NCBI GenBank assembly: GCA_913778495.1
Contig: CAJYVD010000027.1
Span: forward strand, 35,397 to 99,396
Source: an uncultured Pantoea sp.
GTDB taxonomy: Bacteria > Pseudomonadota > Gammaproteobacteria > Enterobacterales > Enterobacteriaceae
Length of the DNA stretch: 64,000 nt
Reading direction: 5' to 3'
Part shown: positions 1-64,000 of the stretch, in pieces
How the letters are laid out: every line of letters begins with the position of its first letter
Position numbering within the stretch: position 1 is the stretch's first letter
Notes under the pieces: generated by a model
What the model was told of the DNA's origin: nothing
The model's database searches: none
What the model saw: the letters and a program-made list of their open reading frames with translations, nothing else
Program-made: the position numbers and the translations under genes

Positions 1-309
1 CACGCCATACTGCTCGGCCATCAGATGCACGTGGTGCGCACCGGCGATGGCACCAAAAATGGCCGCGCCCTGTGGCTTGTCGGTTTTGAAACCTTTCCCG
101 GCGATGAACGCAGCGCCGCCGTTGGAGAACTGAACGATGACCGGCGCTTTCACTTTGGCCGCAGCTTCCAGTACCGCGTTAATGGAGTCCGTGCCCACGC
201 AGTTTACTGCGGGCAGAGCGAATTTATTCTCTTTCGCGACTTTGAAGATCTTCTGAACGTCATCACCAGTGACAACGCCGGGTTTTACGAAATCAAAAAT
301 TTTAGACAT
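1..309 (-). CDS. fbaA: Fructose-bisphosphate aldolase class II, 5' part only
   Basis: The minus-strand frame starts with ATG at 309 and runs off the left edge, so only the N-terminal 103 codons are present. The translation begins MSKIFDFVKPGVVTGDD and continues with the class II aldolase N-terminal barrel, including the FALPAVNCVGTDSINA and PVIVQFSNGGAAF segments typical of the E. coli enzyme. The zinc-binding histidine region begins near the edge (GAHHVH). The enzyme cleaves fructose-1,6-bisphosphate to dihydroxyacetone phosphate and glyceraldehyde-3-phosphate in the cytoplasm. It follows pgk after about 100 bases on the same strand, as in the epd-pgk-fbaA operon of enterobacteria. The missing C-terminus is a window effect, not a truncation. 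Confidence 0.96.
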   Translation of the reverse strand, partial: MSKIFDFVKPGVVTGDDVQKIFKVAKENKFALPAVNCVGTDSINAVLEAAAKVKAPVIVQFSNGGAAFIAGKGFKTDKPQGAAIFGAIAGAHHVHLMAEQYGV

Positions 310-410
310 GGTTGTGTCCTGTTTCGTTACCGTTCATCCCCGGAGGGATTGGGATTTATTTGCCCCACGCGGGGCCAGTATTAAGGCAGCGCCGAAGCGC
401 CACCCCCAGA

Positions 411-1574
411 TTACTGCTTCGCACGCGCTTCCAGCATGGCAACGGCAGGCAGTGTCTTGCCTTCCACGAACTCCAGGAACGCACCGCCGCCGGTGGAGAT
501 GTAGGAGATCTTGTCTTCGATGCCGAACAGGTCGATTGCCGCCAGGGTATCGCCGCCGCCAGCCACAGAAAATGCGTCGCTATCAGCAATGGCATTGGCC
601 ACGATTTCGGTGCCTTTACGGAAGTTAGGGAACTCGAACACGCCTACTGGGCCGTTCCACAGAATGGTTTTTGCTTCTTTCAGCAGCTTGGCCATGTTCT
701 GCGCGGTTTCGTCGCCGAAGTCCATAATCTCTTCGTTATCCGCCACTTCTGAAACCTTTTTCACGGTCGCTGGGGCAGTTTCAGAGAATTCCGTGCCCAC
801 GCGTGAGTCAACCGGAACCGGAATGCCGTGCTCATCGCGCAGCTTTTTCGCAGCGTCCACGAAGTCTGGCTCGTACAGCGATTTACCGACGTTGTTATCG
901 ATGGCCACGAAGGTATTCGCGATGCCGCCGCCCACAATCACGGTATCCGCGATGTTCACCAGCGACTGCAGCACGTCAAATTTGGTTGAAACTTTTGAAC
1001 CGCCCACCACGGCCACCAGCGGACGCTCAGGGTTGCTCATGACTTTACCCAGCGCTTCCAGCTCTGCCGACAACAGCGGGCCTGCGCAGGCGATAGGCGC
1101 GAACTTGCCCACGCCGTGCGTTGAAGCCTGAGCACGGTGCGCAGTACCAAATGCGTCCATCACAAAGACGTCGCACAGCGCGGCATATTTCTTCGCCAGC
1201 GTCTCGTCGTCTTTCTTCTCGCCCTTGTTGAAGCGCACGTTTTCCAGCACAACCAGCTCGCCTGCGGCCACATCAACGCCGTCGAGGTAATCTTTCGCCA
1301 GAGTGACGTTGGTGCCGTTCAGTTTGTCTTTCAGGTAGTTCACAACCGGCAGCAGGGAGAATTCTTCGTTGTATTCACCTTCGGTCGGACGACCCAGGTG
1401 AGAGGTAACCATCACTTTCGCGCCTTGTTTCAACGCCGCTTCGATGGTGGGCAGAGAAGCACGGATACGTGCGTCTGACGTCACTTTCCCTTCTTTAACC
1501 GGCACGTTGAGATCGGCACGGATCAGCACGCGTTTACCCGCAAGATCCAGATCGGTCATCTTAATTACAGACAT
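411..1574 (-). CDS. pgk: Phosphoglycerate kinase
   Basis: 387 codons, the usual enterobacterial length. It transfers phosphate from 1,3-bisphosphoglycerate to ADP in glycolysis (cytoplasm). Visible family marks are the substrate-binding DLNVP and SHLGRP segments in the N-terminal domain, GGSKVSTK in the hinge region, and the C-terminal nucleotide-binding GGGDTLAA. The ATG at 1574 is preceded by a GAGAGGA ribosome-binding sequence on the minus strand. It lies between epd upstream and fbaA downstream on the same strand with short gaps, consistent with a glycolytic operon. No anomalies seen. Confidence 0.98.
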
Positions 1575-1625
1575 GGTGAATCCTCTCGTTGATTCTCATA
1601 AGTTTTGCCAGACGCAGTCCGCGTC

Positions 1626-2645
1626 TTACCTGAAACCGCTTGCGGCCATTGCTAACGTGGTGTCGATCATACGATTAGCAAAGCCCCATTCGTTGTCACA
1701 CCACACCAGGGTTTTGATCAGGTGGTGACCGCTAACCCGCGTTTGCGTGCCGTCTACGATGGCACTGTGCGGATCGTGGTTGAAATCTACTGAGACTAAC
1801 GGTAATTCCGTATAGTCAACTATACCACGAAATGCCCCCTCTGAGGCGCTTTGCAGCAAGGCGTTGACCTCGCACGCCTTCACGGCATCACGTACCGATA
1901 CGCTGAGATCAATGGCCGTCACGTTGATCGTGGGCACGCGTACCGCAATCGCTTCAAAGCGATCGTTAAATTTCGGAAAAATACGGGTAATCCCAGCCGC
2001 CAGGCGCGTATCCACCGGAATGATCGACTGACTGGCCGCGCGCGTGCGCCGCAAATCGCTGTGATACGCGTCGATCACCTGCTGATCGTGCATGGCGGAG
2101 TGAATGGTGGTGACGGTGCCCGACTCAATACCAAAGGCGTCGTCCAGCAGCTTGATGATCGGAATAATGCAGTTGGTGGTGCAGGAGGCATTCGACACCA
2201 CACGATCGTCCGGCCGCAGCGCGTCCTGATTCACGCCAAACACCACGGTCGCGTCCAAATCGTGGCCGCCGGGATGCGAAAACAGCACCTTTCTAGCGCC
2301 AGCCTGCAGATGCGCTTCGCCATCGGCGCGGCTGCCGTAAACGCCGGTGCAGTCCAGCACGATATCCACATTGAGCGCCTGCCACGGTAAGTCAGCGATG
2401 TCTGCCTGATGCAGAATACGGATTGTATCGTCACCCACAAACAGCAGGTCGCGCTCCTGGCGCACATCAAAAGCAAAGCGGCCGTGGCTGGTATCGTACT
2501 TTAGCAAATGCGCCATGCCGGCCGCGTCCGCCAGTTCGTTGATCGCCACCACGCTGATTTCCGCGCGGCGACCCGTTTCATACAGCGCACGCAGCACGTT
2601 GCGTCCAATACGCCCAAAGCCATTTATCGCGATACGAAGGGTCAT
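1626..2645 (-). CDS. epd: D-erythrose-4-phosphate dehydrogenase
   Basis: The start was set at the ATG at 2645 (protein [16 protein letters not shown]), which gives 339 residues, the E. coli length; the frame is open 8 codons further upstream but without family similarity. The protein is a GAPDH-fold enzyme with an N-terminal Rossmann motif (NGFGRIGR) and the catalytic cysteine in SNASCTTNC. It oxidises erythrose-4-phosphate to 4-phosphoerythronate for pyridoxal phosphate synthesis. The NAD-binding and catalytic regions look complete. It is the first gene of the epd-pgk-fbaA group. GAPDH (gapA) is the close paralogue, but the synteny with pgk and the sequence favour epd. Confidence 0.96.
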
Positions 2646-2908
2646 CTCATTTCCTGCAAACGCACCCAAAAAAACGTGCCAAATACCTTGAGCGTTTCAC
2701 TGCCTTTTGTACAGGAAATTCTTGTCGTCGTGCCCGGACGCATCACAGGGATGAACGCCAGACTGAAACGGTTCAGCTACAATAAAGCATGCAAGGAATA
2801 ACCGGAATGATTGCGATCAATTCTCCTGCTGAATATTGGATCTTCGTCACAAAAAAGCGCCTTAAAAATTATTACTGCAGGAATAATTGAACCGATTCAG
2901 GTGAGCCA
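2646..2908. other. Intergenic region between epd and the tktA terminator
   Basis: About 260 bases without a convincing gene. It should hold the epd promoter (minus strand). A stretch near 2830-2860 reads TTTGTGACGAAGATCC on the minus strand, a half-match to a CRP site only. No other feature is supported here. Confidence 0.4.
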
Positions 2909-2935
2909 ATAAAAAAGGCGCTCCTGAGAGCGCCC
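2909..2935 (-). terminator. Rho-independent terminator of tktA
   Basis: On the minus strand the arms GGCGCTC (2928-2934) and GAGCGCC (2917-2923) enclose a 4-base loop and are followed by a run of T (A run at 2911-2916 on the plus strand). It lies about 40 bases beyond the tktA stop codon. Confidence 0.85.
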
Positions 2936-2975
2936 GCGATACAGGTCGAAAACGGCGACGCATCGCCGTTAACGT

Positions 2976-4967
2976 TTACAGAATAGATTTCGCAGTTTTC
3001 ACCACGTTTTCAACGGTGAAACCGAACTCTTTGAACAGCAGTTCCGCTGGCGCTGACTCACCAAAGGTGGTCATGCCCACCACCGCGCCGTGCAGGCCGG
3101 TGTACTTCATCCAGTAGTCAGCAATACCGGCTTCGATCGCCACGCGTGCGCCCACGGCTTTTGGCAGCACAGACTCGCGATAAGCCGCGTCTTGCTTATC
3201 GAACGCATCGGTAGACGGCATGGAGACCACGCGCACTTTACGGCCTTCCGCAGTAAGTTGCTCGTAAGCGGCAACCGCCAGCTCAACCTCAGAACCGGTG
3301 GCGATCAGGATCAGCTCCGGCGTACCTTCGCAAGCTTTCAGCACATAACCGCCACGCGCCACGTCGGCCAGCTGGGCCGGGGTGCGATCCTGCTGCGCCA
3401 GGTTCTGGCGTGAGAAGATCAGCGCCGTTGGACCGTCCACGCGCTCGATCGCGTATTTCCACGCCACCGCCGACTCGACCTGGTCGCACGGACGCCACAG
3501 GCTCATGTTCGGCGTGGTGCGCAGGCTCGCCATCTGCTCAACCGGCTGGTGCGTCGGGCCATCTTCACCCAAACCGATAGAGTCATGGGTGTAGACCATG
3601 ATCTGGCGAATCTTCATCAGCGCCGCCATACGCGCCGCGTTGCGCGCATATTCCACAAACATCAGGAAGGTAGCGGTGTACGGCAGGAAACCACCGTGCA
3701 GCGCAATACCGTTGGCAATGGCGGTCATGCCGAATTCACGCACGCCGTAATGGATGTAGTTACCCGCCGCATCTTCGTTGATCGGCTTGGAGCCTGACCA
3801 CATGGTGAGGTTACTTGGCGCCAGGTCGGCGGAGCCGCCCAGGTATTCCGGCAGCAGTTTGCCAAAAGCTTCAATGGCGTTTTGCGACGCTTTACGGCTG
3901 GCGATTTTCGCCGGATTCGCCTGCAGCTGCTCAATGAACTTCTGCGATTCGCTGGCCCAGTTTGCCGGCAGCTCGTGGTTCATACGGCGGGTAAACTCTG
4001 CCGCCAGCTCAGGATGGGCTGCCGCATAGGCCGCAAATTTTTCATCCCAGGCTTTCTCTTTGGCCTGACCGGCTTCTTTGGCATCCCACTGCGCGTAGAT
4101 TTCAGACGGGATCTCAAACGGCGCAGAGTTCCAGCCCAGCTGTTTGCGGGTCAGGGCGACTTCGTCATCGCCCAGCGGCGCGCCGTGCGAGTCGTGGGTT
4201 CCCGCCTTGTTAGGCGAACCAAAACCGATCACGGTTTTGCACATCAGCAGCGACGGCTTATCGGTGACCGCTTTCGCCTCTTCCACCGCTTTTTTGATAG
4301 CGTCGGCGTTATGACCATCTACGCCGCGCACCACGTGCCAGCCGTAGGCTTCAAAGCGGGCAGCGGTATCATCGGTGAACCAGCCGTCAATGTGACCGTC
4401 GATAGAAATGCCGTTGTCGTCGTAGAAGGCAACCAGTTTGCCCAGCTTCAGCGTACCCGCGATAGAGCACACTTCATGGGAAATGCCTTCCATCATGCAG
4501 CCATCGCCCATGAACACGTAAGTGTGGTGATCGACGATGTCGTGGCCCGGACGGTTAAACTGTGCTGCCAAGGTGCGTTCCGCAATGGCGAAGCCCACCG
4601 CGTTCGCAATGCCCTGCCCCAGTGGACCGGTGGTGGTTTCAACCCCAGCGGTATAGCCGTACTCAGGGTGGCCAGGCGTTTTCGAGTGCAGCTGACGGAA
4701 GTTCTTCAGCTCGTCGATCGGCAGATCGTAACCGGTCAGATGCAGCAGGCTATAAATCAGCATCGAGCCGTGACCGTTGGACAGCACAAAGCGGTCGCGG
4801 TCCGCCCACAGCGGGTTAGTTGGATTGTGGTTCAGGAAATCACGCCACAGCACTTCAGCGATGTCCGCCATGCCCATTGGGGCACCCGGATGTCCCGATT
4901 TCGCTTTCTGTACTGCATCCATACTTAACGCGCGAATGGCGTTAGCAAGCTCTTGACGAGAGGGCAT
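2976..4967 (-). CDS. tktA: Transketolase
   Basis: 663 residues, identical in length to E. coli TktA. It moves two-carbon units between sugar phosphates in the non-oxidative pentose phosphate pathway, using thiamine diphosphate and a divalent metal. The N-terminal pyrophosphate domain shows the TPP motif starting GDGCMMEG and ending DDNG (residues about 155-185). The central pyrimidine domain includes [18 protein letters not shown]. The C-terminal domain is complete, ending near VVKTAKSIL. The ATG at 4967 lies about 260 bases from the divergent loiP start. TktB is the paralogue, but the neighbourhood (epd on one side, loiP on the other) is that of tktA. Confidence 0.97.
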
Positions 4968-5229
4968 TTTCTACTCCAGATCGGATTAATGCTTCACCGC
5001 GCTTAACGTGTTGTATTCCATCAGTTATCAGGCGAAGCGGGGAAAAAGTTGCACATCAATGTACATGAAAATACGGGCAGAAGTACATGCATCAGGATGC
5101 TAATCAGTTGCATTTCCGGCCTTGTCTGCTAGTCATTGATCACAATGCAGGCTATAACCGACACGTTTAAACACCTGGGATCGTTTCAGGTGTTTGTTTT
5201 CTTTATCTTGTTACCTTAAGGACGACCTC

Positions 5230-5985
5230 ATGAAAATCCGCGCCACCCTTCTGGCTCTGGGCATGGCTTCGCTGCTGAGCGGCTGTGAAGGCCTCGACAA
5301 TAACGCACTGCTGCAATCAGGCGCGCAAGCGTATCAGGCGTATGCGCTGAGCGATGCGCAGGTGAAGCAATTAAGCGATCAATCCTGTGCGCAGATGGAC
5401 AAAGAGAATCAGGTTGCGCCTGCCGACAGCGCTTACCAGCAGCGCCTGAATAAAATTGCCGCCGCACTGGGCGACAACATCAATGGCGTGCCGGCCAATT
5501 ACAAGGTGTATCAAACCAAAGACGTTAACGCCTGGGCGATGGCCAATGGCTGTATCCGCGTTTACAGCGGCCTGATGGATATGATGACAGACAACGAAGT
5601 GGAAGGCGTGCTGGGCCACGAAATGGGCCACGTCGCGCTCGGTCACACGCGCAAAGCGATGCAGGTGGCGTTTGCCACCACGGCAGCGCGCACGGCGGCG
5701 GCCTCGGTGGGCGGGATGATTGGTCAGCTTTCGCAGTCGCAGCTGGGTGAAATGGGCGAAAAATTGGTTAATGCGCAGTTCTCCCAAACCCAGGAATCGC
5801 AGGCGGACGACTACTCCTACGACCTGATGAAGAAGCGCGGCATCAATCCGCTTGGCCTCGCCACCAGCTTCGAAAAACTGGCCAAAATGGAACAGGGCCG
5901 TCAGAGCTCCCTGTTTGACTCGCACCCGGATTCCGAAGCGCGCGCGCAGCATATCCGCGACCGCATCGCCGCGGACAGCAAGTAA
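5230..5985 (+). CDS. loiP: M48 family lipoprotein metalloprotease LoiP
   Basis: 251 residues starting at the ATG at 5230, which has AAGGA 8 bases upstream; the frame is open further 5' but without signal-peptide sense. The N-terminus is a lipoprotein signal with lipobox LLSGC (lipid-modified Cys19). The zinc-protease motif HEMGH is at 130-134, followed by a conserved ESQADDYSYD segment supplying the third ligand. In E. coli LoiP (YggG) is an outer-membrane-anchored protease that works with BepA/YcaL-type envelope quality control and is favoured by low osmolarity. Its position between tktA and speB is as in E. coli. A bidirectional terminator separates it from speB. Confidence 0.93.
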   Translation: MKIRATLLALGMASLLSGCEGLDNNALLQSGAQAYQAYALSDAQVKQLSDQSCAQMDKENQVAPADSAYQQRLNKIAAALGDNINGVPANYKVYQTKDVNAWAMANGCIRVYSGLMDMMTDNEVEGVLGHEMGHVALGHTRKAMQVAFATTAARTAAASVGGMIGQLSQSQLGEMGEKLVNAQFSQTQESQADDYSYDLMKKRGINPLGLATSFEKLAKMEQGRQSSLFDSHPDSEARAQHIRDRIAADSK

Positions 5986-5993
5986 TCGCTGGC

Positions 5994-6022
5994 AACAAAG
6001 CGCGCACCCCGCGCGCTTTGTT
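5994..6022. terminator. Bidirectional terminator between loiP and speB
   Basis: Perfect 12-bp inverted repeat: AACAAAGCGCGC (5994-6005) and GCGCGCTTTGTT (6011-6022) around a 5-base loop. It sits between the converging stop codons of loiP (5985) and speB (6038). The flanking A/T content is modest, so efficiency is uncertain. Confidence 0.7.
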
Positions 6023-6037
6023 ATGTGCCGACAGAGA

Positions 6038-6964
6038 TTACTTCGCGCCTTTGTTTGCCGCCTGGACGTGCAGCATATCCAGCGCCAGCGTCGCCGCGGC
6101 CAGCGCGGTCAGATCGGCGTGATCGTAGCCCGGCGCCACTTCCACCAGATCCATGCCAACAATGTTCATGCCCTGTAATCCGCGGATCAGCTTGGTCGCC
6201 TTGTCGCTGGTCAGGCCGCCCACCACCGGCGTGCCGGTGCCTGGCGCGTGCGCCGGATCCAGACAGTCGATGTCGAAGGTCAGGTACACCGGCAGATCGC
6301 CCACCGTGCGTTTCACTTCCGCCAGAATGTCGTCCACGCTGCGGTCGTTGACCTGAGCCGCATCCAGTACGTTGAAGCCCAGCGACGGATCAAATTCGGT
6401 GCGAATGCCGATCTGTACCGAGTGCCGCGGATCGATCAGCCCCTCTTTTGGCGCGGTGAAGAACATGGTGCCATGGTCGAACGTCGGTCCATTGGAGTAG
6501 GTGTCGGTGTGTGCATCAAAGTGCACCAGCGCCATTTTGCCAAAGTGTTTGGCGTGCGCACGCAGCAGCGGCAGCGTAATGAAATGGTCCCCGCCGAAAG
6601 TCAGCATGCGCTTGCCGTTGGCCAGCAGCTTCTCCGCGTGCGCCTGCAGTTTATCGGCGAAATCCTGTGAATCACCGAACGCATAAACCAGATCGCCGCA
6701 GTCCACGACGTTCAGGCGCTGACGCAGATCAAAATTCCACGGCCAGCGGCACCCTTCCCACGCGAGGTTGGTGGAGATCTGGCGGATAGCACCAGGCCCT
6801 AAGCGGCTGCCCGGACGACCGGACGTCGCCGCATCGAACGGCACGCCGGTGATCACCCACTCGGCATCGCTGTCGTAAGGCTGGAAATTCAGTGGGAAAC
6901 GCATGAAACCAAAGGCGTTAGAAACCAGAGAGTTGTCGTACTGATTGCCCAGGGTGTTGTGCAT
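6038..6964 (-). CDS. speB: Agmatinase
   Basis: 308 residues starting at ATG 6964 ([20 protein letters not shown]), close to E. coli SpeB (306). The frame is open to 7237, but that extension has no family similarity and contains a terminator hairpin. It is a ureohydrolase of the arginase fold with binuclear manganese: [18 protein letters not shown] and the [17 protein letters not shown] segment carry the metal ligands. It hydrolyses agmatine to putrescine and urea. In enterobacteria speB normally lies immediately downstream of speA; here about 25.5 kb of other genes separate them, so speB must use its own promoter in the 7-kb region, where a strong leader hairpin is visible. Confidence 0.97.
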
Positions 6965-7025
6965 AACTAGTCCTCGTGTGATCCATGAGTCGGTGCGGCT
7001 AACCCGTGAAAGTGTCGATAAAGAT

Positions 7026-7068
7026 GAAAAAAATCCCCTCCGCGTCGTTGGCCCGACGAGGAAGGGAT
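7026..7068 (-). promoter_or_regulatory. Terminator-like hairpin in the speB leader (possible attenuator)
   Basis: Read on the minus strand, the arm ATCCCTTCCTCGTCG pairs with CGACGCGGAGGGGAT (one mismatch, one G-U pair) around the loop GGCCAA. Seven T residues follow directly (A run 7027-7033 on plus). It lies about 62 bases upstream of the speB start codon and points in the speB direction. The plus-strand side has no T run, so it is not a terminator for the divergent gene. It is either an attenuator or the end of a short upstream transcript. Confidence 0.6.
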
Positions 7069-7156
7069 GGATAACGTGATTATCGCCAGGATCGGCGCCC
7101 CCTGCAATGCGGGAATGGTGCGCGGCGCGGGCAAAATGCCGCTGCCATTGCCCAGC

Positions 7157-7179
7157 CGCTATCAGGAATTCTGATAGCG
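7157..7179. promoter_or_regulatory. Inverted repeat between speB and the DMT transporter gene
   Basis: Nine-base arms CGCTATCAG and CTGATAGCG flank GAATT. It lies in the 304-base divergent region, about 90 bases before the transporter start codon. It could be a protein-binding site or a small stem-loop; the binding factor is unknown. Apart from this and the speB leader hairpin, nothing else was recognised between 6965 and 7268. Confidence 0.4.
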
Positions 7180-7268
7180 CCATCCAAAATGACAAATATT
7201 CACGCGGCGCAAACGGCGGCATAGTTGATTCACACACCGCTTATCGCCTGGAAATACGGGATATCAAG

Positions 7269-8234
7269 ATGAATAGTTATATTAAAGGACTGCTCTGCTG
7301 TTTATTTGCCACACTGTCATGGGGCGGCATGTTTCCGGTGATGACCCATGCGTTGACGCACATTGATGCGTTTAACTTTACCACCCTGCGTTATGGCATT
7401 GCTGGCGCCGCCTTCGCCCTGCTGTTGCTGTTCCGGGAAGGACCGTCAGCCTTTCGTTTGCAGGGTGAACGCTGGGGATTGGCGTGGCTGTTCGGCACGC
7501 TGGGCTTCGCCGGATTCGGCTTCCTGGTGTTTTTAGGTCAGCACCTGGCTGGCCCTGGCGGCGCACTGACGGCCTCTATCATGATGGCGACCATGCCGAT
7601 GCTCGGTCTGCTCACCGTGTGGGCGCTGAAAAAAGTGCGTCCACGTGCCAGTACTTTCGGCTTCATTCTGCTCTCTTTTAGCGGCGTACTGCTGGTGATC
7701 ACTAATGGCGATGTTGCCAGCGTTCTGCACTCGCCAGGCAATCTCACTGCAAATCTGTTGCTGATTGCCGGTGCGCTCTGCTGGGTGCTGTACACCGTGG
7801 GCGGCAGCTATTTTTCCGGCTGGAGTCCGCTGCGTTACACTACCCTGACCACCCTGCTGGGCATGACCAGCGTAGCCACCATTGACGGCTTGCTGCTGGG
7901 AACAGGGAGCATTGCGGTGCCCAGTGCCGCCGCTGTCACCGCCGTGATCCCGCATCTGCTGTATATGTCACTGGTCGCAGGCTTGATGGCTGTGCTGTGC
8001 TGGAACGTGGGTAACCGCATTGTCACTCCCACAAACGGCGTACTGTTTATGGATGTGGTGCCCGTTACCGCCTTTGTTGTCTCGGCGCTAAACGGCGTGG
8101 TACCCACCGAAGTGCAGATTGCCGGCGCCGCAATCACCGCCACCGCGCTGGTGCTCAATAACCTTAACCAGCGCAAACTGGCGCGCCAGTCCGCCCCCCA
8201 GCCCGTACTGAAGACCGTTGCTGCGCGGCGTTAA
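7269..8234 (+). CDS. EamA-family (DMT superfamily) transporter
   Basis: 321 residues starting at ATG 7269 (MNSYIKGLLCC); upstream in-frame extension lacks membrane-protein character. The protein is almost wholly hydrophobic with about ten predicted membrane segments in two EamA halves; the first begins with GLLCCLFATLSWGGMFPV, the second around residue 165. The C-terminal tail (RKLARQ...) is basic. EamA/RhaT/YdcZ-type proteins export or import amino acids or other metabolites; the substrate cannot be read from sequence. It is divergent from speB and convergent with a LysR gene that may regulate it. It is the first gene of the accessory block lying between speB and speA. Confidence 0.85.
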   Translation: MNSYIKGLLCCLFATLSWGGMFPVMTHALTHIDAFNFTTLRYGIAGAAFALLLLFREGPSAFRLQGERWGLAWLFGTLGFAGFGFLVFLGQHLAGPGGALTASIMMATMPMLGLLTVWALKKVRPRASTFGFILLSFSGVLLVITNGDVASVLHSPGNLTANLLLIAGALCWVLYTVGGSYFSGWSPLRYTTLTTLLGMTSVATIDGLLLGTGSIAVPSAAAVTAVIPHLLYMSLVAGLMAVLCWNVGNRIVTPTNGVLFMDVVPVTAFVVSALNGVVPTEVQIAGAAITATALVLNNLNQRKLARQSAPQPVLKTVAARR

Positions 8235-8242
8235 GCCCGGCG

Positions 8243-8273
8243 TTGCCCTCTTCACCTGGAGAGGGCACTTTTT
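8243..8273 (+). terminator. Terminator of the DMT transporter gene
   Basis: Arms GCCCTC (8245-8250) and GAGGGC (8261-8266) followed by ACTTTTTAA on the plus strand. It touches the stop codon of the converging LysR gene. Confidence 0.65.
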
Positions 8274-9150
8274 AACCCGGCACCTGCCAAATATCTCTGA
8301 CCGTATCAATGAGCGCAGCCACCATCGGCGATCGCTCTTTATCACGATCCCAGACAAAGCAAAGCTGACTGACCGTTTTTTCACCGGGCCAGATATACAG
8401 TTCCTCGTTATCCTGCGACACCAGCGCAACATCTTCACGCATCAAGGTGATCCCGGCCTGCATCGTCACCAACTCTGCCAACGTTTTTTCCTGATCGGCA
8501 ACCATAGCAGGCTGCACGCGCGCACCGTTCCTTGCAAAAAAATCACGGGCAATCGCGCTAAACGAGCACTTTTCCGGCGTGGCAATCCATGGAAATTCCT
8601 GAAGTTTATCCCAACCGGCCGTTTCCATCTCCGTCTTCCAGGCACGCGGTCCCACAATGCAAAGCGTCACCGGAGACACGACAATCACGCCCAGCCGCTC
8701 ATCGTTCACCTCGCCTATGACAAATCCCGCATCCAGTTCACCTGCCAGCAGGCTATCAATGATGTGCCCGGAGATGTTCTGCCTGATGGTGAGGCTGACG
8801 TTTTGCTGGCGCTGGCGCAGTTGGGAAAGGACTTGCGGCAAATTAAGGATCATCGGCACAGAGATCGTGCCAAGCGCACAGGTACCAGCAGCGTGCAGCG
8901 AACGGGCACGGCTGACAAACTTACTGGCCGCGTCAAGCGCAAGGCGGGCCTCATCGCGCATGATCAACCCCGAGGCGGTGAGCTCCATGCCGCGCGGCGT
9001 TCGCCGAAACAGACGCACATTGAACTCCGTTTCAAGCGATTTAATATGCGCACTCACCGCTGGCTGGCTGAGAAAAAGCTGGCTGGCGGCACGCGTCAGG
9101 CTCGCGGTTTCTGCCACGGTCACAAAGGTTTTAAGCTGGTTTAGATCCAT
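8272..9150 (-). CDS. LysR-family transcriptional regulator
   Basis: 292 residues from ATG 9150 (MDLNQLKTFVTVAETASLTR). Residues about 1-60 are the LysR winged-helix DNA-binding domain (AASQLFLSQPAVSAHIKSLE), and about 88-290 the periplasmic-binding-protein-like effector domain. The track frame extends 22 codons upstream, but that stretch runs over a palindrome that looks like the regulator's own binding site, so the shorter start is preferred. It lies tail-to-tail with the EamA transporter. The target and ligand are unknown; control of the neighbouring exporter is the simplest guess. Confidence 0.9.
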   Translation of the reverse strand: MDLNQLKTFVTVAETASLTRAASQLFLSQPAVSAHIKSLETEFNVRLFRRTPRGMELTASGLIMRDEARLALDAASKFVSRARSLHAAGTCALGTISVPMILNLPQVLSQLRQRQQNVSLTIRQNISGHIIDSLLAGELDAGFVIGEVNDERLGVIVVSPVTLCIVGPRAWKTEMETAGWDKLQEFPWIATPEKCSFSAIARDFFARNGARVQPAMVADQEKTLAELVTMQAGITLMREDVALVSQDNEELYIWPGEKTVSQLCFVWDRDKERSPMVAALIDTVRDIWQVPG

Positions 9151-9195
9151 TAAACGTTCGCCTGTTTGGGAGTGGGGTCCGCGATGGGCACTGAA

Positions 9196-9210
9196 AATGT
9201 AATTTACATT
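9196..9210. promoter_or_regulatory. Palindrome, probable LysR-type operator
   Basis: AATGTAA and TTACATT arms around a single T. It contains the T-N11-A type layout of LysR sites and lies 46-60 bases upstream of the LysR start codon, where autoregulatory sites are usual. Confidence 0.55.
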
Positions 9211-9418
9211 AATCATTATTTCCTTACGTTTCTATACTCCACGGGGAAATCTTTTTGCCGCACCAACCCCGATAGCAAAGCCCGCGATTTTACCTGCGCT
9301 GTGTTGATCGCTTTGCGGCCCGGACAAGTCACCCTAAAGCGTGCGACTCTTTTCGCAGGCCATCTGATAAACTGCCGTTGAACACGTTGAACGAACGCGG
9401 AGAATTGAGGGCATAGAA

Positions 9419-9520
9419 ATGCAGGAAGAATGGACGCGCTTGTCTCTGACGACTCACTGGAAGGATGGGGAAGCAGTTAAAGCCTGCGCAGGCGAACATT
9501 GTTCACCTGCTGTCACTTAA
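9419..9520 (+). CDS. Candidate 33-codon ORF, unknown
   Basis: ATG at 9419 with GAGG about 9 bases upstream, ending TAA at 9520. The peptide starts MQEEWTRLSLTTHWKDG and has two cysteines near the C-terminus. I do not recognise it. It has no neighbour on its strand nearby, so it may be a chance frame. Confidence 0.2.
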   Translation: MQEEWTRLSLTTHWKDGEAVKACAGEHCSPAVT

Positions 9521-9566
9521 CAATCAACGCCCGGCGGAACAGGCTCGCTTATCATTACGCCCCCAT

Positions 9567-10079
9567 TCACTCCCCTACAACCTGCAACGCATACACCACA
9601 CAAGGCACATCGTAATGCTGCTCGATACCTTTGTAGGTCATGCCCAGCCGCTGCATCACCCGCTGCGAGGGGATATTTCCCGGGTCAGCCACCGCCACTA
9701 AATAGGTCGCGCCTACTTGCTCTACAGCAAACGCAACGATCGCCTGCGCCGCCTCGGTGGCATAGCCTTTGCCGTGGTGGGCTGGAGCCAGCCGCCAGCC
9801 TATTTCCAGCGGGGCGCCGTCTACGTTCTCAAGATGTTGCAGACAGGCGGCGCCGACAATCGCGCCCGAGGCTTTCTCTTTTATTGCCCACCACGAAAAC
9901 CCGTACTGCTGCCAGCGGGCCTGCACGCGCACAATGGTGTCTCGCGTCTCTTCCGGCGTCTTCACCACGCCATTATTGATATAACGCATCACGCTGGCAT
10001 CGCTGTCCATCACCCGTAAACCGTCATAGTGGCTGTCGTCAAAGGGCTCAAGCTGCAAACGCGCGGTTACTACTTTCAT
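9567..10079 (-). CDS. GNAT-family N-acetyltransferase (RimJ/RimL-like)
   Basis: 170 residues from ATG 10079. It begins MKVVTARLQLEPFDDSHYDG, typical of the RimJ/RimL-type Acetyltransf_3 subfamily, and carries the acetyl-CoA binding segment APAHHGKGYATEAAQAI (R/Q-x-x-G-x-G/A) near residue 95-112 and NIPSQRVMQRLGM near 138. Such enzymes acetylate protein N-termini, amino acids or small amines; the substrate is unknown. It is followed downstream by the LysR gene and preceded by the secretion operon, all on the minus strand but with gaps that suggest separate transcription. Confidence 0.88.
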   Translation of the reverse strand: MKVVTARLQLEPFDDSHYDGLRVMDSDASVMRYINNGVVKTPEETRDTIVRVQARWQQYGFSWWAIKEKASGAIVGAACLQHLENVDGAPLEIGWRLAPAHHGKGYATEAAQAIVAFAVEQVGATYLVAVADPGNIPSQRVMQRLGMTYKGIEQHYDVPCVVYALQVVGE

Positions 10080-10171
10080 CGGCTACACCTGCTTACGTGA
10101 AAGGTTAAAGAGAAAGGTTCCCCCTAACCTATCACGTCGTACGCAAGAAACACGACGCGCGTGCAGCCCCT

Positions 10172-11395
10172 TTAGCGCTCGCGCAGCGCTTCCTGCGCCT
10201 TATTGAACGGTTTAACCAAATAGTCCATCACCGTTTTCTCGCCGGTTTTAATGTCCACAGTGGCGACCATGCCCGGTGAAATGGAGAAGCGGCTACCGGC
10301 TTTGTTCTGCACATAGTCGTTATCGGTGCGGATAAATACGCGATAGTAGTAGATCTCCGGTTTTACCTCATCCTGAATGGTGTCAGGGGAAATGCTCTCC
10401 ACCACGCCGTTCAGCCCGCCGTAAATGGCGTAGTCATAGGCAGAGATCTTCACGATGGCGCGCTGGCCCGGATGGATAAACGCAATATCACGCGGCGACA
10501 GGCGCGCTTCTATCAGCAGGCGATCGTTGAGCGGCACAATGTTCATCAGCTCGCCGTTGGGCGGCACCACGCCGCCCACGGTGGAGACCTTGATATTTTT
10601 CACGATGCCGCGCATCGGCGCGCGGATGGTCAAGCGCGTCACGGTGTCTTCGCGTCCGCGGATCACCTGCGCCAGGCTGTCAGCCTCGGCACTGGCTTTG
10701 GCCAGCTCCTCGCGCGCCTGCACATAATACTGCGAACGCATATCGCTAAGCTTGAGTGCCAGATCGGCTTTATCGCGCTGCAGGCGCAGCACCTCTACGC
10801 TGCTTGCCGCGCCGGTTTTAGCCAGCCGTTGGGTGATCTCCAGCTCGCGCGAGGCAAGCGCCAGCGAGGCGTTGTACTGTCGGGTTGCATCGGTAAGCTG
10901 CGCGCGGCGCGTTTTGTACAGTCGCGTCTCGGCGGCGATCAAATCGGGGTAGTCTTTCAGCTCGGCGGGAAACGTCAGCGCCTCGTCATTCACCTCCGCC
11001 CGCAGGCGCGCCGCCGCAGCCAGCGCCGCCCGATAGCGCGCGGCGCTTTCCCCCACGCTCGATTGCGAACGGGTGGCATCCAGCCGCGCCACCACTTCCC
11101 CCGCCTGCACCCGATCGCCCTCGTGCACGCGCAGCTCGGTTAAAATCCCCCCTTCCAGCGACTGCAACACCTGCTCGCGCGAGCTGGGGATCACTTTCCC
11201 AGTGCCGGTGGAAACCTCATTCAGCACCGCAAACCATGCCCAAATCAGCGCCGCCACGATCAGCGCAGTGCTGATGGTCAGCAAACGCACCGCGCCGGTG
11301 TAATGCGTCTCCGACGCCAGTTCAGCGAGCAGATCGTCGCCGGAATCCACCTCATTGGCGGTCACCAGGCGCAATTTAGCGGGAAGTCGTTTCAT
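10172..11395 (-). CDS. bapD: Type I secretion membrane-fusion protein (HlyD family)
   Basis: 407 residues. One transmembrane segment (about residues 37-60, LLTISTALIVAALIWAWFAV) follows a cytoplasmic N-terminus. Then come a biotinyl-lipoyl-like half motif (SLEGGILTELRVHEGD), a long alpha-helical hairpin (about 125-270) and the beta-barrel with the HlyD signature region near IAFIHPGQRAIVKIS. It links the inner-membrane ABC exporter to the TolC-like channel. The ATG overlaps the bapC stop by 4 bases, so the genes are translationally coupled. The order adhesin-TolC-ABC-HlyD matches Salmonella bapABCD. Only a weak hairpin (10151-10163) follows as a possible operon end. Confidence 0.92.
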   Translation of the reverse strand: MKRLPAKLRLVTANEVDSGDDLLAELASETHYTGAVRLLTISTALIVAALIWAWFAVLNEVSTGTGKVIPSSREQVLQSLEGGILTELRVHEGDRVQAGEVVARLDATRSQSSVGESAARYRAALAAAARLRAEVNDEALTFPAELKDYPDLIAAETRLYKTRRAQLTDATRQYNASLALASRELEITQRLAKTGAASSVEVLRLQRDKADLALKLSDMRSQYYVQAREELAKASAEADSLAQVIRGREDTVTRLTIRAPMRGIVKNIKVSTVGGVVPPNGELMNIVPLNDRLLIEARLSPRDIAFIHPGQRAIVKISAYDYAIYGGLNGVVESISPDTIQDEVKPEIYYYRVFIRTDNDYVQNKAGSRFSISPGMVATVDIKTGEKTVMDYLVKPFNKAQEALRER

Positions 11396-13572
11396 TCAGC
11401 AGGCTCCTCTGGCAGAGCATCGGCGGCGCGCGGCGTGGCCAGCGCGCGCTCTTTGGGGCTGTCCATCACCAGCTGCCCCTCTTTCAACACCAGCACGCGA
11501 TCCACCAGCGCCAAAATAGCGGCGCGGTGCGTCGCCACCACCAGCGTGCGCCCGTTAAGCCAGGCGCCCAGCCGTTCAATAAACGCCTTCTCGGTGTGAT
11601 CGTCGAGCGCGGCGGTCGGCTCATCCAGCAGAATGATATTGGGATCGCGCAGCAGCATGCGCGCCAGCAGCAGCGATTGACGCTGGCCGCCAGACAGCCC
11701 TACGCCGCCCTCCATCACCGGATGATCCAGCCCCAGCGGCAGTCGGCGGATAAAGTCCGCACCGCCGCTCACCGTTAGGGCGCCAAAAATCGCCTCGTCG
11801 GTGGCGTGCGCCGCGCCGAGCGTCAGGTTCTCGCGCAGCGTGCCGTGAAACAGCCGCGCGTTCTGCGTTAACAGGCCGACGTTGCGACGCACATCCGCCA
11901 GATCGATATGCGGCAGGCTGAGATTATCCAGCCGCAGTTCGCCGCCCACCAGCTCCATGCCACCGCACATCGCCTGCAGCAGCGTCGATTTTCCGGCCCC
12001 GTTGCGCCCCAGCACGGCAATGCGTTCGCCCGGCTGAATCGTCAAACTTTTGATGCGCAACGCAAGGGTGAGTGAGTCGCTGTTATAGCGAAACTGCGCG
12101 TCGGTAAACTGATAGTGACCAAACAGCACCGGGCAGTGAATGCGCGTCTCGTCGGCGCTGTTCTCCACCGGCAGATTCATCAACGCATCCAGGCTGCCTT
12201 TCGCCGCCTTCACCTGCTGCCAGCGTGCCAGCACGCCGCACAGCGTCGCCATCGGCGCAATCATGCGCGACGAGAGCAGCGAGGCGGCGACGATCGCGCC
12301 GGTGGTAATATCGCCGTTGATCACCATCGGCGCGCCCACCACAATCACGCTGGCGTAAACCAAGCCTTGAATGGTGACGCCCCAGCTGATCAGCGCGTGC
12401 ATCACCTTACGCATCTCCATGCCCGACTGGGCGGTAATGCGGATGTAGCTGTTCCACTGCTGTAAGAAGCGGTCTTCGGCCTGCATCAGCTTAATATCCT
12501 CCAGCCCCTGCACGCTCTCCACCAGCACCGCGTTGCGCAGCGTCGACTCTTTCAGATTCTGCTGCGCCAGCTTGGCCAGCTTTTTCTGGCTCAGCACGCC
12601 GGGCAGCACCATCAGGATGACCGCGATGGGCGCGATCCACGCCAGCTGCGGCGCAATGATCGCCATCACCAGCATAAACAGCAGGAAGAACGGCATATCC
12701 ACAATCGCGGTCACGGTGGTAGAGGTGACCATCTCCCGCACCGCCTCAAGTTCGCGTAGCTGAGAGATAAAGGTGCCGGTGGATCGCGGCACGGCGCTGT
12801 TGCGCAGGCGCAGCGCATGACCAAATACCCGATCGGAGACGCGCATGTCGGCGCGCTTGCCCAACAGGTCGGTCACATGGTCGCGACCGACGCGCAGGAT
12901 ATAGGTAAAAATCACCGAGAGGATCACGCCGATGTAGAGCACGTACAGCGTGGGATACGACTGCGCGGGGATCACCCGATCGTACACCTGCATCGAGAAG
13001 AGGATCCCCACCAGCGCCAGCAGGTTGATCAAAAACGCGCCCAGCATCACGTAGCCATACGGCCGCATATCGTGCAGCACCAGCCGCCGCAGCCAGTCGG
13101 GTTTGACCGCTTTCAGATAGCGATCAACGCGACTGTCTTTGGCGGCGGTCACCGGACGCAGCGCGGCGATAACGCGGATCGCGGGCAGCAGTTCGTCGAT
13201 CGCCAGCGGCGCGGGCTGATCCTCACCCGCAAAGTGCACGCGCACCCGATCGTCGCCATCAAAACGGGTGATCACCCCCACCTGGCCGTCCTCCATCTCC
13301 ACCGCCAGCGGCAAGCGCCAGCGGCTGATCTCTTGCACGTCCTGCTGATAAAACTGCAGCGACAGGCCGGCCTGCCGCGCCAGATGGCGCAGCGCTTTCT
13401 CTTGCGTTTGTTTGCCCTGCCACGCCGCCGCCGCCATGATCATGCCCGGTGAACAGGGCAAACGATAATGGCCGGCGATCAGCATAATGGCGGTAGCCCA
13501 GCGGTTCAGCGTCCCGCCATCGCTGCCGCCGCGTTCACTTTCCGGCGCATCGGGGATCGATAATTGCGTCAT
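11392..13572 (-). CDS. bapC: Type I secretion ABC transporter (permease-ATPase)
   Basis: 726 residues. An N-terminal C39-like domain (about 20-150) is followed by an ABC membrane domain (about 170-440, including YVMLGAFLINLLALVGILFS), then the nucleotide-binding domain: Walker A GRNGAGKST at 522-530, signature LSGGQ at 626-630, Walker B IILLDE at 646-651, H-loop His682. The C39 region lacks the catalytic cysteine context (reads NRWATAIMLIAGHYRLP), so it should recognise rather than cleave its substrate, as in adhesin and RTX exporters. It energises export of BapA through BapD and BapB. It overlaps bapB upstream and bapD downstream by 4 bases each. Confidence 0.93.
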   Translation of the reverse strand: MTQLSIPDAPESERGGSDGGTLNRWATAIMLIAGHYRLPCSPGMIMAAAAWQGKQTQEKALRHLARQAGLSLQFYQQDVQEISRWRLPLAVEMEDGQVGVITRFDGDDRVRVHFAGEDQPAPLAIDELLPAIRVIAALRPVTAAKDSRVDRYLKAVKPDWLRRLVLHDMRPYGYVMLGAFLINLLALVGILFSMQVYDRVIPAQSYPTLYVLYIGVILSVIFTYILRVGRDHVTDLLGKRADMRVSDRVFGHALRLRNSAVPRSTGTFISQLRELEAVREMVTSTTVTAIVDMPFFLLFMLVMAIIAPQLAWIAPIAVILMVLPGVLSQKKLAKLAQQNLKESTLRNAVLVESVQGLEDIKLMQAEDRFLQQWNSYIRITAQSGMEMRKVMHALISWGVTIQGLVYASVIVVGAPMVINGDITTGAIVAASLLSSRMIAPMATLCGVLARWQQVKAAKGSLDALMNLPVENSADETRIHCPVLFGHYQFTDAQFRYNSDSLTLALRIKSLTIQPGERIAVLGRNGAGKSTLLQAMCGGMELVGGELRLDNLSLPHIDLADVRRNVGLLTQNARLFHGTLRENLTLGAAHATDEAIFGALTVSGGADFIRRLPLGLDHPVMEGGVGLSGGQRQSLLLARMLLRDPNIILLDEPTAALDDHTEKAFIERLGAWLNGRTLVVATHRAAILALVDRVLVLKEGQLVMDSPKERALATPRAADALPEEPAE

Positions 13573-15023
13573 GGCTGTATCTCCACAGTCTGGATCCGCT
13601 GATGGTTCAAGGCGAACGCGGTACGCATATGCCCGGTGCTGTAGAGGCAGTCGAGCTGAAGGGTGCGCAGCTGACTGATGGTCTGCTGCAGGGTAAAGCG
13701 GGTTTGAAACACTTCCTGTTCGGCATTCAACACGTCCAGCAGCGGCCGAGTGCCCAGCTGAAGATACTGATCCTGATAAAGCTGCTGGGTTTTCTCGCCC
13801 AGCGTTTGCTGGCGCGCCATCATGGTCAGACTCTGCGACAGGCTCAGCGCTTCGCTCTGCGAGGCACTCAGCTGCTGCCGCGCTTTCAGCCGTGCGGAAT
13901 TGACGGCGGCGTTGGCCGCCTGTAACGCGTTCGCCGCCGCGTCGCGCGCCGCGGTAATGCCGCCGCCCTGATACAGCGGCATCTCCACTTTGATGAAGGC
14001 TTGGTACTGGGTGCGATCCAGCGTTCCGCTGCCGGAATAGCGGTCGTTAAGGTAGTGTGTGACCTGCGGCTCCAGCGAGAGCGTGGGCAGATTTTGCGCG
14101 TTGGCATTATCCAGCTTGGCTTGCGCCTGGTTGGCCTGCGCCCAGGCGGCCAACACCGCCGGATTAAGCGCGTCATCCACCTTGCCCACGGCACAGGCGC
14201 GGGTCAGGTTGTCGGGAAAGGCTTCGCTAATCTCACGCACCTGCGGCCAGCCGAGGTAGGTGGCCAGCGTGGCACGCCAGCGATCGAGGCTGGCCTGATA
14301 CTGCGTCAGCAGCGTGCGGGCGCCTTCAATACGCGCGTCGGTTTGCGTGGCGTCAGACAGCGACGCGGCTCCCTCGGCGTTACGCTGCCGCGCCAGTTCC
14401 CCGATTTTGCTCAGCGCCGCCAGCTGCTGACGCGCAATCTGCACCAGCTGCTGATAGCCCTGCACCTGCACCAGCGCGGCAGCGGTATCGTGCGCCACGC
14501 TATCAATGCTGACCAGCACGTTGGCCTGCTCTTGCGCCACACCCGCTTCGGCGGATCGCACCGAGCTGCTCACTTTGCCGAAGTCGTAGAGCATCTGCGA
14601 CACCGACAGCACAAACGACGGGCTAAAACCTTTTTCGCTGTATGCGTTGCTGTAGCCATTGTTCATGCCCGCGCTGATCTGCGGATAATATTTGGCTTTC
14701 GCCACATCCACCTGATTCGCCTGCTCCAGCATATTGCCAATGGCCTGGGCGATATCGGGATGCCACTGCACGGCGCGCTGCACCGCCTGATTAACGGTTA
14801 AGACCGCCGGGATCTCGGCGGGCGCGGGTTCCGCCACCTGCCCGGTGAGCGACGGTAAATCCGGCTGCGCCTGTGCCAGACGGCTGGCGGCGATATACCC
14901 CGCCTGCGTGAGCGCCTCGCTGGCCGCCATGAGTTGAGAACAATGAAAAAGCACGACGCCCGCCATCCAGCGGCTCAGCGTCGCGCGGCGGCGCGTCATC
15001 GCGCCCGTTTGCAACACATCCAT
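13569..15023 (-). CDS. bapB: TolC-family outer-membrane channel of the adhesin exporter
   Basis: 484 residues from ATG 15023, with a second in-frame ATG 8 codons downstream that may be the real start. The N-terminus carries a signal-like segment (WMAGVVLFHCSQLMAASEA). The body has two outer-membrane efflux (OEP) repeats; internal similarity is visible in the segments starting VLTVNQAVQRAVQWHPDIAQ and PAVLAAWAQANQAQAKLDNA. It should trimerise to form the outer-membrane duct of the type I system. It is separated from bapA by 68 bases holding a hairpin and overlaps bapC. It is distinct from a housekeeping tolC, which would not sit in such an operon. Confidence 0.92.
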   Translation of the reverse strand: MDVLQTGAMTRRRATLSRWMAGVVLFHCSQLMAASEALTQAGYIAASRLAQAQPDLPSLTGQVAEPAPAEIPAVLTVNQAVQRAVQWHPDIAQAIGNMLEQANQVDVAKAKYYPQISAGMNNGYSNAYSEKGFSPSFVLSVSQMLYDFGKVSSSVRSAEAGVAQEQANVLVSIDSVAHDTAAALVQVQGYQQLVQIARQQLAALSKIGELARQRNAEGAASLSDATQTDARIEGARTLLTQYQASLDRWRATLATYLGWPQVREISEAFPDNLTRACAVGKVDDALNPAVLAAWAQANQAQAKLDNANAQNLPTLSLEPQVTHYLNDRYSGSGTLDRTQYQAFIKVEMPLYQGGGITAARDAAANALQAANAAVNSARLKARQQLSASQSEALSLSQSLTMMARQQTLGEKTQQLYQDQYLQLGTRPLLDVLNAEQEVFQTRFTLQQTISQLRTLQLDCLYSTGHMRTAFALNHQRIQTVEIQP

Positions 15024-15050
15024 TTAGCGTTCACCCATGAAGTAAGAAAG

Positions 15051-15068
15051 GGGCACCGCCCTGTGCCC
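15051..15068 (-). promoter_or_regulatory. Hairpin between bapA and bapB
   Basis: On the minus strand GGGCAC and GTGCCC arms surround a 6-base loop, followed by CCTTTCTT. It lies in the 68-base gap after the adhesin gene. It may act as a partial terminator or RNA-stabilising element that sets expression of the exporter genes below that of bapA. Confidence 0.4.
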
Positions 15069-15091
15069 ATACTGCATCCCTGAGTCTGCGA

Positions 15092-18000
15092 TTACGCCGT
15101 TTGGATCTGGTGCGGCTGCTGCAACAGCTCCTCCAGTGATACGGTTACGCCCTCCAACGTAATTAATTGGGTGCTGCTGAAGCCGGTTCCTGAACCGTCC
15201 CGGTCAATAGAAAGCACGGTGTTTCCCTCTGGAGTATGATCGACTTTGACGAAATCATTAACATTACTGTTGGAATCATTCCAACCGATCAGCAGATCGC
15301 TAATGTCGATTTTGTCACCCTGCGCCACGCTAAAGTCCGTCCAGCTGTCGTGCCCGTTGCCGCCGGTGGCGTCGGCATTGGCCAGCAGGTGATACACCAG
15401 CGTATCGGCGCCGGCTCCCGCCGTAATGACGTCATCATAGGCGCCGCTGGTTAGCGTGTCCGCGACCGATGTGCCCTCAATGGTGGGGTGCAGATCGATG
15501 CTGAACTGCTGGCTGCTCAGGGTGCCGTCTGCCGCCGTCAGCGTGTAGTTAAACACCTCTTTATGCGTCAGAGTCTGCCCGTCAACGCCGGCGTTCAGCG
15601 TGTAGGTATAGCTGCCGTCAGCGGCGATACTCAGCACGCCGTACACACCCGCGATCTGCGTGGTACCCACACTGTTCACCAGCGTGACCTCACCCTGTTC
15701 ATTAGTAATGCTCAAGGTTCCGCTGTGGCTGGCGGTGCTGTCGCCGTAGATGCTGCCGCTGGCGTCATGCACGCTCAGCGCCTCACTCTCCACCCGCAGG
15801 CTTTGCGTCATAAAGGTGTTCACCGTCAGGCCGTTGTGCAGCGTGATGGTCAAGTTGGCCGAGGTGACTGCGCCGCTGGCGTCGCGCACCGAGTAGGTGA
15901 AGACGTCGCTGGCAGGCAAGGTATCCACGTCTAATCCGGCCTTGAGGGTGTAGGTGTAATTGCCTTTCGCATCCAGCGTCAGCGTGCCGTAGCTGGAGGT
16001 GATCACCGTGTTCCCGGTGGCGGCGATCACGTTGCCCGTGACGCTGCTCACCGCCGTGCCGGTGGGTATTGTGCCCGCCAGCGAGCTGGTGTCATTGGCC
16101 AGCAGATTGCCGGTAACGCTCGCCGCCACCGTCACCGCCAGCGTCGTGATATCGCTGGTGGTGCTGATAGTGGTGGCCGGGAGCGCAGCCACGCCGTTAC
16201 TGGTGCCCAGCAGCACCGCATAGCGCCCGGTGTTCAGGTTGCTGTAGGTGATGTTGGCGCCGGATTGCGTACCCAATGACAGGAACGATTGAATGTAGTT
16301 AGCGTTACTGGTTTGCAGCGACCAGCTGCCGTCCGCATTCTGCTTATACAGGTAAAGCGTGTAGTTGGCGGTGAGCGACACCAGGCTGGTGACCGTGCCG
16401 TGCAGCGTTACCGAGCGGCTGTCACCCGCCCCTACATTGAAGAGATAGGCGTTGGTGCTGCTCAGCACGCTGGCACTGACGGTATTCAATAAGTTGGCGC
16501 TCAGCAGTGCGGTACTGTTGTAGTTGGTGCTGCCGTTATTGAGCAGCCCGCTGGTCGTCACATAATCCACCTCGTTCACGTCGTTGGTGGCGATCACGCG
16601 GATCGCCCCCAGCAGGCTGGCCGACGCCGAGGTATTACCCGCGCGATCGGTTTGCACCACCGACAGGCTGGCGCCGGTAATTTGCGGCGTGCTAAGTGAC
16701 ACCGACCAGGTACCGCCGCTGCCTACCGTTGCCGTGCCGAGCGAGGCGCCGTTGCTGTCACGCACCGTCACCACTGCGCCCACTTCCCCGCTGCCGCTGA
16801 CCAGCGTACCCGCAGTATTGATCGCCAGCCCGCCGACCGCCGCCGGGGCCACCGTATCCACGGTGACGCTGGCCGTGGCGTTGCCGGTACTGACATTGCC
16901 CGCGCTGTCGGTCACGGTGGTGCTCAGCACGTGCACGCCATTGGCCAGCGCGGCGGGGGTAAAGGTCCACGCGCCGCTGCTGCCCGCCGTGACCGATCCC
17001 AGCACCGTGCTACCGTCGTACACCGTGACGAGGGCGTTGGCTTCGGCGGTGCCGCTGAGCACCGGCGTGGTGTCGCGCGTGAACGCGCCGTTGACCAGCG
17101 TGACCGGATTGGTGCCGCTGTCGTCGACGATGGTCAGCGAGCTGGCCAGCGGGGCCACGGTATCCACCGTCAATACCGTTGACGCCGTGGCGCTGACGTT
17201 GCCCGCCGCGTCGGTCTGCGTGACGTTAAGCGTGTGCAGGCCGTTGCCCAGCGCGGAGGTCGTGAAACTCCAGCTACCGTTGCTGCCCACCGTGGTGGTG
17301 CCGAGCAGCGTCGCGCCGTCGTACACGCTGACGCGGGCGCCCACTTCACCGCTGCCGGTAAGCAGCGGCGTGCTGTCGTTGGTGAGTCCGCCGCCGGGAA
17401 TGCCCACCGCCGTGCTGCCGTTGTTGTTGAACGCCAGCAGCCCGGTCACTGCCGCCGGCGCCACGCTGTCCACGATCACTGAGGCCGCGGTGGCGCCGCT
17501 GACATTGCCTGCCGCATCCGTGACGGTAACGCTCAGTGCATGCGCACCCTGGCCCAGCACCGGCGTGGTGAAGCTCCAGCTGCCGCTGCTACCGGCAATC
17601 GCAGTGCCCAATAGCGTGCTGCCGTCGTAGATGGATACCCGACTGTTGGCCTCCGCCGTGCCACTCAGCGTCGGCGTGGTGTCATTGCTGAGGCCGCCGT
17701 TCGGCACCAGCGCGCCGGTGACGTCATTGGTGATCGCCAGCGTCGCCGCTGCTGGCGCCACGGTGTCTACGGTAATGGCCACGGTGGCCGATGGCGCGCT
17801 GACGTTGCCCGCCGCGTCGCGCACCGTGACGTTCAGCGCGTGGGCGCCGTTGCTCAGTGCCGCCGTGGTAAAGCTCCACGCGCCGCTGCTGCCCGCCGTG
17901 ACCGATCCCAGCGCCGTGCTGCCGTCGTATATCGTGACAATTGCGTTGGCCTCGGCGGTGCCGCTGAGTACCGGCGTGCTGTCGCGCGTGAACGCGCCGT

Positions 18001-21000
18001 TGACCAGCGCCACCGGATTGGTGCCGCTGTCATCGGTCACGATCAGCGCACTGACCGCAGGGGCCACGGTATCGACTGTCAACACCGTTGAAGCCGCAGC
18101 GCTGACGTTGCCCGCCGCGTCGGTCTGCGTAACGTTAAGCGTATGCAGACCGTTGTTCAGGGCGGTCGTGATAAAGCTCCAGCTGCCGTTGCTGCCCACC
18201 GTGGTGGTGCCGAGCAGCGTCGCGCCATCGTACACGCTGACGCGCGCCCCTACTTCGCCGCTGCCGGTGAGCAGCGGCGTGCTGTCGTTGGTGACACCGC
18301 CGCCGGGAATACCCACCGCCGTGCTGCCGGTGTTGTTGAACGCCAGCAGGCCGCTCACCGCCGCCGGGGCCACGCTATCAACGATCACCGATGCGGAGGT
18401 GGTGCCGCTGACGTTGCCTGCCACATCCGTGACGGTAACGTTCAGGGCGTGCGCTCCCTGACTCAGTGCGGGAGTAACGAAACTCCAGGTACCGCCGCTG
18501 CTCACGGTGGCGGTGCCCAGCAGCGTACTGCCGTCATAGATGGATACCCGACTGTTGGCCTCCGCCGTGCCGCTCAGCGTCGGCGTGGTGTCACTGCTGA
18601 GGCCGCCGTTCGACACCAGCGCGCCGGTGACGTCATTGGTGATCGCCAGCGTCGCCGCTGCCGGTGCCACGGTATCCACGGTGATCGCCACCGTGGCCGA
18701 TGGCGCGCTGACGTTGCCCGCCGCGTCGCGCACCGTGACGTTCAGCGCGTGGGCGCCGTTGTTCAGCGCCGCTGTGGTAAAGCTCCATGCCCCGTCGCCG
18801 CCTGCGGTGACCGTGCCAAGGAGCGTGGTGCCGTCGTACACGCTGACCACCGCGTTGGCTTCCGCCGTACCGCTCAGGGTTGGCGTGGCGTCATCGGTGA
18901 TCGCCCCGCTCACCAGATCGCCGACGATGCTGCCCACGTTGTCCGTGACGCGCAGGTCGCTCACCGCCGCCGGGGCGGTGGTATCCACGGTAAAGGTCAC
19001 GGCGGCGTTCGCGCTCACGTTGCCCGCCGCATCGGTGGCCGTAACGTTGAGGGTATGCAGGCCGTCAGCCAGCGCGCTGGTGATAAAGCTCCATGCGCCA
19101 CCGCTGCCCGCCGTGACCGTGCCCAGTAACGTCGTGCCGTCGTAAATACTGACCACGCTGCCCACTTCTGCCGTGCCGTTCAGGCGCGGCGTACTGTCGT
19201 TGGTGAGACCATTGGCAACAATGGCGACTGGCGAGCTGCCGTTATTATTGAGCAGGACCAAATCGGCAATGGCTGCGGGCGCAACGGTATCGACCGCGAT
19301 GGTGGCCGAGGTAGTGCCGCTGACATTGCCCGCCGCATCCGTCACGGTGGCGCTCAGCACGTGCGCGCCCTGACTGAGCGTGCCGGTGGTAAAGCTCCAC
19401 GCGCCCAGCTCATCCACGGTGACCGTGCCCAGCTGCGTCGCGCCATCAAAGATCGTCACCACGCTTCCCGCTTCCGCCGAGCCGCTCAGCACCGGCGTGG
19501 CGTCATTGGTGATGCCGCCGTCAGGAATAGAGACACCCGTGAGATCGTTGGCAATCGCCAGCGTGGTGGCGTTCGGTGCCACGGTATCCACGGTGATCGT
19601 CACCGTCGCGGAGGCTGCGCTGACGTTACCGGCGGCATCGCGCACCGTCACGCTCAGGGCGTGCGGGCCGTTGCTTAGCGGTACAGGGGTAAAGCTCCAC
19701 GCGCCGTCGCCGCCTGCGGTGATCGATCCCAGCAGCGTGCTACCGTCGAAGATGCTGACCACAGCGTTAGCTTCCGCCGTGCCGCTCAGGGTTGGCGTGG
19801 CGTCATCGGTGATCGCCCCGCTCACCAGGTCGCCGACGATGCTGCCGACATTGTCCGTGACGCGCAGATCCAGCACCGCCGCCGGGGCGGTGGTGTCCAC
19901 GGTAAAGGCGATGGCGGCGTTCGGGCTAACGTTGCCCGCCGCGTCAGTGGCGGTCACGTTCAGGGTGTGCGGGCCGTCAACCAGCGTGCCGGTGGTAAAG
20001 CTCCACGCGCCATTGCTGCCTGCCGTCACCGTGCCCAGCAGCGCGGTGCCATCGTAAATGCTGACCACGCTGCCCGCCTCTGCCGTGCCGCTAAGCTGCG
20101 GCGTGCTGTCGTTGGTGATACCGCTGGCCTCAATCGGCAGCGGCGTACTGCCTTGATTATTGCTGAGCGTCAGCGTGACCGCCGCAGGCGCAACGGTATC
20201 AACCACCACATTGATCGCCGCAGACGGGGCGCTGATGTTGCCGGCCACGTCCGTGACGCGCAGCGTGAGCGCGTGGGGGCCCTCGCTCAGCGCTTGCGTT
20301 GGCGTGAAGCTCCACGCGCCCGCCGCGTTGGCGGTGGTGGAGCCGATCGCCGTGGTGCCGTCATACAGGGTGACGATGGCGTTTGCTTCGGTGGTGCCGC
20401 TCAGCTGTGGCGTGCTGTCGTTCAACACGCCGCCGTTAACCACCGGCGTGTTGCTGTTGCCGTTCGTGACAATCGGCGACGCCGCGTCGGGCGCCACGCT
20501 GTCGACGGTAAACGCCAGCGCCGCAGAACGCGGGCCGACATTACCCGCCGCATCGGTCACGCTGACGCTTAACGCATGGCCGCCTTGGGCAAGCCGAAGC
20601 ACGCTAAAGCGCCACGCACCTGCCGCGTCGGCGAGGGTAGAGCCAATCACCGTGTCGCCGTCATACACCGTAACCCGCGCGTTAGCTTCTGTTGTTCCAG
20701 CCAGCTCGGGCGAGGTGACGTTAGTAATGCTGTTGGCCACAATCTCAACCGGCGTGGTTCCGCTGTTATTCACGGCGGTCAGATCGGTGACCGCAGTGGG
20801 CACGACGGTATCCACGATGATGTTGGTGACCGGCGACTGCACATCGTTGCCTGCGCCATCGCTGACAATCACCGACATAGCGTGCGGTCCTTCACTGAGC
20901 GCGGCGGGCGTAAAGGTCCACTGCCCGTTGGCGTCGGCCGTGACCACGCCAAGCTCCTCATTGCCGTCGAGGATCTGCACCGTGTAGCCCGCGGTGGTGA

Positions 21001-24000
21001 GGCCGCTTAGCACCGGCGTATTGTCTTGGGTGTACGCGCCGTCTGTCAGCGTCACCAGGGCACTGCCGCTCTGGTCGAACAGCTGCAGCGTGGTGGTGGC
21101 AGCGGGCAAATCAGCCTGCACGTTGAGATCAAACGCGGGCGCACTGACCGCACTGACATTGCCTGCGGCGTCCGTTGCCGTGAAGGTAAAGCTGTGTGTG
21201 CCGTTGGCCAGCGCGCCGGGCGTGAACGTCCAAACGCCGTCGCCGTCCGCCGTCGCCGTGCCAAGCAAGGTGGTGCCGTCATACACCCGTACCACGCTGC
21301 CACTCTCCGCCTGGCCGCTAAACGTCGGGGTGCTGTCATCTGTGGTGGCGCCGGAGATCAGATCGCCGGTGCTGCCGCCCACGTTATCCGTAACGGCGAG
21401 CTGGCTCACTGCCTCCGGCGCAACGGTATCCAGCGTAAAGGCCACCGCCGCCGACAGCGCGCCGGTGGTGCCCGCCGCGTTGGTGACCGATATAGCCAGG
21501 CTGTGCGGCCCATCAAGCAGCGCAGGCGCGTCAAAGCGCCACGCGCCGCTGCCATCGACGCGCGCGGTGCCCAGCAGAGTGCCGCCGTCAAACACGTTGA
21601 TGGTGGTGCCCGCTACGCCGGTTCCCAGCAGCACAGGCGTGCTGTCCGTGGCATAGCCGTCGCCATTGACCGCCTCGACCAACACCGTGCCAGTATCGTT
21701 ATACACGTCAAACGAGGCCGGTGCCGCCGGCGTGGAGGTATCAACCGTGAGGGAAACCGAGGCGGCGGCGCTCACGTTGCCCACCGGATTGGTGACCGTG
21801 ATGCTGAGCGTGTGCGTCCCATCGGACAGCGTACTGGTGGTAACGCGCCAGTTACCGTCGGCGTCCGCCGTGGCAGAGCCAACGACTGTAGTGCCTTCAT
21901 ACACCTGCACCAGCGCATTGGCGACCGCCGTGCCGCTCACCACCGGCGTGCTGTCGTTGGTGAGTCCGCCGTTCGGGATGGTCAGCGCGCCACCGCCAAT
22001 GTCATTGGTCAGCACCAAATTGCTGGCCGCTGGCGGGGCGGCGGTGTCGACGGTCACGGTGAGTGACGCGCTGGGAATGCTGCTGTTTCCGGCGGCGTCA
22101 CGCACCACCACGCTAAGCGCGTGGGTGCCGTCGGTCAGCGTCGGGGTGAAACGCCATGCGCCCAGCGCATCCGCTGTGGTACTTCCCACTACCGTGCTGC
22201 CATCATAGACAATCACGGTGCTGCCCGCCTCGGCCTGCCCGCTCAGCTCCGGCGTGCTGTCGTTGGTGACGCCGGTGTTGGTGATGGGCTGCGGCGTCGC
22301 GCCGTTGTTGTTCACCAGCGCAATGTCGGTGGCCACGCCCGGCGCCACGCTGTCGACATTAAAGGTGATCGCAGGGCTGTTGTCGCTGACGTTACCTGCC
22401 GCGTCAGTGACCGTGGTGCTCAGAGCGTGTGTGCCCTGACTCAGCGTATCGGTAACGAAATTCCAGCTGCCGCTGCTGTCTGCGGTCACCGAGCCCAGTA
22501 GCGTTGAGCCGTCGTAGATGCGCACCACGCTACCGACTTCCGCGCTGCCGCTGATCTGCGGCGTGGTGTCGTTGGTGACACCGCCCGCCGTAATCGGCAC
22601 CAGGGCGCTGCCGGCGTCGTTATTCAACGTGATGTCGCTGGCGACATCCGGCGTGACGGTATCGATATTCAGGGTGAAGGGCGTTGACGCAGGGCTCACA
22701 TTGCCCGCCACGTCCGTCACGGTGATGGCGAGCGCGTGCGGGCCCTCGCTCAACGCCGGACTGGTCAGACGCCACGCGCCCTGCGCGTCAGCGGTGACGC
22801 TGGCGATCGCCGTGGTGCCGTCGTAGATCGTCACCAGCCCGTTCGCCACGGTGGTGCCGCTCAGCACCGGCGTATCGACGTTGGCATAGCCGTTATCGGC
22901 AATCGGCACCTCGCCCGTGCCGCCGGGAATGCTGACGCTTAAGCCGCCCGCCTCCGGGATGCGGGTGTCCACCGTCAGCGTAAAGACATCGCTGGACGGG
23001 CTCACATTGCCCGCAGCGTCGATGACCTGCACGCTGAGGCTGTGGCCGCCGTCGGTCAGCACCGGTGTGGTAAAGCGCCATGCCCCCGTGGTGGCGTCGG
23101 CCTGGACGCTGCCAAGCACGGTGGTGCCATCGTAAACCACGACGGTTCCACCGGCTTCGGCAAGACCGCTCAGGGTCGGGGTACTGTCATTCGTAATGCT
23201 CGTCAGCGTATTCCCCGCGCCGTCCTGCGCGATGACCTCGCTTGCCGCTTCCGGCGCCACGGTATCCACCGTAAAGGCCAGCGCGGCAGAAGGCGTGCCG
23301 CTGTTCCCCGCCAGGTCGGTGACCGTGGCCGTCAGGCTGTGCGCGCCTTCCCCCAGCGGCGCATCCGGCGTAAAGCGCCAGTTGCCGTTGCTGTCGGCGA
23401 TCGCCGTGCCCAGCACCGCGCTCGCGTCGCGGACAGTGATCGTGCTGCCCGCTTCCGCCGTGCCCGTGAGCAGCGGATTGGCGTCGTTGGTCACGTCACC
23501 CGCGTCGATGATCACAGGCGTGATGCCCAGATTGCTGCTTAAGGTGAGGTCGGCTGGCTGGTCCGGCACCGTGGTATCCACGGTAAAGTCCAGCGCGGCG
23601 GACGGCGCGCTGGCGTTGCCCGCCGCGTCGCTGACCGTGGCGGTGAAGCTGTGCGCCCCCTCCGCCAGCGGCGTGGTCGGCGTAAAGCGCCAGTTGCCGT
23701 CGGTGCCCGCCACCACGCTGCCCAGGACCTGATTATTATCGCGCACGACGATCAGGCTGTTGGCTTCCGCCGTGCCGCTCAACACCGGCGTGGTGTCGTT
23801 GGTCCGGCCACCCTGCGCAATCGGCACGTCGCTGCCGCTGTTGTCATTACTGAGCTGCAGGCCACTGGCGACGTCCGGCGCCTGGGTGTCTACCGTGAAG
23901 GCAAACGGCGCAGACGGATCGCTGCTGTTGCCCGCCGTGTCGGTCACGGTTGCGGTCAGGCTGTGCAAGCCCTGGCTCAGCGCGGGCGAGGTAAAGCTCC

Positions 24001-27000
24001 ATGCGCCCCCGCTGCCTGCCACGGTGGAGCCCAGCACGGTTGTGCCGTCGCGCACCGTAACCACGCTGCCCTCTTCCGCCGTGCCGCTGAGCACCGGCGT
24101 GGTGTCATTGGTAAAGCCATTGGCCGCAATCGGCTGCGGTATGGTGCCGCTGTCGTTGTTCAGGGCAAGCCCCACGGCCGCAGGCGGCGGCGTGGTATCC
24201 ACGGTAAAGGCGATCGGACTGCTGGCGGGTCCCACGTTGCCCGCAGCGTCCGTGACGGTCACGGTCAGGCTGTAGTCACCTTCGCTGAGCGGTGCGTCCG
24301 GCGTAAAGCGCCAATTGCCCGCGGGATCGACGACGGCAGAGCCCAGCACGGCGGTGCCATTACTGACCGTCACGATACCGCCAGCCTCGGCGGTGCCCGT
24401 CAGGATCGGCGTCGTGTCGTTGGTCGCCCCGTTGGCGGCAACGGGCTGCTGCGTACCGCTGCTGTCGCTGCTGAGCGCTATGTTCGCCGCCTCCGCTGGC
24501 GCGGTGGTGTCCACGATCACGCTCACCGCAGAAGAAGCCGCGCTCACATTGCCTGCGGGATCGGTGACGCTGGCGGTCAAACTGTGCGCCCCTTCACTCA
24601 ACGGTGCCAGCGGCGTGATCTGCCAATTGCCGTCCTGATCGGCCACGGCGCTGCCCAGCACCGTGCTGCCGTTATCAATCAGCGTGACCGTGCTGCCCGC
24701 TTCCGCCGTACCGCTCAGGGTCGGCGTGGTGTCGCGGGTGGCACTTCCTGCGGGGATCGCCTCGCCCGCGTCGTTGTTCAACGCCAGATCCTGCGCGGCG
24801 CTCGGCGCTTGCGTATCCACGGTAAACGCCAGCGGCGCGCTGGGCTCACTGACGTTGCCCGCCGCGCTGGTGACGGTGGTGGTGAGACTGTGCGCCCCCT
24901 GCGTTAAGGTTGGCGCGGTAAAACTCCAGTTGCCGCCAGCGCCGACCGTGACGGTGCCGAGCACGGTGGTGCCGTCAAGTACCGTCACCGTGCTGCCCAC
25001 GGCGGCCGTGCCGCTTAACACCGGCGTCGTGTCATTGGTAAAGCCATTGGTAATGGGTACGGCGTTGCCGTTTTGATCGTTAACCAGCAGCAGATTGCTG
25101 GCGGGTGCAGGCTGGGTGGTATCCAGGTTGAACGGGATGGCCGCCGAGGTGGGGCCGCTGTTGCCTGCCGCGTCGGTAACCGTGGCCGTGAAACTGTGCG
25201 CACCCGCGTTCAGCGGCGCGGTGGTGAACTGCCAGTTCCCCGCCGCATCCACCAGCGCCGTGCCCAGCACCGTGCCGTTATCGCGTACCGTAACGGTAGC
25301 GCCCGCCTCCGCCGTGCCGCTCAATACGGGCGTGGTGTCATTGGTGGTTGAGCCTGCGGCGATAGGCACCAGCGTACCGCTGCTGTCATTGCTTAACTGC
25401 AGCGCCCCCGCTGCCGCCGGCGGCGTCGTGTCGACGGTAATGGCGAACGGCGCCGACGGTGCGCCGGTGTTGCCCGCCGCGCTGGTCACGGTCGCGCTCA
25501 AGCTGTGGGCGCCTTCCGCCAGCGCGGGCGTGGTAAAGCTCCAGCTGCCGCCGCTGCCGACAACAACGCTGCCGAGCGCGGCGTTACCGTCGTAGACAAT
25601 TACCGTGCTGCCCGCTTCCGCCGTGCCACTGAGGACCGGCGTAGCGTCGTTGGTGGTCGCGCCCGGCGCAATGGCCACCGGCGTGGTGCCGCTGTCATTG
25701 CTGAGCTGAACGCCGCCAGGCGCAGCCGGTGCCGAGGTATCCACGGTAAAGACGAAGGCGTCAGACGCGGGGCCGGTGTTGCCTGCCACGTCGGTGACCG
25801 TGGTGGTCAGACTGTGTGGGCCATCGGCCAGCACAGGTGAACTGAATGTCCAGTTACCGTCGTTGCCCACGGTCGCGGTACCCAGCAGCGTGGTGCCATC
25901 AAACAGGTTGACGGTGCTGCCCGGCTCGGCCCGGCCGCTGAGCAGCGGCGTCACATCATTCGTCGATCCACCCGCGGTGACAGGCTGCGCCGTGCCGCTG
26001 CTATCGTTGCTAACCTGAATCGCACTCGCGGCAGCGGGTGGCGTAATGTCGATGGTGATCAACAGCGGTACAGTGGTCGGGCCAAGGTTGCCTGCGGCAT
26101 CGGTCACGGTCGCGGTCAGGCTGTGTGCACCCTCGCTGAGCGCGGGACTGGGCGTAAACTGCCAGCTACCGTCGCCGTTCACCACCGCCGTACCCAGCAC
26201 GGCGCCGCCGTCAGAGACGGTAACGGTGCTACCTGGTTCCGCCAGGCCGCTGAGCACTGGCGCGGTGTCGTTGGTGACGCCGCCTGCGGCAATCGGCGTG
26301 CCGCCGCTGTTAGTGAGCTGGAGGTTTTCCGCTACCGTCGGGATCACGGTATCAATCGTGACGCTGACGGGCGCGGACGCAGCGCCGGTGTTGCCTGCGG
26401 CATCGGTCACGGTGGCGACCAGATTGTGATTGCCGTCACTGAGCGCTGGAGTCGTGAACGACCAATTGCCGCTGTTATCCACGGTCACGGTGCCGATCAC
26501 GCCGTTCTCATCGGCGACGGTGACCGTGCCGCCGGCTTCACCGCTGCCGCTGAGCGTCAGGGTATTGGTGTTGGTGCTGCTGCCATCCGGCAGCGGCGCG
26601 CTATTACCGTCGTTAACGCTTACGCTGGTTGGCGCATCCGGCGCAACGGTATCGATAGTGACGGTGAGCGTCGGCGTATCGCTGGCGGCCCCGCTAGCGG
26701 GATCGGTGGCGGTAGCGCGGAACGCATAGGTGCCGTCGCTCAGCGCCGCTGGCGTAAAGACCCATTGGCCGTTGGCGTCTGCCGTGGCGGTGCCCAATTC
26801 CACCGTGCCGTTGTAGATAACGATCAGGAATCCCGCCCCGGACTGACCGCTGACAATCGGCGTATTGTCGTTGGTGCTGGAATTATTGAGTAGCTGCACA
26901 TAGGTGCTGCCGCTGTCGTCCGAGATCACGATCAGCTCGTTGGTCACGGGTACACCCGCGTCGATGTTGAGCGTGAACGCCGGTGAAGCCGGACTGACGT

Positions 27001-30000
27001 TGCCCGCCGCGTCGGTGACGGTGGTGGTGAGATCGTGCTGGCCGTTGGTCATCGGCGCATCCGGCGTGAAACGCCAGCTGCCGTCACTGGCGGCCGTGAC
27101 CGATCCCAACAGCACGCCGCCGTCATAGATGCGTACCACGCTGCCCGCTTCCGCCGTGCCGCTCAGGGTCGGCGTGCTGTCGTCCGTGGTGGTGCCCGAC
27201 GTCAGCGGCCCCGTGCTGCTGCCGACGTCATCGTTGACCACCAGATTGCTGGCGGCGGCAGGCGCGGTGCTGTCCACGGTAAACGCCAGCGGCGCGGTCG
27301 GCGGACTGACATTACCCGCCGCATCGCTAACGGTAGCCGTCAGACTGTGGCTGCCGTCCGCCAGTGCGGGTGAGGCAAAGCTCCAGTTGCCTGCGCTATT
27401 GACCACCACGCTGCCCAGCAGCACCCCGCCGTCGCGCACGGTAATGAGGCTGCCCGCCTCTGCCGTGCCGCTCAACACCGGCGTAGGATCTTTGGTGAGG
27501 CCGCCTGCGGCAATCGACACCGCCGTACTGCCGGTATCGTCCGTTAGCACTAGATTCGTGGCCGCATCCGGGGCAATGCTGTCCACGGTAAACGTCAGCA
27601 GAAGCGTGTCCGTGGTGTTGCCCTGCGCGTCGGTCACGGTGCCACGAATGCTGTGCAGGCCCTGGAACAGCGCGTTGAGACGAAACGCCCAGCGGCCATT
27701 GCTGCCCGCCACGGTGCTGCCCAGCAGCGTGGCGCCGTCATACAGCGTCACGGTATTACCCGCGCCGACCAGCCCTGTCAACGCCAGCGAGGTGACATTG
27801 GTGCTACCGCCGTCGAACAGCTCCTGAACCGTATTCCCGCTGTCATCCAGCAGTTGCAGCGCGCGGGTCGGCGTCGGGAGATCGGCTTCGATATTCACCA
27901 CAAAGGGCGCGCTGGCCGGGCCAAGGTTGCCTGCCGCGTCGGTGGCGGTGAGGGTGAAAGTATGGTTGCCGTTGCTGAGCGCGGGCGTGGTAAACGTCCA
28001 ACGGCCGTCGAGGCCGACGGTGGTGTTGCCCAGCAGCGTGCCGCCGTCGTAGATCGCCAGCAGCGCGCCGGGTTCACCGCTGCCGCTCAGGGTGGGCGTG
28101 TTGTCATCCGTGACGTCGCCAGAAGTCAGCGGGCCCTGCTCCGTCCCCACATCATCGGTGACCACCAGATCGCTGACCGCTGCGGGCGGCGTGTTGTCCA
28201 CGCTGAACGTGAGCGGGGTGGTGGCGGCGCTGGTGTTACCGGCTGCGTCAGTGACGGTGGTGGTGAGGCTGTGCGCCCCTTCGCTGAGCGCGGGCGTGGT
28301 GAAGCGCCAGTTGCCGCTGCTGTCCACCACGGCGCTGCCGAGCACCGTGCTACCGTCGCTCACCACCACCGTCGCGCCCGGTTCTGCGCTTCCGCCCAGC
28401 GTTACAACGTTACTGCCCGTGGTGCCGCCGTTGTCCACCGGGGTGACGATGCTGCCGTTGCTGCTGCTCAGTTGCAGATTATTTGCCGCTGCGGGCGGGA
28501 CAGTATCAATGGTGATGTTGAGGGTGATCGAATCCGTGGTATTGCCCGTGCCGTCGTCGGCGACGGCATGGAACGCATAGGTGCCGTTCGCCAGCGGTGC
28601 GGCAGGCGTAAAGCGCCACTGTCCGCTGGCATCGGCGATCGCGCTGCCCAGCACCGTGGTGCCGTTATACAGCGTCACCAGCACGCCCGCTGCCGCGAGG
28701 CCGCTGAGTACCGGCGTGGTATCTTGCGTGCTGCTGCCTGCCGTCAAGATGTTGAGCGTGCTGCCGCTGTCATCGGTGACCTGCAGCGAGCTGGTGGTAG
28801 GCGGCACGTCGGCCACCACCGTGAGGTCAAAGGCTGACGTGGCGGCACTGACGTTGCCCGCCGCATCGGTGACGGTAACGCTCAGCGCGTGTGCGCCGTT
28901 GCTCAGCGCGGGCGAGGTGAAAGACCAGTTGCCCTGCGCATCGGCGGCGGTGCTGCCGAGCAGCGTACTGCCATCGTAGATTCGAACAATGCCGTTGGCT
29001 TCCGCCGTGCCGCTCAACGTAGGCGTGCTGTCATCGGTGGTGTCGCCCGAGGTCAGCGGGCCGGTCACGGCGCCAACGTTGTCACTGACCACCAGCGCGT
29101 CTGCCGCCTGTGGTGGCAGCGTATCGACCGTGAAACTCAGCGGATCGGAAGCCGGACTGACGTTGCCCGCCGCATCGGTCACGGTTGTCGTCAGGTTGTG
29201 GTTGCCCTCTGACAGCGACGGCGTGGTGAAACTCCAGCGACCGTTACTGCCGACTAACGCGGTGCCCAGCACCGTATCGCCATCGCGAACGGTCACCGTG
29301 CTGCCCGGTTCGGCGCTGCCGCTGAGCACCGGCGTGGTGGTGTTGGTCGCGCCGCCTGCCGCTATAGGCTGCACCGTACCGCTGTCGTTATCACTGACGA
29401 TCACACCGCTTGCTGACGTCGGTGCCACGGTATCCACGGTGATCACCAATACGGGCGTTTGCGTGACGTTGCCGCTGGTATCTGTAACGGTGGCGGAGAG
29501 CGCGTAGGTGCCATCTGCCAGCGCGTCCGGGGTGAAAATCCACTGCCCGTTGCTGCCCGCGATGGCGGTGCCGAGCAGGGTACTGCCGTTATAGATCGCA
29601 ATAAGCGCGCCGGGGCTGGCTAAACCGCTCAGCGTGGGGGTGCTGTCCGACGTGCTGCTGCCGTTACCGAGCGGTACCAGCGCGGGACCGGAATCTGCCG
29701 TGATCTCCAGCGGCGAGGTGGCGTTGGGCAGATTCGCCTGCACGGTGAAATCCCAGCTGGCGGAGGGGGCGCTGACGTTGCCCGCCGCGTCGGTTAAGGT
29801 CACGTACAGGCTGTGCGCGCCGTTACTTAACGCCGGAGTGGTAAAGGCCCAGTTACCGTTGCCATCCACCGTCGTAGAGCCAATCGGCGTGGTGCCATCA
29901 TAAATTTGCACCACGCTGCCGGGCTCACCGCGTCCGCTCAGGACTGGCGTATTGTCGGTGGTCGTGGCGTTAGGCGGGATGCTGCTGGCGTTGTCGCCGC

Positions 30001-30955
30001 TCAGCGCAAGATCGGTCGCCGCCGTGGGGGGCTGTGTGTCCACCGTAAAGTTGACCGGCGCACCCGGCGCGCTGGCATTACCGGCGCTGTCGGTGACGAC
30101 CGTGGTGAGGCTGTGCGCCCCATCCGCCAGCGTGGGCACGGTGAACTGCCAGGTGCCGTTAGCCCCGACGACCGCGCTGCCGAGCAGCGTGCCGCCGTCG
30201 TAAACATTGACTAGCGTGCCCGGCGTCGCGTTGCCGCTTAGCACCGGCCGGTTGTCATCTGTGGTCGTGCCGTTCACGATCGCACCGCGAATCGGCCCGA
30301 CGCTGTCGCTGATCGCAAGGTTGGTCACTGCACTGGGGGGCGTCGTTGTGCCGCCGCCCGGCGTCGTGCCGCCGTCGCCCGGCGTCGTACCGCCATCGCC
30401 CGGTGCCGTGCCGCCGTCGCCCGGCGTCGTGCCGCCATCGCCCGGCGTCGTGCCGCCGTTGCCCGGTGCCGTGCCGCCGTTGCCCGGTGCCGTGCCGCCG
30501 TCGCCCGGTGCCGTGCCAGCGTTGTCACCACCGCCACCACCGCCGCCACCACCGCCAGCAAAGGCCGCGCCCAATCCTGCCAGTGCGGCACCACCGATAC
30601 CGAAGGCGGTGATCGTCCCGGTATTGGTGATGTTTTCAGCTAACAGCCCTTCGGTGCTGTCGATGGAGACATACTGAAAACCTTCCGTCGCGGGATCTTC
30701 TACCCACCAGAGCGCCCCGCGATCGTCTTCCAGCACCAGATCGCTGTCGCCGTCAGTGGAGTAGAAGTGTTGAATAACAATCTTCTCACCTGAATTTTTT
30801 GTGATAATTAAATCATTGCCGCTGCGTGTAAAAGATTGAACATCAACACGATTAAGATGAACTTTAACCACGCTCGGCGCCGTTAAATTAACCTGGCTGC
30901 CGCTGAACTCAGACGCAATGGTTCCACCTTTAGACGTGACAGAGATATTGTTCAT
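15092..30955 (-). CDS. bapA: Giant Bap-type Ig-repeat adhesin, type I secreted
   Basis: 5287 residues, roughly 0.5 MDa, in one unbroken frame. Residues 1-130 form a BapA prefix-like domain. A Gly/Ala-rich stretch with ten consecutive glycines (134-143) and about eight 7-residue T(A/T)PG(D/N)GG units (148-202) follow. From about 207 to 4825 come 45 bacterial Ig-like repeats of about 100 residues, each with the pattern TPxLSG, VxVYDG, LGS/T, GxWxFT, HSLT and TDAAGN; the last is short and degenerate. Then come a unique region, two VCBS/cadherin-like stretches (TLTLDAKGNYTYTL, VLSIAADGSYTYTL) and a C-terminal type I secretion signal region (about 5150-5287: DDVITAGAGADTL). I saw no cysteine. It is exported by BapBCD encoded downstream. 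Salmonella BapA is the closest functional model (biofilm, host colonisation). Confidence 0.93.
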   Translation of the reverse strand: MNNISVTSKGGTIASEFSGSQVNLTAPSVVKVHLNRVDVQSFTRSGNDLIITKNSGEKIVIQHFYSTDGDSDLVLEDDRGALWWVEDPATEGFQYVSIDSTEGLLAENITNTGTITAFGIGGAALAGLGAAFAGGGGGGGGGGDNAGTAPGDGGTAPGNGGTAPGNGGTTPGDGGTTPGDGGTAPGDGGTTPGDGGTTPGGGTTTPPSAVTNLAISDSVGPIRGAIVNGTTTDDNRPVLSGNATPGTLVNVYDGGTLLGSAVVGANGTWQFTVPTLADGAHSLTTVVTDSAGNASAPGAPVNFTVDTQPPTAATDLALSGDNASSIPPNATTTDNTPVLSGRGEPGSVVQIYDGTTPIGSTTVDGNGNWAFTTPALSNGAHSLYVTLTDAAGNVSAPSASWDFTVQANLPNATSPLEITADSGPALVPLGNGSSTSDSTPTLSGLASPGALIAIYNGSTLLGTAIAGSNGQWIFTPDALADGTYALSATVTDTSGNVTQTPVLVITVDTVAPTSASGVIVSDNDSGTVQPIAAGGATNTTTPVLSGSAEPGSTVTVRDGDTVLGTALVGSNGRWSFTTPSLSEGNHNLTTTVTDAAGNVSPASDPLSFTVDTLPPQAADALVVSDNVGAVTGPLTSGDTTDDSTPTLSGTAEANGIVRIYDGSTLLGSTAADAQGNWSFTSPALSNGAHALSVTVTDAAGNVSAATSAFDLTVVADVPPTTSSLQVTDDSGSTLNILTAGSSTQDTTPVLSGLAAAGVLVTLYNGTTVLGSAIADASGQWRFTPAAPLANGTYAFHAVADDGTGNTTDSITLNITIDTVPPAAANNLQLSSSNGSIVTPVDNGGTTGSNVVTLGGSAEPGATVVVSDGSTVLGSAVVDSSGNWRFTTPALSEGAHSLTTTVTDAAGNTSAATTPLTFSVDNTPPAAVSDLVVTDDVGTEQGPLTSGDVTDDNTPTLSGSGEPGALLAIYDGGTLLGNTTVGLDGRWTFTTPALSNGNHTFTLTATDAAGNLGPASAPFVVNIEADLPTPTRALQLLDDSGNTVQELFDGGSTNVTSLALTGLVGAGNTVTLYDGATLLGSTVAGSNGRWAFRLNALFQGLHSIRGTVTDAQGNTTDTLLLTFTVDSIAPDAATNLVLTDDTGSTAVSIAAGGLTKDPTPVLSGTAEAGSLITVRDGGVLLGSVVVNSAGNWSFASPALADGSHSLTATVSDAAGNVSPPTAPLAFTVDSTAPAAASNLVVNDDVGSSTGPLTSGTTTDDSTPTLSGTAEAGSVVRIYDGGVLLGSVTAASDGSWRFTPDAPMTNGQHDLTTTVTDAAGNVSPASPAFTLNIDAGVPVTNELIVISDDSGSTYVQLLNNSSTNDNTPIVSGQSGAGFLIVIYNGTVELGTATADANGQWVFTPAALSDGTYAFRATATDPASGAASDTPTLTVTIDTVAPDAPTSVSVNDGNSAPLPDGSSTNTNTLTLSGSGEAGGTVTVADENGVIGTVTVDNSGNWSFTTPALSDGNHNLVATVTDAAGNTGAASAPVSVTIDTVIPTVAENLQLTNSGGTPIAAGGVTNDTAPVLSGLAEPGSTVTVSDGGAVLGTAVVNGDGSWQFTPSPALSEGAHSLTATVTDAAGNLGPTTVPLLITIDITPPAAASAIQVSNDSSGTAQPVTAGGSTNDVTPLLSGRAEPGSTVNLFDGTTLLGTATVGNDGNWTFSSPVLADGPHSLTTTVTDVAGNTGPASDAFVFTVDTSAPAAPGGVQLSNDSGTTPVAIAPGATTNDATPVLSGTAEAGSTVIVYDGNAALGSVVVGSGGSWSFTTPALAEGAHSLSATVTSAAGNTGAPSAPFAITVDTTPPAAAGALQLSNDSSGTLVPIAAGSTTNDTTPVLSGTAEAGATVTVRDNGTVLGTALVDAAGNWQFTTAPLNAGAHSFTATVTDAAGNSGPTSAAIPFNLDTTQPAPASNLLLVNDQNGNAVPITNGFTNDTTPVLSGTAAVGSTVTVLDGTTVLGTVTVGAGGNWSFTAPTLTQGAHSLTTTVTSAAGNVSEPSAPLAFTVDTQAPSAAQDLALNNDAGEAIPAGSATRDTTPTLSGTAEAGSTVTLIDNGSTVLGSAVADQDGNWQITPLAPLSEGAHSLTASVTDPAGNVSAASSAVSVIVDTTAPAEAANIALSSDSSGTQQPVAANGATNDTTPILTGTAEAGGIVTVSNGTAVLGSAVVDPAGNWRFTPDAPLSEGDYSLTVTVTDAAGNVGPASSPIAFTVDTTPPPAAVGLALNNDSGTIPQPIAANGFTNDTTPVLSGTAEEGSVVTVRDGTTVLGSTVAGSGGAWSFTSPALSQGLHSLTATVTDTAGNSSDPSAPFAFTVDTQAPDVASGLQLSNDNSGSDVPIAQGGRTNDTTPVLSGTAEANSLIVVRDNNQVLGSVVAGTDGNWRFTPTTPLAEGAHSFTATVSDAAGNASAPSAALDFTVDTTVPDQPADLTLSSNLGITPVIIDAGDVTNDANPLLTGTAEAGSTITVRDASAVLGTAIADSNGNWRFTPDAPLGEGAHSLTATVTDLAGNSGTPSAALAFTVDTVAPEAASEVIAQDGAGNTLTSITNDSTPTLSGLAEAGGTVVVYDGTTVLGSVQADATTGAWRFTTPVLTDGGHSLSVQVIDAAGNVSPSSDVFTLTVDTRIPEAGGLSVSIPGGTGEVPIADNGYANVDTPVLSGTTVANGLVTIYDGTTAIASVTADAQGAWRLTSPALSEGPHALAITVTDVAGNVSPASTPFTLNIDTVTPDVASDITLNNDAGSALVPITAGGVTNDTTPQISGSAEVGSVVRIYDGSTLLGSVTADSSGSWNFVTDTLSQGTHALSTTVTDAAGNVSDNSPAITFNVDSVAPGVATDIALVNNNGATPQPITNTGVTNDSTPELSGQAEAGSTVIVYDGSTVVGSTTADALGAWRFTPTLTDGTHALSVVVRDAAGNSSIPSASLTVTVDTAAPPAASNLVLTNDIGGGALTIPNGGLTNDSTPVVSGTAVANALVQVYEGTTVVGSATADADGNWRVTTSTLSDGTHTLSITVTNPVGNVSAAASVSLTVDTSTPAAPASFDVYNDTGTVLVEAVNGDGYATDSTPVLLGTGVAGTTINVFDGGTLLGTARVDGSGAWRFDAPALLDGPHSLAISVTNAAGTTGALSAAVAFTLDTVAPEAVSQLAVTDNVGGSTGDLISGATTDDSTPTFSGQAESGSVVRVYDGTTLLGTATADGDGVWTFTPGALANGTHSFTFTATDAAGNVSAVSAPAFDLNVQADLPAATTTLQLFDQSGSALVTLTDGAYTQDNTPVLSGLTTAGYTVQILDGNEELGVVTADANGQWTFTPAALSEGPHAMSVIVSDGAGNDVQSPVTNIIVDTVVPTAVTDLTAVNNSGTTPVEIVANSITNVTSPELAGTTEANARVTVYDGDTVIGSTLADAAGAWRFSVLRLAQGGHALSVSVTDAAGNVGPRSAALAFTVDSVAPDAASPIVTNGNSNTPVVNGGVLNDSTPQLSGTTEANAIVTLYDGTTAIGSTTANAAGAWSFTPTQALSEGPHALTLRVTDVAGNISAPSAAINVVVDTVAPAAVTLTLSNNQGSTPLPIEASGITNDSTPQLSGTAEAGSVVSIYDGTALLGTVTAGSNGAWSFTTGTLVDGPHTLNVTATDAAGNVSPNAAIAFTVDTTAPAAVLDLRVTDNVGSIVGDLVSGAITDDATPTLSGTAEANAVVSIFDGSTLLGSITAGGDGAWSFTPVPLSNGPHALSVTVRDAAGNVSAASATVTITVDTVAPNATTLAIANDLTGVSIPDGGITNDATPVLSGSAEAGSVVTIFDGATQLGTVTVDELGAWSFTTGTLSQGAHVLSATVTDAAGNVSGTTSATIAVDTVAPAAIADLVLLNNNGSSPVAIVANGLTNDSTPRLNGTAEVGSVVSIYDGTTLLGTVTAGSGGAWSFITSALADGLHTLNVTATDAAGNVSANAAVTFTVDTTAPAAVSDLRVTDNVGSIVGDLVSGAITDDATPTLSGTAEANAVVSVYDGTTLLGTVTAGGDGAWSFTTAALNNGAHALNVTVRDAAGNVSAPSATVAITVDTVAPAAATLAITNDVTGALVSNGGLSSDTTPTLSGTAEANSRVSIYDGSTLLGTATVSSGGTWSFVTPALSQGAHALNVTVTDVAGNVSGTTSASVIVDSVAPAAVSGLLAFNNTGSTAVGIPGGGVTNDSTPLLTGSGEVGARVSVYDGATLLGTTTVGSNGSWSFITTALNNGLHTLNVTQTDAAGNVSAAASTVLTVDTVAPAVSALIVTDDSGTNPVALVNGAFTRDSTPVLSGTAEANAIVTIYDGSTALGSVTAGSSGAWSFTTAALSNGAHALNVTVRDAAGNVSAPSATVAITVDTVAPAAATLAITNDVTGALVPNGGLSNDTTPTLSGTAEANSRVSIYDGSTLLGTAIAGSSGSWSFTTPVLGQGAHALSVTVTDAAGNVSGATAASVIVDSVAPAAVTGLLAFNNNGSTAVGIPGGGLTNDSTPLLTGSGEVGARVSVYDGATLLGTTTVGSNGSWSFTTSALGNGLHTLNVTQTDAAGNVSATASTVLTVDTVAPLASSLTIVDDSGTNPVTLVNGAFTRDTTPVLSGTAEANALVTVYDGSTVLGSVTAGSSGAWTFTPAALANGVHVLSTTVTDSAGNVSTGNATASVTVDTVAPAAVGGLAINTAGTLVSGSGEVGAVVTVRDSNGASLGTATVGSGGTWSVSLSTPQITGASLSVVQTDRAGNTSASASLLGAIRVIATNDVNEVDYVTTSGLLNNGSTNYNSTALLSANLLNTVSASVLSSTNAYLFNVGAGDSRSVTLHGTVTSLVSLTANYTLYLYKQNADGSWSLQTSNANYIQSFLSLGTQSGANITYSNLNTGRYAVLLGTSNGVAALPATTISTTSDITTLAVTVAASVTGNLLANDTSSLAGTIPTGTAVSSVTGNVIAATGNTVITSSYGTLTLDAKGNYTYTLKAGLDVDTLPASDVFTYSVRDASGAVTSANLTITLHNGLTVNTFMTQSLRVESEALSVHDASGSIYGDSTASHSGTLSITNEQGEVTLVNSVGTTQIAGVYGVLSIAADGSYTYTLNAGVDGQTLTHKEVFNYTLTAADGTLSSQQFSIDLHPTIEGTSVADTLTSGAYDDVITAGAGADTLVYHLLANADATGGNGHDSWTDFSVAQGDKIDISDLLIGWNDSNSNVNDFVKVDHTPEGNTVLSIDRDGSGTGFSSTQLITLEGVTVSLEELLQQPHQIQTA
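16571..20194 (-). repeat. Higher-order tandem repeat of three Ig domains in bapA
   Basis: The last 12 Ig-like units fall into four blocks of three: edges at about 17464, 18373, 19285 and 20194, a period of 909-912 bp (303-304 codons). Corresponding units in adjacent blocks share long identical stretches, for example the DNA starting at 17193 and at 18102, and the peptides GEVGARVSVYDGATLLGTTT in units 40 and 43. The fourth block, nearest the C-terminus, ends in a shortened unit. Confidence 0.85.
30350..30516 (-). repeat. 21-bp tandem repeat encoding the TAPGDGG linker of BapA
   Basis: About eight copies of a 21-bp unit (plus-strand form GCCGCCGTCGCCCGGCGTCGT with variants) encode T(A/T)PG(D/N)GG. 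It lies between the poly-glycine tract and the first Ig repeat. The unit length is a multiple of three, so copy-number change keeps the frame. Confidence 0.85.
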
Positions 30956-31026
30956 ATTATTGACATCCCGCGTGGTTATCAGAATTAATAAAAACGTACC
31001 GGGCTTCCGCAGAAACCGGCTTTTCC

Positions 31027-31051
31027 AATAAATAACGCCCTGTTATTTATT
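31027..31051. promoter_or_regulatory. Inverted repeat upstream of bapA
   Basis: Perfect 10-base arms AATAAATAAC and GTTATTTATT around GCCCT, 72-96 bases before the bapA start codon. It may be an operator or a stem-loop in the bapA leader. Confidence 0.45.
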
Positions 31052-31219
31052 GCTTCTCCTGAACGACCTCATCAATACAATGACATCGCCTGTAGCCAAC
31101 ATCCGGTAAGGGAGTGAAGGTTGCGCGTCTCACGCCAGCAACGCGTATTCATGATGACGCGACCGCCTTGCGCTATACCCGCGGCGAGAACCGCCCCAAC
31201 AAAACAAATGTTATTAAAA

Positions 31220-31537
31220 TCAAATAGTTAATTTATAACCTTGGGCTAAGTGCGCGTAAAATATCGGTGCGTATTCCGCAGGCGCACCACGCAGCAGCGT
31301 CCGGATCCAGATGCCAAAAAACCGTGCAAGATGCACTGAGAATGCCGTCGCGGGCGTTCGCAAACCCGTTTTCCATTCGGGCGAGCATCGATATTTGGGC
31401 ATTACATCGCGTCTGGTTGGAATAACCGGGACCAAAGTCATTACGCCACAGCGGGCGACGGTGATATACGTCACGTCAAGGTGTTGCAACAGCGCGGCGC
31501 GATAAATTGCGCGCGGGGTGAAGTGAATATTTCGCAA
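31220..31537 (-). other. Possible remnant of a P4-like prophage immunity (C4 RNA) region
   Basis: A 105-codon frame with the segment VHLARFFGIWIRTLLRGAPA followed by IFYAH. This resembles, from memory, translations that recur in P4-type satellite prophage immunity regions where a C4 antisense RNA is encoded. No ribosome-binding site supports it as a real protein. No integrase, cI-like gene or attachment site is present, so at most this is a relic. Treat as tentative. Confidence 0.25.
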
Positions 31538-32466
31538 TACGTTAAAACAGGCCTGCCTGATTTAACGACATTTAATTGGCCCTAAAAACACGGGCGGCAA
31601 TAGCGTCATCCACACCACAATCCAATTCTGTAACAACCCGCAGTGGTAAAACTGAATAACTTTTCCGATCTGGTGAAGGAAGAGAAACCATTTATTATCG
31701 GCAGAACGCCGACAGTAGAGCGCCTGATGAAGCACAGGCTGAAGCTTTATAATTTTTTTCTCCGTACTGTCGAAGGAAGTCCCCAGACTTCCAGCGGGCA
31801 CGGGCGGAATATACGCTTTTTGAGCATCCGTGAAATAAGCCTTAGGATGTTTCGCGCTTATTTCCCCACATTGACGGCAAGGCTGACCGCGCGAGCGGCT
31901 GACAAAATACGCCTTAAAAACATCGATAAAACTTACGTCTTAACAAAAGACTAACGTAGAATTTCCGCTTTGAAAAATAGATTTAAAACCCCGCATTGCA
32001 GAAATTCAATTGTTAAAACCTATTAATTACACGAGTAAATTTCTTTTTGCCTCACAAAAAGCAAGAAAAATCTTAGCTAAGACCGATAGGAATATGGGAT
32101 GTGACAGCGGAAATAATAAATTAATCGTTTATTTTCATTCACATAAAAAACAAAAAACGCCATGACGTTTTTTCTTCGCCTGTTCTAACTTTATTCACAA
32201 AAAAAACTTTATTTTCCAAAAAGCGCTTAAAAAAAGTCTCACGCGAGCTGCGCCAGGAACGGGAAGATATTTAAATTTTTGTAATCTTTTTAAGGACTGT
32301 GATCGCCGCAGCACTGCGCGCCGATGGCGTTAGCCAGTGATATTCCACCACGAGGCCAGATGCGCTGCGCTTAATTAACGGATGATTTTCAGCAATGCAT
32401 TGAAATATAAATGCTGTCGCCGGGCGGCGTATTTAAGGTTTATCAGCAAGGCGTGATTTGCCGCTA

Positions 32467-32495
32467 AGAAAAAGGGCGCATTGCGCTGCGCCCTT
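32467..32495 (-). terminator. Rho-independent terminator of speA
   Basis: On the minus strand AAGGGCGCA (32487-32495) pairs with TGCGCCCTT (32472-32480) around a 6-base loop, followed by TTTCTTAG. It closes speA about 27 bases after its stop, so speA transcription no longer reads toward speB. Confidence 0.85.
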
Positions 32496-32521
32496 AACGG
32501 TTACTGCGTGGCAAGTACCGC

Positions 32522-34501
32522 TTATTCGTCTTCGAGGTAAGTGTAGCCGTAGAGGCCGCTCTCAAACTCTTCAAGGAACTGCGCGCGCAGGCTTTCGTCA
32601 ATGTCCTTTTGCTGCGTTACCTGGTCGCGGAACAGCGTCATGAGATCGCGGGGATTTAGCTGCACGTACTCCAGCATATCGGCAACGGTATCGCCCTCGT
32701 CGGAGAGCTGCACCTCGACGCTGCCGTCCGGGAAGGCAAAGACATCCACCGCTTCGGTGTCACCAAACAGGTTATGCATGTTGCCGAGAATTTCCTGATA
32801 GGCGCCCACCATAAAGAAGCCCAGCATCGGTGGATTATCGACGTCGTATTCCGGCATCGGCATGGTGGTGGCAATGCCGTCACCGTCAACGTAGTGGTCG
32901 ATAGTGCCATCGGAATCACAGGTGATGTCGAGCAGCACCGCGCGGCGCTGTGGCGTTTTGTTCAGCCCTTCCAGCGGCAGCACTGGGAATAGCTGGTCAA
33001 TGCCCCACGCATCCGGCATCGACTGGAACAGCGAGAAGTTGACGTAAATTTTGTCCGCCATGCGCTCTTGCAGCTCATCGATGATGGGACGGTGCGCGCG
33101 GTTGCTTGGATCGAGATGCTGCTGGATATAGTGACAGATACTGAGGTACAGCTGCTCCGCCCAGGCGCGCTGGCCAAGATCGTAGGTGCCAGACGCGTAA
33201 CCGGTGTGGATGTCGAACAGATCCATTTGGCTGTCGTGCAGCCATTCGCGCAGCGAGCGGCGCACGCTCGGCTCGTGCATCTCTTGCCAGGTGTTCCACA
33301 GGCTCTGAATGGGACGCGGTGAATCGGCATCCGGGGCCACCGGGGTGCTGAATTCATTGCGCTCCACGCCGATGATGTTCGAGACCAGCACGGTATGGTG
33401 CGCGGTCACGGCGCGGCCGGACTCGGTGATCACCGTGGGGTGCTCTAAACCGTGCTCTTCACAGGCATCGCCAATCGCCCAGATCACGTTGTTGGCGTAT
33501 TCGTTCAAGCCGTAGTTTACCGAGCAGTCAGACTGCGAGCGCGTGCCTTCATAGTCCACGCCCAGACCGCCGCCGACGTCAAAGCATTTGATGTTAACGC
33601 CCAGCTTCGCCAACTCAACGTAGAAGCGTGCCGATTCACGCACGCCGGTCGCGATATCGCGAATATTGGCCATCTGTGAGCCGAGGTGGAAATGCAGCAG
33701 CTGCAGGCTGTCAAGACGCCCTGCTTTACGCATGATGTCGACCAACTGCAGTACCTGAGAAGCGGCCAGGCCGAACTTGGATTTTTCGCCGCCGCTGGAC
33801 TGCCATTTGCCCGATCCCTGCGACGCCAGACGCGCGCGAATACCGAGGCGGGGGATGACGTTGAGGCGCTCGGCCTCTTCCAGCACCAGGCGCACTTCAG
33901 TCATTTTCTCAATAACCAGGTAAACCTTATGCCCCAGCTTTTCGCCGATCAGCGCCAGACGAATATACTCGCGATCTTTGTAGCCGTTGCAGACAATCAC
34001 CGTGCGGGTTTTACCCGCGTGGGCCAGCACCGCCATCAGTTCTGCCTTGGAACCGGCTTCCAGTCCGAGCGGTTCGCCGGAGTTCACCAGCGACTCAATC
34101 ACGCGTTTATGCTGGTTCACCTTAATGGGGTAAACGAGGAAGTAATCGCCTTTGTAGCCGTAAGATTCACGCGCGCGCTTAAAGGCCGCGTTGATCGAGC
34201 GCAAGCGGTGCTGCAAAATTTGTGGGAAGCAGAATAGCGCAGGCAGACGCTGTCCATCCGCCTCGCGCTCTTTAACCAGCTTCGCCAGATCGACGCGCAC
34301 CTCGGGTTGATCGGGATCCGGGCATACGCTGATGTGACCCAGCTCGTTAACGTCGTAATAGTTGTTGCCCCACCAGGCGATGTTGTAGGTGCGCAGCATA
34401 CGGCTGGCCTCTTGATCGTTCATCGCCACTTCCTGCATCGAGCGGAGTGCACCCTGTTCGCCAGCTGACGAACCCTTGATATTCTTCATGTCGTCAGACA
34501 T
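32522..34501 (-). CDS. speA: Biosynthetic arginine decarboxylase
   Basis: 659 residues from ATG 34501 ([20 protein letters not shown]), matching the E. coli SpeA start (MSDDMS...); the four upstream in-frame codons are ignored. It is a PLP-dependent alanine-racemase-fold decarboxylase; the PLP lysine lies in [25 protein letters not shown] (phosphate-binding glycine loop) and the C-terminal [13 protein letters not shown] with the active-site cysteine are visible. It converts arginine to agmatine, the substrate of SpeB encoded 25.5 kb away. A yqgB-like small gene precedes it. The enzyme is complete and has its own terminator. Confidence 0.97.
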
Positions 34502-34707
34502 CGCGAACCTCAATTTTCCGTTGAAATATGAAAAAGTTTCCGAGTTTTCTTGCGTAAAAACCGGGTAAGTATCGCCTCATTTCGCGCCACCCCGTATCGC
34601 TGAAACTGATTCTAAGTGTAAAACACCCCGTCCGAGTCGGTGAAATCCCGCCGAAGTCAGCGGTTTTTCTTGCTCAATAAGGTTGGGCGCGATAAAGGCT
34701 GAAAAGT

Positions 34708-34839
34708 TTAGTCAGCGCACGTGTCGGCATGATGACCGCAACACAGCCTGCAGTGACGGGAGAGAAGAACAAAACGGGAAAGGTGTGCCAGCGCGCAGGC
34801 ATTGCGCGATGAACCGGTAAGCGAAGACGTGTGATTCAT
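34708..34839 (-). CDS. yqgB: Small protein resembling YqgB
   Basis: 43 codons from ATG 34839, the same length as E. coli YqgB; another ATG three codons earlier is possible. A nearly ideal Shine-Dalgarno GGAGGTGAT ends 7 bases before the chosen ATG. The peptide contains NACALAHLSRF, comparable to the NPCAYGLLSQF segment of E. coli YqgB, but the C-terminus differs and is cysteine/histidine rich. It sits directly upstream of speA on the same strand, as yqgB does in E. coli, where it is linked to acid stress. Function is inferred from position and partial similarity. Confidence 0.55.
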   Translation of the reverse strand: MNHTSSLTGSSRNACALAHLSRFVLLSRHCRLCCGHHADTCAD

Positions 34840-35266
34840 TGTTTTCATCACCTCCAACGTCTGCGATCGGCAAACGAAAAGCGGTTCCGGTGTAAGTCAG
34901 AAAAGGGTTCTGACGGCGCGACGCGCGGCAGCGTCATTTCATGCTGTTAGCAGCGGCGATTTATACAACCAGACGGCTGGAAATGCAAAATCTTTGTCGG
35001 AGCGCGGCGAGCGTGTCAGGAAAATGTTCCAGAAGCGGCACAATAAAAAATGCGGAATCAGAAAAAGCACTGGAAAACCGCCTGGAGAGTAACCTAAAAT
35101 AGCCGTCCAGATGGTTTTCCATCTAAACTGACTAACAATCAGGCGGTGCAGGTGCGTGACACCTCCCTCCCTAACTGCTCGCGGCTTTGCCTGAAGGGGC
35201 GTCGAGTCGGCCCGGCCACTTACGCTATGCAGTCGAATTCAAACCATTTGTAAGGTAAAGAACAGA
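34840..35266. other. Divergent regulatory region yqgB-speA / metK
   Basis: About 430 bases with promoters for speA (minus) and metK (plus). The MetJ-like site at 35101-35132 is the only element I recognise. No further gene is visible. Confidence 0.4.
35101..35132 (+). promoter_or_regulatory. Candidate MetJ operator upstream of metK
   Basis: Four adjacent 8-mers, AGCCGTCC, AGATGGTT, TTCCATCT and AAACTGAC, resemble the AGACGTCT met box with 6, 5, 4 and about 3 matches. The central pair also forms a perfect AGATGG/CCATCT palindrome. It lies about 135 bases before the metK start. metK is a known MetJ target in E. coli. Confidence 0.45.
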
Positions 35267-36418
35267 ATGGCTAAACACCTTTTTACATCTGAGTCCGTAT
35301 CAGAAGGACATCCTGATAAAATCGCTGACCAAATCTCCGACGCCGTGCTGGACGCCATCCTGGAACAGGATCCAAAAGCGCGCGTGGCCTGCGAAACTTA
35401 CGTAAAAACCGGGATGGTGCTGGTGGGCGGTGAAATCACCACCAGCGCATGGGTTGATATCGAAGAGATCACCCGCAACACCGTACGTGAGATCGGCTAT
35501 GTTCATTCCGATATGGGCTTCGATGCCAACTCGTGCGCCGTGCTGAGCGCTATCGGTAAGCAGTCTCCCGACATCAACCAGGGCGTTGACCGTACCGATC
35601 CGCTGGAGCAAGGCGCCGGCGACCAAGGCCTGATGTTTGGTTACGCCACCAATGAAACCGACGTGCTGATGCCTGCTCCCGTGACCTATGCGCACCGTCT
35701 GGTGCAGCGTCAGGCGGAAGTGCGTAAAAACGGCACGCTGCCGTGGCTGCGCCCGGATGCGAAAAGCCAGATCACGTTCCAGTATGACGGCGGAAAAATT
35801 GTCGGTATCGACGCGGTCGTGCTGTCTACTCAGCATGCAGAAGATATCTCTCAGGCCGATCTGCGCGAAGCGGTGATGGAAGAGATCATCAAGCCGGTAC
35901 TGCCAACAGAGTGGATCAACGCCAGCACCAAATACCATATCAACCCAACCGGTCGCTTTGTTATTGGCGGCCCGATGGGCGACTGCGGTCTGACCGGACG
36001 TAAAATCATCGTTGATACCTACGGCGGAATGGCGCGCCACGGCGGCGGCGCATTCTCCGGCAAAGATCCGTCCAAAGTGGATCGCTCAGCGGCTTATGCG
36101 GCACGCTATGTCGCGAAAAACATCGTGGCGGCTGGCCTGGCTGATCGCTGTGAAATTCAGGTCTCCTACGCGATTGGCGTGGCTGAACCGACCTCTATCA
36201 TGGTGGAAACCTTCGGCACCGAGAAAGTGTCAACCGAACAGCTCACGCTGCTGGTGCGCGAGTTCTTCGACCTGCGCCCTTACGGTCTGATCCAGATGAT
36301 GGATCTGCTGAAGCCGATCTATAAAGAAACCGCCGCTTACGGTCACTTCGGTCGCGAACACTTCCCGTGGGAGCAGACTGATAAAGCGCAGCAGCTGCGC
36401 GAAGCCGCGGGTCTGTAA
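35267..36418 (+). CDS. metK: S-adenosylmethionine synthetase
   Basis: 383 residues (E. coli 384). It makes SAM from methionine and ATP in the cytoplasm. Signature elements are the N-terminal [19 protein letters not shown], the [12 protein letters not shown] loop, and [19 protein letters not shown] in the third domain. The start ATG has AGGTAAAG upstream. SAM feeds methylation (for example TrmB and RsmE in this window) and, after decarboxylation, spermidine synthesis with putrescine from SpeB and SpeC. A likely MetJ site lies upstream and a strong terminator downstream. Confidence 0.98.
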
Positions 36419-36439
36419 TCCCCCGCGCTTGCCGTCTCC

Positions 36440-36467
36440 GCCCGCTCTGAGAGCGGGCTTTTTTTTG
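36440..36467 (+). terminator. Rho-independent terminator of metK
   Basis: GCCCGCTC (36440-36447) and GAGCGGGC (36451-36458) around TGA, followed by eight or nine T residues. Confidence 0.92.
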
Positions 36468-36792
36468 TCTCCGCTCCGCTTCCCTTCTACGCCTTGATAA
36501 AGGCTTTGCGCCCTTTTGTGCCTTTTGCCAGACGGCCCAGGCGAATTTTCTTTCGTTGTCTACACTGTTAGCACTGTATCGCTAACAATATGTTAACGCT
36601 TACATTTTGAAATCCTTTTATTATCTGAAATTTAGAGATTTTTCAGCGTAGTTATTCTTATTAAAATGCGTTATTTTCAGCGTCGTCTGATAGCCGGTAT
36701 GAAGAGCGATGTCAGAAACTTAAAGAGAGCTATACCTTACTGGTTTGAACCCTATTTTGGGCGGGAAATGCTGGATTGCAGGGTTTCAGCGT

Positions 36793-36808
36793 GTGTAACC
36801 GATTACAC
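36793..36808. promoter_or_regulatory. GalR/GalS operator
   Basis: GTGTAACCGATTACAC is a full match to the gal operator consensus GTGNAANCGNTTNCAC. It lies about 83 bases before galP, whose E. coli counterpart is repressed by GalR/GalS. Confidence 0.85.
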
Positions 36809-36811
36809 TAG

Positions 36812-36827
36812 CGTGATCGTACTCACT
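36812..36827. promoter_or_regulatory. Candidate CRP-cAMP site for galP
   Basis: CGTGA-TCGTAC-TCACT matches the TGTGA-N6-TCACA pattern at 8 of 10 positions and sits 3 bases from the gal operator, giving room for joint activation and repression. Confidence 0.6.
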
Positions 36828-36890
36828 TTTTTCCGCTGACGGGTTTCATAACATTGATAACAACAATGATGGATAAACTTCGGAGGCACA

Positions 36891-38285
36891 ATGCCTGGTA
36901 ATACTCACAAAAGCAGAACCTCAAACAAGATGATGACCTTGTTTGTCTGCTTCTTAGCGGCCCTGGCTGGCCTGCTGTTTGGTCTGGATATCGGCGTGAT
37001 CGCCGGTGCCCTGCCGTTCATCGCCAAGGATTTTAACGTGACCGCGCATCAGCAGGAGTGGATCGTTAGCTCCATGATGTTTGGTGCCGCGATCGGCGCC
37101 GTAGGCAGCGGCTGGATGTCGTCGCATCTGGGCCGTAAAAAGAGCCTGATGGCAGGCGCTATCCTGTTTGTCATCGGTTCACTGTGGTCAGCAATGGCCC
37201 CTAACCCAGAAATGCTGATTGCCGCGCGCGTGGTACTTGGCCTGGCCGTGGGCGTCGCCTCCTATACTGCTCCACTCTATCTTTCTGAAATCGCGCCGGA
37301 AAAAATTCGCGGCAGCATGATTTCGCTCTACCAGCTGATGATTACCATTGGTATCCTGGCCGCTTACCTGTCTGACACCGCGTTCAGCGATGCGGGCGCG
37401 TGGCGCTGGATGCTCGGCATCATCACCATTCCGGCCGTGCTGCTGCTGGTGGGCGTGTTCTTCCTGCCTAACAGTCCGCGCTGGCTGGCGGCAAAAGGCG
37501 ATTTCCGCAGCGCGCAGCGCGTGCTGGATCGCCTGCGTGATACCAGCGAGCAGGCAAAACGCGAGCTGGATGAAATCCGTGAAAGCCTGAAGGTGAAGCA
37601 GTCCGGCTGGCAGCTGTTCCAGGGCAACAGTAACTTCCGTCGTGCGGTCTATCTGGGCGTGCTGTTGCAGGTGATGCAGCAGTTTACCGGCATGAACGTC
37701 ATCATGTACTACGCGCCGAAAATCTTTGAAATCGCGGGCTTTGCGAACACCACCCAGCAGATGTGGGGCACGGTGATTGTGGGTCTGGTGAACGTGCTGG
37801 CCACCTTTATCGCCATCGGTCTGGTGGATCGCTGGGGCCGTAAGCCAACGCTGGTGCTGGGCTTCATCGTGATGGCCGCCGGCATGGGCATTCTGGGCAC
37901 CATGCTGCACATGGGTATCCACACGCCGTCTGCGCAGTATTTCGCCATTGCCATGCTGCTGATGTTTATCGTGGGCTTCGCGATGTCAGCCGGTCCGCTG
38001 ATTTGGGTATTGTGCTCTGAGATCCAGCCGCTGAAAGGCCGCGACTTTGGTATTACGGTCTCTACCGCCACCAACTGGATTGCCAACATGATCGTGGGTG
38101 CGACCTTCCTGACCATGCTGAACACGCTGGGCAATGCGCCGACCTTCTGGGTTTACGCAGGTCTGAACGTCTTCTTTATTCTGCTGACGCTGGCGCTGAT
38201 TCCTGAGACCAAAAACGTCTCGCTGGAGCATATCGAGCGCAACCTGATGCAGGGTAAAAAACTGCGTGATATCGGTCAGCAGTAA
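36891..38285 (+). CDS. galP: Galactose:proton symporter
   Basis: 464 residues, equal to E. coli GalP. It is an MFS sugar porter with 12 membrane segments; visible marks are [14 protein letters not shown] in segment 1, the GRKKSL loop between segments 2 and 3, PESPRW-type motif (here [13 protein letters not shown]), [17 protein letters not shown] in segment 7 and the C-terminal [12 protein letters not shown]. It imports galactose and glucose across the inner membrane. The ATG at 36891 has CGGAGG 5 bases upstream. The promoter region contains gal operator and CRP-like sites, and a terminator follows. Confidence 0.97.
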
Positions 38286-38303
38286 ACGCTCGCGTCTTTC
38301 TCA

Positions 38304-38330
38304 AGGCTGCCCACGGGCGGCCTTTTTTTT
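38304..38330 (+). terminator. Rho-independent terminator of galP
   Basis: AGGCTGCC and GGGCGGCCT arms (one G-U pair) followed by eight T residues ending at 38330. Confidence 0.88.
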
Positions 38331-38379
38331 GCCCTGAGCCCGCTTGAATGATGGTCGCCAATTTTTTATGCTGCCCGCC

Positions 38380-38892
38380 ATGAAAACACCTCGCCTGCCG
38401 ATTGCCCTACAACAAGACGTTATGCGCTCCCTGCGCCATTTTTTACAGCTGGCCAGCGAGCGGCTGGCGCGCACCTTTGATGAGCCGCTGCTGACCTATC
38501 AGCAGCGCGGCACCGCGGCGGGAACGGCGTGGCTGGACAAGTGGGAAATCCGCCTGAATCCGCTGCTTCTGCAGGAGAATCCTCGCGCCTTTGTTGAAGA
38601 AGTGGTGCCGCACGAGCTGGCGCACCTGCTGGTCTGGAAAATCCATGGCCGCGTACCACCGCACGGCAAGGAGTGGAAATGGATGATGGAGAGCGTCCTT
38701 GGCGTACCGGCGCGGCGCACGCACACGTTCGCCCTCACCTCGGTGCGCACGAACACCTTCCCTTACCGCTGTGACTGCCAGCAACACCAGCTGACGGTGC
38801 GCCGTCATAACCGCGTGGTACGGGGCGAGAGTGAATACCGCTGCGTTCACTGCGGCATGCGTCTGCAGCCCGGTGAGTTCACCGCGCGCTAG
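38380..38892 (+). CDS. sprT: SprT-like zinc metalloprotein
   Basis: 170 residues from ATG 38380 ([18 protein letters not shown]), which aligns with the E. coli SprT start; an upstream TTG-started extension is not supported. The SprT-like domain has the zinc motif HELAH (78-82) and the [10 protein letters not shown] segment. The C-terminus has a four-cysteine zinc ribbon (CDC...CVHC). The family is related to Spartan proteases that act on DNA-protein crosslinks in eukaryotes; the bacterial role is not established. It lies between galP and endA as in E. coli. Confidence 0.92.
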
Positions 38893-38967
38893 CGCCTGAA
38901 TCTGATTCCCCGCTGGCTCCGCTTCTGTTACCCTGCCGCCCTTTTCCGCTTTGGGTAAATTTGGAAT

Positions 38968-39675
38968 ATGTCTCGCAAAACGCTGCTCTTACTCTCCTTA
39001 TTACTGGCGCCCCTGAGCGCATTCAGCCTCGATCCTGGGTCGTATCATCAGAACAATTTTCAGCAAGCCAAAACCTTCGCTGCGGCGATCAACGCGGATG
39101 CGCCCGGGGATTTTTATTGCGGCTGTAAAATTACCTGGCACGGTAAAAAAGGCGTGCCGGATCTCAACAGCTGCGGTTATACCGTGCGCAAAAATGCCAA
39201 CCGCGCCGAGCGGATTGAGTGGGAGCATGTGATGCCAGCGTGGGAGTTTGGCCATCAGCGACAGTGCTGGCAGAACGGCGGTCGTAAAAATTGCACCAAA
39301 GACGCCGACTATCGCCGCATTGAGAGCGATCTGCACAACCTGCAACCCGCCGTCGGCGAAGTAAACGGCGACCGCAATAATTTCCAGTACAGCCAGTGGA
39401 ACGGCGGCGATCAGCAGTATGGCCAGTGCAGCATGAAAGTGGATTTCAAAGAGAAACTGGCGCAACCACCTGAGCGCGCACGCGGCATTATTGCGCGTAC
39501 CTATTTCTATATGCGTGACCAGTACCATCTGCGCCTGTCGCGTCAGCAAACCCAGCTCTTTACCGTGTGGGATAAACAGTACCCGGTGACGCCGTGGGAG
39601 TGCGAACGCGACAATCGCATTGCGCGGGTACAGGGAAATCACAACCCTTACGTACAACAGGCTTGCCAGCGCTAA
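38968..39675 (+). CDS. endA: Endonuclease I, periplasmic
   Basis: 235 residues, the E. coli length. A signal peptide ([20 protein letters not shown]) directs it to the periplasm. The beta-beta-alpha metal nuclease core is visible at [15 protein letters not shown] (catalytic histidine) and at [18 protein letters not shown] (metal-binding asparagine). Eight cysteines suggest disulphides, as in the mature enzyme. It cleaves double-stranded DNA non-specifically in the envelope. It stands between sprT and rsmE on the same strand. Confidence 0.96.
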
Positions 39676-39747
39676 ATGCCCTACCTACACTAGCTTTTTT
39701 TGATTGCGCCGTGCCCGCTGGCACGGCCTAACGCTGGCAGGAACCGC

Positions 39748-40479
39748 ATGCGTATACCTCGCATTTATCACCCCGACCCCCTCGACGTTGACCGTGAAAT
39801 TTGGCTGGATGAAGACGCCGCTAATCACGTTGGACGCGTGCTGCGCATGACGGTGGGGCAGCATATTGAACTGTTTGATGGCAGTAATCTGACTTTTCAG
39901 GCGGAAATCACCCAGTCGGATAAAAAGCGTGTAAAAGTAAGGGTGCTTGCGAGTCAGCCTGACGATCGCGAATCGCCGCTGCACCTGCATCTCGGTCAGG
40001 TCATGTCGCGCGGCGAGAAGATGGAATTTACCATTCAGAAGTCGATTGAGCTGGGCGTCAACGTCATTACGCCGCTGTTCTCTGAGCGCTGCGGCGTCAA
40101 GCTGGATGCGGAGCGCCTGGCAAAGAAAATTCAGCAGTGGCAGAAAATCGCCATTGCCGCCTGCGAGCAGTGCGGCCGTAATCGCGTGCCGGAAATTCGT
40201 GACGCGATGACGCTGGAAGCCTGGTGTGCCGAATCCGAGAGCGGGCTTAAGCTGAATCTGCATCCGCGCGCCAGTCACAGCATCAACACGCTCGCGCAGC
40301 CGGTCTCACGGGTGCGTCTGCTGATTGGCCCTGAAGGCGGATTGTCAGCGGATGAAATTGCCATGACCGCGCAGCAGAACTTTACCGATATTCTGCTGGG
40401 ACCTCGCGTGCTGCGCACGGAAACCACCGCGCTCACCGCCATCACGGCACTACAGGTGAGGTTTGGCGACCTCGGTTAA
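39748..40479 (+). CDS. rsmE: 16S rRNA m3U1498 methyltransferase
   Basis: 243 residues from ATG 39748 ([20 protein letters not shown]), as in E. coli. An N-terminal PUA-like domain is followed by a SPOUT knot; the SAM-binding knot is seen in [15 protein letters not shown] and [16 protein letters not shown]. It methylates N3 of U1498 in 16S rRNA of the 30S subunit. gshB follows after about 95 bases on the same strand and may be co-transcribed. Confidence 0.96.
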
Positions 40480-40573
40480 GCGATAATTTTCGGCGCGTTT
40501 ATCCCGCGCCGATTCAACAGCCTGACGCTTTCACACGGAACGGGACGGCTGACTTCCCCTTGAGGAGAGAATA

Positions 40574-41518
40574 ATGATTAAGCTTGGCATCGTGATGGAC
40601 CCTATTTCGTCCATCAACATTAAAAAAGACTCCAGCTTCGCCATGTTGCTGGAAGCACAGCGCCGCGGTTACGAAATTCACTACATGGAGATGGGTGACC
40701 TCTCGCTGCGCGGCGGCGTAACCTACGCCCGTACGCGTCTGCTGAACGTGGAACAGAATTATGACAGCTGGTACACGTTTGGCAGCGAACAGGAGATTGC
40801 GCTGGCCGATCTCAACGTGGTGCTGATGCGCAAAGATCCGCCGTTTGATACCGAGTTCATTTATGCCACCTACCTGCTGGAGCGTGCCGAAGAACAAGGC
40901 ACGCTGATCGTTAACAAGCCGCAAAGTCTGCGCGACTGTAACGAAAAGCTGTACACCGCGTGGTTCGCCGATTTAACGCCGGATACGCTGGTGACGCGTA
41001 ATAAAGAGAAGCTGCGTGCCTTCTGGCAAGAGCACGGTGATGTCATCCTGAAGCCGCTGGACGGCATGGGCGGCGCCTCTATCTTCCGCGTTAAGCAGGA
41101 TGATGCCAACTTTGGCGTGATCAGCGAAACCTTGACCAATCACGGCCAGTATTTCTGCATGGCGCAGAACTATCTGCCGGCGATTAAAGAGGGTGATAAG
41201 CGCGTGCTGGTGGTGGACGGTGAGCCGGTGCCTTACTGCCTGGCGCGTATTCCGCAGGGCGGCGAGACGCGCGGCAACCTCGCGGCCGGCGGACGCGGCG
41301 AAGCGCGCCCGCTGAGCGAGAGCGACTGGGAGATCGCCCGTCGCGTTGGGCCAACGCTAAAAGCCAAAGGGCTAATTTTTGTCGGCCTGGACATCATCGG
41401 TGATAAACTCACTGAAGTTAACGTGACCAGCCCAACCTGCATACGTGAAATCGAAGCGGCCTTCCCGGTCTCCATTACCGGTATGCTCATGGACGCGATT
41501 GAAAAACGTCTGGGCTGA
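40574..41518 (+). CDS. gshB: Glutathione synthetase
   Basis: 314 residues. ATP-grasp ligase that joins glycine to gamma-glutamylcysteine, the last step of glutathione synthesis. Visible are the N-terminal LGIVMDPISSINIKKDSSFA, the glycine-rich ATP loop KPLDGMGGASIF, and DIIGDKLTEVNVTSPTC near the C-terminus. The ATG at 40574 has GAGGAGAG upstream. It lies between rsmE and yqgE in the conserved order. Confidence 0.97.
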   Translation: MIKLGIVMDPISSINIKKDSSFAMLLEAQRRGYEIHYMEMGDLSLRGGVTYARTRLLNVEQNYDSWYTFGSEQEIALADLNVVLMRKDPPFDTEFIYATYLLERAEEQGTLIVNKPQSLRDCNEKLYTAWFADLTPDTLVTRNKEKLRAFWQEHGDVILKPLDGMGGASIFRVKQDDANFGVISETLTNHGQYFCMAQNYLPAIKEGDKRVLVVDGEPVPYCLARIPQGGETRGNLAAGGRGEARPLSESDWEIARRVGPTLKAKGLIFVGLDIIGDKLTEVNVTSPTCIREIEAAFPVSITGMLMDAIEKRLG

Positions 41519-41604
41519 GGCAAGATCTGGCGCATACGCGCAGTAAACCACCCAAAACCGGCGTTACGGCGGTAATGCCGGTTACTTTTGGTATATGAGT
41601 GATA

Positions 41605-42168
41605 ATGAATTTACAGCACCATTTTTTGATTGCGATGCCGTCGCTGCAAGATCCGCTCTTCAAACGCTCGGTGGTGTATATCTGCGAGCATAACGAAGAG
41701 GGTGCCATGGGGTTGATTATCAATAAGCCCATGGAAAATCTGACGGTTGAAGGTATTCTCAAGAAGCTTAAAATCAGTGCCACCGAACGCGACCCCGCGA
41801 TCAAGCTGGATAAACCGGTCTTTGCCGGCGGACCGCTGGCGGAAGATCGTGGCTTTATCCTGCACTCCGCGCAGTGCGTCTATGCCTCCAGCATTCGCAT
41901 TTCTGAAAGTACGGTCATCACCACCTCTCGCGATGTGCTGGAAGCCATTGGCACTCCCGCGCAGCCTGAAAGCGTGTTTGTCGCGCTGGGCTACTGCGCG
42001 TGGGAGAAGGATCAGCTGGAGAGCGAGCTGCTGGAAAACGCCTGGCTCACCACGCCCGCCAATACCGACATTCTGTTTAAAACGCCTATCGCAGACCGCT
42101 GGCGCGAAGCGGCGCGCAGCTTAGGCATTGATATTCATAACCTGACCAGCGATGCAGGACACGCCTGA
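41605..42168 (+). CDS. yqgE: YqgE/AlgH family protein (UPF0301)
   Basis: 187 residues from ATG 41605 ([20 protein letters not shown]), the E. coli start; the frame opens two codons earlier with GTG. The family marks [27 protein letters not shown] and [12 protein letters not shown] are present. The molecular function is unsettled; in Pseudomonas the homologue AlgH affects alginate regulation. Its stop overlaps the ruvX start by one base, so the two are coupled. Confidence 0.93.
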
Positions 42169-42584
42169 TGAGCAGCGCCACTCTGCTGGGGTTTGACTTC
42201 GGCACCAAAAGCATCGGCGTGGCTGTTGGACAGCAGCTCACCGGCACCGCACGCGCGCTCGCGGCACTGAAAGCACAAGACGGCACCCCCGACTGGCTGC
42301 TGATCGAAAAGCTGCTCAACGAGTGGCAGCCCGATTATGTGGTTGTGGGATTGCCGCTCAACATGGACGGCACCGAGCAGCCGCTTACCGCGCGCGCGCG
42401 GAAGTTTGCCAACCGCCTGCACGGCCGCTTCGGCGTTCGGGTTGAGCTGCAGGATGAGCGCCTCAGCACCGTAGAAGCGCGCGCCGGGCTGTTTGCACGC
42501 GGCGGTTACCGGGCCTTGCAGAAAGGTCAGGTAGACTCGCAATCGGCGGTGATTATTCTTGAGGACTGGTTCGAAAACCACTGA
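42168..42584 (+). CDS. ruvX: RuvX/YqgF, pre-16S rRNA nuclease
   Basis: 138 residues, RNase H-like fold. The first acidic motif [14 protein letters not shown], the [16 protein letters not shown] segment, the [10 protein letters not shown] motif and the final [13 protein letters not shown] are all present. Family members process the 5' end of pre-16S rRNA and are described as Holliday-junction-resolvase-like. It overlaps yqgE by one base and is convergent with yggR, leaving 34 bases between them. Confidence 0.95.
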
Positions 42585-42618
42585 TGCCCTCTAGCGCCAT
42601 ACTGCACCTGCGCGCGGA

Positions 42619-43611
42619 TCAGATCAGACCGGCGTCACGCCGTGCCTGCTCGCTCTGAGCAAAGGTCTGCATACCTGCCTGCGCCCCGGTTTGTAACACG
42701 CCGGGAAGCTGATGCATTTTGCCTTCGCGGATCAGGTTCGCCACCGCTGGCGTGGCGATCAGCAGTTCATACACTCCAATCCGCCCGCCGGCCCGTGCCG
42801 TAACCAGACGCTGGGCCAGCACGGCTTTTAGGCTGCTTGCCAACTGGGTTCGTACCAGATTTTTCTCCTCGGCAGGAAACACATCCACCAAGCGATCCAC
42901 CGCTTGTGCCGCACCGCGCGTATGCAGCGTCGCCAGCACCAGATGGCCGGTCTCTGCCGCCGTAAGCGCCAGCCGAATGGTTTCACTGTCGCGCAATTCG
43001 CCCAGTAAAATCACGTCCGGATCCTCGCGCAGCGCCGCCTTCAACCCTTGCTGGAAAGACGCGCAGTGTGTGCCCACTTCTCGCTGCTGAATCAGCGAAC
43101 GCTGGCTGCGGTGGACAAATTCAATGGGATCTTCCAGCGTGATAATGTGCCGCGCATGATGCTGATTCAGATTGGCCACCAGCGCCGCCAGCGTGGTGGA
43201 TTTGCCGCTGCCGGTGGCGCCGACAATCAGCATCAATCCGCTCTCTTGCTGCGTCAGCGTCGCTACCGTCGGCGGCAGACGCAGGACTTCGAGTGCGGGT
43301 GCGTCACAGGCGATCAGGCGCAGCGCCAGCGACAGACCGTGGCGCTGCTTAAACAGATTGGCGCGCAGACGCGTGCCGGGCGCGAGCGTTAAGGCAAAAT
43401 CCACGTGACCACAGGCCTCCAGCGTATCCCGCTGCGCGTGCGTTAATCGCTGTTGGCTAAACTGCTCCAGCCATGCCATGGGCAGCGCCCTGGCGTCGGG
43501 TAGTGGCTCCAGCATGCCCTGTCGCCGCCAGTGGGGCAAAAGTCCGCTGCAGAGGTGCAGATCGGCAGCGTTATGCTTTACACTAAGGGCCACTATGTCA
43601 TCCAACTCCAT
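42619..43611 (-). CDS. yggR: PilT-like secretion/retraction ATPase YggR
   Basis: 330 residues from ATG 43611 (MELDDIVALSVKHNAADLHL); the track frame extends 43 codons into the divergent yggS gene and is rejected. It has Walker A GATGSGKSTT, the Asp box ITLEDPIEF, Walker B RE-DPDVILLGELRD and the His box HLVLATLHT of type II/IV secretion ATPases of the PilT class. In E. coli the homologue is orphaned from other pilus genes; here too no pilus genes are nearby. It is divergent from yggS with only 16 bases between the start codons. Confidence 0.9.
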   Translation of the reverse strand: MELDDIVALSVKHNAADLHLCSGLLPHWRRQGMLEPLPDARALPMAWLEQFSQQRLTHAQRDTLEACGHVDFALTLAPGTRLRANLFKQRHGLSLALRLIACDAPALEVLRLPPTVATLTQQESGLMLIVGATGSGKSTTLAALVANLNQHHARHIITLEDPIEFVHRSQRSLIQQREVGTHCASFQQGLKAALREDPDVILLGELRDSETIRLALTAAETGHLVLATLHTRGAAQAVDRLVDVFPAEEKNLVRTQLASSLKAVLAQRLVTARAGGRIGVYELLIATPAVANLIREGKMHQLPGVLQTGAQAGMQTFAQSEQARRDAGLI

Positions 43612-43627
43612 TTCGTTTCTCCTGACT

Positions 43628-44320
43628 ATGACTTCCATTGAGCACAACTTACAGCAGGTGCGCGAACGTATCGCCGCGGCGGCTAAACGCTGCGGGCGTG
43701 CGCCAGAAGAAATTACGTTACTTGCAGTGAGCAAAACCAAACCTGTGAGCGCGATTCACGAAGCGGTGGCTGCAGGACAGCGGGCGTTTGGTGAAAACTA
43801 CGTGCAGGAAGGCGTGGAAAAAGTCACGGCGCTGGCCGATTATCCGGATCTGCAATGGCACTTTATTGGCCCGCTGCAATCCAATAAAAGCCGGCTGGTG
43901 GCCGAGCACTTCGCCTGGTGCCATACCGTTGATCGCGCGCGCATCGCGCAGCGCCTCAACGATCAGCGTCCCGCCGATTTAGCGCCGCTAAACGTGTTAA
44001 TTCAGGTAAATATCAGTGACGAAAACAGCAAATCTGGCATCATGCTGGAGGCCATTCCGCCGCTGGCAGAATTGATCGCTACGCTGCCGCGTCTGCGCCT
44101 GCGCGGCCTGATGGCCATTCCCGCACCGGAGCAGGATTACGCGCGTCAGCTGGCGGTGTGTCAGCGGATGGCGGACGCCTTCCATGCGCTACAGCAGGAC
44201 TATCCTGACGTCGATACGCTTTCTCTGGGCATGAGCGACGATATGGACGCGGCCATCGCCGCAGGCAGCACCATGGTGCGCATTGGCACCGCCGTATTTG
44301 GCGCGCGCGATTATGCGTGA
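43628..44320 (+). CDS. yggS: PLP homeostasis protein YggS
   Basis: 230 residues from ATG 43628 (MTSIEHNLQQVRERIAAAAK). An alanine-racemase-type barrel that carries PLP on Lys36 (LLAVSKTKPV). GENYVQEGVEK and SLGMSDDMDAAIAAGSTMVR near the C-terminus form the phosphate-binding side. It has no known catalytic reaction; it buffers free PLP and affects amino-acid pools. It starts an apparent plus-strand operon yggS-yggT-rdgB-hemW. Confidence 0.95.
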   Translation: MTSIEHNLQQVRERIAAAAKRCGRAPEEITLLAVSKTKPVSAIHEAVAAGQRAFGENYVQEGVEKVTALADYPDLQWHFIGPLQSNKSRLVAEHFAWCHTVDRARIAQRLNDQRPADLAPLNVLIQVNISDENSKSGIMLEAIPPLAELIATLPRLRLRGLMAIPAPEQDYARQLAVCQRMADAFHALQQDYPDVDTLSLGMSDDMDAAIAAGSTMVRIGTAVFGARDYA

Positions 44321-44347
44321 CCTTCACAACAATAATTGAGGAACTCC

Positions 44348-44902
44348 ATGTTAACACTGACGTTTTTAGTCAAAACGCTGATTGACCTGTACGTGATGGT
44401 ACTGCTGCTGCGCGTCTGGATGCAGTGGGCGCGCTGCGACTTCTACAATCCGCTGTCGCAGTTTGTGGTGAAAATTACCCAACCGATTATTAAACCGCTG
44501 CGCCGCGTGCTGCCTGCGCTGGGCCCGATTGATACGGCATCGCTGCTGCTGGCCTTTGTGCTGACGACGCTGAAATACCCGATACTGCTGCTGATTCAGG
44601 TGGGCGTTTTTTCCGTGGATCCCACCAACCTGCTGGTTGGGCTGCTGTCGCTGCTCAAGTCCGCCGGGTATCTGGTGTTCTGGGCGATCATTATCCGTTC
44701 GCTGATGAGCTGGATCAGCCAGGGCCGCGGCGCAATGGATGCCGTGTTGATTCAACTGACCGAGCCGCTGATGGCGCCGATTCGCCGTATTCTGCCCGCG
44801 ATGGGCGGCATCGATTTCTCCGCGATGATCGTGATTCTGGTGCTGTACGCGCTGAATTTCCTCGGCATGGACCTGTTCCCCGGTCTTTGGTATCTGCTGT
44901 AA
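44348..44902 (+). CDS. yggT: YggT-family inner-membrane protein
   Basis: 184 residues from ATG 44348. Two YggT repeats, each with two membrane segments and the conserved RxxxPxxGxID pattern: RRVLPALGPIDTAS and RRILPAMGGIDFSA. It is implicated in osmotic shock or potassium tolerance in other bacteria. It is 27 bases after yggS. In E. coli yggU follows; here rdgB comes only 20 bases later, so yggU is absent. Confidence 0.93.
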   Translation: MLTLTFLVKTLIDLYVMVLLLRVWMQWARCDFYNPLSQFVVKITQPIIKPLRRVLPALGPIDTASLLLAFVLTTLKYPILLLIQVGVFSVDPTNLLVGLLSLLKSAGYLVFWAIIIRSLMSWISQGRGAMDAVLIQLTEPLMAPIRRILPAMGGIDFSAMIVILVLYALNFLGMDLFPGLWYLL

Positions 44903-44922
44903 TTTATTAATCTGGATGTGTT

Positions 44923-45516
44923 ATGCAAAACGTTGTTCTCGCCACCGGCAATGCGGGTAAAGTCCGCGAACTGGCTGACCTGTTAACGGACTTTGGCCTC
45001 AATATTGTGGCGCAGACGGAACTGGGCGTGTCGTCTGCCGACGAAACCGGCCTCACGTTTATTGAAAACGCGCTGATCAAAGCGCGTCACGCGGCACAGG
45101 TCACGGGCCTGCCCGCCATTGCCGATGACTCTGGCCTGGCGGTTGATGCATTGGGCGGCGCGCCCGGCATTTATTCCGCACGCTACGCGGGCGAGGACGC
45201 CAGCGACGCACAGAACCTTGAGAAACTGCTGCACGCGCTTGAAAAGGTGCCAGACGGCCAGCGCCAGGCGCAGTTTCACTGCGTCCTGGTGTATCTGCGC
45301 CACGCGGAAGATCCCACGCCGCTGGTGTTTCACGGTAGCTGGGCGGGAGAAATCACCCGCGCCGCCGCCGGTGAAGGCGGCTTCGGTTACGACCCCATTT
45401 TTTACGTGCCTGAATTGGGCAAAACGGCGGCGGAGCTGAGCAAAGCGGAAAAGCGCGCCGTTTCTCACCGAGGAAAAGCATTGACGCTGCTGCTGGAAGC
45501 GATGCGCAATGCCTGA
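44923..45516 (+). CDS. rdgB: dITP/XTP pyrophosphatase
   Basis: 197 residues, the E. coli length. Ham1/NTPase family with [15 protein letters not shown] at the N-terminus, [20 protein letters not shown] for metal and nucleobase, and FGYDPIFY plus SHRGKAL at the C-terminus. It hydrolyses ITP, dITP and XTP to keep deaminated purines out of DNA and RNA. It overlaps hemW by 8 bases, indicating translational coupling. Confidence 0.97.
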
Positions 45517-46639
45517 GTTACCGCCGTTAAGCCTGTATATTCATATCCCCTGGTGCGTGCAGAAGTGCCCGTACTGCGACTTTAACTCTCACGCGCTGAA
45601 AGGCGAGGTGCCGCACAACGAGTATGTGCAGCATCTGCTCAACGACCTTGAGCGCGATGTGCCGCTGACCGCTGGACGCGAAGTGCGTACCGTTTTCATT
45701 GGCGGCGGCACGCCAAGCTTGCTTAGCAGCGAAGCGATGCACATGCTGATGGACGGGGTGCGCGCGCGCGTGCCGCTCTCGCCCTCGGCGGAAATTACCA
45801 TGGAAGCCAATCCCGGCACGGTGGAAGCCGATCGCTTTAGCGGCTATCAGCGGGCGGGCATCAACCGCATCTCCATTGGCGTGCAGAGCTTCAGCCCGGA
45901 AAAATTGACGCGCCTCGGTCGCATCCATGGGCCGGAAGAAGCGCGCCGGGCGGCACAGCTGGCCTCCGGCCTGGGGCTGCGCAGCTTTAACCTCGATTTG
46001 ATGCATGGACTGCCGGATCAATCACTGGACGAGGCGCTGGACGATCTGCGCCAGGCGATTGCGCTTAATCCGCCGCACCTGTCGTGGTATCAGCTCACCA
46101 TCGAGCCCAACACGCTGTTTGCCTCGCGGCCGCCTGTGCTGCCGGACGATGATGCGCTGTGGGATATCTTTGAGCAGGGCCACCAGCTGCTGACCGCTGC
46201 GGGCTATCAGCAGTATGAAACTTCGGCCTACGCCAAGCCTGGCTATCGCTGCGAGCACAACCTTAACTACTGGCGCTTTGGCGATTACCTCGGCATTGGC
46301 TGCGGCGCCCATGGCAAGCTGACCCAGCCCGACGGACGCATTGTGCGCACGGTAAAAACGCGCCATCCGCGCGGCTTTATGGCGGGTAACTATCTGGATA
46401 AGCAGCACGAGGTGGCGCAGGAAGACAAGCCGTTTGAGTTTTTCATGAATCGCTTCCGTCTACTGGAAGCCGCCCCGCGCGCAGATTTTAGCCGCTATAC
46501 CGGGCTGGATGAGCAGGCGATCCGCCCGCAGATGGATAAGGCGTTAGCCGCCGAGTATGTGGTGGAGCGCGCGGACGCGTGGCAAATCACGGAAAAAGGC
46601 AAACTGTTCCTGAATTCCCTGCTGGAGCTGTTTATGTAA
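45509..46639 (+). CDS. hemW: Radical SAM heme chaperone HemW
   Basis: 376 residues. Radical SAM cluster motif CVQKCPYC with Cys16, Cys20 and Cys23; then GGGTPSLL and the C-terminal HemN-like domain. HemW binds heme and delivers it to respiratory enzymes rather than acting as a coproporphyrinogen oxidase. It is the last gene of the yggS-yggT-rdgB-hemW group. In E. coli yggM and ansB lie next; here the minus-strand yggN follows after 157 bases. Confidence 0.95.
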
Positions 46640-46796
46640 CGGCGCGTCGGCAAGGCATACTGCGGTGCGTCTTGCCGTAACGCCACTCACCCACGCAGCA
46701 GGGCCAGGTCACGTCAATGGCGTGATAAGGAAAGGCCCAAACGGCGGGGAAGCGATAAGCCAGCCCGCTGCAGGCTGGCTTGATAAGCAGGCAGCG

Positions 46797-47516
46797 TCAG
46801 TTGCTGACCTTTTTCATCAGCGCTTTACGCTGGCTTTCCAGCGCAGTGACGCGGTTACACACTTCATGGCCAAAATTCTGGAAATCCTGCTCCTGATTGT
46901 TCCATTCAGCCTGTACCGCCTGCTGTAGCCCACCCAGGTTGCCCATGATCGCCTGCAGTGGATTGCCGCCGCTGGCCGTCTGGCTACTGCCCATCTCATT
47001 CAGACTGTCCTGCATGATGCCGCCCAGCGTGCTCTGCACCAGCTTTTCCCCGTCGGCACGTACGTTATCGATCGCCTGGTGATGGAAGGTCAAGCCGTCT
47101 GCGCGGTGCTCAATAATGCGGTTCATCTGCTGTTTGAGCTGTCCATTCAGGGTACTGAGACGATGACGCACATTGCTGTTCGGGCCCAGTTTTTCCACGA
47201 TGACTTTATCCAGCGCCGCACGACCGCGCTCCAGTCGCGTGGTCGCGCCGTTATCCACCCAAGGTAAATCACGGCGCAGCGCCGTTTGGTAATCTATCGC
47301 CTGCTGGCGCGCCGCGTTGTCCACCGTTACGCTCTGCCCATTAACACGCACTTCGCCCTGCGGTGAGATCTCAAGGTTGCCGTTGCTGCCGACAACCTGC
47401 ACGCGCTGCGGGCTGATAATCACGTCATCCTGAGGTTTCACGCTGCACTGATAATCAGCCTGCGCTTGGGCGGCGGCCATCAGCAGCAGCGCGGTGGAGA
47501 GAGCTTTACGAATCAT
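46797..47516 (-). CDS. yggN: DUF2884 protein YggN
   Basis: 239 residues, the E. coli length. A cleavable signal peptide (KALSTALLLMAAAQAQA) precedes DYQCSVKPQDDVIISPQRVQ, so the protein is periplasmic. The core contains LPWVDNGATTRLERGRAALD and DGLTFHHQAIDNVRADGEKL. No function is known. It lies downstream of trmB-yggL on the same strand, after a gap of 131 bases. Confidence 0.92.
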   Translation of the reverse strand: MIRKALSTALLLMAAAQAQADYQCSVKPQDDVIISPQRVQVVGSNGNLEISPQGEVRVNGQSVTVDNAARQQAIDYQTALRRDLPWVDNGATTRLERGRAALDKVIVEKLGPNSNVRHRLSTLNGQLKQQMNRIIEHRADGLTFHHQAIDNVRADGEKLVQSTLGGIMQDSLNEMGSSQTASGGNPLQAIMGNLGGLQQAVQAEWNNQEQDFQNFGHEVCNRVTALESQRKALMKKVSN

Positions 47517-47647
47517 GCGATTTTCCTTTGTTTAAAACCACTCGCGACGGGACGGACAAGCGGACTGCCCGGCTTATCGTGCCGCCGGGGAGAGGACGTG
47601 GACAGAGGCACTGCCGAGCGGCGACAGTGCTCAAGAAGCGAAGCGGA

Positions 47648-47974
47648 TCAATCCCACCAAACGTCAAACAGTTCAGTAACCTGAATATCCTGCAGATTGC
47701 GCTGCTCCAGCCATTTTCGCACGATTTCACGGTGTTCATCGGTGCATTTGCCGGTTTGTTGCAGGCACACCAGCCCTTCCCAGACCAGATAGCCACTGCC
47801 GTCATAAGCGAGGCCGTTGGGATCGATCACTTCGGTGATAAATTTATCCAGCGTGGCGTCCACCTCTTCTTCTGTGGTGCTTTCGGCGAAGCGCCAGGCC
47901 ACGGAGAAGCCTAACTCCTGAAACTCATCGATGTGCAATTTTTTACGTAAACGACGGCTACGCTGTACGGCCAT
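47648..47974 (-). CDS. yggL: YggL 50S ribosome-associated protein
   Basis: 108 residues. DUF469 family with a basic N-terminus (QRSRRLRKKLHIDEFQELGF) and the conserved C-terminal FDVWWD. The E. coli protein binds the 50S subunit and influences assembly. It overlaps the trmB stop by one base, so the pair is coupled. Confidence 0.93.
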   Translation of the reverse strand: MAVQRSRRLRKKLHIDEFQELGFSVAWRFAESTTEEEVDATLDKFITEVIDPNGLAYDGSGYLVWEGLVCLQQTGKCTDEHREIVRKWLEQRNLQDIQVTELFDVWWD

Positions 47975-48693
47975 TATTTCACCCTCTCAAACATCAAATC
48001 CCATACGCCATGGCCCAGTCGCTGCCCGCGCTGCTCAAATTTGGTTAACGGACGCGTCTCCGGACGCGGCACGTAATCCTGTGTTGCCGACTGGTTAGTA
48101 TAACCGTCGATGCTGTTCATGACGTCAAGCATGTGCTGCGCATACGCCTCCCAGTCGGTGGCCATGTGGAACACCCCGCCCAGCTTGAGTTTGCGCTGCA
48201 CCAGTTCAGCAAACGGTACCTGCACGATACGGCGCTTGTTGTGGCGCGCTTTGTGCCACGGATCGGGGAAGAACAGCTGCACCATGCGCAGGCTGTTATC
48301 CGGGATCATCTTTTGCAGCACTTCCACCGCGTCGTGACACATGACGCGCAGATTGGTCACGCCGGCTTCTTTTGCCGAGGCCAGACAGGCGCCGACGCCC
48401 GGCGCGTGCACCTCAATGCCGAGAAAATTCTGGTGCGGATTATTTTGCGCCATGGCGACAAGGGAAGCGCCCATGCCGAAGCCGATCTCCAGCACCAGCG
48501 GTGCCTCACGGCCAAACAGCGCCACCATGTCCAGCGGCTCAGGCTGAAACTCCACGCCCATCTCCGGCCAGTAATTGTCGAGCGCGAGCTGCTGTCCTTT
48601 CGTTAAGCGCCCCTGGCGGCGCACAAAACTGCGGATACGGCGTAATGGCCGCCCATTCTCATCAAATTCCGGGGTGATGACGTCATTAATCAT
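47974..48693 (-). CDS. trmB: tRNA (guanine-N7)-methyltransferase
   Basis: 239 residues. Class I methyltransferase with the SAM loop [12 protein letters not shown], followed by [10 protein letters not shown], and the [14 protein letters not shown] catalytic segment. It methylates G46 of tRNAs. It is divergent from mutY (about 155 bases apart) and coupled to yggL. Confidence 0.97.
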
Positions 48694-48847
48694 GTTGAAG
48701 CCTGCTGGTTAGCCTGTTCAGGGAAACGCGCATTATGCAAAGTTAGATAGCAGAAGCAAGCCTTTGCAATCTTCCGGTTTACACCCTGTGGTCTCTGTGC
48801 TGGAATTCCTGCCTGATTGTAGAGTAACCACGGAAAATTTCCCTCAT

Positions 48848-49933
48848 ATGATGCAAGCGCCGCAGTTCGCGCAACAGGTGCTGGATTGGTATCAGCGCTT
48901 TGGTCGCAAAACCCTGCCGTGGCAGCTGGAGAAAACACCTTATAAAGTGTGGCTCTCCGAAGTGATGCTACAGCAAACGCAGGTCGCCACGGTGATCCCC
49001 TACTTTGAACGCTTCATGGCGCGTTTTCCCACCGTCACGGATCTGGCCGCCGCGCCGCTGGATGAAGTGCTGCACCTCTGGACCGGGCTGGGCTATTACG
49101 CGCGCGCGCGCAATTTGCATAAAGCCGCACAGCAGGTGGCTACGCAGCACGGTGGCGCGTTTCCCCGCACCTTTGAGGCCGTGGCCGCACTGCCGGGCGT
49201 TGGGCGCTCCACGGCGGGCGCGATTCTGTCGCTGTCGCTGGGCCAACACTTTCCAATTCTGGACGGCAACGTCAAACGCGTCCTCGCCCGCTGCTACGCG
49301 GTGAGCGGCTGGCCCGGCAAAAAAGAGGTCGAGAAACGCCTGTGGGCGATCAGCGAGGCCGTAACGCCCGCCGAAGGCGTGAGCCAGTTCAATCAGGCGA
49401 TGATGGATCTCGGCGCGATGGTCTGTACGCGCTCGCGTCCCAAATGTGAGATCTGCCCGCTTAACAGCGGCTGCGTGGCCTATGCCAATAAAACCTGGGC
49501 GGAGTATCCGGGCAAAAAGCCCAAAGTCACGCTGCCGCAGCGCAGCGGCTGGTTTTTGCTGATGCAGCACGACAATGAGGTGTTTTTACAGCAGCGTCCG
49601 CCGGTGGGCTTGTGGGGTGGCCTGTTCTGTTTTCCCCAGTTCGATAGCGAGCAGGCCCTTAACGACTGGCTGGCGGCGCGCGGGATTGACGGCAAACCTC
49701 AGCAGCTCACGGCGTTTCGCCACACCTTTAGCCATTTCCACTTAGACATTGTGCCTATGTGGCTCGCGTGGCCTTCGGCCGGGTCGCTGATGGATGAAGC
49801 GGGCGCTCTCTGGTATAACTTAGCGCAACCCCCGTCAGTGGGACTGGCCGCGCCGGTTGAGCGCCTGTTACACGAATTGCGCCATCCCCAACAGCTGACG
49901 CTAAACGCGCGTTTGATCCAAGAGGAAGAGTAA
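48848..49933 (+). CDS. mutY: Adenine DNA glycosylase MutY
   Basis: 361 residues if the first of two adjacent ATGs is used (the second, at 48851, matches the E. coli start MQA). The helix-hairpin-helix glycosylase domain shows SEVMLQQTQ (catalytic Glu), [14 protein letters not shown] and ILDGNVKRV (catalytic Asp), and the 4Fe-4S cluster loop C-x6-C-x2-C-x5-C ([17 protein letters not shown]). A NUDIX-like C-terminal domain recognises 8-oxoG. It removes adenine opposite 8-oxoguanine. It overlaps yggX by one base, as in E. coli, so oxidative-damage genes are coupled. Confidence 0.96.
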
Positions 49934-50205
49934 TGAGCCGCACCATTTTTTGTACGTTTTTGCAACGCGAGGCTGAAGGGCAGGATTTTCAGCTCTACCC
50001 TGGCGAGATCGGTAAGCGCATCTACAATGAGATTTCCAAAGAAGCCTGGCAGCAGTGGATGGCCAAACAAACCATGCTGATCAACGAGAAAAAGCTCAAC
50101 ATGATGAATCCGGAAGACCGCAAAGTGCTGGAGAAAGAGATGGTGAACTTCCTCTTTGAAGGCAAAGAAGTACACATTGAAGGTTATACCCCGCCAGAAA
50201 AATAA
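49933..50205 (+). CDS. yggX: Fe(II) trafficking / oxidative protection protein YggX
   Basis: 90 residues. Starts [20 protein letters not shown] with the conserved Cys7, and contains [20 protein letters not shown]. It protects Fe-S clusters from oxidants and binds iron weakly. The start overlaps the mutY stop (TAATG). mltC follows after 55 bases. Confidence 0.96.
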
Positions 50206-50260
50206 CCCGTTTAGGGCCTTCCTTTGAGGCCCCTTTTTTCGAATCAGGCACGTATCAACA

Positions 50261-51340
50261 ATGAACAAAAAACTGATAGCCCTGTTAGTGATCGCTCCGC
50301 TCTTGGTTTCCTGCTCTGGACAAAAAAAATCGCAATATCACGAAGAGTGGGTCAAGGACACCAACGGTTTCGACATTCTGATGGGGCAGTTTGCCGCCAA
50401 CATTGAAAACATCTGGGGCATGAACGAAGTCCTGATCGCCGGCCCCAAGGATTACGTCAAATACAGCGACAACTATTACACCCGCAGTCACATCAACTTT
50501 GACAGCGGTAGCATTACCATCGAAACCATCTCTGGCACCGATCCAATGGCCAGCCTGCGCCAGGCGATCATCACGACCCTGCTGATCGGCGACGATCCGG
50601 GCAACGTCGATCTCTACTCCGACGCCAACGACATTAAAATCAGTAAGGAACCGCTGCTCTACGGCCAGGTGCTGGACAATACCGGTCAGCCGATCCGCTG
50701 GCAGGGCCGCGCCGGTACCTTCGCTGACTATCTGATTCAGAATAAGCTGCAAAAGCGCGTTTCCGGGCTGCATGTCATTTGGTCCGTGACCATTCCAATG
50801 GTGCCGAACCATCTGGATAAGCGCGCGCACAAATACCTGCCGCTGGTGCGCAAAGCCGCCGAGCAGTACGGCGTGGATGCTTCGCTGATCCTGGCGATCA
50901 TGCAAACCGAATCGAGCTTTAACCCGTATGCGGTCAGTCACTCTGACGCGCTTGGCCTGATGCAGGTGGTGCAGCACACCGCGGGCGTCGATGTGTTCCG
51001 CATGAAGGGTAAATGGGGTAAACCGAGCCGCAGCTATCTGCTGGATCCGGCCAACAACATTGACGCCGGTACCGCTTATCTTTCGCTGCTGCAAAACAGC
51101 TATTTGGGGGGTATTCAGGATCCGCTGTCGCGGCGCTACGCGGTGATCACCGCCTACAACGGCGGTGCGGGCAGCGTGCTGCGGGTGTTCTCCAGCGATA
51201 AAGATCGCGCCTTCTCCACCATTAACGGCATGTCGCCGAGCCAGGTGTACCAGACGCTGACCACCAACCACCCTTCCGGTGAATCACGGCGTTACCTGTA
51301 TAAGGTAAACCAGGCGCAGCGCAGCTATCATCGCTACTGA
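50261..51340 (+). CDS. mltC: Membrane-bound lytic transglycosylase C
   Basis: 359 residues. Lipoprotein signal with lipobox LLVSC (Cys18). An N-terminal DUF3393 domain is followed by the SLT catalytic domain with [14 protein letters not shown] (catalytic Glu), GLMQV and AYNGGAGSV. It cleaves peptidoglycan glycan strands to anhydro-muropeptides at the outer membrane. It ends the mutY-yggX-mltC group. E. coli has nupG next; here speC faces it directly. Confidence 0.95.
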
Positions 51341-51341
51341 C

Positions 51342-51373
51342 AAAAATGGCGTCCTGCTGGACGCCATTTTTTT
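51342..51373. terminator. Bidirectional terminator between mltC and speC
   Basis: Perfect 13-bp arms AAAAATGGCGTCC and GGACGCCATTTTT around TGCT, with T runs on both strands. It separates the converging genes mltC and speC. Confidence 0.93.
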
Positions 51374-51378
51374 AATCA

Positions 51379-53526
51379 TTACGCCAGCATGTTCGCCACC
51401 AGCCGCTTGTGGCCGCTGGCATCCTCTTCGGTGTAAACGCCCTGCAGCTCCGGTGAGAAACCGGGTAGCAGATTGATGCCCGCCTCCAGCGCCAGAAAAT
51501 AGCGCTGAACCGCCCCGCCCCACGCTTCGCCCGGCACCACGCACAGCACGCCTGGTGGATAAGGCAGCGCGCCCTCTGCGGCGATACGGCCCTCGGCTTC
51601 CGCAATCGGCACCAGCGCCACCTCACCGCGAATATACGCCTGATGCGCGTCCTGCGGGTTGACCTTGACCGGTGGGAAGCACGCCTGACGGAACATGTCG
51701 CGCTGCAAATCTTTCACGTCATAGCTCACATAAAGATCGTGCATCTCCTGGCACAGTCGGCGCAACGTGTAGCCTTTGTAGCGATCAACGTGTTTGCGAT
51801 AGACGCTCGGCAGCACTTCAGCCAGCAAGGCATCGTCGCGCACATGCTGCTCAAACTGCGCCAACATCGCCACCAGATGCGCCATTTTCTCTGGCGTTTC
51901 CGCCGGTGTCAGCAGGAACAGGATCGAGTTCAGGTCACACTTCTCTGGCACAATCCCGTTCTCACGCAAATAGTTGGCGAGGATGGTCGCCGGGATGCCA
52001 AACGCGGCGTACTCGCCGCTGGCGGCATCGATCCCCGGCGTGGTCAGCAGCAGCTTGCAGGGATCGCTCAGATACTGATCGCGTGCGTAGCCGTCAAACC
52101 CGTGCCATTTGGCGCCCGGCTCCAGGCTGAAATAGGCGGGATCGGCGGCGATCGCCTCGGTGTCAGCCGCGGCCCACGGTTTGCCGTGCACGGTCTCCGG
52201 TAAAAACGGTTTTATCATTTCGCAGCGCGCCAGAATGTCTTTGCGCGCCTCAATGCCAAGGGTTACGCACGCGTGCCACATGCGCCGTCCCGCCTCGCCT
52301 TTATGCATTTGTGCGTTGATGTCCAGCGCGGCGAACAGCGGATAAAACGGGCTGGTCGAGGCGTGCAGCATAAAAGCGTTGTTAAGCCGCTTATGCGGGC
52401 AAAAGCGCTGCTGGCCGCGAATATGGTTGTCTTTCTTGTGGATCTGCGAGGTTTGCGAAAAGCCCGCCAGCTGCTTGTGCACCGACTGCGTGACAAAGAT
52501 GCCGGGATCGTTCTCGTTGAGCGTCAACGTCAGCGGCGAGCCAGCCTGCATCAGCGGAATAAACTGCTCATAGCCCAGCCAGGCGGAGTCAAACAGGATG
52601 TAATCACACAGATGGCCGATGCGATCCACCACCTGGCGCGCGTTGTAGACCGTGCCATCGTAGGTGCCGAGCTGAATAATCGCCAGCCGGAACGGGCGCG
52701 GCTGCTGTGCACGCTCAGGCGCCACCTTCGCCACCTGCTCGCGCAGCCAGGCGTCGTCAAAGCAGTGGGCATCAATGCCGCCAATGAAGCCAAACGGATT
52801 GCGCGCCGCTTCCAGATAGATTGGCGTCGCGCCCGCCTGAATCAGCGCGCCGTGGTGATTGGATTTGTGGTTATTACGGTCAAACAGCACCAGATCGCCG
52901 CGCGTCAGCAGCGCATTGGTCACCACTTTGTTGGCGCTGGAGGTGCCGTTAAGCACAAAGTAGGTTTTATCCGCGTTGAACACTTTGGCGGCGTGCTTCT
53001 GCGCGTCTTTCGCCGAGCCTTCGTGAATCAATAGATCGCCCAGCTTCACATCGGCGTTGCACATATCCGAGCGGAACACATTTTCGCCGTAGAAGTCATA
53101 AAATTGACGACCCGCCGGATGTTTACGGAAAAAGGCGCCGCCCTGATGCCCCGGACAAGCAAAGGTGCTGTTCTGCATATCCACATAGCGCGTCAGCGTG
53201 TCGAAAAACGGCGGCAGCAGCGCCGATTCATACGCCTGCGCGGCCTGCTCCAGCGCCGCCCACTCTTCCGGCGCACCGTTAATTTCACCGGAGACGCCGG
53301 GCAGCGTCAGCACCTCCTCATCAAAGGCATTGGCGACAAACACCGGTAGATTAAAACCGGTTTGGCGCAGCAGCGTCAGCACGCCGCTGCGGCTATCTGC
53401 CAGCGACACCACCACCGCCGCAACGTCGGTAAAATCGGTATTATCCAGCGTCACCACATCGCGCGCGGTGTTGAGACTCAGGCTAGGCGCTACCGCTACG
53501 CTGGCAGCAATTTTCAATGGATTCAT
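51379..53526 (-). CDS. speC: Ornithine decarboxylase, constitutive type
   Basis: 715 residues (E. coli SpeC 711). Fold-type I PLP decarboxylase with an N-terminal response-regulator-like wing (DTDFTDVAAVVVSLADSRSG). The core has STFACPGHQGGAFFRKHP, and the PLP lysine is in TQSVHKQLAGFSQTSQ. It converts ornithine to putrescine. Position after mltC identifies it as speC rather than inducible speF. The 5' region is unusually long with candidate upstream ORFs, listed separately. Confidence 0.95.
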   Translation of the reverse strand: MNPLKIAASVAVAPSLSLNTARDVVTLDNTDFTDVAAVVVSLADSRSGVLTLLRQTGFNLPVFVANAFDEEVLTLPGVSGEINGAPEEWAALEQAAQAYESALLPPFFDTLTRYVDMQNSTFACPGHQGGAFFRKHPAGRQFYDFYGENVFRSDMCNADVKLGDLLIHEGSAKDAQKHAAKVFNADKTYFVLNGTSSANKVVTNALLTRGDLVLFDRNNHKSNHHGALIQAGATPIYLEAARNPFGFIGGIDAHCFDDAWLREQVAKVAPERAQQPRPFRLAIIQLGTYDGTVYNARQVVDRIGHLCDYILFDSAWLGYEQFIPLMQAGSPLTLTLNENDPGIFVTQSVHKQLAGFSQTSQIHKKDNHIRGQQRFCPHKRLNNAFMLHASTSPFYPLFAALDINAQMHKGEAGRRMWHACVTLGIEARKDILARCEMIKPFLPETVHGKPWAAADTEAIAADPAYFSLEPGAKWHGFDGYARDQYLSDPCKLLLTTPGIDAASGEYAAFGIPATILANYLRENGIVPEKCDLNSILFLLTPAETPEKMAHLVAMLAQFEQHVRDDALLAEVLPSVYRKHVDRYKGYTLRRLCQEMHDLYVSYDVKDLQRDMFRQACFPPVKVNPQDAHQAYIRGEVALVPIAEAEGRIAAEGALPYPPGVLCVVPGEAWGGAVQRYFLALEAGINLLPGFSPELQGVYTEEDASGHKRLVANMLA

Positions 53527-53672
53527 AACACAAATCCCCGTAATGAAGGATGAGTGAGTGCCAGTGGCACAGCAATGAGGAGTGTTCCCCGACGAGTAAC
53601 GTCAATTCGGACGACAAAGCCGCCGCAACCGATAGACATCAGTAAAGCCAGAGCGCCTCCGTCTTTACTCAT
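53523..53672 (-). CDS. Candidate upstream ORF overlapping the speC start
   Basis: 49 codons from ATG 53672 (MSKDGGALALLMSIGCGGFV), hydrophobic in the middle. Its TGA overlaps the speC ATG in an ATGA arrangement, which would allow translational coupling. No good ribosome-binding site precedes its ATG, so it may be a chance frame. I do not recognise the peptide. Confidence 0.25.
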   Translation of the reverse strand: MSKDGGALALLMSIGCGGFVVRIDVTRRGTLLIAVPLALTHPSLRGFVL

Positions 53673-53944
53673 GTCCAACAGCGAACCGCTGGAACTGACC
53701 TCACCGCATGGTACAGGCGCAAGACGAACAACGGATGACGAAATGCCGCTGAGCCGCCGGTGAACGGGCACAAGCGCAGTCGCGCAGCGTTGCGATCATC
53801 ATGGCGTCCTCGGCAAGAGAGATAAGGAAAAGTGGGCCGCCATGATGGCACTTTTTACCAGGGGGGACAACCCGCCTGCGCCTGGCCTTATCGCGAGGGG
53901 CGGCGTAGTATTAAACCTTCACTTCTTGCGCCGCCGGAGGCTGC
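53527..53944. other. speC leader and divergent acuI promoter region
   Basis: 418 bases holding two candidate upstream ORFs on the minus strand and a 9-bp inverted repeat (ATCATGGCG at 53798-53806, CGCCATGAT at 53838-53846) whose one arm covers the start of the first ORF. In E. coli pheV lies near this locus; no tRNA is present here. The acuI ribosome-binding site CGGAGG is at about 53935. Confidence 0.45.
53701..53802 (-). CDS. Candidate 33-codon leader peptide of speC
   Basis: Starts ATGATG at 53802 with GAGG five bases upstream; ends CTMR-stop. The peptide is rich in Arg and Cys (MMIATLRDCACARSP...). Its length is close to that of SpeFL (34 residues), the ornithine-sensing leader peptide of speF, but the sequence is not similar. 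Start codon lies inside one arm of a 9-bp inverted repeat. Role in regulation is a guess. Confidence 0.3.
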   Translation of the reverse strand: MMIATLRDCACARSPAAQRHFVIRCSSCACTMR

Positions 53945-54928
53945 ATGTTCAAAGCATGGATAATCACCAATGATGAGCAGGGATACCGCATTTCGCTGCA
54001 GGATCTCGATGACAATCAGCTCCCCAACAGTGACGTTACCCTTGACGTCAGCTACTCCTCGTTGAACTACAAAGATGCGTTGGCTATCTGCAATAAAGGC
54101 CCGATCGTGCGCCAGTTTCCCATGGTGCCGGGCATTGATTTCGTTGGCAGCGTGACCCACAGCCGTCATCCCCAGTGGCAGCCGGGCGATACGGCGCTGC
54201 TCACCGGTTGGGGCGTCGGGGAAAAACATTGGGGCGGACTGGCGCAGAAAGCCTGCGTACCCGGCGACTGGCTGGTGCACGTGCCCGCCGCACTCAGCCC
54301 GCTGCATACCATGGCTATCGGCACCGCCGGTTTTACCGCCATGCTGTGCGTGCTGGCGTTGGAAAAACAGGGCATTACGCCCGATCGCGGTCCGGTACTG
54401 GTAACGGGCGCCAGCGGCGGCGTGGGCAGCTTCAGCGTGCGGCTGCTGGCGCGTTTGGGCTATGACGTTGTAGCCTCCAGCGGACGCGACAGCGATCATG
54501 ACTACCTGATCGACACGCTCGGCGCCTCGGCGGTGATACCGCGCGAAACGCTGAGCGCGCCCGGTAAGCCGCTGGCAAAAGAGCAGTGGGCGGCGGCAAT
54601 TGATAGCGTGGGCAGCCATACGCTGGCGAACGTGCTGGCGAGCTGCAAGCGCGATGCCGTGGTCGCCGCCTGTGGCATGGCGCAAGGCCTGGATTTGCCC
54701 GCCAGCGTAGCGCCCTTTATTTTACGAGGCGTCACCCTGGCGGGCGTAGACAGCGTGATGTGCCCTGCTGCGCTGCGGGCAGAAGCGTGGCAGCGCCTGG
54801 CTTCGGTGCTGGATGATGCGCTGCTTAAACCGCTCTACAGCGTGATTCCGTTGCGTGACGTGCGCGAGGGCGCTGAACAGCTGTTGGCGGGTAAGGTGCG
54901 CGGAAGAGTGGTGGTGGATTGTCGCTAA
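53945..54928 (+). CDS. acuI: AcuI/YhdH-type acrylyl-CoA reductase
   Basis: 327 residues (E. coli YhdH 324). Medium-chain dehydrogenase family without zinc ligands; the NADPH-binding motif is VLVTGASGGVGSFSVRLLAR. The N-terminus MFKAWIITNDEQGYRISLQD and the SSLNYKDALAI segment are family-typical. It reduces toxic acryloyl-CoA to propionyl-CoA. It has CGGAGG 4 bases before ATG. In E. coli this gene is elsewhere, so synteny with E. coli ends at speC. Confidence 0.93.
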   Translation: MFKAWIITNDEQGYRISLQDLDDNQLPNSDVTLDVSYSSLNYKDALAICNKGPIVRQFPMVPGIDFVGSVTHSRHPQWQPGDTALLTGWGVGEKHWGGLAQKACVPGDWLVHVPAALSPLHTMAIGTAGFTAMLCVLALEKQGITPDRGPVLVTGASGGVGSFSVRLLARLGYDVVASSGRDSDHDYLIDTLGASAVIPRETLSAPGKPLAKEQWAAAIDSVGSHTLANVLASCKRDAVVAACGMAQGLDLPASVAPFILRGVTLAGVDSVMCPAALRAEAWQRLASVLDDALLKPLYSVIPLRDVREGAEQLLAGKVRGRVVVDCR

Positions 54929-54934
54929 ATCTCG

Positions 54935-54958
54935 GCATCGCCACGGCGGTGGCGATGC
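54935..54958. terminator. Hairpin between acuI and the siderophore-interacting protein gene
   Basis: Perfect 10-bp arms GCATCGCCAC and GTGGCGATGC around GGCG between converging stop codons. No T run follows on either strand, so termination is only probable. Confidence 0.5.
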
Positions 54959-54967
54959 GTTGCCGCG

Positions 54968-55750
54968 CTATTTACGGTGCCAGTAGGCCACGGCGCGCAC
55001 CACGTCCGGATGCGCCCCGCGCTGCTGGATAAAATAGTCGCTCAGGCGCTTCACCCCCTCACCCTCGCCGGTGAGCCAGATGAAATACTCGGTCTCCGGC
55101 AGCGGCAGGGCCGCGAGCTGATCCCACAGCAGCTGTAGGTTATCTGCCTGTCGGGTGCTGCTGCCCAGCCAGCTCACTGTGACGCCGTCGAGATCGCCAA
55201 GGTACGCCGCGCCCACGTCCGCATCGGCAAACGCGAACAGATGAACGTGCTGCGCCTGTATCTCCGCGAGGCGGCGTTTGACGGCTGGCAGCCCGGTCTC
55301 GTCGCACACATAGAGCTGCCAGGCGTAATCCACCGGCGCGACGCAGGACCCGCGCGGCCCGCCGATCACCAGCCGATCGCCCACGGCGGCCTGCTCAGCC
55401 CAGCCGCTGGCGATCCCGCCATCGTGCCGCCAGAAATCCAGCGTCAGCGCGTCGCGACCGTTGAACGCCAGCGGCGTATAGTCGCGTGCCACAGGTCGTA
55501 CGCCACCGGGCCAGACGATGCCCTCATCGGTCATCTGCGGCAGCACGGAAAGTGCGCCGGCCTCGGCGGCGAAAAACACCTTGATATGGTCGTCAAAGGA
55601 AGGCGAGTGGAATCCCGCCAAATCCTCTCCCGTAAACGTAATGCGCCAGAAGGCCTCAGCGATCAGGGTTTTACTGACGACGGCGATGTGGCGAAAACGC
55701 AGTTCGTTGCGGATGCGCTGGGGCGCACGGGGCGTGATGTGAGTGTGCAA
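54968..55750 (-). CDS. Siderophore-interacting protein (ferric-siderophore reductase, ViuB/YqjH type)
   Basis: 260 residues from a TTG at 55750 (MHTHITPRAPQRIRNELRFR), chosen because GGGAG lies 6 bases upstream and homologues begin close to this point; no ATG is available. The N-terminal FAD-binding domain has SFDDHIKVFF, RDYTPLAF (R-x-Y-T flavin motif) and GPRGSCVAP; the C-terminal domain holds the NAD(P)H part with a final ...VAYWHRK. It reduces ferric siderophores in the cytoplasm to release iron. A Fur-like box upstream supports iron control. No siderophore synthesis or uptake genes are nearby. Confidence 0.88.
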   Translation of the reverse strand: MHTHITPRAPQRIRNELRFRHIAVVSKTLIAEAFWRITFTGEDLAGFHSPSFDDHIKVFFAAEAGALSVLPQMTDEGIVWPGGVRPVARDYTPLAFNGRDALTLDFWRHDGGIASGWAEQAAVGDRLVIGGPRGSCVAPVDYAWQLYVCDETGLPAVKRRLAEIQAQHVHLFAFADADVGAAYLGDLDGVTVSWLGSSTRQADNLQLLWDQLAALPLPETEYFIWLTGEGEGVKRLSDYFIQQRGAHPDVVRAVAYWHRK

Positions 55751-55790
55751 AAGGATCTCCCGGGGCCGCGCGGCGGCCTGAATCGTAATT

Positions 55791-55809
55791 AACAATCATT
55801 CTCATTAAT
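55791..55809 (-). promoter_or_regulatory. Candidate Fur box
   Basis: AACAATCATTCTCATTAAT matches the 19-base Fur consensus at 12 positions and lies 41-59 bases upstream of the siderophore-interacting protein start. Confidence 0.6.
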
Positions 55810-55913
55810 ACGCTCAAGCCTAACGACGATGCCCAAGGTGCACAATGTCGAAACGTGCGCTGCACGGCGTAATGCAACGACCAAGCCGCTGCAGAGGGGA
55901 CAACAGCGGGCGA

Positions 55914-56126
55914 TCAGTTCAGGTTTGGTGGGCAGTTAATAAAGCTGGCATCGTCCTGGCCGTGCTGCGGCAGACGGTTGTCACCCAGAATTTCCTGTTG
56001 CGCGCAGGCCTGCTGGTGAGGATGCAAGCCGCCTGGCGGCGAGAAAGGTTCATCCATCTGCGCCGTGGCAAGGGCGGAAAAGCCCAGCAGCGCTGTCGAG
56101 ATAAACAACGGTAGAAGTCGCGTCAT
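55914..56126 (-). CDS. Small exported protein, unknown
   Basis: 70 residues from ATG 56126. A clear signal peptide (MTRLLPLFISTALLGFSALA, cleavage probably after ATA) is followed by a mature part of about 48 residues with two cysteines (QQACAQQEI and FINCPPNLN) that may form one disulphide. I do not recognise the family. No strong Shine-Dalgarno is visible. It lies between the siderophore-interacting protein and the Rob-like regulator on the same strand. Confidence 0.6.
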   Translation of the reverse strand: MTRLLPLFISTALLGFSALATAQMDEPFSPPGGLHPHQQACAQQEILGDNRLPQHGQDDASFINCPPNLN

Positions 56127-56265
56127 TTTTGTTTTTTCACGTAAGCGGCCCAGAAAGGGCTCAAAAGGCAGAAGATTATCCAGCCTCGAACGGCATCGTG
56201 GGTGAATAACACGGTGGTTCAGGCTTCAAGGCAGTATTTTACGCCACCGTGGGGGACAAACTTAT

Positions 56266-56297
56266 AAAAACGTGCGGTGCGTCACAGTGACCGCACG
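56266..56297 (-). terminator. Terminator of the Rob-like regulator gene
   Basis: On the minus strand CGTGCGGT and ACCGCACG arms enclose an 11-base loop and are followed by TTTTTAT. Confidence 0.8.
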
Positions 56298-56303
56298 CAG
56301 GGT

Positions 56304-57173
56304 TTATGCGCCGAGTGAAACCGGAATGTAAAACGTGCCGTGAAGCACATCGGGCGTGCTGCGCAGCAGATCCAGCTTGAGCAGATCTTTGCCTGGCCGC
56401 CGCGCCACCTGCAGCGCCGGTAAATGGCGGTAATACATCTCCGCCGTGAAGGCATTGATCTCTTCGGGTGCCCCTTGCCAGTCAATCTCAGCGTACAGGC
56501 CCTGCTCGCCGGTCCAGTTTTGCACCGGACGCGGCAAGACGTCGGCGTGCTGACTTTCCAGCGCCTGAAACAGGCTGATGCGCTGTTGATCGGCAGAGTG
56601 CAATCCCGGACCAAACTGAAACCCTAACCAGCCCCGCTGCGCGTGCTGTCCGGCAAACGCGATAAACTCCCGCGTGTACTGCGCCACAATGTGATTGTGA
56701 TGCTCGATGTATTCGCCAAAACGGCACTCCCACTCCACCACGTCACCAATCAGCTGCACCGCCGGCTTTTCCGTTAGCCGCGCTTTCGTTAAGGCGCGGC
56801 GGCTGGAGATGCGGCTGTGGAAATGCTTCATGGGCAGTTCGGGAACGCGGCGGTAAGCACCCGGCGTGAGACCGAAATGGCTTTTAAACACGCGGGTAAA
56901 GTTTTGCTGATTATCAAAGCCAAAGCGCACGGCGATATCGATCAGCGGCAGATGGGTCAGGCGCAGTGCCATCGCGGAGAGCGTCAAGCGGCGCTTGCGC
57001 GTATAGGCGGCCAGCGTTTGGCCGGTGATCTCCTTGAACATCCGCTGCATATGCCACTTGGAGTAGCCTGATTTGAGCGTAATAAGGTCGATATTCAGGT
57101 CGTCGGTCAGGTTGGCTTCGATCCAGTCAACCAGGTCGCTGATGTATTGCTGTTTGAGGGTCAGGCTGAGCAT
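56304..57173 (-). CDS. AraC-family regulator with effector domain (Rob-like)
   Basis: 289 residues, the length of E. coli Rob. Residues about 8-108 are two helix-turn-helix motifs: LKSGYSKWHMQRMFKEITGQ and DIAVRFGFDNQQNFTRVFK, close to MarA/SoxS/Rob. The C-terminal 170 residues look like a GyrI-type ligand domain (ends HGTFYIPVSLG) but differ from Rob, so this is a paralogue rather than rob itself. It probably controls stress or efflux genes. The target is not visible; it stands alone between cioAB and a small exported protein gene. Confidence 0.85.
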   Translation of the reverse strand: MLSLTLKQQYISDLVDWIEANLTDDLNIDLITLKSGYSKWHMQRMFKEITGQTLAAYTRKRRLTLSAMALRLTHLPLIDIAVRFGFDNQQNFTRVFKSHFGLTPGAYRRVPELPMKHFHSRISSRRALTKARLTEKPAVQLIGDVVEWECRFGEYIEHHNHIVAQYTREFIAFAGQHAQRGWLGFQFGPGLHSADQQRISLFQALESQHADVLPRPVQNWTGEQGLYAEIDWQGAPEEINAFTAEMYYRHLPALQVARRPGKDLLKLDLLRSTPDVLHGTFYIPVSLGA

Positions 57174-57328
57174 GTGGCGAGTTACTGCGCGGCAGAGACG
57201 TGCGCTTTTGTTTTATCTGTCAACGAAATATACCAAAACGCCGCGCATAACGTAAGGAACCGTAAAGCTCAGCAGGGCGTTATCGCATTAATTGCTTAGG
57301 TGACTAACTTTATAGCCCGATTAACCAC

Positions 57329-57361
57329 AAAAAAAACGGCGCCGTTTCCGACGCCGTTTTT
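57329..57361 (-). terminator. Terminator of the cioAB-DUF2474 operon
   Basis: On the minus strand AAAACGGCG and CGCCGTTTT arms around a 10-base loop are followed by a T run. The plus-strand side also has T residues. Confidence 0.88.
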
Positions 57362-57378
57362 ACGTTTTGCCGCGAACC

Positions 57379-57525
57379 TCAGTGGCTGCGCATACCTGCC
57401 GCCGTCATCATCATACGAAACAGCGAGGCCACGACGCCCAATGCCAGCACGCTTGCGCCATAAATGACCACCAGCCACATCACGCGTTTCCACCAAGGGG
57501 CAGCGGATTCACTCTGCTTTTTCAT
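57379..57525 (-). CDS. DUF2474 small membrane subunit of the bd oxidase operon
   Basis: 48 residues from ATG 57525, with GAGG 8 bases upstream; another ATG two codons earlier is too close to the GAGG. One transmembrane helix (WLVVIYGASVLALGVVASLF) follows APWWKRVM. Such proteins regularly follow cioB-type genes and are thought to be the counterpart of CydX, a stabilising small subunit. It starts 22 bases after the cioB stop and is followed by a strong terminator. It is easily missed because of its size. Confidence 0.85.
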   Translation of the reverse strand: MKKQSESAAPWWKRVMWLVVIYGASVLALGVVASLFRMMMTAAGMRSH

Positions 57526-57547
57526 CGTCATTACCTCAGCCTGTTTC

Positions 57548-58552
57548 TCAGTGGTATCCGGCGTCCGCTTTGATTTTTCCGCGGAACACGTAGTAGCTCC
57601 AGAAGGTGTAGCCGAGAATCATCGGGATAATCAGCAGGCTACCTACCAGCATAAATGCCTGACTCTGCGGCGGGGACGCCGCATCCCAGATGGTCACTGA
57701 CGGCGGAATAATATTCGGCCATACGCTAATGCCCAAGCCGGAGAAGCCAAGGAAAATCAGCGCCAGCGTTAACAGGAACGGTGAATAGTGCGCCTCACGC
57801 TTGATGGCGCGCACAATGCCCCATGAGCACAGCAGCACCAGCACGGGCACCGGCAGGAACCAGAACAGGTTCGGACGGCTGAACCAGCGGTGTGAAATGG
57901 CATCGTGCGTGAACGGCGTCCACAGGCTAATGATCCCCACCACCACCAGCAGCGCGATCACCAGCGGCGTCGCCAGCGCCGACATTTTACGGTGCAGTTC
58001 GTGCTCGGTTTTCATGATGAGCCAGGTACATCCCAGCAGCGCATAGGCGATGACCAGCCCCACGCCGCAGAACAGCGGGAACGGTGCCAGCCAGTCCATT
58101 GCCGAGCCGGCAAACGCGCGACCCTGCACCGGAAAACCATCAATCATGGCGCCGACCGCAACGCCCTGGCTGAACGTCGCCAGCAGCGAACCGGCGATAA
58201 ACGATTTATCCCAGAACGCGCGATGCTCTTCGGTGGCCTTAAAGCGGAACTCAAAGGCCACGCCGCGAAAGATCAGGCCGATCAGCATGGCCGTCAGCGG
58301 GATCGCCAGCGCGTCAGCGATTACTGAATACGCCAGCGGGAAAGCGCCATACAGCCCGGCACCGCCCAGCACCAGCCAGGTTTCATTGCCGTCCCAGACC
58401 GGCGCGACGGTGTTGACCATCATGTCGCGCTCAACCGCATCTTTGTTGAACGGGAACAGAATACCGATACCGAGATCAAAGCCGTCCATCACGATGTACA
58501 TCAGCGTGGCGAAAACGATGATGGCAAACCAAATTATGGAAAAATCGATCAT
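57548..58552 (-). CDS. cioB: Cyanide-insensitive bd-type quinol oxidase, subunit II
   Basis: 334 residues with about eight or nine membrane segments. The N-terminus IVMDGFDLGIGILFPF and WDGNETWLVLGGAGLYGAFP are typical of CydB/CioB. Shorter than E. coli CydB (379), it fits the CioB/CydB2 group. It pairs with CioA to reduce oxygen with electrons from quinol, without proton pumping. It starts one base after the cioA stop; the small DUF2474 gene follows. Confidence 0.92.
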   Translation of the reverse strand: MIDFSIIWFAIIVFATLMYIVMDGFDLGIGILFPFNKDAVERDMMVNTVAPVWDGNETWLVLGGAGLYGAFPLAYSVIADALAIPLTAMLIGLIFRGVAFEFRFKATEEHRAFWDKSFIAGSLLATFSQGVAVGAMIDGFPVQGRAFAGSAMDWLAPFPLFCGVGLVIAYALLGCTWLIMKTEHELHRKMSALATPLVIALLVVVGIISLWTPFTHDAISHRWFSRPNLFWFLPVPVLVLLCSWGIVRAIKREAHYSPFLLTLALIFLGFSGLGISVWPNIIPPSVTIWDAASPPQSQAFMLVGSLLIIPMILGYTFWSYYVFRGKIKADAGYH

Positions 58553-58553
58553 G

Positions 58554-59978
58554 TTATTTTTCCTCCTGCGGATGGTTCAGGCGCTCTTTAGCCGCAGAGA
58601 GAGGACGCGCAGGCGTATGATGCTGACCGGGCCCACCCAGCGACACATCGTGCCCTTCGCCGGTTTCCGGACCTTTTTTAATCAGGCGCATCATGTAGAT
58701 ATACCCCACGCCGAACACCGACGAATACACCAGAATAAAGGCCAGCAGACTGATACTCATGTGCAGATCGCCGTGCGCCGACACCGCATCAATGGTGCGC
58801 TGCACGCCGTACACCACCCACGGCTGGCGGCCAATTTCAGTGGTAAACCAACCGGCCAGGATAGCAATCAGACCGGACGGGCCCATCAGCAGCGCAAACC
58901 ACAGGAACGGCCGCGATTGATACAGGCGCTTTTTATAACGCAGCCACAGGCTCAGCACGCCCAGCGTGATCATCAGGAGCCCCATCGCCACCATGACGCG
59001 GAAGGACCAGAAAATCACCAGCGAGTTCGGGCGATCTTCTTTCGGGAAGCTTTTCAGCGCCGGCACCTGCTTATCCAGGCTGTGGGTCAGAATCAGGCTG
59101 CCAAGATACGGCACTTCCAGCGCGTATTTGGTGCGCTCCTGCTCCATATCCGGGATGCCGAACAGAATCAGCGGCGTGGCTTCACCCGGCGGGTTTTCCC
59201 AGTGCCCTTCAATGGCGGCAATTTTAGCTGGCTGGTGCTCCAGGGTATTTAACCCATGCGCATCGCCAATCATCGCCTGAATGGGGGCGACAATCAGCGC
59301 CATCCACAGCGCCATTGAGAACATTTTGCGGATTGCCGGATTGTCATTGCCGCGCAGCAGATGCCACGCCCCAGACGCGCCAACAAAGAAGGCGCTGGCG
59401 AGGAACGCCGCCACCGACATGTGGAATAAGCGATACGGGAAGGACGGGTTAAAGACAATTTTGAACCAGTCTTCCGGCACCACGATGCCGTTTTGAATGA
59501 TGTAACCCTGCGGCGTATGCATCCAGCTATTGGACGCGAGGATCCAGAATGTCGAAATCAAGGTCCCCAGCGCCACCATGCACGTGGCAAAGAAGTGCAG
59601 GCCCGGCCCAACGCGGTTCCAGCCAAACAGCATGACGCCCAGGAAACCCGCTTCCAGGAAGAACGCGGTAAGCACTTCATAGGTGAGCAGCGGTCCGGTA
59701 ATACTGCCGGCGAACTGCGAGAAGCCACTCCAGTTGGTTCCAAACTGGTAGGCCATGACCAGACCGGATACCACGCCCATACCGAAGTTAACGGCAAAGA
59801 CTTTGGACCAGAAATGGTAGAGATCGCGATAGGTCTCGTTACGGGTTTTTAGCCACATGCCTTCGAGCACCGCCAGGAAACTGGCGAGACCGATGGTAAT
59901 GGCCGGGAAGATAATATGGAAAGATACAGTAAAGGCGAACTGTATTCTTGCCAAATGGAAGGCATCTAATCCAAACAT
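58554..59978 (-). CDS. cioA: Cyanide-insensitive bd-type quinol oxidase, subunit I
   Basis: 474 residues with about nine membrane segments. The segment ARIQFAFTVSFHIIFPAITI carries the haem ligand histidine; GPLLTYEVLTAFFLEAGFLG and GRQPWVVYG are conserved. The Q loop is short compared with E. coli CydA (522 residues), which marks the CioA type. It holds haems and the quinol site in the inner membrane. It likely supports respiration under cyanide, low oxygen or nitrosative stress. An FNR-like site lies upstream. Confidence 0.92.
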   Translation of the reverse strand: MFGLDAFHLARIQFAFTVSFHIIFPAITIGLASFLAVLEGMWLKTRNETYRDLYHFWSKVFAVNFGMGVVSGLVMAYQFGTNWSGFSQFAGSITGPLLTYEVLTAFFLEAGFLGVMLFGWNRVGPGLHFFATCMVALGTLISTFWILASNSWMHTPQGYIIQNGIVVPEDWFKIVFNPSFPYRLFHMSVAAFLASAFFVGASGAWHLLRGNDNPAIRKMFSMALWMALIVAPIQAMIGDAHGLNTLEHQPAKIAAIEGHWENPPGEATPLILFGIPDMEQERTKYALEVPYLGSLILTHSLDKQVPALKSFPKEDRPNSLVIFWSFRVMVAMGLLMITLGVLSLWLRYKKRLYQSRPFLWFALLMGPSGLIAILAGWFTTEIGRQPWVVYGVQRTIDAVSAHGDLHMSISLLAFILVYSSVFGVGYIYMMRLIKKGPETGEGHDVSLGGPGQHHTPARPLSAAKERLNHPQEEK

Positions 59979-60436
59979 TGCTTACCTCATTGCCACAAGA
60001 TTGCACCGAATTTTTTACTTATAATTAACACAGGGTGGCGGAAAATAAATTTCCTGCTACGCCAGAGCGCTCCCACCCATTTTAATGCACGCGGCGGGAA
60101 CAAAAAGAAACAGTCGGAATGGGTAAAACTATAACAGTAATTCTTGATTCAGATCATTGTTTTTAGCACGAAGTAGTTGTTTAAAATCACCGAGTTAAAG
60201 TTAAGCGTAGTGCTTCATTGTGACAATTATGTTATTAATTGCGCGCGCTGCTTTCGCGTTTTTTCAGGTAAGCGCTTCATTTAATTATTTTTTAACCGAC
60301 AGTGCGGTCACGTTTATTTCGCCGGTGGCGTTTGATCTTGTAAATAATTCCGCACGACGCTTTATGGTTATTATTGTTATTTCAAATGCGGAGAGATAAA
60401 ACCAAATGCTATAAGCGCGTTTGCCGTTGGCCTTAT
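59979..60436. other. Intergenic region upstream of cioA
   Basis: 458 bases, AT-rich in places (60140-60300). Apart from the FNR-like site at 60144-60157 no element was recognised. The stop codon of the ytfH-type gene borders its right end. Confidence 0.45.
60144..60157. promoter_or_regulatory. Candidate FNR site upstream of cioA
   Basis: TTGAT-TCAG-ATCAT matches the FNR pattern TTGAT-N4-ATCAA at 9 of 10 positions. It lies about 170 bases from the cioA start. In Pseudomonas the FNR homologue Anr represses cioAB. Confidence 0.6.
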
Positions 60437-60817
60437 TCAGGTTACGTCATGCGCCTCAGCCCGATCGACAATGCGGTGAACGTTGCTTTCCAGCCAATCT
60501 GCCAGCCCAATGACCTGCCCTGCTACCTCAGCGCCCAACGGCGTCAGGCGATATTCGACGTGCGGCGGCACCACGTCATAGGCAATGCGCGCAACGAACC
60601 CGTCCTCCTCCATATAGCGCAGCGTTTGTGCCAGCATTCTTTCGCTGACGCCGCCAATTTTCCGGCGCAGCGTACTGAACCGCAGCGTTTCTTCCCGCAG
60701 AGCCAAAAACACCAGTACGCTCCAGCGGCTGGTGATGCGCTTCAGCACCTCGCGCGAGGGGCAGTTCACGTTTAACAGTTCGCCGCGCATAAATTTTTCA
60801 CTCAATTTTTCAGACAC
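60437..60817 (-). CDS. ytfH: HxlR-family regulator (YtfH/QorR type)
   Basis: 126 residues from a GTG at 60817 with AAGGA 9 bases upstream. HxlR winged helix with NCPSREVLKRITSRWSVLVF, RFSTLRRKIGGVSERMLAQTL and VPPHVEYRLTPLG; the single cysteine in NCPSR matches the redox-sensing cysteine of quinone-responsive HxlR proteins. It is divergent from qorB as in E. coli ytfH/ytfG, so it probably represses qorB and responds to quinones or reactive electrophiles. Confidence 0.9.
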   Translation of the reverse strand: MSEKLSEKFMRGELLNVNCPSREVLKRITSRWSVLVFLALREETLRFSTLRRKIGGVSERMLAQTLRYMEEDGFVARIAYDVVPPHVEYRLTPLGAEVAGQVIGLADWLESNVHRIVDRAEAHDVT

Positions 60818-60846
60818 TTAACATCTTCCTTCATGCTAACAATTTT

Positions 60847-60858
60847 GTAAGTACTTAC
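60847..60858. promoter_or_regulatory. Palindrome in the ytfH/qorB divergent promoter
   Basis: GTAAGTACTTAC is a perfect 12-bp palindrome of the type bound by HxlR regulators. It lies 30 bases from the ytfH start and 60 from qorB. Confidence 0.65.
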
Positions 60859-60917
60859 GAATAGTTAGCTTATCTCGTAGGCTGCTTTTACACCAGTTCA
60901 TCTTAAAGGAGTCCACC

Positions 60918-61769
60918 ATGATTGCGATTACCGGCGCCACCGGCCAACTGGGCCGCTTAGTTATTGCCGAGCTGTTAAAGAAAATTCCCGCTAGCGCGCT
61001 GATTGCCGCAGTGCGTTCACCCGAAAAAGCGGCCGATCTCGCCGCGCTTGGCGTGACGGTGCGCGCGGCTGACTACAACCAGCCAGCGACGCTGGCGCAG
61101 GCGTTTCACGGCGTGGAGAAGCTGCTGCTGATCTCCTCCAGCGAAGTCGGCCAGCGCGAAGCGCAACACCGCGCCATTATCGACGCGGCCAAATCAGCAG
61201 GCGTGCAGTTCATCGCCTACACCAGCTTGCTGCACGCGGATACCTCCCCGCTGAGTTTGGCCACAGAGCATCTGGCTACCGAAGCCCTGCTGCGCGCATC
61301 GGGCGTGCCCTTTGCCCTGCTGCGTAACGGCTGGTACACCGAAAACTACGCGGCCAGTATTCCGCCTGCGCTGGCGCACAAAGCCTTCCTGGGGGCGGCG
61401 GGTGAAGGGCGTATCGCCTCAGCGGCGCGTGTTGACTACGCGGCCGCTGCCGCAGCCGTTATCGCTGGCGATGATCAGGCCGGTAAGATCTACGAACTGG
61501 CCGGGGACGAGAGCTACTCCCTGGCCGAATTCAGCGCCGAAATCGCCCGTCAATCGGGCCAGCAGGTTGAGTACGTCAATCTGCCCGCCGCCGAGTTTGA
61601 AGCCGCACTTAAGGGCGCGGGCTTGCCTGATCCCGTGGCTGCGCTGCTGGCCGATTCCGATGCGGGAGCCGCACAGGGCGGGCTGTTTGACGACAGCCGC
61701 ACCTTAAGCCGTTTAATTGGACGCCCTACCACACCGTATGCCGCCGTTATTCGCGACACGCTGGCGTAG
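60918..61769 (+). CDS. qorB: NAD(P)H:quinone oxidoreductase QorB
   Basis: 283 residues (E. coli QorB 286). Atypical short-chain dehydrogenase/NmrA fold with MIAITGATGQLGRLVIAELL at the N-terminus. FIAYTSLLHADTSPL and LRNGWYTENYA follow. It reduces quinones with NADPH. AAAGGAGTCCACC precedes the ATG. It is divergent from its probable regulator. Confidence 0.93.
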   Translation: MIAITGATGQLGRLVIAELLKKIPASALIAAVRSPEKAADLAALGVTVRAADYNQPATLAQAFHGVEKLLLISSSEVGQREAQHRAIIDAAKSAGVQFIAYTSLLHADTSPLSLATEHLATEALLRASGVPFALLRNGWYTENYAASIPPALAHKAFLGAAGEGRIASAARVDYAAAAAAVIAGDDQAGKIYELAGDESYSLAEFSAEIARQSGQQVEYVNLPAAEFEAALKGAGLPDPVAALLADSDAGAAQGGLFDDSRTLSRLIGRPTTPYAAVIRDTLA

Positions 61770-62079
61770 TCATCTTCACAGGCCGACGCGCGTCGGCCTG
61801 CTGCTTTGCCATGAATTGATCAAAATTTTTTCGCCGTCATCCGCCCTTTCGCGGCGCATTTTCATTTACAGAAAATTCTGTCTCATTATTTAAAACGAAC
61901 ATTTCAGCTACCACTTTCAATTCCTGAAATATAGTCCGTTGTTATCACTGAAAATTCGCTGAAAACCGCGATCAATCGACAAGATTTATTACGTTCATAG
62001 ATATTTCGCATTGTTGTCTGATGGGGTGAGAGTTCTATAATTTGTCTTTTGAGCAACCAGGCAATTTCAGGAGGCCGCT
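61770..62079. other. Intergenic region qorB-treF
   Basis: 310 bases, AT-rich from 61830 onward. A GGCCGACGCGCGTCGGCC inverted repeat (61780-61797) just after qorB may act as its terminator stem, though no T run follows directly. The treF promoter and ribosome-binding site are at the right end. Confidence 0.45.
62014..62041 (+). promoter_or_regulatory. Probable treF promoter
   Basis: A perfect -10 TATAAT (62036-62041) with a TTGTCT -35-like hexamer 16 bases upstream. The C before the -10 (CTATAAT) also suits RpoS, which controls treF in E. coli. Expected 5' leader about 30 bases. Confidence 0.6.
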
Positions 62080-63738
62080 ATTAATACTATCCGCCAGCAA
62101 CGCCAAGCTTTCGATGAACACGAAGCCCATGCTGATCTGGGGTATCAATACGATCCTCACGAATTGATCCGCGATGACATGCAGGATTCGGAGCCAGAGC
62201 CAGAGCTGATTGAAGGCCTGCCGGCGCCGGACGCGCTGACCCCTGCCGATCGGTATCTTGAACTGTTCGAACATGTGCAGATGGCGCGCATTTTTGAAGA
62301 TAGCAAGACCTTTCCGGATTGCGCACCGAAATACGATCCGCTGGATATATTAATGCGCTACCGTCGTCGGAAACGTTCCGCTGATTTCGATCTCGGACAA
62401 TTCGTACACGAGCATTTTTATTTACCCGTGGTGAATGAAAGTTTTTATGTTTCCGATCCGGATAAAACCATCACGGAACATATTGATGACCTGTGGCCGG
62501 TATTAACCAAAATGCCACAGCAGCATTTACCGCATTCATCGCTGCTGCCGTTGCCGAAGCCTTACGTCGTACCCGGTGGACGCTTTGGCGAGACCTATTA
62601 TTGGGACTCGTATTTCAGCATGCTGGGTCTGGCGGATGCCGGACGCGACGATCTGCTACGTCATATGGCGGACAACTTCGCCTGGCTGATTGATAACTAC
62701 GGGCATGTGCCCAACGGCAACCGTACTTACTACCTCAGCCGCTCGCAGCCACCGGTGTTTGCCCTGATGGTTGAGCTGTTCGAGGAAGACGGCATTCGCG
62801 GCGCGAAGCGCTATCTCGACCAGCTGATGAAAGAGTACCAGTTCTGGATGGACGGCGCGGGTGAGCTGATGCCGCATCAGGCTTATCGCCACGTCGTGCG
62901 CATGCCCGACGGCTCCCTGCTTAACCGCTATTGGGACGACCGCGATACGCCGCGCGATGAATCCTGGATGGAAGATGTGGAAACCGCCAGCAAATCAAGC
63001 CGCCCGGCCAACGAGGTCTATCGCGACCTGCGCGCGGGTGCGGCGTCGGGCTGGGACTACTCTTCGCGCTGGCTGCGCGATCCGCAGCGTTTGGCGAGTA
63101 TCCGTACCACCCAGTTTATTCCGGTGGATCTGAACGCGTTTCTCTACAAGCTGGAGCTGATGATCTCAACGCTGTCGCACGCCAAAGGCGAAGAGCTTAC
63201 GGCGCTGGCCTGGCAGAAGAAAGCCGATGCGCGCCAGCAGGCAATAAACCGCTATTTGTGGGACGACACTGCGGGCGTGTATCGCGATTACAACTGGCGT
63301 GATGAGCGTTTCGGTGCTTTCACCGCCGCTGCCGTCGTGCCGCTTTTCCTGGGACTTGCCAGTGCGGAGCAGGCACACTTGCAAGCCATCGCGCTGCGCC
63401 AGCTGCTGCTCACGCAAGGAGGACTGTTTACCTCCATGGTCGACAGCGGCGAGCAGTGGGATAAGCCCAACGGCTGGGCACCGCTGCAGTGGATGGCCGT
63501 CGTAGGCCTTAATCACTACGGTGAAGAGACGCTGGCGAAAGAGATCGCCCTTAACTGGCTTACCACCGTGAAGAATTTCTACAAAATTCATCACAAGCTG
63601 GTTGAAAAATACGACATTAGCGGCGACCGCGCGCGCCCAGGCGGCGGCGGCGAATACCCGCTGCAGGACGGTTTCGGCTGGACAAACGGCGTTACTCGCC
63701 GCCTGCTGACGATGTATGGGCACCTGTTAGTCGATTAA
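62080..63738 (+). CDS. treF: Cytoplasmic trehalase, predicted AUU start
   Basis: 552 residues if translation starts at ATT 62080-62082. AGGAGG (62069-62074) ends 5 bases before this codon. A TGA in frame lies just upstream, and there is no ATG, GTG or TTG until TTG at 62164, which lacks a ribosome-binding site and would remove 28 conserved residues. From the ATT, the first 46 residues align without gaps to E. coli TreF (e.g. DPHEL with [14 protein letters not shown] with EPEPEMIEG). Family GH37 signatures are complete: [28 protein letters not shown] and [17 protein letters not shown]. It hydrolyses trehalose to two glucoses in the cytoplasm after osmotic stress. Confidence 0.9.
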
Positions 63739-63760
63739 GGATAGGGACCAGGGCGCTGGT

Positions 63761-63904
63761 GAGGCGCTGCGGGAGTCCGGCCCGCACAGCCGGTGGGGCG
63801 TGAGCGGGGGTCCGGCCCGCTCAACTGCCGGTAATTGTGAGCGGTGTCCGGCCGCTCAGCCGGCATGACCCTGAGCGGGTTCCGCCCGCTAACCGCACGG
63901 CAGT
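63761..63904. repeat. Array of four imperfect hairpin repeats after treF
   Basis: Four units of about 35 bases begin near 63761, 63800, 63837 and 63872. Each contains a GC-rich hairpin of the form (GA)GCGGG-TCCGG-CCCGC(TC) and ends with a CCGG- or GCACGG-containing spacer. They resemble a local amplified palindromic element, not a known REP sequence that I can name. Confidence 0.6.
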
Positions 63905-63930
63905 TTCAGCCGCACCGCTGCGGCGTACGG

Positions 63931-63958
63931 GCAAAGGGCCGATGGCGCGGCCCTTTGC
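63931..63958. terminator. Strong hairpin downstream of treF
   Basis: Perfect 10-bp arms GCAAAGGGCC and GGCCCTTTGC around an 8-base loop. There is no T run on the plus strand, so it may be a terminator for a gene beyond the window or a repeat-associated stem. Confidence 0.5.
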
Positions 63959-64000
63959 AATCCGCGCCCTGCGCCAGCCTGCGCTGTTCCCTCACTCCGC

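Follow-up and report, generated by a model that had tools for sequence, protein, structure and literature searches.

To our knowledge, few bacterial genes use AUU or AUC as a start codon on purpose. In E. coli, infC starts with AUU after a Shine-Dalgarno (SD) sequence and encodes initiation factor IF3, which yields a closed feedback loop of IF3 autoregulation, while the AUU start of pcnB keeps its enzyme, poly(A) polymerase, scarce. In Streptomyces, sigR has a start that is repressed by IF3; of 34 species, 32 read GTC there and 2 read GTT (PMC5472188). In Staphylococcus aureus, another report gives AUU as the start of cvfC1 and AUA as that of ccpN and citZ (PMC13009471). Here, a comparison of related genomes suggests that treF, encoding cytoplasmic alpha,alpha-trehalase, joins infC, pcnB and sigR as a gene with a conserved non-AUG start, and that AUU/AUC is probably ancestral for TreF. 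The gene studied lies in a 64,000-nucleotide stretch of DNA from an uncultured Pantoea sp., hereafter the window.

Some of the properties that characterize infC and pcnB were also found in treF: AUU/AUC is the only plausible start, it stands behind an SD at normal spacing, and the non-AUG start is conserved among relatives. In the genome that contains the window both infC and pcnB read ATT at the starts known from E. coli, the latter being placed by the N-terminus of the protein, and the ribosomes of this organism therefore presumably use AUU. In contrast to infC, treF would be a target outside the feedback loop, and its product is a sugar hydrolase whereas that of pcnB is an RNA-modifying enzyme. 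The sigR gene resembles treF in having a genus-wide non-canonical start behind AGGAGG, in being stress-linked, and in that the third base drifts but never to a canonical codon; it differs in the use of GTC, in being actinobacterial and in encoding a regulator rather than an enzyme, and its IF3 effect was shown by experiment (PMC5472188). The S. aureus genes likewise combine a strong SD with a conserved non-canonical start and are partly metabolic, but they belong to a Firmicute, use AUA in two of three cases and were shown by ribosome profiling and reporters (PMC13009471). E. coli treF is an orthologue in the same register with an in-frame ATC 4 nt after GGAGG; unlike Pantoea treF, it has an ATG two codons past this ATC, and the annotated 549-residue CDS starts at that ATG. 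A literature search, mostly without subscription papers, found no title or abstract on the treF start. Novel in the treF case are that the gene encodes an enterobacterial enzyme of sugar metabolism, that the start extends over four genera and that AUG seems to have come later.

The treF gene occupies positions 62080..63738 of the plus strand, with an open frame from ATT at 62080 to TAA at 63736-63738, and encodes a GH37 protein of 552 aa. The protein scores 1018.4 bits over its full length against the NCBIfam TreF model NF009773 (cut-off 512) and also matches Pfam Trehalase (PF01204). It passes the TreA subfamily model NF009774 as well (630 vs 560), far below its TreF score, and fails the TreA equivalog NF009775 (653 vs 941). 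Residues 9-548 of the protein counted from ATT correspond to positions 9-548 of the 549 in the TreF model, so counting from ATT gives the numbering of the TreF family, and the gap-free register claimed in the original prediction is borne out.

The original prediction also described an ATT five bases after a perfect AGGAGG, and this is what the window contains: AGGAGG at 62069..62074, the spacer CCGCT, and ATT at 62080..62082, all on the plus strand. Its statement that ATG, GTG and TTG are missing from the N-terminal region likewise agrees with the window, in which no such codon occurs in frame between the upstream TGA and TTG at 62164..62166 (codon 29, plus strand); the first in-frame ATG is codon 34 (62179..62181, plus strand). 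The in-frame stop bounding treF upstream, a TGA, was misplaced: it was said to lie directly in front of ATT but is found at 62050..62052 of the plus strand with nine codons (27 nt) in between. A promoter-like TTGTCT-16 nt-TATAAT on the plus strand at 62014..62041 (-10 at 62036-62041), identified by consensus match only, agrees with the consensus at 10/12 positions, and two such sites occur in the stretch vs 0.6 in shuffles. The TATAAT would place the transcription start near 62050, at about 62048-62051, giving a leader of some 30 nt. Folding of the leader in the window is weaker than that of most shuffles (z 1.88 for 62049-62120 and 2.15 for 62049-62110), and no fold-based control is therefore proposed.

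The explanation that we regard as very probable is that AUU 62080 is an SD-placed, conserved and probably ancestral start, whose predicted low, IF3-repressed output may spare trehalose. The strong AGGAGG, carried on a short leader and separated from AUU 62080 by the customary 5 nt, would place the ribosome at this codon, where initiator tRNA would pair imperfectly and IF3 would reject most of the complexes; TreF synthesis would be low and would fall as IF3 per ribosome rises. With little trehalase in the cytoplasm, trehalose synthesized under stress would not be broken down as quickly as it forms, and this may be the purpose of the weak start. By analogy with the AUU and other non-AUG starts of infC, pcnB and sigR, IF3 would repress TreF synthesis, the output varying inversely with IF3 per ribosome, and such repression may have a role in low trehalase. 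In the original prediction trehalase synthesis was called IF3-limited; IF3-repressed fits better because IF3 acts against non-AUG starts. Repression of non-AUG starts by IF3 is given for E. coli infC and shown for sigR in the sigR study (PMC5472188). A review describes TreF activity as insufficient to stop trehalose from being synthesized at high osmolarity (PMC10969515), and low activity fits a need for little enzyme.

It may also be that AUU is used as a plain weak start, lowering output without physiological regulation by IF3. A start that only sets a low level is about as likely as one that senses something, and we give it slightly less than an even chance. Expression of pcnB is described as reduced by AUU (PMC1780047), and in the SigR study repression by IF3 was found, whereas a response to oxidative stress had so far not been (PMC5472188). 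The E. coli-type treF genes seem to be weakened in another way, by SD spacings of 9-11 nt, as if low output mattered. The argument against this is indirect, in that non-AUG starts are generally IF3-sensitive and at least a passive sensitivity is expected for treF. Should IF3-repressed initiation at AUU 62080 be true, the supply of IF3 would be linked to trehalose turnover through a metabolic, stress-linked gene in several genera. The natural series of AUU, AUC and later-gained AUG lets one test why genes keep poor start codons, and gene finders restricted to ATG, GTG and TTG would be expected to misplace the treF start in these genera.

Conservation of the start codon was assessed in 61 Pantoea genomes with AGGAGGCYGYYATHAAYAC (AGGAGG-N5-ATH-AAY), a pattern that permits ATC and ATA as well. 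It matched in 58 of them with ATT in every case; a 59th genome (locus L138) has ATT behind TGGAGG, and in the other two (G040 and G051) no full-length treF match was found, only partial matches resembling the TreA paralogue. The 72 loci that were read first, 30 from Pantoea genomes including that of the window and 42 from named organisms, gave ATT in 71 and ATC in one, from Tatumella morbirosei. Comparison of relatives, as suggested in the original prediction, reduced 90 loci to 56 distinct ones, with ATT in 55, ATC in the single Tatumella locus and ATG in none; AGGAGG at spacing 5 precedes the codon in 55 of these 56, L138 being the exception. The observation of an AUU start is thereby confirmed at the level of DNA, and its reading as the treF start is supported.

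The codon alignment comprised 54 distinct genes, omitting L074, which is from another genus, and L078, whose frame ends at 443 aa. Eight of its columns always encode isoleucine, and codon 1 alone is invariant among them (ATT in 54/54), the other seven all mixing ATT, ATC and ATA. Among the 345 columns in which an amino acid with synonymous codons is invariant, only 8 are invariant at the codon level, and ATG, a single base away from ATT, is absent at codon 1 throughout. Judged by this pattern of substitution, codon 1 itself is under selection. The motif alone is no proof, as AGGAGG-N4-8-ATTAA occurs at two places in the genome of the window and the reversed control at five; it goes beyond chance because it is kept as ATT in 58/61 genomes while the seven other isoleucine codons vary. 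The second place in that genome (L156) was considered separately, and the surrounding ORFs give no sign of a start there.

A start further downstream, at TTG 62164 or ATG 62179 and preceded by an untranslated leader, was named in part by the original prediction and is very unlikely. Both codons are canonical and in frame and could be picked by finders restricted to ATG, GTG and TTG, and the codon-34 ATG is found in 50/54 genes. It is, however, replaced by GCA in three of the remaining four genes and by GTG in one, and the first ATG in these four comes only at codons 60-64. TTG at codon 29 is present in only 3/56 distinct loci (L001, L009/L038 and Tatumella L074), and no SD was seen by eye before TTG 62164 or ATG 62179 in the window. 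Furthermore, agreement with the TreF model extends from position 9 over the residues preceding both codons, and 63, 60 or 69 nt separate codon 1 and the conserved Tyr24 in 54/54 genes, differences that are multiples of three. Upstream, the distance from TATAAT to AGGAGG is 26, 27, 28 or 29 nt and thus drifts by single bases (52 of 54 leaders; two lack TATAATT). The two modes of length change together suggest that the reading frame matters from about ATT. Codons 2-22 evolve fast and are moderately constrained in the 54-gene alignment, and coding constraint near the start is therefore modest.

Still less probable, and in our view barely credible, is a canonical start upstream or in another frame that reaches treF by frameshifting or TGA readthrough. 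Some species do have an in-frame upstream TTG or GTG or an out-of-frame ATG in the leader (e.g. L031), but which of these candidate codons is present varies with the species, and many lie across the -10 box. The frame is closed by a stop 9 to 14 codons upstream in 41/56 distinct loci, and inspection by eye revealed no conserved slippery site. Of the 56 distinct loci, 36 lack ATG, GTG and TTG altogether over the interval from the upstream stop to the end of codon 32, and the remaining 20 have at least one canonical codon in places that vary. A leader ORF coupled translationally to treF was also considered, since ATTAAT was seen by eye to hold an out-of-frame TAA, and was dropped because Tatumella has ATCAAT, ATCACT or ATTACT without such a TAA. 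A sequencing or assembly error hiding a true ATG, regarded as the main alternative in the original prediction and favoured by the rarity of AUU starts and nothing else, is refuted and has a negligible probability because independent assemblies of many related species have ATT, in 58/58 pattern matches among the 61 genomes and in 41 of the 42 loci from named organisms, the last reading ATC.

The AUU start of treF also has counterparts beyond Pantoea. In Tatumella (coded g99, in which the leader of L132 is the same as that of T. morbirosei L074) a treF match was found in 5/6 genomes, with ATC in four and ATT in one, five bases after GGAGG, and none of the five has AUG at codon 3. One of them has ATG at codon 11 (L134) and another TTG ten codons upstream (L135). 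In both genomes of genus g32, ATC or ATT at spacing 5 adjoins another ATT/ATC and there is no canonical start. Three Tatumella loci (L083, L134 and L135) similarly have a further ATT just before the spacing-5 codon; in these and in g32 either of the two adjacent codons may be the start. Genus g120 has GGAGG-N5-ATC-ACT-TTY in 2/2 loci, one without a canonical start within 120 nt and the other (L219) with ATG at codon 9. An in-frame ATC/ATT exactly 5 nt after GGAGG is thus found in 9/9 loci of Tatumella, g32 and g120. By comparison, the putative AUU/AUC start is shown to be kept in Pantoea, Tatumella, g32 and g120 without the E. coli-type AUG two codons later.

The base preceding GGAGG is A in 62/63 AUG-less genes vs 9/104 others. 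The SD duplexes average -12.0 kcal/mol in the nine AUG-less genes outside Pantoea, -10.3 in the 54 of Pantoea type and -9.8 in the 104 others; the gain in SD strength is evident for the nine and slight for the Pantoea type. The treF leaders of Tatumella and genus g153 (L132, L083, L135 and L128) contain GTCTATACTTA, which resembles a stationary-phase (RpoS) -10 region, and Pantoea treF leaders have CTATAATTT at about the same place.

The E. coli-type genes differ in the position of their start relative to the SD. In 88 loci from 31 genera, ATG follows GGAGG by 11 (74 loci), 10 (12) or 9 (2) bases; this count omits L129, L222, L166, L169, L216 and L217 and the genera g99, g32, g120, g153, g36, g115, g116 and g25, which lack AUG or have leaders that are weak or of another kind. 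An SD was not found for L129, L216, L217 and L222. The codon two before ATG is ATC in 29 and ATT in 17 of the 88 (together 46, from 19 genera), the rest being CTC (13), GTC (11) and others (18). ATT/ATC stands one codon before ATG in 26 loci, three before in two, four or five before in none and six before in two. As a control, three 50-kb stretches of E. coli DNA provided 129 CDS, not counting treF and two listed pseudogenes; 74 have an SD match of at least 4 bases, and in the 43 with at least 5 bases the median spacing is 5 and a single one reaches 10. The position of AUU/AUC is thus normally spaced and that of the E. coli-type AUG is not. Since many of the 88 loci have other codons in place of AUU/AUC, these codons are not needed once AUG is present. 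In L098, L099 and L109 (g116, g115 and g36) there is a weak GAGG, an in-frame TAG and an ATG about 10 nt away; the weak SD and the TAG mean that AUG must be the start there despite the long spacing.

The relationship between the two types of start was followed on two trees, for which 130 rows had been thinned by genus to 86 and 60, respectively; the second had five TreA rows added and was rooted on an outgroup of six TreA rows. The AUG-less lineages fall outside the AUG clade on both (support for the AUG clade: SH-aLRT 99% on the first, 100/99 on the TreA-rooted second). On the TreF trees g120 branches first and g32 next, with support of 91/83 for the place of g32 and, on the second tree only, of 94/95 for a group of Pantoea and Tatumella. 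A further AUG, 9-11 nt after the SD, is seen in g153, the sister genus of Tatumella (L128, L218 and L221), and represents an apparent second gain; by parsimony AUG was gained twice, two changes sufficing on either tree. For the rows of the first tree, a topology that unites every AUG-less row in a single clade is not rejected (p-AU 0.164), and the TreA branch is long, with 1.06 changes per column on each side. Because of the long outgroup branch, the partial support of the forks and this p-AU value, ancestry of the codon is less sure than its conservation. An ancestral AUU/AUC start, with AUG gained later in the E. coli-type genes, is supported by the trees but dependent on the root. Among 295 genomes drawn across the order, the 12 matches at E 1e-170 or better all belong to the family of the window.

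One may speculate that AUU/AUC was the original TreF start family-wide, that the SD still marks its position, and that ribosomes in species with E. coli-type genes may partly start there, but this extension is doubtful. If such partial initiation were true, there would be two forms of TreF and an IF3-sensitive share of trehalase across the family, E. coli included.

A GC-rich dispersed repeat lies right after the treF stop, at 63744-64000. A search for repeats within the stretch itself found none; elsewhere in the genome 46 further places match this repeat with 70-98% identity, many of them at contig ends, and it probably breaks the assembly. Upstream of treF, translations judged by eye resemble an HxlR-type regulator (60437-60817, minus strand) and an NAD(P)H-binding/quinone-reductase protein (60918-61769).
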